A DNA stretch of 20,814 nt from a virus: the IMG/VR virus record IMGVR_UViG_3300027712_000186, positions 1 through 20,814 of that record; one strand, 5' to 3'. The notes beneath the pieces are model-generated. The model was not told the DNA's origin. It did not search any database and saw only the letters and a list, made by a program, of their open reading frames with translations. A program made the translations under genes and the position numbers. Below are positions 1-20,814 of this stretch, piece after piece (positions within the stretch are counted from its first letter, which is position 1; each line of letters starts with the position of its first letter).

Positions 1-1073
1 CCTATTTTACCATCGGGGTAAAGTTGGTCGGCAACGCTTAAAAGCCCATCTACAGTCTCTTTAGAGTATCTGCGCGTCATTCTCGGATCGGTGTGCCGCA
101 GCACCTTTTGAGCCGCTTCGATATTTAACTTTTCGTTGATCTCTGTCGCTAGATTGTGACGTAATTGATGCGGGCACCAATGTGGTACACCTGCGGACAG
201 GCACGCACGCGAGACACTCTTTTGTTGATGCCCAACGCTCCACGGAAACCATCTATCCGAAACTGTCTTCGGCATGTTGTCTAAAAGCAACACGACCGCC
301 GGTGCCGGGATCAGCACGAATGCAACGCCGATATACTTTTCCGTCTTGTGCTTTTCAAGCCGGTAGATCCAGTGATCGCGTGACATGTCGCAATCCTGCG
401 GAGTCATGGTCAGCAGTTCCTTGGACCGCATGCCCGTCAGCCGTTGCACCTGTATCGCGATCTTGAGACGGGCGGGAAGGTAGGGCAGGGCTAGTTCATA
501 CTGACTATCCGTGACCGGTTCCACGGGCGGATTGTCCACAGCACCCTCCCGCCCAGGTGCGATCGGCTTGACGGCTGACAGCCGCTGCCATACATCCGGT
601 TCGACCAATCCCTCCTCAACCGCCCACTTAAAGCACGCGATGATCTGGGTGGCTCGCTTATTGACTGACCGCCTGACATGTCCCTTTTTTATGAGACTCT
701 TACGAACCGCCTTAAGTTGTACCGGCCCAAACTCGCCAGCGAGCTTGCTTCCATATAGATCAGTGAGGGAGTCGACCGCATAACGCAAGTTGACCGCCTC
801 GGTTCTGCCTTTGGAGTTTTGGCCGTAATAGCCGACGCAGAACGCGAGATACCTGATGCCCAGCTCCATGACGGTCAGTGGCTTTTCAGGCACGACCTCG
901 ACTGGCCAATCACCGGTCGCGTGGATGATCTCGCAGAACTCGTAAAACGCCTGGCGAGACTCGGGCGAGTTGTAGTCGCCTGGAAGATACTTGAACACGC
1001 TGTTGAAATAGATTCTGGCGCGACCAGAACTATGTAACGTGTACTTGGGTATAGGGTTAGGTGGGCGAGACAT
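1..1073 (-). CDS. int: Tyrosine recombinase / phage integrase, C-terminus cut by window edge
   Basis: The minus strand is open from an ATG at 1073 to base 3 without a stop, giving 357 codons and a cut 3' end. It should integrate and excise the phage DNA. The catalytic set of tyrosine recombinases is visible: Arg216 in TGMRSKELL, a lysine in the LEKHKTEK stretch, His302 and Arg305 in HQLRH, His327 in LRHTDP and the nucleophile Tyr336 in TRRYSK. Residues about 60-190 fit a SAM-like core-binding domain (MELGIRYLAF, TQIIACFKWAVEEGL). Length and spacing are normal for the family and only the last residues are missing. The ribosome site is weak (GGTGG). The probable attP lies directly upstream at 1178-1219, the usual place. 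I see no frameshift; the short reading frames on both strands here are shadows. Confidence 0.93.
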   Translation of the reverse strand, partial: MSRPPNPIPKYTLHSSGRARIYFNSVFKYLPGDYNSPESRQAFYEFCEIIHATGDWPVEVVPEKPLTVMELGIRYLAFCVGYYGQNSKGRTEAVNLRYAVDSLTDLYGSKLAGEFGPVQLKAVRKSLIKKGHVRRSVNKRATQIIACFKWAVEEGLVEPDVWQRLSAVKPIAPGREGAVDNPPVEPVTDSQYELALPYLPARLKIAIQVQRLTGMRSKELLTMTPQDCDMSRDHWIYRLEKHKTEKYIGVAFVLIPAPAVVLLLDNMPKTVSDRWFPWSVGHQQKSVSRACLSAGVPHWCPHQLRHNLATEINEKLNIEAAQKVLRHTDPRMTRRYSKETVDGLLSVADQLYPDGKI

Positions 1074-1082
1074 GTCGCCACC

Positions 1083-1098
1083 GTTGAAAATTCTCAAC
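1083..1098. promoter_or_regulatory. Near-palindrome upstream of the integrase start
   Basis: GTTGAAAATTCTCAAC is a 16-bp dyad with one mismatched symmetric pair, ending 9 bp before the integrase ATG (on the minus strand). It could be an operator controlling integrase or an RNA hairpin near the ribosome site. The 9-mer AATTCTCAA recurs at 1969-1977, at the -35 side of the leftward immunity promoter. Function is inferred only. Confidence 0.25.
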
Positions 1099-1177
1099 AT
1101 TGTTGTCTAAGAAGTCCGGATAAGTTGAACACTTAACGTCTTGTCTTAAAAGCCTTAATCCTAAAGACTTACCGCAA

Positions 1178-1219
1178 TACACCCGGCACGATTTGAACGT
1201 GCGACCTTTTGCTCCGGAG
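1178..1219 (-). other. Probable attP core: 3' half of a tRNA-Arg(CCG)
   Basis: Read on the minus strand, this is a clean tRNA 3' half. It has anticodon loop CTCCGGA (U33, anticodon CCG, purine 37), 3' anticodon stem GCAAA, five-base variable loop AGGTC, T-stem GCACG/CGTGC enclosing the canonical loop TTCAAAT, acceptor strand CGGGTGT and discriminator A. The 5' side is not a tRNA: no D-arm is present and the anticodon 5' stem is displaced by four bases, although ACACCCC at 1250-1256 pairs with the acceptor strand at 6 of 7 positions. Phage integrases of this family commonly recombine in tRNA genes, and attP then carries the tRNA from the anticodon loop to the 3' end. The position next to int supports attP. 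Confidence 0.65.
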
Positions 1220-1277
1220 ATTTGCAAGGTCGATTTTTCAGATCTTCTCGGGGTGTAATCCATTAAATACCAACGGG

Positions 1278-1310
1278 TTGCGAGTTAGAGGGACGGGGAC
1301 GGGTTAGTTA
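1278..1310. repeat. 33-bp direct repeat, copy 1, at the 3' end of the RHH-like gene 1308-1580
   Basis: Identical over 33 bp to 1595-1627. On the minus strand it begins TAACTAACCCGTCCCC and supplies the stop codon of the upstream gene. It is C/T-rich and not a stem-loop, so it does not look like an intrinsic terminator. Confidence 0.9.
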
Positions 1311-1580
1311 TCGGGCGATTGTAGAGTGCATCACTATCGTGGGCGACGACTCGCCTGACAGTTCAGCGAACCAGTTTGAATAAGCCTGGTCGCGTTTTGA
1401 TTCAGACAAGACCAAGAATTCCTTGATCGCGGCCATCACGATTGCGGCGTGGCGTGGTCGTCGATTTCCAAACATCTGGTCAGTCATGCGTAATCTGGAT
1501 ATTTCCATATCAAGATCAGCTAGGATTTGAGGGGCAACCCGCAAATCCATCCGAGCGGATAGAACATCTGCTTTCGACAT
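1308..1580 (-). CDS. Small ribbon-helix-helix-like regulator (90 aa)
   Basis: A 90-residue protein with an excellent ribosome site (AAAGGAGGTACCG before ATG at 1580). The pattern is a short beta stretch (ARMDLRVAPQ), a helix (ILADLDMEISRL) and a second helix (RHAAIVMAAIKEFL). This is the arrangement of Arc/MetJ-type RHH DNA-binding proteins, though no family is certain. It lies downstream of the similar gene 1621-1896 in the same leftward transcript. Both share an APQ-x-L-plus-IS pattern and both end in the same 33-bp repeat, suggesting duplication. In context it would be a lysogenic regulator or co-repressor. It could instead be an unrelated small helical protein. Confidence 0.7.
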   Translation of the reverse strand: MSKADVLSARMDLRVAPQILADLDMEISRLRMTDQMFGNRRPRHAAIVMAAIKEFLVLSESKRDQAYSNWFAELSGESSPTIVMHSTIAR

Positions 1581-1594
1581 CGGTACCTCCTTTC

Positions 1595-1627
1595 TTGCGA
1601 GTTAGAGGGACGGGGACGGGTTAGTTA
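1595..1627. repeat. 33-bp direct repeat, copy 2, at the 3' end of the RHH-like gene 1621-1896
   Basis: An exact copy of 1278-1310, here supplying the stop of the first leftward gene in a different register of the TAACTAA stop cluster. It separates the two leftward genes and is followed at once by the ribosome site of the second. Confidence 0.9.
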
Positions 1628-1896
1628 GACGATGACGTTTTTCGCGAAATCGACTTAAACGAGTCCGATGCGTTCTTTAGCATTTCGGGCCAGTTGGATT
1701 CGCCGGAGGCATACAGAGATGCCGCCATCCAAGCCCAGATGTCTTTTTCTAGCGGCACCTTGCCGTTGATCCGGAAGTCAGCCATCTCGGCCCATGCCGA
1801 AATCTTTCTGACTGCTCCCCGAAGTTCCTGCGGTGCCCTGAACATGACGCCGACCTCGGCTGTTTTAGCCTCAATCGGTTTATTTTTCGTGATCAC
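1621..1896 (-). CDS. Small RHH-like regulator, Mnt-position candidate repressor (91 aa)
   Basis: First gene of the leftward immunity transcript. I choose the GTG at 1896 over the ATG at 1977: TAGGAG sits 9 bases ahead of it, and the longer reading would cover the promoter and operator (1912-1970). The protein has a beta-like segment (VGVMFRAPQ), a helix (ELRGAVRKISAWAEMA) and a second helix (LEKDIWAWMAASLYA), consistent with a ribbon-helix-helix fold with a long turn. A serine/lysine-rich tail follows. By position (divergent from an Arc-like gene plus antirepressor) it corresponds to mnt of P22. It may bind the inverted repeat at 1912-1939 and repress one or both divergent promoters. Fold and role are inferred. 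Confidence 0.7.
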   Translation of the reverse strand: MITKNKPIEAKTAEVGVMFRAPQELRGAVRKISAWAEMADFRINGKVPLEKDIWAWMAASLYASGESNWPEMLKNASDSFKSISRKTSSSN

Positions 1897-1911
1897 TGAT
1901 CTTACTCCTAT

Positions 1912-1939
1912 ACATGTGGAAAGATATCTATCCACATGT
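1912..1939. promoter_or_regulatory. 28-bp inverted-repeat operator candidate
   Basis: Perfect 9-bp arms ACATGTGGA and TCCACATGT flank the 10-bp centre AAGATATCTA, which itself contains the palindrome GATATC. The element covers the expected start of the leftward promoter (-10 at 1942-1947). It lies just before the ribosome site of gene 1621-1896. A bound dimer pair would block leftward transcription. RHH repressors typically bind such paired half-sites. Confidence 0.65.
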
Positions 1940-1941
1940 TC

Positions 1942-1970
1942 ATAGTATGACATCTCGCAAGAAAAGTCAA
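1942..1970 (-). promoter_or_regulatory. Leftward sigma70-type promoter of the RHH-like genes
   Basis: On the minus strand TTGACT (1970-1965) and TACTAT (1947-1942) are separated by exactly 17 bp. The predicted start falls inside the inverted repeat 1912-1939. It drives 1621-1896 and probably 1308-1580. Confidence 0.75.
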
Positions 1971-1985
1971 TTCTCAAAAATTATC

Positions 1986-2014
1986 TTGATTACAGAAAGA
2001 TATATTGCTATATT
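1986..2014 (+). promoter_or_regulatory. Rightward sigma70-type promoter of the Arc-like/antirepressor/primase operon
   Basis: TTGATT (1986-1991) and TATATT (2009-2014) with 17-bp spacing. The two -35 boxes of the divergent promoters are only 15 bp apart, so repressor binding could affect both. No terminator is visible before 5583, so the transcript probably reaches the primase-helicase. Confidence 0.7.
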
Positions 2015-2054
2015 ACTTTCGTTGGTTGGTTACTAGACTACAAAGGGGACAAAA

Positions 2055-2243
2055 GTGGCAACAAAGCATCGGATGATGATTAATGTGGACAAGTCGGTTT
2101 ATGAGTGGATACGGGATCACTCCCACACAAGCCGAACGAGCATGTCAGGCATCCTAAACGAGCTGGTCAAAAACGAGATGGTGAAAAGTAATGAGGAAAC
2201 CGAGATTGCGGCGAACCGTGTTGTGGTAGGGGCTGTGAGTTGA
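2055..2243 (+). CDS. Arc/CopG-like ribbon-helix-helix DNA-binding protein (62 aa)
   Basis: Starts at GTG with AAAGGGGAC six bases upstream. The sequence has the standard RHH order: basic N-terminus, beta strand (HRMMINVDK), helix (SVYEWIRDHSH), turn (SRTS) and helix (MSGILNELVKNEMVK), followed by a short tail. Arc of P22 is 53 aa and has the same layout. It is the first gene after the rightward promoter, with an antirepressor two genes downstream, exactly the order arc then ant in P22. A likely role is autorepression of this operon and possibly of the leftward promoter. The gene overlaps the next small gene by 4 bases (TTGA). Confidence 0.8.
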   Translation: MATKHRMMINVDKSVYEWIRDHSHTSRTSMSGILNELVKNEMVKSNEETEIAANRVVVGAVS

Positions 2244-2410
2244 AACGGGGGCTAGTCTGGGAACAACCAATCGGGGTTGTTCAAGGTGTCTTGGAGGAGC
2301 CTGAAGCGGGTTACGTTGACCCGCACGATGCGGAGGAACGGGAAGCAATTCAGTGGTTGGAGAATCAGGAGAAGAAGAAATGGGAAGCGAAATCGCCAGA
2401 CGAGAAGTAA
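2240..2410 (+). CDS. Small acidic/charged protein of unknown function (56 aa)
   Basis: A TTG start at 2240 overlaps the TGA of the RHH gene, with AGGGG 8 bases upstream. The frame stays open to TAA at 2408-2410, overlapping the next start (2380). The product is hydrophilic, with an acidic middle (EEPEAGYVDPHDAEEREAI) and a charged helical tail. I recognise no family. Support is the ribosome site, overlap-type coupling on both sides, and the lack of any other use for this segment. The TTG start lowers certainty. Confidence 0.5.
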   Translation: MKRGLVWEQPIGVVQGVLEEPEAGYVDPHDAEEREAIQWLENQEKKKWEAKSPDEK

Positions 2411-3186
2411 CCGAAGTTAGTTCGACGAGAATTAACAACGATAAGCCCATGCGTGAAGGCGCAATTCAGGGGCGAAGGTACGCCAATATCCGAGACATCT
2501 GCACGATATGCGGACTCAGCTTTGTGACGGAAAGGGATAAGATTCGACAATCTTCATTCGCATCTGGAAAGTTTAGCGAAGTCACTGCTCCCTACGAGAT
2601 GTGGGTTGACTTTGATGTTATTGGTCACTGGCTCGAAATGGCACCCGTGGAGCCGGGATCACGGGAATCTGACGCGGCAGCCTTAATCAAAGAACACTGC
2701 AAGCCAATTCAGCCAAAACCACTCAGTTACGACCTGACAGACTTCTCGGATGTAAGGAGAAGTCTAGCCCTCGCTAATCGTGCTATGGAAGAAGTTGATA
2801 GGCAGGCAGGGGAAATTGTAAGCAAAGACTTGATTATTGCGTGCCTTTCGCCGAAAGCCGACTCGTTCGATCGGATCGCCGACTTGGACGGACAATTCCT
2901 TGTATCTGATGTGGCTAAAAAACTCGGGATCAAACACGCTTACTTGAAACTCATAATTACAAAGGAATTAAATTGGGCTTACACTCTGCGTGGCGACACG
3001 CGTTTACGCGCCACCGTGCGTGCGAAAGAAATGGGATTTGTGGATTATCATATGCACGAACAAACACCAGAAGGATATGTCATACCAGCTCAATTAAGGG
3101 TGACATCTAAGGGGCTGACGAAGATTTCAGATTTCATTTCTCAATCATCTAATCAGAGTCCGAAGGTTCGGCAGATCGGAGGATGA
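2380..3186 (+). CDS. Phage antirepressor, P22-Ant-N-like plus KilAC domain (268 aa)
   Basis: I choose ATG 2380 (AGGAG about 9 bases before it) over a GTG at 2353. Residues about 31-105 (RRYANIRDICTICGLSF, then a W-x-D and GHWLEMAPVEP segment) fit the N-terminal domain of P22-type antirepressors. There the pattern is a short beta unit, an R-x-K-I step and a Trp-containing helix. Residues about 154-253 match the KilAC/ANT domain: SPKADSFDRIADLDG, FLVSDVAKKLGI, ELNWAYTLRG, and a C-terminal LRVTSKGLTKISDFI. Such proteins inactivate repressors to trigger lytic growth; some KilAC proteins also bind DNA. It follows an Arc-like gene and precedes the primase by one base, so it belongs to the replication operon. 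KilAC is certain; the N-terminal assignment is likely. Confidence 0.85.
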   Translation: MGSEIARREVTEVSSTRINNDKPMREGAIQGRRYANIRDICTICGLSFVTERDKIRQSSFASGKFSEVTAPYEMWVDFDVIGHWLEMAPVEPGSRESDAAALIKEHCKPIQPKPLSYDLTDFSDVRRSLALANRAMEEVDRQAGEIVSKDLIIACLSPKADSFDRIADLDGQFLVSDVAKKLGIKHAYLKLIITKELNWAYTLRGDTRLRATVRAKEMGFVDYHMHEQTPEGYVIPAQLRVTSKGLTKISDFISQSSNQSPKVRQIGG

Positions 3187-3187
3187 A

Positions 3188-5554
3188 ATGTCAAACTTGC
3201 AAGATCTGGTATTCACTAAAACACCGTTAGATGCGGCACTCGCCGCTATTGATTGCGGCATGTGGCCAGTACCCATCAGGGCTGACGACGGCAAGAAGCC
3301 GCTAGGCGAAGACTGGAAACGGCAGTGGCCCGCCTCCGAGATTAAATCTGCGTTTACAAGCAGAGTGGCGAACGGGATCGGCTTAATCCTTGGGCCGGGT
3401 CCTGATTATCCAATCTTCGATATCGACCTTGATTCCGATCAAGCAATTGACGCGATGGCGGACCTGTTTGGAGCATCACCAGACTATACGCTTGGCTTCC
3501 GAGCGTCCCGTGGGAACCACTGGTTATACCAATGGGATGATCGACTCCAGAAAATTGACGCTGCCGTTAAACATTGGCCGATTGGGAAGGGGGTGACTGA
3601 ACAAATCGAAATCCGTCTCGGTTGTGGCAAGTCAGCTCAAACCGTGATTCCTCCAACCTGGCATAAGACCGCGGGCGTGTCTAGGTCATGGTTGCTGCCT
3701 GGCGATGGTAACATCAGGATATCCAAGGCACCGGACAGCGTCATTGAACGGCTTGTCAGGGACTTTGAACGGAAGGTCAATTTTAATGCCATTGAAAGTG
3801 CAGTTGAAAACCATCGTATAATTTCAGCTAGCTTTACAGGTGATCACCCATACAACCGAAAAGCCGTTGAAAGCATCCTTTTAGAGGTTAGCACTACACA
3901 GGAAGGCGGGCGGAACGATGCGGTATATGACGCGGCGTGGCACATCGCAAGCCTGATGAAATCCCAGAACCTAGACCCAAACCCGGATCTCGCCATGCTA
4001 GGCGTGGTGTCAGCTCAGATAGGTTTGTGCGAGATAGAGTATTCGCAAGCGATTAGGAATGGGTGGAGATGGGGTACAGAGAATCCAAGAAAGCCTCCAG
4101 TCTTAACGCCAGTTAGAGAATCTGAAACCGTTGCGGTTAAGACAAAAAAGAAGGGGAAAACAAAGGTTATTGACGCCTTCTCCGATTCAGCCTTACCAAA
4201 GGAAGGCTATACCGACTTGAAATTCGCCGAAATGGTTATCGCTGCGTTTGGCGAAAGATTCCGCTATATTGAATCATGGAAAACATGGGCGTCATGGGAC
4301 GGCGACAAAGGTGTCTGGGTGCAATCGCAGTGCCTGCACCATGAACTGTTCAAGGAATTTGCGAGCGGTGATGATTCTTATCTAGGCTCGATGGCAAAAA
4401 TCAAATCAGCCGCTTCAATCGCGATGTCTGATAAACGGGTCATGGCTTATCCTGATCGGTTTGACGCCCAGGTCGATTATCTGAACCTCAAGAACGGTGT
4501 TTTGGACCTCGTCGGCGGGCAGCTGCTCGACCACGACCCCGCGTTCATGTCCACCAAACAGGCTGACGTGATTTTCGACCCGTCTGCCAAGTGTCCGAAA
4601 TTCATCGCGACACTGGAACAGGTTCAACCGGATCCTGAGATTCGGCTATTCCTTCAACGCTGGCTCGGTACGGTTTTGAGTGGTCGCACATTGGCCGAAT
4701 CGGTGGTCAATTATGGTGACGGTGCGAACGGTAAATCGACCATCCTCGAATCCGTTGGCCTGATGATGGGCACTTACTTCGCGAAAATGCCACGGGGTTT
4801 TATCGCCAAAACCAAGGGCGATAGACACCCAGCGGAACTGGTCACTCTTTACGGTGCCCGTTTCGCCCTGGCATCTGAGACTGATATATCTGATGCCCTG
4901 GACGAATCCAAAATCAAAATGATCCTGGGCGATGGCTCCATCACAGCCAGGCGAATGAACGAAAACTTTTGGTCGTTCAACCCGACGCACAAATTCGCGA
5001 TCGCTGCCAACCACATGCCGTCAATCGTCGGGCAGGATTCGGGCATCTGGCGCAGGCTGGCGTTTGTGCCGTGGACCGTCACCATCCCTGAGGAACAGCG
5101 ACAGCCGGAATACGAAAAGGTACTGCATCAAGAGGAATCAAGCGGCATCCTGAACTGGTTACTAGAGGGCTACAGGCAGCACCAAGCGATCGGGCTGGCT
5201 ATTCCTGATAAGATCAAGGCCGCCGGGAAGGACGTCCAAGAGTCGAGCGATTGGCTTGGGGAGTTCTTCTCCGAGAACCTGACCACACAGCCGAAGCCGG
5301 GCTATGCTGACGCCGACCGTATCCGAGCCAGTCAGGTCTATGAGCTGTACAAGAAATGGGCGATGGCGAACGGTGCGGTGGTGCTGGCATCGAACAAGGC
5401 GATACCGCTATTCACAAAGCGTGTTGAGCAATTACGGGCGGCATCGCGCAGGCTCCAGAACGTCACTTGGTACATTGGCCTTCGGATTAAAGACGAATCC
5501 GACCACCAGTATGAGGCCGATGGGATCGTGATCCCTGCCGGGTCGCCTTTCTGA
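3188..5554 (+). CDS. Bifunctional PrimPol primase and SF3 helicase (P4 alpha / D5 type, 788 aa)
   Basis: Starts at ATG 3188 behind CGGAGG, one base after the antirepressor stop. The N-terminal half is an archaeo-eukaryotic primase/PrimPol: the metal-binding motif FDIDLDS (Asp78, Asp80) and a RGNHWLY motif (His111). A lysine-rich linker (about 317-325) separates it from the D5_N-like region and the superfamily 3 helicase. Helicase motifs are Walker A GDGANGKST (510-518, Lys516), Walker B ALASETD (560-566), sensor-1 Asn608 in AIAANHMP and Arg622/623. It should prime and unwind phage DNA at the origin. The GGTAGGGG iteron array starts about 120 bp after its stop. In phage P4 the equivalent protein also binds the origin iterons itself, which may hold here. 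A terminator follows at 5583. Confidence 0.93.
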   Translation: MSNLQDLVFTKTPLDAALAAIDCGMWPVPIRADDGKKPLGEDWKRQWPASEIKSAFTSRVANGIGLILGPGPDYPIFDIDLDSDQAIDAMADLFGASPDYTLGFRASRGNHWLYQWDDRLQKIDAAVKHWPIGKGVTEQIEIRLGCGKSAQTVIPPTWHKTAGVSRSWLLPGDGNIRISKAPDSVIERLVRDFERKVNFNAIESAVENHRIISASFTGDHPYNRKAVESILLEVSTTQEGGRNDAVYDAAWHIASLMKSQNLDPNPDLAMLGVVSAQIGLCEIEYSQAIRNGWRWGTENPRKPPVLTPVRESETVAVKTKKKGKTKVIDAFSDSALPKEGYTDLKFAEMVIAAFGERFRYIESWKTWASWDGDKGVWVQSQCLHHELFKEFASGDDSYLGSMAKIKSAASIAMSDKRVMAYPDRFDAQVDYLNLKNGVLDLVGGQLLDHDPAFMSTKQADVIFDPSAKCPKFIATLEQVQPDPEIRLFLQRWLGTVLSGRTLAESVVNYGDGANGKSTILESVGLMMGTYFAKMPRGFIAKTKGDRHPAELVTLYGARFALASETDISDALDESKIKMILGDGSITARRMNENFWSFNPTHKFAIAANHMPSIVGQDSGIWRRLAFVPWTVTIPEEQRQPEYEKVLHQEESSGILNWLLEGYRQHQAIGLAIPDKIKAAGKDVQESSDWLGEFFSENLTTQPKPGYADADRIRASQVYELYKKWAMANGAVVLASNKAIPLFTKRVEQLRAASRRLQNVTWYIGLRIKDESDHQYEADGIVIPAGSPF

Positions 5555-5582
5555 GTCCACCAAAACCGTTGATCGGGTCATC

Positions 5583-5608
5583 AAAACACGGTAAAACCCG
5601 TGTTTTTT
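5583..5608 (+). terminator. Intrinsic terminator after the primase-helicase
   Basis: The 9-bp stem AAAACACGG/CCGTGTTTT (5583-5591 with 5598-5606), a six-base loop TAAAAC and a T-run (six Ts counting the stem). It closes the rightward operon that begins at 1986. The A/T symmetry could make it bidirectional. Confidence 0.75.
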
Positions 5609-5674
5609 CGTTGACGGTTGTCATACTAATTAGTACGACACCTGTAAAAAGTTAGCGACTAACTTCGCGATTCA

Positions 5675-5760
5675 GGTAGGGGTCGTGGTAGGGGTGTAGG
5701 TAGGGGTAAAGGTAGGGGTTTTGTACTTATTTACTAGGGGTTTTATAAAAAGGTAGGGGT
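5675..5760 (+). repeat. GGTAGGGGT iterons, left array (5 exact copies, 1 degenerate)
   Basis: Exact 9-mers start at 5675, 5687, 5699 and 5711, a strict 12-bp step. A further exact copy lies at 5752-5760 and a degenerate one (ACTAGGGGT) at 5733-5741. The 12-bp step would place binding sites about 1.1 helical turns apart. Confidence 0.93.
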
Positions 5761-5772
5761 GTATAGTCATCT

Positions 5773-5813
5773 ACACGTGCGCACGCACAGGCATGCGCAC
5801 ACACGCACACATC
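5773..5813. other. Alternating purine-pyrimidine (CA/GC) tract in the origin
   Basis: Two runs of near-perfect purine-pyrimidine alternation (5773-5789 and 5791-5813), rich in CAC/GCGC with TGCGCA twice, sit between the left and right iteron arrays. Such DNA can adopt the left-handed Z form under negative supercoiling. A structural role is speculative. Confidence 0.5.
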
Positions 5814-5834
5814 CGTGAGTGAACTTTTTCCGTG

Positions 5835-5929
5835 CCCCTACCTACCCCTACCTTGATTTTTAATTCCTTTACCACATAGGAAGTTACACGATAATCGGAC
5901 GGATCGAACCCCTACCTTGCACCCCTACC
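5835..5929 (-). repeat. Inverted iterons ACCCCTACC, right array (4 copies)
   Basis: Copies of the same iteron on the opposite strand lie at 5835-5842 (8 bases, CCCCTACC), 5844-5852, 5908-5916 and 5921-5929. They face the left array, giving the origin an overall inverted symmetry. Steps are 10 and 13 bp, less regular than on the left. Confidence 0.92.
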
Positions 5930-5962
5930 TTGTATGGTATCGCATGTAGCTATCAAAAAATA

Positions 5963-5980
5963 TTTCAAGAAATCTTGGAA
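5963..5980. promoter_or_regulatory. 18-bp dyad just upstream of the promoter at 5987
   Basis: TTTCAAGA-AA-TCTTGGAA is an inverted repeat with one mismatch, ending 6 bp before the -35 box. This is a typical activator or operator position. The binding protein is unknown and the sequence does not match the operator at 1912-1939. Confidence 0.35.
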
Positions 5981-5986
5981 TAGATG

Positions 5987-6015
5987 TTGACTATAGATAG
6001 ATAGATTGATATATT
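5987..6015 (+). promoter_or_regulatory. Strong sigma70-type promoter for the 6091-6943 operon
   Basis: TTGACT (5987-5992), 17-bp spacer of GATA-type repeats, TATATT (6010-6015). The -10 equals that of the rightward immunity promoter. A leader of about 70 nt follows, containing two copies of CAGTAAGTAA 20 bp apart. Confidence 0.75.
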
Positions 6016-6090
6016 GATTACATCAGGGGAAGAAGCCTGAAGCCAGTAAGTAAAACAGCCCAGTAAGTAACACTCTTCGCGGAGCACACA

Positions 6091-6396
6091 ATGAACAGCA
6101 TCTTAGACCAAGACCCAGACCACCAAGCCCGCCTGACCGCTGGCCTGCGTGATTACGATGACCAATGGATCGAGGGACAACGCATGGCACGTGAACTTCA
6201 GACACGTTTCGAATGCAGCCGCCAGCGTGAGGAAGAGCAAGACGCTCGCCTTCTGGACACAGCTTTTCAGTCTGAGCAACGGTTACTGGCCACCATCGAA
6301 TCAGCCTTATTGGGTGATGACCACACGGCCAATCTGTCGCACGCCGCCGTGACCATCGCTCGGCTGCGAAGTCGGTTGACGGAGGTGACGAGATGA
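6091..6396 (+). CDS. Hypothetical charged alpha-helical protein (101 aa)
   Basis: First gene after the promoter at 5987; ATG with GGAG about 9 bases upstream. The product is hydrophilic and Glu/Arg/Gln-rich, predicted to be nearly all helix (the segment RFECSRQREEEQDARLLDTA looks like a coiled coil). It has no membrane segment and no cysteine pair. I recognise no family. It overlaps the next gene by 4 bases (ATGA), so the two are probably translationally coupled. Position after the origin and before the SSB suggests an early accessory role, but nothing in the sequence shows it. Confidence 0.75.
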   Translation: MNSILDQDPDHQARLTAGLRDYDDQWIEGQRMARELQTRFECSRQREEEQDARLLDTAFQSEQRLLATIESALLGDDHTANLSHAAVTIARLRSRLTEVTR

Positions 6397-6611
6397 GTAC
6401 CGCAATCGACCACCCTGCCGACCGGATGAATCGTCTAGTGATCCGCCAGGCAGAAACAATCATCCGCCTCAAGAACCAGCTCACCACGCTGACTTGGGCG
6501 GCACATATCCCATTGTCGCTAGCCGATGGCGAGGCGATGACCGCCTGTGATATCGGCGTGCTCCGATCCGAAGTGGACTCCGCAGAAGAGTTGCTGGGGG
6601 GTGCCAAGTGA
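6393..6611 (+). CDS. Hypothetical small protein (72 aa)
   Basis: ATG overlaps the upstream stop (ATGA), with GGAGG 7 bases ahead. The first 30 residues are basic and helical (DRMNRLVIRQAETIIRLKNQ) and could form a short coiled coil; the remainder is acidic. No family recognised. Coupled by overlap on both sides. Confidence 0.75.
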   Translation: MSTAIDHPADRMNRLVIRQAETIIRLKNQLTTLTWAAHIPLSLADGEAMTACDIGVLRSEVDSAEELLGGAK

Positions 6612-6943
6612 GCATTGAACTAATCGACGATACTGACACCGTCTTGGCCGAACTCAGCAGCAAGATTGTTCGAATCCGAACCCTTGAGCACACGGTTGAA
6701 AAGCGTGCGAAATCGCGAACCGAGTCACTCAGTGAGGCTCGCGACAATTGCACTTGGATCCGCAAGATCATCGCGACTGCCCAGGCTGGTCGCGATGCCG
6801 GATGGCTCGAAAGCATGGTCGAAGAGATCGAATCTGAAGGCTTTATCCAAGACCAATTGGTCGGCGTGCCCGAGCACATTATCAATCACGCAATCGCCCT
6901 GTGCAAACAGGCGATCGCAACCCAGACACCGTCATTGGTGTGA
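6608..6943 (+). CDS. Hypothetical helical protein (111 aa)
   Basis: GTG start overlapping the upstream stop (GTGA), with a G-rich ribosome site. The product has an early coiled-coil-like segment (LSSKIVRIRTLEHTVEKRAK) and further helices, and no recognisable motif. Last gene of this three-gene overlap chain; a hairpin (6952-6983) lies 9 bases after its stop. Confidence 0.72.
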   Translation: MSIELIDDTDTVLAELSSKIVRIRTLEHTVEKRAKSRTESLSEARDNCTWIRKIIATAQAGRDAGWLESMVEEIESEGFIQDQLVGVPEHIINHAIALCKQAIATQTPSLV

Positions 6944-6951
6944 CTCCGCGA

Positions 6952-6990
6952 GCCACGGCCAACGTTCGCTTTTTGGCCGTGGCGAGTTTT
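6952..6990 (+). terminator. Strong hairpin, probable terminator or attenuator
   Basis: A perfect 11-bp stem GCCACGGCCAA/TTGGCCGTGGC (6952-6962 with 6973-6983), a ten-base loop, then GAGTTTT. The T-run is short and displaced by three bases. It separates the three small genes from the SSB gene and may give partial termination. Confidence 0.5.
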
Positions 6991-7031
6991 CCAGCACGTT
7001 CAAACTTTTCAGACACTAGACAGAGGTTCCC

Positions 7032-7712
7032 ATGTCAGATCTCGTATTCGGCCCGAATCGTTCACCCGTTGGTCGCATCAGTTACCCGTTCGTCTGGACT
7101 CCACGCGAGTCCCAAGATGGCAAGGGTAAACCCCGTTACTCCGCCAGTCTGATCCTTGATCGGCAAGACCCAATCGTCCAGGTGATTTACGACGACTGCA
7201 TGGCGGTCGCCAGAGAGTTTTTCGGCGCACGCTGGGGCGGCAATCCAGCAGGTTTTAAGGAGCACTGGCCGATTAAAAACAGGGATGTCGAAACCAAGGT
7301 GCAAGGCGATCCAGCCTTCGGCAATGTAGTATTGAATGCATCCTGCTCCGATAAACGGGCACCACGGATCATGGACCGCAATAACAAGCCGCTTCAAAAC
7401 CAGACTGAGATCTATGGTGGCATGATCGGTGCGATCCATGTCCAGGCGATGGCTTACGACCAAAACGGTTTCAAGGGCGTCAAGCTGTGGCTTAACGGGC
7501 TCACCAAGGTGGCTGACGCCGAAAAGTTTGGTAATGGCGATTTCGAACCACCGGTGGGCGAATATGCCGTGCCTGATTATCTCAAGGCTAAAGTGATCCA
7601 GCCTGCCTACACGCAACACCAGACCGCACCGGCTTATAACCAGACTGACGCAGACTCGATGATGATGCGGGCGGTTAGCGGTTCGCACGATACCGACTCA
7701 ATCCCATTCTAA
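7032..7712 (+). CDS. Single-stranded DNA-binding protein, DUF2815-like (226 aa)
   Basis: ATG with AGAGG five bases ahead. The N-terminus (VGRISYPFVWTPRESQDGKGKPRYSASL, given here as the region 13-40) follows the DUF2815 pattern, a phage ssDNA-binding OB-fold group related in role to T7 gp2.5. The start of the domain, a 'GR-Y-xx-P' segment and a 'K-YSASLILD' strand are clear. The C-terminus ends in an acidic, proline-phenylalanine tip (DTDSIPF), the same type of tail that lets bacterial SSB recruit partner proteins. A low-complexity Q/T/A-rich linker (about 185-210) precedes the tip. It should coat single-stranded DNA during replication and recombination. Its own leader contains the hairpin 6952-6983. 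Confidence 0.82.
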   Translation: MSDLVFGPNRSPVGRISYPFVWTPRESQDGKGKPRYSASLILDRQDPIVQVIYDDCMAVAREFFGARWGGNPAGFKEHWPIKNRDVETKVQGDPAFGNVVLNASCSDKRAPRIMDRNNKPLQNQTEIYGGMIGAIHVQAMAYDQNGFKGVKLWLNGLTKVADAEKFGNGDFEPPVGEYAVPDYLKAKVIQPAYTQHQTAPAYNQTDADSMMMRAVSGSHDTDSIPF

Positions 7713-7735
7713 CCCATCTACGGATGGACGCCTGG

Positions 7736-7755
7736 GCCGGTCACGGCTGACCGGC
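7736..7755 (+). terminator. Hairpin after the SSB gene, possible weak terminator
   Basis: Perfect 8-bp stem GCCGGTCA/TGACCGGC with tetraloop CGGC, 23 bases after the stop. It is followed by TTAGGACTTTGTTT, which has no continuous T-run. It may protect the mRNA 3' end rather than terminate. Confidence 0.35.
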
Positions 7756-7803
7756 TTAGGACTTTGTTTCACACACCACCACGACATTTGAAAGGTAAGT
7801 AAC

Positions 7804-8013
7804 TTGAACACTGATTTAGAGCTACTCAAAACCGAGATCGACCGCTTGTCACAGCGTGTCCAGATGGCAATCGAAGACCCCAAGACCGATCCTGAATTAG
7901 TATCGCGAGCCATGACCGATGTCCGGTGGCAATGGCGGTGGATGGAGTCCAAGACACCGGACCGCATCCCGTTTCAATCGTATGTAAATGGCTCAGACGA
8001 GGTGCAATCATGA
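7804..8013 (+). CDS. Hypothetical small protein (69 aa)
   Basis: TTG start with GAAAGG eight bases ahead. The product is helical and charged (LELLKTEIDRLSQRVQMAIE), with a Trp-rich patch (VRWQWRWMES) in the second half. No family recognised. Its stop overlaps the next ATG (ATGA). Confidence 0.65.
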   Translation: MNTDLELLKTEIDRLSQRVQMAIEDPKTDPELVSRAMTDVRWQWRWMESKTPDRIPFQSYVNGSDEVQS

Positions 8014-8360
8014 CCACCGCAACAATGGCAGCACCGTTGTTTACAGCCGCCGAAACATTTCTGGCCGCCCGTGCCAAGAGATTAAACATGGCCGAAATCA
8101 CCCTGGTCAGCATGATGCCGGAACGGGCGGGCAAGTACAAACGAGCCATTGACTATGCCCGTAAAGACTTCGATCACGCTCTGGCTCGCAACCTGGCTGC
8201 CGATCCTGACACGGATCCAGCCGAAATCGTGCGGTTGATGAATCATCAGCCTTACGACCGAATCGTCTCGCTTGGATCTGATAAGGATGGAAACGAGTTT
8301 TTGGTGGAGGAGTCCCAGGCAGGTCGTCACTGGACAGCCCACCCCGAACAGTTGCAATAA
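8010..8360 (+). CDS. Hypothetical protein (116 aa)
   Basis: I choose ATG 8010, which overlaps the upstream TGA and has GAGGTG six bases ahead, rather than an in-frame ATG at 7926 inside the previous gene. The product has an alanine-rich N-terminal helix region, a basic middle (ERAGKYKRAIDYARKDFDHA) and an acidic end; no family recognised. The 14-base start segment GGTGCAATCATGAC is repeated exactly at 10632-10645. It is the last gene before the long non-coding stretch 8361-8737. Confidence 0.72.
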   Translation: MTTATMAAPLFTAAETFLAARAKRLNMAEITLVSMMPERAGKYKRAIDYARKDFDHALARNLAADPDTDPAEIVRLMNHQPYDRIVSLGSDKDGNEFLVEESQAGRHWTAHPEQLQ

Positions 8361-8737
8361 GATCAGTCCCGTAAGCCGCTATGCTCCATAGTCCTCAGGC
8401 GGTGGTAATTGTGGCTCGGTGGAATCCTTACCACCCGCTCTCGCACGCACGAGAGCAAGAGCGATCGGGCCGGGAACCGAGCGATTACCAAGCGGGCTGC
8501 ATCCGCCGTCAGTGGCTCAAGGGGGACGATGCCCTGCGTTGGTTCGATTCCAACGGGCGGCTTGTCAGGGGGTAAATCCACCCTGCTGACAAACTCCTGA
8601 TTAGTTGATTCCGATCCTGTTTCTCCGGCTCCACAGCCGGGCAAGATCACTTGGGCTAAAGGGGAGTTGACCGATCATACTCGCGCCGGGGGCGTCAAAC
8701 CCCCCGGCACTCACTCGCAACATGGAGGTTACAGCAG
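8361..8737 (+). ncRNA. 377-bp non-coding stretch with dense RNA structure; candidate structured RNA or leader of csrA
   Basis: No convincing gene fits here. Base pairing seen directly: a long-range stem AAGCCGC/GCGGCTT (8373-8379 with 8557-8563); inside it GGTAAT/ATTACC plus GCTCGGT/ACCGAGC (8404-8420 with 8476-8489); hairpin GCTCTCG/CGAGAGC (8437-8456); and a T-arm-like hairpin GTTGG-TTCGATT-CCAAC (8538-8554) just before the closing strand. After it come TTGTCAG/CTGACAA (8562-8592), CCGGCT/AGCCGG (8625-8640) and GCCGGGGG/CCCCCGGC (8685-8708). The last resembles a terminator stem without a T-run. The closed domain 8373-8563 looks like a folded RNA with a tRNA-like 3' end, but I cannot assign it to tRNA, tmRNA or any known family. 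It could also be a regulatory leader of csrA. RNA status is inference. Confidence 0.45.
8720..8729 (+). promoter_or_regulatory. CsrA-binding consensus at the csrA ribosome site
   Basis: ACATGGAGGT matches the published CsrA consensus ACANGGANGU at every fixed position. It overlaps the ribosome site GGAGG (8724-8728, 9 bases before the ATG). AAC/GTT flanks could present GGA in a small loop, as CsrA prefers. CsrA binding here would give negative autoregulation. Confidence 0.55.
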
Positions 8738-8950
8738 ATGCTAGTCCTGAAATGCAAAATCGGCGAAGAAATCGTGATTTCGGTCAACGGAATCGAAACC
8801 GTTCTGACGGTGACGGAATCACATCACGGTGCGGTCAAGCTGGGTTTCTCGGCTCCACCGGAGGTTGTGATTGATCGGCGGGTCGTGTGGGCGAAGAAGA
8901 TGATGAATGCAGTAACTAAGGTAAGTTCAAATACAGGGGAAATATCATGA
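8738..8950 (+). CDS. csrA: CsrA-family RNA-binding translational regulator (70 aa)
   Basis: Begins MLVL-x-C-K-I-G-E and continues with IVI, TVLTV, GAVKLGF-APPEV and DRRVV, the strand order of CsrA (about 61 aa in E. coli). The dimer binds GGA-containing mRNA leaders and blocks or stabilises them. Two changes stand out: Arg6 of the family is Cys6, and the His before the key Arg (R44 in E. coli, here Arg47) is Asp46. Arg47 is kept, and three extra residues lie in the first loops. ATG 8738 has GGAGG nine bases ahead. It overlaps the following ParB-like gene by 4 bases. The likely role is rewiring host or phage translation; the leader 8361-8737 may regulate it. Confidence 0.88.
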   Translation: MLVLKCKIGEEIVISVNGIETVLTVTESHHGAVKLGFSAPPEVVIDRRVVWAKKMMNAVTKVSSNTGEIS

Positions 8951-9867
8951 GTAAATACAAGTATTCTCAGTCTGTCGTCGATAACCTGCTTCGCAAATCC
9001 GGGGTCACACCCCGCGAAGTGAAAACAGATTTAGTCACAAGAGTCCTGCTGATCGGCCCTGAAGAGGCGGAGGCGTTACTAAGGGCGAATACTAGCAACA
9101 GGCCAATCCAGCCAGCACGAGTTAAATACTACACAGATCTTATCAAGGCCGACGAATTTCGTTTAACTCACCAAGGTATTGCATTCTCTAGTTCTGGCCG
9201 GGGCCTAGATCTCCAGCACCGTCTTTTGGCGATCATTGCAAGCCAGAAGACCGTGCCGCTACTTGTGACGGAAGGAATGAATGAAGAAGACTTTTTTGCG
9301 ATTGATCAGCACGCAAAAAGATCAATGGCTGACTCGATCGAGAAACCAAAAAAGTTGGTCGAGGAAGCAAAGTTTCTTGCCGATTTCTGTTGGGGGGCAG
9401 AAAGTAGCACGCAGCAGTTAAGTTCAACAATATTAAGCATGGTTGAACTTATTGAAAAAACATCCCAAAGAATGACACTCCCCCACTTAAAAGGCTCAGT
9501 GTCTCGCATGAATACCGCGTTACGATCAGCAGCAGTAGTCTCGTTGATGCTAAGGCCCGAGTCAGAAGAGCACGTTGTATTGTCGTTTTGCTGGTGGGCA
9601 AAAAATCGTGCCGAGCATTACTCGACATCAATGCACGCACTTGCAAGAGCCTTGCAGACATCAAAAAAAACAAACAGTATCGCAAAAAAGACCGAAGACT
9701 TTATGCGATATTTGATCATTTTTAACCCAGACACGAGTCACATACAACGGCCAAATCTTACCCCCGCGGCGATCACCGCAATGAAGAAGCAGTGCGCAAG
9801 CATTTTACCAAAGCCAGAAGAAGCGATCACGCGATCCCGTTACACTCTTTTGGCGAAACCAAGATGA
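8947..9867 (+). CDS. ParB-like (ParB/sulfiredoxin-fold) phage protein (306 aa)
   Basis: ATG overlaps the csrA stop. Residues about 35-120 follow a common phage pattern: ITPEEAE-like start (here IGPEEAEALL), N-x-NRP-x-x-P-x-R-V-x-x-Y, and a catalytic-type box GLDLQHRLLAI (Asp88, Gln90, His91, Arg92), where the usual G between D and Q is Leu. A second conserved block (FFAIDQHAKRSMAD) follows. The rest is helical. Such proteins are frequent in phages and plasmids; nuclease, CTPase or DNA-binding roles exist in the wider fold, but the role here is unknown. Codon use and A-rich runs (about 9330-9700) look more AT-rich than neighbouring genes, suggesting a separate origin. Coupling to csrA implies co-expression. 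Confidence 0.75.
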   Translation: MSKYKYSQSVVDNLLRKSGVTPREVKTDLVTRVLLIGPEEAEALLRANTSNRPIQPARVKYYTDLIKADEFRLTHQGIAFSSSGRGLDLQHRLLAIIASQKTVPLLVTEGMNEEDFFAIDQHAKRSMADSIEKPKKLVEEAKFLADFCWGAESSTQQLSSTILSMVELIEKTSQRMTLPHLKGSVSRMNTALRSAAVVSLMLRPESEEHVVLSFCWWAKNRAEHYSTSMHALARALQTSKKTNSIAKKTEDFMRYLIIFNPDTSHIQRPNLTPAAITAMKKQCASILPKPEEAITRSRYTLLAKPR

Positions 9868-10268
9868 CCCTCACCACCCTGACCAGCAAACGCATCGCGA
9901 TCGTGCGACAGTTTAAAAGTGAAAACCCCGATTGCAACTTCCCAGACGATCGCGACCTTGATAAAGAGGTGCCAGGCAGCGGCGAACTGATCAGACAGTT
10001 GGGGACGATCGTTGAACACCACCAACAGTACAAAATCAAGAGCGGCGGCACGATCGGCATCAGCTATTGCAAGACGCACCGGTCGTTCGGCGTACATGTT
10101 GGCAGCGGGAACCATCGCTTCGGTTATTACACAGCCAAGGAAGCCGCCGCGGCATATGACGCAGCTGCACTGGCGAGATACGGTGATGACGCGGTGCTGA
10201 ACGACCCAGACGCGGTGGACACTTTACAACTAGACGTGAGGGACAAAATACTATCGACAATCCCCTGA
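9864..10268 (+). CDS. AP2-domain DNA-binding protein (134 aa)
   Basis: I choose ATG 9864, which overlaps the upstream stop (ATGA); an earlier in-frame ATG at 9792 lies deep in the previous gene. Residues about 64-113 form an AP2 domain: GISYCKTHRSFGVHVG, a HRFGYYTAKEAA strand-helix unit and AYDAAALARYGDDAVLN. This is the three-strand-plus-helix module known from plant AP2/ERF factors and phage HNH homing endonucleases. No HNH motif (His-Asn-His) is present, so this is a stand-alone DNA binder or the remains of a homing endonuclease. The N-terminal 60 residues are not recognised. Confidence 0.8.
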   Translation: MTLTTLTSKRIAIVRQFKSENPDCNFPDDRDLDKEVPGSGELIRQLGTIVEHHQQYKIKSGGTIGISYCKTHRSFGVHVGSGNHRFGYYTAKEAAAAYDAAALARYGDDAVLNDPDAVDTLQLDVRDKILSTIP

Positions 10269-10282
10269 TTAGCCTATTCGCG

Positions 10283-10579
10283 TTGGAAAATGACCGGCAC
10301 TTTCGCGGTGAGACGCTTGTTTCACTGCGGGAAGCGTTGCAAACGGTCCTCGATAAAAGGATCGGCTACGAGCGGTTTTCGGCCTACTCCGACCCACGCT
10401 CGCAACGGACCGAAATACTATTCATCCGCCGCGGGCAACTGGCTTGGTTCGTTTTAGATAAGCCGAACGATTCCGACCTGTTGCAATTCGCACGCGACCT
10501 CAAGTGGATGTGCCATCTTGATCCGCAACTGGCAGATTTTTCACCACTTCAGGAGGCTTCAATAAGATGCACAGCATGA
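10283..10579 (+). CDS. Hypothetical protein (98 aa)
   Basis: The TTG at 10283 is the first plausible start after the AP2 gene, but its ribosome site is poor. The frame is open further upstream (a CTG at 10265), so the true start is uncertain. The product has mixed alpha/beta character (TEILFIRRGQLAWFVLDK looks like a beta hairpin) and no family that I recognise. Its end overlaps the next small gene by 13 bases. Confidence 0.6.
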   Translation: MENDRHFRGETLVSLREALQTVLDKRIGYERFSAYSDPRSQRTEILFIRRGQLAWFVLDKPNDSDLLQFARDLKWMCHLDPQLADFSPLQEASIRCTA

Positions 10580-10644
10580 CAGACGAGCAGATACTACGGG
10601 ATAACGCTAAGACTCGAATCAAGAAGGACTTGGTGCAATCATGA
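10567..10644 (+). CDS. Very small basic protein (25 aa), hypothetical
   Basis: ATG 10567 is preceded by the strongest ribosome site of this stretch (AGGAGG at 10550-10555). A second in-frame ATG at 10576 would give 22 aa. The product is hydrophilic and helical (DEQILRDNAKTRIKKDL). The stop overlaps the next gene's ATG (ATGA). Support is the ribosome site and coupling only; it may act mainly as a translational relay to the next gene. Confidence 0.45.
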   Translation: MHSMTDEQILRDNAKTRIKKDLVQS

Positions 10645-10961
10645 CAACCCATATTGACGACCTTTATTACGAGCGATTACCTCGTGATGAGTACATCCGC
10701 ATGTTCAACTCGATTTACGAGTTCCAAAACGAAATCATCGACCATGCAAACAGAACCAGCTTACTGTGGACAATCGGCATCGACAGAGACGGCGACGAGG
10801 TGGATTGTTTAAACCTTCAATTCGAATTCCCCGACAGAAATCCTAGTCGCGTAGACTTCCCGATTTTTAGCATTCGTGGCATCACGGGTGCATCATTGTA
10901 CGCTCGATATATCAGGGCTATGGAATGCACAAGTCCAGTCGAGGAAGGGGTAGCACATTGA
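10641..10961 (+). CDS. Hypothetical protein (106 aa)
   Basis: ATG overlaps the upstream stop. The product is soluble and rich in aromatic and acidic residues (LYYERLPRDEYIRMFNSIYEF), with a probable beta region (LNLQFEFPD, DFPIFSIRG). No family recognised. The 14-base start segment GGTGCAATCATGAC equals that of the gene at 8010. Its TGA overlaps the next ATG by one base. Confidence 0.7.
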   Translation: MTTHIDDLYYERLPRDEYIRMFNSIYEFQNEIIDHANRTSLLWTIGIDRDGDEVDCLNLQFEFPDRNPSRVDFPIFSIRGITGASLYARYIRAMECTSPVEEGVAH

Positions 10962-11080
10962 TGACACCGCCTGATCTGTTCGAGACGCTCTTACTCCCGT
11001 TCACAGCCCTGATGCTGCTGGTGGTGGCAAGATGCTGCTATTCTGAGGCGATGGATTCGTGGAAAGAGTGGAGGAAATGA
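10961..11080 (+). CDS. Small single-pass membrane protein (39 aa)
   Basis: A short frame from ATG 10961 (sharing one base with the upstream stop) to TGA 11078-11080. Residues about 8-25 are strongly hydrophobic (TLLLPFTALMLLVVARCCY), a likely membrane span, followed by a charged tail (EAMDSWKEWRK). It overlaps the next gene by 4 bases (ATGA). The role is unknown; holin and superinfection-exclusion proteins can look like this, but no further evidence supports either. Confidence 0.55.
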   Translation: MTPPDLFETLLLPFTALMLLVVARCCYSEAMDSWKEWRK

Positions 11081-11304
11081 GCATAAAGATGACACCGCTT
11101 GAACAAGTCGCGATACAGATTACTGAGCTTGAGTCCAGGATTGCCGAGCTTGAGGCGAAACTGGCAGACAGGCCAATCGTTTGGATGCTCAGGGACAAAT
11201 CCAGCGGGTTGTTGATTAAGACCGGACACCATCCAGATATTTACGTTTTAGAGCACGCAACCCAGTTCAATCCAGCAATCTATACCATAGAGCCTTACAA
11301 TTGA
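11077..11304 (+). CDS. Hypothetical protein with N-terminal coiled coil (75 aa)
   Basis: I choose ATG 11077 (GAGGA just ahead, overlap with the previous stop) over a GTG at 11059. Residues about 5-33 form a clear leucine/isoleucine heptad coiled coil (QITELESRIAELEAKLADR). The C-terminal half (PIVWMLRDKSSGLLIKTG, HPDIYVLEHATQF) looks like a small beta domain. It probably acts as an oligomer. No family recognised. Confidence 0.7.
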   Translation: MSIKMTPLEQVAIQITELESRIAELEAKLADRPIVWMLRDKSSGLLIKTGHHPDIYVLEHATQFNPAIYTIEPYN

Positions 11305-11315
11305 GGAACCAACAA

Positions 11316-11654
11316 ATGAAAACGCTTGATTTTATTGCCAGCCTGACTGGCGAGGCCAAAGCTGCGGCACTGACCGTGTTCAACTTGATGTTACCGGCTT
11401 GGAAGCCGATATGGATCACCCTGGACGGCTCGCCCGACAAACTGCCGCCGCCTTTCCTGTTGATCGCGGTTCGGACCACCGAGGGATTCGAGTTTTTGGC
11501 CACCCGTGATGCGGATCCTGAAAAATATAGCGATTGGTGCTGGTCGAAAGTTATCGACCCGTATTGGCACTCTGACAAGCAATCCATAGTCTTCGACGTC
11601 GAAGACTTGGAGCCGCAGGACTGGATTGTTACGCACTGGAGGCCGATCGCATGA
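11316..11654 (+). CDS. DUF551-like protein (112 aa)
   Basis: ATG 11316 has GAGGA about nine bases ahead and is preferred to the TTG at 11301. From residue about 29 the pattern is W-I-T-L-x-x-S-P-D-K-L-P-P and LLIAVRTTEGFEF, ending in DWIVTHWRPIA. This is the start-and-end signature of DUF551, a small phage and prophage family usually beginning W-I-x-V-x-x-x-L-P and ending T-H-W-x-P-L. The function of DUF551 is not known. The last bases overlap the next start (ATGA). Confidence 0.7.
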   Translation: MKTLDFIASLTGEAKAAALTVFNLMLPAWKPIWITLDGSPDKLPPPFLLIAVRTTEGFEFLATRDADPEKYSDWCWSKVIDPYWHSDKQSIVFDVEDLEPQDWIVTHWRPIA

Positions 11655-11947
11655 GTTCGCACCTAGATTCTTTAGCGTCCGCATTCGGGGCCGAAATCAC
11701 CGACCATCTTGAACGGATGCAAGCGGTGAAATCGCAACACGACCCGATCAAACATCCGAAGCACTACACAAGCCATCCGAGCGGGATCGAACCGATCGAG
11801 ATTTGTGCCTACGAGACGTTTTATCGTGGCAACATCCTTAAATATGTCATTCGAGCACCGTACAAAGGATGCGAGCTGCAGGACCTTAAAAAAGCACGAC
11901 AATATCTCGATTGGGAGATCAGTCGAGTGGAGGACGTAGGATCATGA
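11651..11947 (+). CDS. DUF3310 family protein (98 aa)
   Basis: ATG overlaps the previous stop. From residue 31 the DUF3310 signature is clear: DPIKHPKHYTSHPSGIEPIE, then GNILKYVIRAPYKG and LQDLKKARQYLDWEI. The family is widespread in phages, and some members are annotated as nucleotide kinases without firm proof. It overlaps the RuvC-like gene by 4 bases. Confidence 0.85.
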   Translation: MSSHLDSLASAFGAEITDHLERMQAVKSQHDPIKHPKHYTSHPSGIEPIEICAYETFYRGNILKYVIRAPYKGCELQDLKKARQYLDWEISRVEDVGS

Positions 11948-12435
11948 CCATCATCGGCATCGACCCCGGCAGCACGCACAGCGGCGTTTGCATCATCGGA
12001 CCGGGCAAGATTAAACATCCTAACATCCTGTCAGCCAACAAGATCGCTAACGCTGACTTGATGCACATGCTGCGTGCAATCTGGGTGGACACCTCCGAAA
12101 TTGCAATCGAGGGCTTCGCGTGCCAAGGCCGTCCGGTGGGAGATTCGTCGATCCAGACGATGTACTTTATCGGTCGGCTTTTGCAAAAGGCTGAAGACCG
12201 TGACATTTCGATCACCGTCTATAAGAGGCGGGAATATGGCCAGTGGATCACCGCCGGCGGCAAACTTAATGACGCGACTCTGCGGGCTGGACTAGAGTCG
12301 ATCTATGGACCATCGGCTAAGAAGACCGATCCGCTTTACCCGCTCAGGGGAGCGACTGACAAACGATCGGCGTTTGCGGTGGCGAAGTATCACGAATTCA
12401 TGGCATCGCGGGTGGCCCTGGCAGGTGGTGTGTGA
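11944..12435 (+). CDS. RuvC-like Holliday junction resolvase / RNase H-fold nuclease (163 aa)
   Basis: ATG 11944 overlaps the previous stop (ATGA) and begins with IIGIDPGSTHSGV, the first RNase H-fold strand with Asp7. A second acid lies in IAIEGFACQG (Glu56), and a last Asp139 in ATDKRSAFAVAKYHEF matches the C-terminal acid plus helix. Length (163 aa) is close to RuvC (about 173). It should cut branched recombination or replication intermediates, useful for resolving DNA before packaging. Two of the usual C-terminal Asp residues are not obvious (D-K-R-S-A rather than D-x-x-D-A). Confidence 0.85.
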   Translation: MTIIGIDPGSTHSGVCIIGPGKIKHPNILSANKIANADLMHMLRAIWVDTSEIAIEGFACQGRPVGDSSIQTMYFIGRLLQKAEDRDISITVYKRREYGQWITAGGKLNDATLRAGLESIYGPSAKKTDPLYPLRGATDKRSAFAVAKYHEFMASRVALAGGV

Positions 12436-12488
12436 TTTCGGCTGGATCGGTGGTAAGATAGTTACGTTGGTTACTTACGGAGACACGC

Positions 12489-13136
12489 ATGAAGATCAAG
12501 ACAGTTGCCATCGGTTCGATATCTCAAGACCCCGCGAACCTGCGAAAGCACGGGGAGCGGAACATTGATGCGATCGTTGCCAGCCTACGCAAGTTTGGGC
12601 AGCAACACCCGATCGTGATCGACTCCAAGGGGATAATCCTATCGGGCAACGGTCGCTACATGGCCGCCGTTAAGCTCGGTTGGACTGATATCAAGGTGGT
12701 CGAGTCGTCACTCACGGGATCGGCTGCCACGGCTTACGCTATCGCCGACAACCGGACGGCGGAACTTGCCGAGTGGGATACCACGGCACTGGCTGAGACC
12801 TTGCGAGCGTTGCAATCCGAGGAGTTCGATACCAACGCGGCGGGGTACAGTGATGGCGAGATTGATGCGTTGGTGGAGGGGTTGGGGAGTGAGTTGCTGA
12901 AGGGCGTCGCAGTTGACGACCCAGAGGGGGAATGGCAGGGAATGCCGGATTTTGAACAGGAGAAGGTAAGCGAAGTTCAGCTAATCGTCTATTTCCCTTC
13001 AGTTCAGGCTAAAATCGACTTTTTCGATAAGGTCAACCAGCCGATTACTGGGGAGACTAAGTTCATATGGTTTCCAAAAAGTGCTAAACCGCAACGCCAA
13101 TCGGTAGAGACAATGTTGGTTGTCAATGAAGAATAA
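12489..13136 (+). CDS. ParB-domain protein with C-terminal extension (215 aa)
   Basis: ATG with GGAG six bases ahead. The N-terminal domain (about 1-90) is a ParB N-domain: SISQDPANLRKHGERNIDAI, then LRKFGQQHPIVID and the box LSGNGRYMAAVKLGW (G-N-G-R in place of G-x-x-R). The middle (NRTAELAEWD) matches the phage ParB type often found next to DNA methylases or DNA-modification genes. From about residue 157 a separate small domain follows (VSEVQLIVYFPSV, TKFIWFP), with sequence texture unlike the first part. It overlaps the glycosyltransferase gene by 11 bases. A role in steering DNA modification is inference from that pairing. Confidence 0.82.
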   Translation: MKIKTVAIGSISQDPANLRKHGERNIDAIVASLRKFGQQHPIVIDSKGIILSGNGRYMAAVKLGWTDIKVVESSLTGSAATAYAIADNRTAELAEWDTTALAETLRALQSEEFDTNAAGYSDGEIDALVEGLGSELLKGVAVDDPEGEWQGMPDFEQEKVSEVQLIVYFPSVQAKIDFFDKVNQPITGETKFIWFPKSAKPQRQSVETMLVVNEE

Positions 13137-14016
13137 ATATCCGATCTACGTCATTAGCAAGGGGCGATGGGAGACTCCATTGACGGCCAACGCACTGGCA
13201 AAGATCGGGGCAAATTACAAGGTGGTTGTTGAGCCTCAAGAGTATGATTCCTACGCTAAAGTTATCCGCCCCGAGTTGATATTGACTCTACCTTTCTCTA
13301 ACCTTGGTCAAGGTTCAATACCGGCTAGGAATTGGGTCTGGGAACACGCAACCAAACAAGGCTGCGACAGGCACTGGATACTTGATGACAACATCTATCG
13401 TTTTCATCGTCTACACCAAAACAAAAAATGGGTCTTCCAGGACGCGACACCCTTTGCAGTGATCGAGGATTTTGTAGACCGATACGTCAACATCCCGATG
13501 GCTGGAATGAATTACGAGCTTTTAGCACTGGCCAAGAACAAAGCCAAACCGATCACATGGAACACGAGAATTTACTCTTGCATCCTTCTTTCAACCAAGA
13601 CAAATCAGCGATGGCGTGGACGATATAACGAGGATACTGACCTTTCTTTGCGATTCCTGAAAACCGGCAACTGTACCGCTTTGTTTAACGCATTTTTATG
13701 CAAAAAAGTTGCAACGATGACGATGAAGGGCGGGAACACTGACCAACTATACAAGCAAGATGCTGCATTCGATGGCCGGCTTGAAATGGCTCGATCCCTC
13801 CAGAGACAACACCCAGATGTCGTCAAAGTCGCCCGAAAGTTTAACCGGTGGCAACACCACGTTGACTACAGGTCTTTCAAGGGTAACAAGCTGATTCGGA
13901 AGGCTGGAATCGAGGTTGCAAGCGGAGCCAATAACTACGGAATGGCACTTATCGACGCCTCCACTAAAACCAGTGAAAGTGTAGTGACGCATGCCACCGA
14001 ACCTTCAGAACCTTAA
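13126..14016 (+). CDS. TAGT-like glycosyltransferase (TET/JBP-associated GT type, 296 aa)
   Basis: ATG 13126, inside the end of the ParB gene; no good ribosome site, so coupling is likely. The protein begins with YPIYVISKGRW and VVVEPQEYDSY, then LPFSNLGQGSIPARNWVWEH and RHWILDDNIYRFHRL, and later RYNEDTDLSLRFLK. The first part is the nucleotide-sugar-binding half of a GT-A fold with the DDN metal site. The NEDTDLSLR block is a second conserved acid site. This set fits the phage TAGT family, predicted to glycosylate hydroxymethylated pyrimidines in DNA. No TET/JBP oxygenase or hydroxymethyl-pyrimidine synthase is visible in the window. It could instead glycosylate a protein. Confidence 0.75.
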   Translation: MKNKYPIYVISKGRWETPLTANALAKIGANYKVVVEPQEYDSYAKVIRPELILTLPFSNLGQGSIPARNWVWEHATKQGCDRHWILDDNIYRFHRLHQNKKWVFQDATPFAVIEDFVDRYVNIPMAGMNYELLALAKNKAKPITWNTRIYSCILLSTKTNQRWRGRYNEDTDLSLRFLKTGNCTALFNAFLCKKVATMTMKGGNTDQLYKQDAAFDGRLEMARSLQRQHPDVVKVARKFNRWQHHVDYRSFKGNKLIRKAGIEVASGANNYGMALIDASTKTSESVVTHATEPSEP

Positions 14017-14341
14017 ACCGTGGCCCAAAGGCGTATCTGGCAACGCTGGCCGCAGTGCCAAAAAACCGCTCCAGATCGCCCTTGAAGCGGAGCTGGACGC
14101 CAAACCCGAACTGCTGCGGGCGATGGTGCAAAAGGGCTTGAAGATGGCTCTGGAAGGTGATTTCAGATACTGGGCAGCGATCTGGGACCGGCTGGACGGC
14201 AAGGTTCCACTACCGATCTCTGTGGAGCCGGTGAACACTGAAGATTACGGGATCTTGGTTGAACTACCCAAACCAGAAATTACCGATGGCGAAAAAAACA
14301 TTAATTCAGGCGACGATTCCGCAGAAGCAATTTTGGGCTGA
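13991..14341 (+). CDS. Terminase small subunit-like DNA-packaging protein (116 aa)
   Basis: ATG 13991 overlaps the end of the glycosyltransferase gene by 26 bases. The N-terminus (LKPWPKGVSGNAGRSAKK) is the G-x-SGN-x-GR motif of DUF5681-type phage proteins. The middle holds helices ending in AAIWDRLDGKVP, a phrase typical of small terminase-like packaging proteins upstream of the large subunit. It should help recognise phage DNA for packaging. The assignment rests on motif plus position directly before the large terminase, which it overlaps by 56 bases. Confidence 0.72.
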   Translation: MPPNLQNLKPWPKGVSGNAGRSAKKPLQIALEAELDAKPELLRAMVQKGLKMALEGDFRYWAAIWDRLDGKVPLPISVEPVNTEDYGILVELPKPEITDGEKNINSGDDSAEAILG

Positions 14342-15449
14342 CGAATCGAAGTTTACAGCCTTTATCGGCGGCATCGGGTCAGGCAAGACCTTCGCCGGCG
14401 CGTTAAAGGTGCTCACCATGCCATCCAACAGCACCGGCATGGTCCTCGCTCCAACCTTCCCCATGCTCCGGACCGCTTCACTACGAGCGTTTTTGGAGAT
14501 TGCACGACCTGCGGGCCTGATCGAATCGTTTAACAAATCCGATTACGAAATGGTGCTCAAGGGCAATCGTACCATTTATTGGCGATCTGCTGACAATCCT
14601 GACAGGCTCCGAGGTCCTAACTTGGGGTGGGTGTGGATGGATGAGTCAGCCATGATGTCTAAAGAGACGTGGTTGATCGCGATCGGTCGCTTAAGGCAAA
14701 CACCCGGTCAGGCATGGATGACCAGCACGCCCAGGGGGACACGTCACTGGCTTTACGACCTCGTCAAAAAGGCTCATGTGTCAGTCACCACAGCCACATC
14801 GGCAAGCAACTTGTTTAACCCTGACGATTTCGTTTCGTCAGTGTCGTCAATCGGCTCCGCTGACTGGCAACGCCAAGAACTTGGTGGTGAGTTCGTTGAA
14901 CCGGGCGGAACGTTGTTCAAGCGGCACTGGTTCCAATCGGTGGACAAATTACCAGACGGTGAACGGTTGTCAGTCCGATCATGGGACACCGCGGCCACAA
15001 GTGGTGGGGGCGATCACTCGGTGGGTCTGCGGATGCACAAGATTGACGGCAAGTATTATGTGGACAGTGTGATCCGTGGCCAGTGGGGACCTGACGATCT
15101 GGACACCATCCAGCAGCAAACGGCCGAAACCGACGGGCAGGCCGTCTCGATCATCTTGGAACGTGAACCGGGATCGGCGGGCAAGCGAATCAACCAATAT
15201 ACACGACTGGCCTTGACGGACTTTTATGTGTTCGAGGAGTCGCACACGGGAGGCAAGTATCAACGGGCGTTACCCTCAGCCAAGGAAGCGGCTCGCGGCG
15301 GGATTGTGCTGGTCAAGGGCAACTGGATCACCGCGTTCCTCGATGAGATCGCTGATTTTAATGGCGAGAAAGATCAGGTCGATGACCAGGTGGACGGGCT
15401 TTCTCTCGCCTTCAATTACCTATTCAGGAAAGTGGGCGTATCACTGTAA
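14286..15449 (+). CDS. terL: Terminase large subunit (387 aa)
   Basis: I choose ATG 14286; a TTG at 14259 would add nine residues. ATPase motifs: Walker A GGIGSGKT (28-35), Walker B VWMDE (116-120, Asp119/Glu120), coupling motif TSTPRG (146-151). The nuclease half has RSWDTA (Asp234), LEREPGSAGK (Glu292/294) and DDQVDGLSLAF (Asp370), the three acids of the RNase H-like terminase nuclease (Terminase_6C type). It powers DNA translocation into the prohead and cuts the concatemer. Length is slightly short for the family but complete. Confidence 0.93.
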   Translation: MAKKTLIQATIPQKQFWADESKFTAFIGGIGSGKTFAGALKVLTMPSNSTGMVLAPTFPMLRTASLRAFLEIARPAGLIESFNKSDYEMVLKGNRTIYWRSADNPDRLRGPNLGWVWMDESAMMSKETWLIAIGRLRQTPGQAWMTSTPRGTRHWLYDLVKKAHVSVTTATSASNLFNPDDFVSSVSSIGSADWQRQELGGEFVEPGGTLFKRHWFQSVDKLPDGERLSVRSWDTAATSGGGDHSVGLRMHKIDGKYYVDSVIRGQWGPDDLDTIQQQTAETDGQAVSIILEREPGSAGKRINQYTRLALTDFYVFEESHTGGKYQRALPSAKEAARGGIVLVKGNWITAFLDEIADFNGEKDQVDDQVDGLSLAFNYLFRKVGVSL

Positions 15450-15508
15450 GATAAAAAGAGTTAAGATATGGGCTGATAATTACTTGATTCCGGCTTAGGA
15501 CACCCGCC

Positions 15509-16798
15509 ATGAACTACTTTGGACAGATGATATCCGGCCTCACAAACGGCGTCAAAACGCTCTTTTCAGGGCGTGGCGGTGGTGGATCGGTCTACGCTCA
15601 ACGTGCCAGGCAGATCCCATCGGCACGATTCGACTGGATCTCCGAAGCCGGTGATTTCAGGCAGAATCCAGTTGTCGCACTGGGTCTGGACTGGATCACC
15701 CGCAATATCACCAGCGTGCCGCTGAAACTCTACATCAAAACCAAGTTTGGTGAGGAAGTTGAGCTGGAGGGCCACCCCGTTCTGGACATCCTCAAAACGC
15801 CCAACCCCATCTACTCCGGCCACGCCTTGATCAGTGCCATCGTGACCGACTTGATGACCAGCGGGACAGCCTTTGGGTACATCGCCAACACCAACGCGGG
15901 CAGTGTCGGTGAGCTGTACTGGATGGATGCACGCCAGATGGCACCGGACTTCCCAACCGATGGCAGCCGATGGCTGAACCAGTGGAAATATCTACCGGCT
16001 GGAACGGGTCGAATTGAAGTCTTTACGCCTGACCAAATGATCGTGTTCAAGCGTGGCATCGACTCGTGGAACGACCGTCTTGGCTACACTCCACTTCTGG
16101 CGTGTTGTCGCGAAATCGCTTTGGTGAATATGCTTTCCGGCTACACCGGCGCGATTCTGAAGAACGCTGGTATCACCAATATTGTCGTCACTCCAACCGG
16201 CGAATCCGTGATTCAGGAAAAGCAACGGGACCAACTTCGCACGACGATCATGGATTCGATCGGCATGGACAGCCAAGGCAAGCCGCTTGTTTTCAGCAGT
16301 CCGGTGAACGTCTCCAGCCTCGGAACCATGCCACGCGACATGATGCTGACGGATGTGGACATGCACGCGGTTGCGAGGATCACATCAGCGATGGGCCTGT
16401 CTCCCATGCTTCTGGGACTTCCTGACCCGGGCAAGACTTACAGCAATTATCGTGAGGCGCAACGGGCCGCTTGGATCAACTCAATCGTGCCGTTTCAAGA
16501 GCTGATCCGGCAGACATTGAACGAACGACTTTTGAGCATTTATGACCCGTCCGGTCGTTTGCAATTGAAATGGGATTACGCAAACGTCGAAGCCTTGGCC
16601 GAGGATCAAAAGGCTCAGGCCGATCGCGCCGTGAACCTGTACAAGACCGGGCTGATCACGCGAAATGAAGGGCGTCGAATCGTCGCGTTGGAACCGACCG
16701 AAGATGGTGACAATTACTTCACGGACACCTCACCAGCGACCGGAGGCGCGTTTAATGGTCAAGAGCAAGCCCAAATCGGTGCCGAATCTGAAGCCTGA
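15509..16798 (+). CDS. Portal protein, HK97-type (429 aa)
   Basis: ATG 15509, AGGA ahead, in the common ...CCCGCC-ATG context also seen before the protease gene. The first residues are GFT-like (FGQMISGLTNGVKTLF). Hallmarks of the HK97/phage_portal family follow: NPVVALGLDWITRNI, SVPLKLYIKT, HPVLDILKTPNP, the central LIVFKRG-type strand, YTGAILKNAG, and ITSAMGLSPMLLGLPDPGKT with SNYREAQRAAW. It forms the dodecameric DNA entry ring. About 45 bases at its 3' end overlap the next gene. Confidence 0.93.
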   Translation: MNYFGQMISGLTNGVKTLFSGRGGGGSVYAQRARQIPSARFDWISEAGDFRQNPVVALGLDWITRNITSVPLKLYIKTKFGEEVELEGHPVLDILKTPNPIYSGHALISAIVTDLMTSGTAFGYIANTNAGSVGELYWMDARQMAPDFPTDGSRWLNQWKYLPAGTGRIEVFTPDQMIVFKRGIDSWNDRLGYTPLLACCREIALVNMLSGYTGAILKNAGITNIVVTPTGESVIQEKQRDQLRTTIMDSIGMDSQGKPLVFSSPVNVSSLGTMPRDMMLTDVDMHAVARITSAMGLSPMLLGLPDPGKTYSNYREAQRAAWINSIVPFQELIRQTLNERLLSIYDPSGRLQLKWDYANVEALAEDQKAQADRAVNLYKTGLITRNEGRRIVALEPTEDGDNYFTDTSPATGGAFNGQEQAQIGAESEA

Positions 16799-17612
16799 TC
16801 CGGTCAAGGCTAAAGACGAGGAGCGGATATTCCAGACGTTCTCCAAATTGCTCGCCACCGTTTGGTGGCGTTTGGAGCCGATCTACCGGATAAAGTTTGA
16901 GACCGCATCAGGTTACGATCGAAAACAGATGAGTAACCCGATGCGTGTCCACATCACGCACGATATCGCTGATCCGCTGCTTAAACAGTTCGTGGTAGGC
17001 ATTTTAGGCATATTCGACGCATCGGCGCGAAAAGCCCGCGTGCGATTAGGTCAACAGGATGTGGCTGACTGGGATATCCGCAATGTCTCGGTTTACGACC
17101 AAATTAAACGGCACGAAATCCGGCTCGCCATGTCAACAATTGATGACATCCAAGCCAGCACCGCAGATGAGGCCCAAAGGCTCATCAAGCAAATGCAAAA
17201 GGATCTGCTGGAAGGTCAAAAGGCAGGCGATACGCTCAAAGACAAGACCGATCGCCTGGCCAAATATTTCGGCGAAACGGCACGCTGGAAAGCTCGCCGA
17301 ATTGCGATCACCGAATCATCACGAGGCCAGAATTATGGATTCCTCGCTGGCACCGAAGACATGGACACAGTGGCTGGATATCGCTGGATGCTCTCGTCAG
17401 ACGCCTGCGAACAGTGCCATCGGGTCGGGACCATCAACGGGCGGCCACGACTCGTCAAAAAGGGGCAACCGTTCGCGACTGGTCAAGCGTCCGAAGATTA
17501 TTACGCAACAATCCAGTGCCCTCCGCTGCACCCCGGCTGCCGTTGTAGCGTGTCGGCAGTGATCGACGACGAGCAACCGACTAAATGGGATGACACCATC
17601 AGCGGATCGTGA
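16755..17612 (+). CDS. Mu gpF / SPP1 gp7-like head morphogenesis protein (285 aa)
   Basis: I choose ATG 16755 (GGAGG seven bases ahead); an earlier ATG at 16665 lies in the portal gene. The C-terminal domain is Phage_Mu_F: RRIAITESSRGQN, WMLSSDACEQCH (Cys218, Cys221, His222), then PPLHPGCRCSV (His259, Cys262, Cys264) and Cys255, a likely zinc site. The N-terminal part is helical. Members are minor head proteins needed for head assembly or early DNA ejection. The gene overlaps the portal by 44 bases. Confidence 0.88.
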   Translation: MVKSKPKSVPNLKPDPVKAKDEERIFQTFSKLLATVWWRLEPIYRIKFETASGYDRKQMSNPMRVHITHDIADPLLKQFVVGILGIFDASARKARVRLGQQDVADWDIRNVSVYDQIKRHEIRLAMSTIDDIQASTADEAQRLIKQMQKDLLEGQKAGDTLKDKTDRLAKYFGETARWKARRIAITESSRGQNYGFLAGTEDMDTVAGYRWMLSSDACEQCHRVGTINGRPRLVKKGQPFATGQASEDYYATIQCPPLHPGCRCSVSAVIDDEQPTKWDDTISGS

Positions 17613-17618
17613 TACACT
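17590..17618 (+). promoter_or_regulatory. Possible promoter before the protease gene
   Basis: ATGACA (17590-17595) and TACACT (17613-17618) with 17-bp spacing, at the end of the Mu-F-like gene. The 48-bp gap to the protease (17613-17660) holds TTGATTACTTACC, related to segments before other operons. Moderate match only. Confidence 0.35.
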
Positions 17619-17660
17619 TAACTTGTTATTGATTACTTACCCACACCGAGGCCTCCCGCC

Positions 17661-18491
17661 ATGCTCAAAACGACCGAGATCACCGTCAAGGCCAGCCAGG
17701 GCGGTTTTGAAGGCTACGCTTCGACCTTTTACAGCCTTGACCGGGCTGGTGATGTGGTCGTGCCGGGCTGTTATCAGGACTGTCTGAAAACGTTCCTGTC
17801 TGACAACTTCATTGGCGGATCAATGCACAATTGGTCAGCGCCTTTAGGCAAATATACCGATGCCTGGGAAGATGCCAAGGGGCTATTCGTCAAGGCGAAA
17901 TTCAGCGACATCGCAGCTGCTAAAGAGATGCGGACCCTGATCAGTGACGGTGTCATTAAAATGCTTTCCGTGGGCATGGAACCGCTTAAGGTGTCCAATG
18001 TCACGCCGACCGAACTCAAGGCCATCTGGGACAAGGCTGGATACACTCCCGATGAGGCTGACTTGAGACGGTTGAAGAATGCCAAGACAATTCGGCTCAT
18101 TGAAAAGGCTAATTTACTGGAGGTTTCACCCGTGACAGTTCCCGCTAATAGCAACGCCAGAATTATGGCATTTAAGTGCTGGGAGGCCTGCCCACCAGCG
18201 TTTAAAAACTTTGTGAATCGTGCTTTACAGTCAGCACGTCAGATGGTTGGAACCGACCTGAAAGCCGGTCGCGTGCTGTCAGGCAAAAACGAAATGAAAT
18301 TGAAGGCGATGCTGGAGGTTCTGGCGAGTGTCACCGAAGAGATTGAGAACCTGTTGAATCTGGTCAGTCAATCACCGATGGATGCGACCGAAGAGGCTGA
18401 AGAAGAAGTGGAAGAAGTTCCAGAAAAGAAGTCACACGAGGTGGGCGTGATCGAGGCGCAACGGCTGGCACTATTAATGGAAATGGTGTGA
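17661..18491 (+). CDS. HK97-type prohead protease with C-terminal extension (276 aa)
   Basis: ATG 17661 with GAGG ahead. The peptidase S78 domain covers about 4-165: GFEGYASTFYSLDRAGDVV, catalytic His56 in MHNWSAPLG, Ser103 in IKMLSVGME, and LLEVSPVTVPANSNA near its end. It matures the capsid by cleaving scaffold or delta-domain. From about residue 190 a helical, highly acidic extension follows (GRVLSGKNEMKLKAMLEVLA, then a Glu-rich run near 243-256). This resembles the scaffold-like tails of some fused protease-scaffold proteins. The expected major capsid gene does not follow. Confidence 0.88.
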   Translation: MLKTTEITVKASQGGFEGYASTFYSLDRAGDVVVPGCYQDCLKTFLSDNFIGGSMHNWSAPLGKYTDAWEDAKGLFVKAKFSDIAAAKEMRTLISDGVIKMLSVGMEPLKVSNVTPTELKAIWDKAGYTPDEADLRRLKNAKTIRLIEKANLLEVSPVTVPANSNARIMAFKCWEACPPAFKNFVNRALQSARQMVGTDLKAGRVLSGKNEMKLKAMLEVLASVTEEIENLLNLVSQSPMDATEEAEEEVEEVPEKKSHEVGVIEAQRLALLMEMV

Positions 18492-18495
18492 CAAA

Positions 18496-18858
18496 ATGGC
18501 CGCAGGATCATACCAGATTGTTGACATCGAACAGGGTGCTGATTGGGCATTGTATTTGATCTTTCAGGAGGTAAACGGCACAGCCACGGACCTGACTGGG
18601 TGCTCGCTCAAGATGAAGATCAAGACCGATTACACCGCGAACAACGGAACTCTTGTCGCCAATCTGACAAGCCCATCCGGTGGCATTTCGATCACCTCCC
18701 TGACGGGCGGACTGGCAACGGCTACGATGGCCGCTGCATTTACCGCCAATCTGACGGCCGGAAATTACCTGTACGACCTAAAATTGATATCGCCCACAGG
18801 CTTGATTGACCGTGAATTTCAGGGCGGTGCCGTGGTCCTGCCGGGGGTAACGGACTGA
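18496..18858 (+). CDS. BppU-N-like / tail-accessory beta protein (120 aa)
   Basis: ATG 18496, four bases after the protease stop. All-beta pattern with DLTGCSLKMKIKTDY, GGISITSLTGGLATATM, and AGNYLYDLKLISPTGLIDREFQG. This matches a phage family placed upstream of tail fibres and related to the N-terminal domain of baseplate upper protein (BppU). It probably joins a fibre or adsorption complex to the virion. The family match is from pattern only. Confidence 0.6.
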   Translation: MAAGSYQIVDIEQGADWALYLIFQEVNGTATDLTGCSLKMKIKTDYTANNGTLVANLTSPSGGISITSLTGGLATATMAAAFTANLTAGNYLYDLKLISPTGLIDREFQGGAVVLPGVTD

Positions 18859-18859
18859 T

Positions 18860-19792
18860 ATGGCAAACTCAATAATCATCCGCAAATCGGCTGGCAACAC
18901 GCTCATCATCCGTGCGTCAAACAGCTTCACCATGATCGGCGGCGGTGGCGGCAACGGCACGGCGAATTTGCCCTGGGCGAACATCACGGCACGGGCCACC
19001 ACGCTCGGTGGTTATGGGATCACGGATGCACTCACGGCGGCCAACCTGACCGGATATCTGCTATTCAGCACCGCAAATGCAACTTACTCCGTGTTAGGCC
19101 ACACGCACGCATTCGGCACGCTCACGGGCCTGCCAAACACGCTGGCCGGATACAATATTACCGACAGTCTGACAGCAGCCACGGCAGCAGCAACTTACGC
19201 ACTCCAAGCCACGATCATCACAGCCGGTACGGGCCTAACGGGCGGCGGCAACCTGTCAGCGGGTCGAACGCTGGCACTTGCCACAAGCGGCGCCACGGCG
19301 GGTGTATACGGCTCCGCAACGGTGGTGCCTGTGGTTACGGTGGATGTCTATGGCCGGATCACCGTGGTATCGAATACCACGATTGCAATTGCATCTGGTC
19401 AAGTCAGTGGCCTCGCCACATCAGCCACAACAGACACCACCAACGCCAATAACGTCACGAGTGGCACGCTCGCCAACGCTCGCCTAGGCGTCTCAAATAG
19501 CACCCTGACCTATGCGGCAAATACAACGTGGTCAGCGGATTACCTTAAGGTTGCAACTCTGCCGCTCACTGGCGCGTGCAATTTGACGATATCGGGACTG
19601 TCAGCCGGTGGGACGTACAATCTGATAGTCAAGCAAGATGCGACCGGATCAAGAATTGTGACATGGCCCACGATCAAGTGGTCGGCAGGTGCTGCTCCAA
19701 CGCTTTCGACGGCGGCAAATGCAACGGATATCGTGTCATTTATTTATGACGGTACAACACTGTTTGGCACGGCCCTGAAAGGCTTTGCTTAA
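18860..19792 (+). CDS. Tail-fibre-like protein with GYxITD repeats (310 aa)
   Basis: ATG 18860, one base after the previous stop. The Thr/Ala/Gly-rich chain has two copies of a fibre repeat (TTLGGYGITDALTAANL and NTLAGYNITDSLTAATA), a THAFGTLTGLP unit and GTGLTGGGNLSAGRTLAL. The C-terminal segment (YNLIVKQDATGSRIVTWP, then IVSFIYDGTTLFG) is common at fibre ends. No enzymatic motif seen. It likely forms a trimeric receptor-binding fibre. Overlap with the next gene is one base. Confidence 0.8.
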   Translation: MANSIIIRKSAGNTLIIRASNSFTMIGGGGGNGTANLPWANITARATTLGGYGITDALTAANLTGYLLFSTANATYSVLGHTHAFGTLTGLPNTLAGYNITDSLTAATAAATYALQATIITAGTGLTGGGNLSAGRTLALATSGATAGVYGSATVVPVVTVDVYGRITVVSNTTIAIASGQVSGLATSATTDTTNANNVTSGTLANARLGVSNSTLTYAANTTWSADYLKVATLPLTGACNLTISGLSAGGTYNLIVKQDATGSRIVTWPTIKWSAGAAPTLSTAANATDIVSFIYDGTTLFGTALKGFA

Positions 19793-20814
19793 TGTTAATG
19801 CCATTCGCATTTCAGCAAGGTGCATCAGTCGCAGCGTGGACACCCGCATCGCTCGGAACATCTGTGCTTTATGGCTGGTACAAGGCGGAAGTCGGGACGG
19901 GCGTATCCACTGACGGTGCAAGCGTTGGGACGTGGTCTGACCAGTCTGGCAACGGTCGCACATTGACGCAGGCGACATCGGCAAATCAGGGCGTGTTTCG
20001 CACGGCGGCGAACGGTGTTAACGGGCTACCGGTGCTAGAGTTTGCAGCATCAAGTACAACTCCACAATTCTTTTCCGAGTCGAGCTTTCCAGCCGCGACG
20101 AATGGCTTCAGTTTTTACATTGTATCGAAAAACCCCGCCTACAACGCATCTGCGCAGTACACCGGCGCATTCCAAGTCAGCACAACAGCAACTGGGGGCG
20201 TCTGTCAATTTTGCAATCAACCCAGCAACATGTTACCGCAAGGGATCCGAGTCGGTGGTTCCGCTGACTTCGGGACAGCTGCGGTCTCGTCAAATTACGC
20301 GGTGACAAAAGTGTCTCGCGGTACTGGAATCAGCACGACTAAAACGAAAACAACCTATACACGGGCTGAAACCCAGACATTTACCACAAACAACCAGATC
20401 CAGCCTGGTTATTTTATTGGTCAGAATTATATCGGATCCGTTGGTGCCAAGATTGCTGAAGTCATCGTCTGCACGCGCGAACTGTCAGGCGGCGAGGAAG
20501 CAAGCCTAAACACATACCTACGAGCCCGCTACGCCTTCGATCTCGATCACGGCGTCGATCTACCCGTTACAGGTGCAGCACTCTGGCTCGACGGCAGCCG
20601 ATGGGACACCTTGTACGACGGTTCGGCCACGCCCGCACTCGTCACGGTTGACAGTGGAGCGATCCAGACAGCCAACGACCTTTCTGGCAACGGTCTTAAT
20701 GCAACTCAGACCACGCTTGGCAACCGACCCACCTACAGGACGCCTGTCAACGGCGTCAACGGCTTGTCAGCCATCCAGCACAGCAACACGGGATGGTATT
20801 TCACGACCGCATCG
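19792..20814 (+). CDS. Tandem lectin-like (LamG-type) adsorption protein, 3' end cut
   Basis: ATG 19792 shares its A with the upstream TAA; the frame is open to the window edge (341 codons). Two similar units are seen. The first starts LYGWYKAEVGTG, TWSDQSGNG, FRTAANGVNGLPVLEF and ends AEVIVCTRELSGGEEASLNTYL. The second starts ALWLDGSRWDTL, ANDLSGNGLNATQ, YRTPVNGVNGLSA. This W-x-D-x-SGNG-x-x-x-x-Q plan is typical of concanavalin-A-like/LamG domains of phage and environmental adhesins. It probably binds surface glycans of the host. The rest of the second unit lies outside the window. Confidence 0.8.
   Translation, partial: MLMPFAFQQGASVAAWTPASLGTSVLYGWYKAEVGTGVSTDGASVGTWSDQSGNGRTLTQATSANQGVFRTAANGVNGLPVLEFAASSTTPQFFSESSFPAATNGFSFYIVSKNPAYNASAQYTGAFQVSTTATGGVCQFCNQPSNMLPQGIRVGGSADFGTAAVSSNYAVTKVSRGTGISTTKTKTTYTRAETQTFTTNNQIQPGYFIGQNYIGSVGAKIAEVIVCTRELSGGEEASLNTYLRARYAFDLDHGVDLPVTGAALWLDGSRWDTLYDGSATPALVTVDSGAIQTANDLSGNGLNATQTTLGNRPTYRTPVNGVNGLSAIQHSNTGWYFTTAS

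Follow-up and report, generated by a model that had tools for sequence, protein, structure and literature searches.

The window, by which we mean the whole stretch of DNA analysed here, comes from an uncultured temperate phage and, at 20.8 kb, represents a fragment of its genome. A tyrosine integrase is encoded at its left end on the minus strand (positions 3-1073; PF00589, 1e-16; PHROG 1), next to an attP candidate, likewise on the minus strand (1176-1221), that corresponds to the 3' part of a tRNA-like sequence and was recognized by reading from its T-arm and variable-arm pattern. This candidate is kept across the phages compared and changes in its T-stem are paired, and ARAGORN found no complete tRNA at the site. 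Genome contigs that were searched with the integrase profile and the att tRNA pattern gave no relative and no match. Two small leftward genes follow. L1 (minus strand, 1308-1580) is the leftward gene of a switch type termed B, and L2 (minus strand, 1621-1896) that of type A, the latter with a GTG start and the Shine-Dalgarno sequence AGGAG. Each of their stop codons is overlapped by one copy of an exact 33-bp repeat; copy 1 (1278-1310) forms the left border of a swappable module, and copy 2 (1595-1627) marks the junction between a type-B-like left part and a type-A right part. On the other side of a divergent promoter region the plus strand encodes ArcA, an Arc-like RHH protein of 62 aa (2055-2243), a small gene for a 56-aa protein that is common to types A and B (2240-2410), a KilAC-domain antirepressor-like protein, Ant (2380-3186), and a PrimPol/D5 primase-helicase (3188-5554; PF09250, PF08706, PHROG 1156). 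As an earlier, sequence-only reading of this DNA had stated, the primase-helicase begins one base past the antirepressor stop (Ant ends at 3186, the primase starts at 3188). An intrinsic terminator lies behind the primase (plus strand, 5583-5606; a hairpin of -10.6 kcal/mol, then a U-run), and its sequence is kept in three relatives (G001-G003). Thus, the rightward transcription unit, the P_R operon, probably ends at 5583-5606.

The divergent promoters with 17-bp spacers and -35 boxes 15 bp apart that this reading had proposed are located at 1942-1970 (P_L, TTGACT-17-TACTAT, minus strand) and 1986-2014 (P_R, TTGATT-17-TATATT, plus strand). Single promoter matches over 5 kb are no more frequent than chance (4 observed, 4.7 expected from shuffled sequence); a divergent 17-bp-spaced pair inside the window's intergenic region arises in 4 of 1000 shuffles, and such a pair is present in all five switch types described below (0-4 of 1000 shuffles each). 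A 28-bp near-perfect palindrome lies over the P_L start (1912-1939), a feature absent from the earlier reading. For the window, none of 300 shuffles gave an equally good palindrome, the base changes in its arms are symmetric in G001 and G002, and the window and G001 each contain a single such site. The half-site GAAAGATAT occurs just twice across the window and just twice in the complete genome of G002, in both cases within the switch, with one copy in the palindrome and one in the P_R spacer (plus strand, 1995-2003 in the window); G003 lacks an intact version of the latter copy. We regard the palindrome as a candidate operator O_L and the half-site in the P_R spacer as a candidate O_R. The palindrome could also fold as an RNA hairpin (-14.5 kcal/mol), but this role is disfavoured since the expected P_L start lies within it.

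Scans with the primase, the integrase, L1, L2, ArcA and an ori-side protein revealed about a dozen related phages. Beside a conserved int/attP, the switches that these phages carry at one and the same genome position fall into at least five allelic types (A-E); every type has a leftward gene, a pair of divergent promoters and a rightward RHH-like gene of its own. Type A is the L2/ArcA switch (window, G001-G003). G001 (33 kb) keeps L2, ArcA, the small gene, Ant and the primase without L1. In G002 and G003, L2, ArcA and the small gene are present, Ant and L1 are missing, and the primase has a different N-terminus; G002 (36.3 kb) has an 84-bp terminal direct repeat and is taken as complete. Type B combines L1 with an RHH protein matching 56B_RHH (L040, L061), type C a relative of L1 (46%) with another RHH-like protein (L042, L069), and type D a relative of L2 (25%, E=1e-11) with an RHH_3-like protein (L046). 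Type E (L047, L048; integrase 80%) encodes a third L1-family protein (type C vs E, 8e-6), and its operon looks, as read from the sequence, like a YqaJ exonuclease/RecT operon in place of the primase. Leftward and rightward alleles are always paired in the loci found, and in the five types the promoter region is inherited together with both genes. The integrase is 90-92% identical across types A-D, and the adjoining switches are very different. Beyond int, types A, B, C and E have a 102-aa gene in common, and a segment like TTGCGAGTTTAAAGGGGGAGGACGGGTTAGTTA, which includes the leftward stop codon, forms the left border in types A-D. We show here, from comparison of these loci, that the switch behaves as an allelic module that is swapped between relatives via recombination at conserved flanks.

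The rightward protein of the window had been described as an Arc-like RHH protein, and this assignment holds (PHROG 3180, E=1e-4; profile match to 56B). A profile of all rightward proteins matches the RHH protein 56B at 6e-5 in a PDB profile search, with family support that is firmest in types A and B and weak in C, D and E (E 0.003-0.05). The KilAC domain of Ant is equally clear (PF03374, 2e-10; 41.3 bits, curated cut-off 25.3). Its proposed Ant-N-like N-terminus was not borne out, as P22_AR_N matches only below threshold (12.7 bits, cut-off 30.7). A Pfam search found the KilAC gene in two of 14 related records, namely the window and G001. Nothing lies in the slot between small gene and primase in G002, G003 and L070; in type C the slot is filled by a DUF3223/HNH-like gene, in type D by a gene of similar size, and in L061 by a gene with weak endonuclease-family matches. 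Since the KilAC gene is rare and its slot elsewhere stands empty or is taken by other genes, the antirepressor is optional cargo and no core part of the switch. Its product could counter repressors of other prophages.

For the leftward proteins, Pfam and PHROG profile searches gave no family match, and hhalign found no link between the L1 and the L2 family. AlphaFold models of both show three or four helices behind a low-confidence N-terminus. Among the Foldseek and VIA-align results for these models there is no convincing match and no RHH chain is listed, a weak test with monomers built from 4-5 similar sequences. As a matter of pattern reading, the succession of an extended segment and two helices would suit an RHH chain. 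A PDB profile search with the L1 family gave weak matches to SATB1 and SATB2 (E about 0.002-0.005) that we judged to be chance. L2 has 100% aa identity in G001 and G002 and its gene carries synonymous changes only; L2 is probably the lysogeny repressor.

The sequence-only reading had seen no HTH CI-like repressor in the window, and indeed the HTH_3 domain was not found there. It was found in none of six records, and the same search was positive in all 14 control genomes. A scan of 87 ORFs of the complete G002 detected no classical repressor domain, neither CI nor S24 nor any other; CsrA, an FtsK gamma domain and a marginal HTH_46 were among its matches. In relatives, a small gene beyond int also encodes an RHH-like protein (Pfam Arc, E=0.03), possibly another regulator. 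That no CI/HTH repressor was found in a complete relative argues that the locus is probably the primary switch, with an early operon of the rep/cro kind. The earlier suggestion of a primary lysis-lysogeny switch that also controls replication thus agrees with the layout and with the content of G002. We consider it fairly probable that the locus is a primary early switch of rep/cro layout whose rightward protein is of the RHH kind, exchanged as an allelic module, and that the window represents type A plus L1. P_L would then drive the leftward gene or genes beside int and serve the lysogeny side, and P_R would drive ArcA, the small gene, the optional cargo and the primase-helicase up to the terminator and serve the lytic side. 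In the lysogen, L2 would repress P_R and keep replication off; during lytic growth, ArcA would repress P_L and take the role of cro. Both could act through the palindrome over the P_L start and the half-site in the P_R spacer.

L1 is absent from G001-G003. Its protein is 100% identical to that of the type-B loci L040 and L061, with 7 synonymous and 0 non-synonymous changes. Part of its synonymous divergence from L061 may predate the capture. L1 lies between attP and L2, flanked on both sides by the exact 33-bp repeat, and the copy beside L2 matches type-B L061 and not the type-A relatives. Neither this flanking repeat nor the fact that L1 is foreign to type A had been part of the earlier reading. 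Immediately upstream of the Shine-Dalgarno site of L1, at 1594-1596, homology to type B ends, and hence L1 has lost its own promoter and is positioned behind L2. The L1-L2 junction is known from this one contig and was found in no further viral contig. Contigs of types A, B and E have the dataset prefix 3300034107 in common, so that such phages may meet. By all these sequence comparisons L1 and L2 are the leftward genes of two otherwise mutually exclusive types, and not an mnt pair. Three type-B loci share the type-B operator-like site AAAACGTCAAATACGTTTT, of which the window has no copy even with up to 4 mismatches allowed; if L1 is a repressor, its target would therefore lie in other phages. 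The likeliest reading of the locus is that L1 is a captured heterotypic repressor and would confer dual immunity. From its placement it would be co-transcribed behind L2, and it would act in trans against type-B phages. The fuller proposal, a dual-immune phage that combines its type-A repressor with a captured, co-transcribed type-B repressor, in a group whose primary RHH switches have at least five allelic specificities, is one that we put forward tentatively, at a little short of even confidence. It seems unlikely, though still a serious contender, that L1 is instead a neutral leftover of recombination with no function in the window's phage. The lack of a type-B operator-like site and the single contig would suit such a leftover, but the open frame, the Shine-Dalgarno site and the purely synonymous differences from L061 speak against it.

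That the leftward genes encode accessory proteins of integration and excision and not immunity repressors is improbable. They are small, lie beside int on the same strand and have no DNA-binding family match; however, they co-vary with the promoter region and the rightward gene and do not follow the integrase, as excision factors should, and the type-independent 102-aa gene beside int is the better candidate for such a role. We hold it to be very improbable that the locus is a true P22 immI-like unit, in which Mnt-like leftward proteins would form a switch for antirepressor control and the main repressor would be encoded elsewhere. The gene order is alike, and both a rightward RHH protein and a KilAC antirepressor are present, but the analogy, as drawn in the sequence-only reading, fails for the unit as a whole: no type other than A contains Ant, and within type A it is missing from G002 and G003, where L2, ArcA and the small gene are retained; its N-terminus stays below the P22_AR_N cut-off, and no CI-like repressor was found in the complete G002. 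Least probable is an assembly or chimeric-read artefact that fused type-B DNA on the left with type-A DNA on the right, as a junction seen in one contig and the dataset prefix shared by type A and B contigs might suggest, since the parents have few bases in common at the join (TTTCTT/GCGAG), joining at a shared word would by our reasoning leave one 33-bp copy where both are retained, and the match of the L2-side copy to L061 suggests a genuine recombination history.

If this reading of the locus is right, lysis-lysogeny switches of a non-CI kind form an allelic series at one position, useful for understanding how immunity specificity diversifies and recombines. It would also mean that a temperate phage can widen its immunity through the leftward gene of another type without that type's operator-like site, and the captured type-B gene may protect the host against a second class of phage.

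Among known systems, P22 immI resembles the locus in its leftward regulator, divergent promoters and rightward Arc-like RHH protein followed by an antirepressor-like gene. However, P22 immI is located within the late operon, beside the primary C2 system (PMC8022706; PMC6550527), while the switch described here lies between int/attP and the replication gene, its antirepressor is optional, and no CI-like repressor was found in the complete relative G002, the window itself being a fragment. With an N-terminus below the P22_AR_N cut-off and an Ant that is not constant, the window's switch is no member of that system. In lambda-type early operons of the rep/cro kind the replication gene is part of the lytic operon, and coupling of the switch to replication is thus ordinary. 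The likeness to these operons extends to a leftward gene beside int, a small DNA-binding protein on the rightward side, divergent promoters and allelic exchange of the immunity region. The differences are that the rightward protein is RHH and not HTH, and that the window's genome carries a second, heterotypic leftward gene. A precedent for an RHH protein as lysogeny repressor is F55 of SSV1, which keeps lysogeny by repressing early promoters (PMC5569661). SSV1, in contrast, is an archaeal virus with a single regulator and tandem ATAGATAG sites, and has no comparable divergent regulator pair. Gifsy antirepressors can act on the repressors of heteroimmune prophages (PMC3121763). The optional KilAC gene of the window may act in trans in this way. 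The Gifsy proteins are small, LexA-controlled and encoded outside the immunity region. The KilAC domain of the window's protein belongs to a different family. A literature search of limited scope found no direct precedent, either for a captured second repressor or for tailed phages with RHH proteins as primary repressors. What is unusual about the locus is that its regulator is of the RHH type and that it has captured a second leftward gene.

In the primase-helicase gene (3188-5554), the N-terminal part is exchanged between two pairs of related phages of the same switch type, the window and G001 on one side and G002 and G003 on the other, while the C-terminal part, unlike the exchanged portion, is conserved. 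Immediately 3' of the intrinsic terminator that follows this gene lies a palindrome (5611-5648), and in G001, G002 and G003 this position is occupied by a different palindrome. Further downstream of the primase, at 5674-5931, AGGTAGGGGT repeats occur in both orientations in an iteron-like arrangement; the region is a candidate replication origin.

A leftward gene of 102 aa adjoins int (L004:2350-2658, in another viral contig). Its conservation does not depend on the switch, since phages of types A, B, C and E all have it there, and it is a candidate excision factor or regulator. A protein distantly resembling ArcA, the rightward Arc-like RHH protein of type A, with 38% over ~50 aa in common with it, was found again in 17 further viral contigs (L015-L031). 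The early region of the window also carries a CsrA-like gene (8738-8950); relatives have such a gene as well, and in G002 it matches the Pfam family CsrA.
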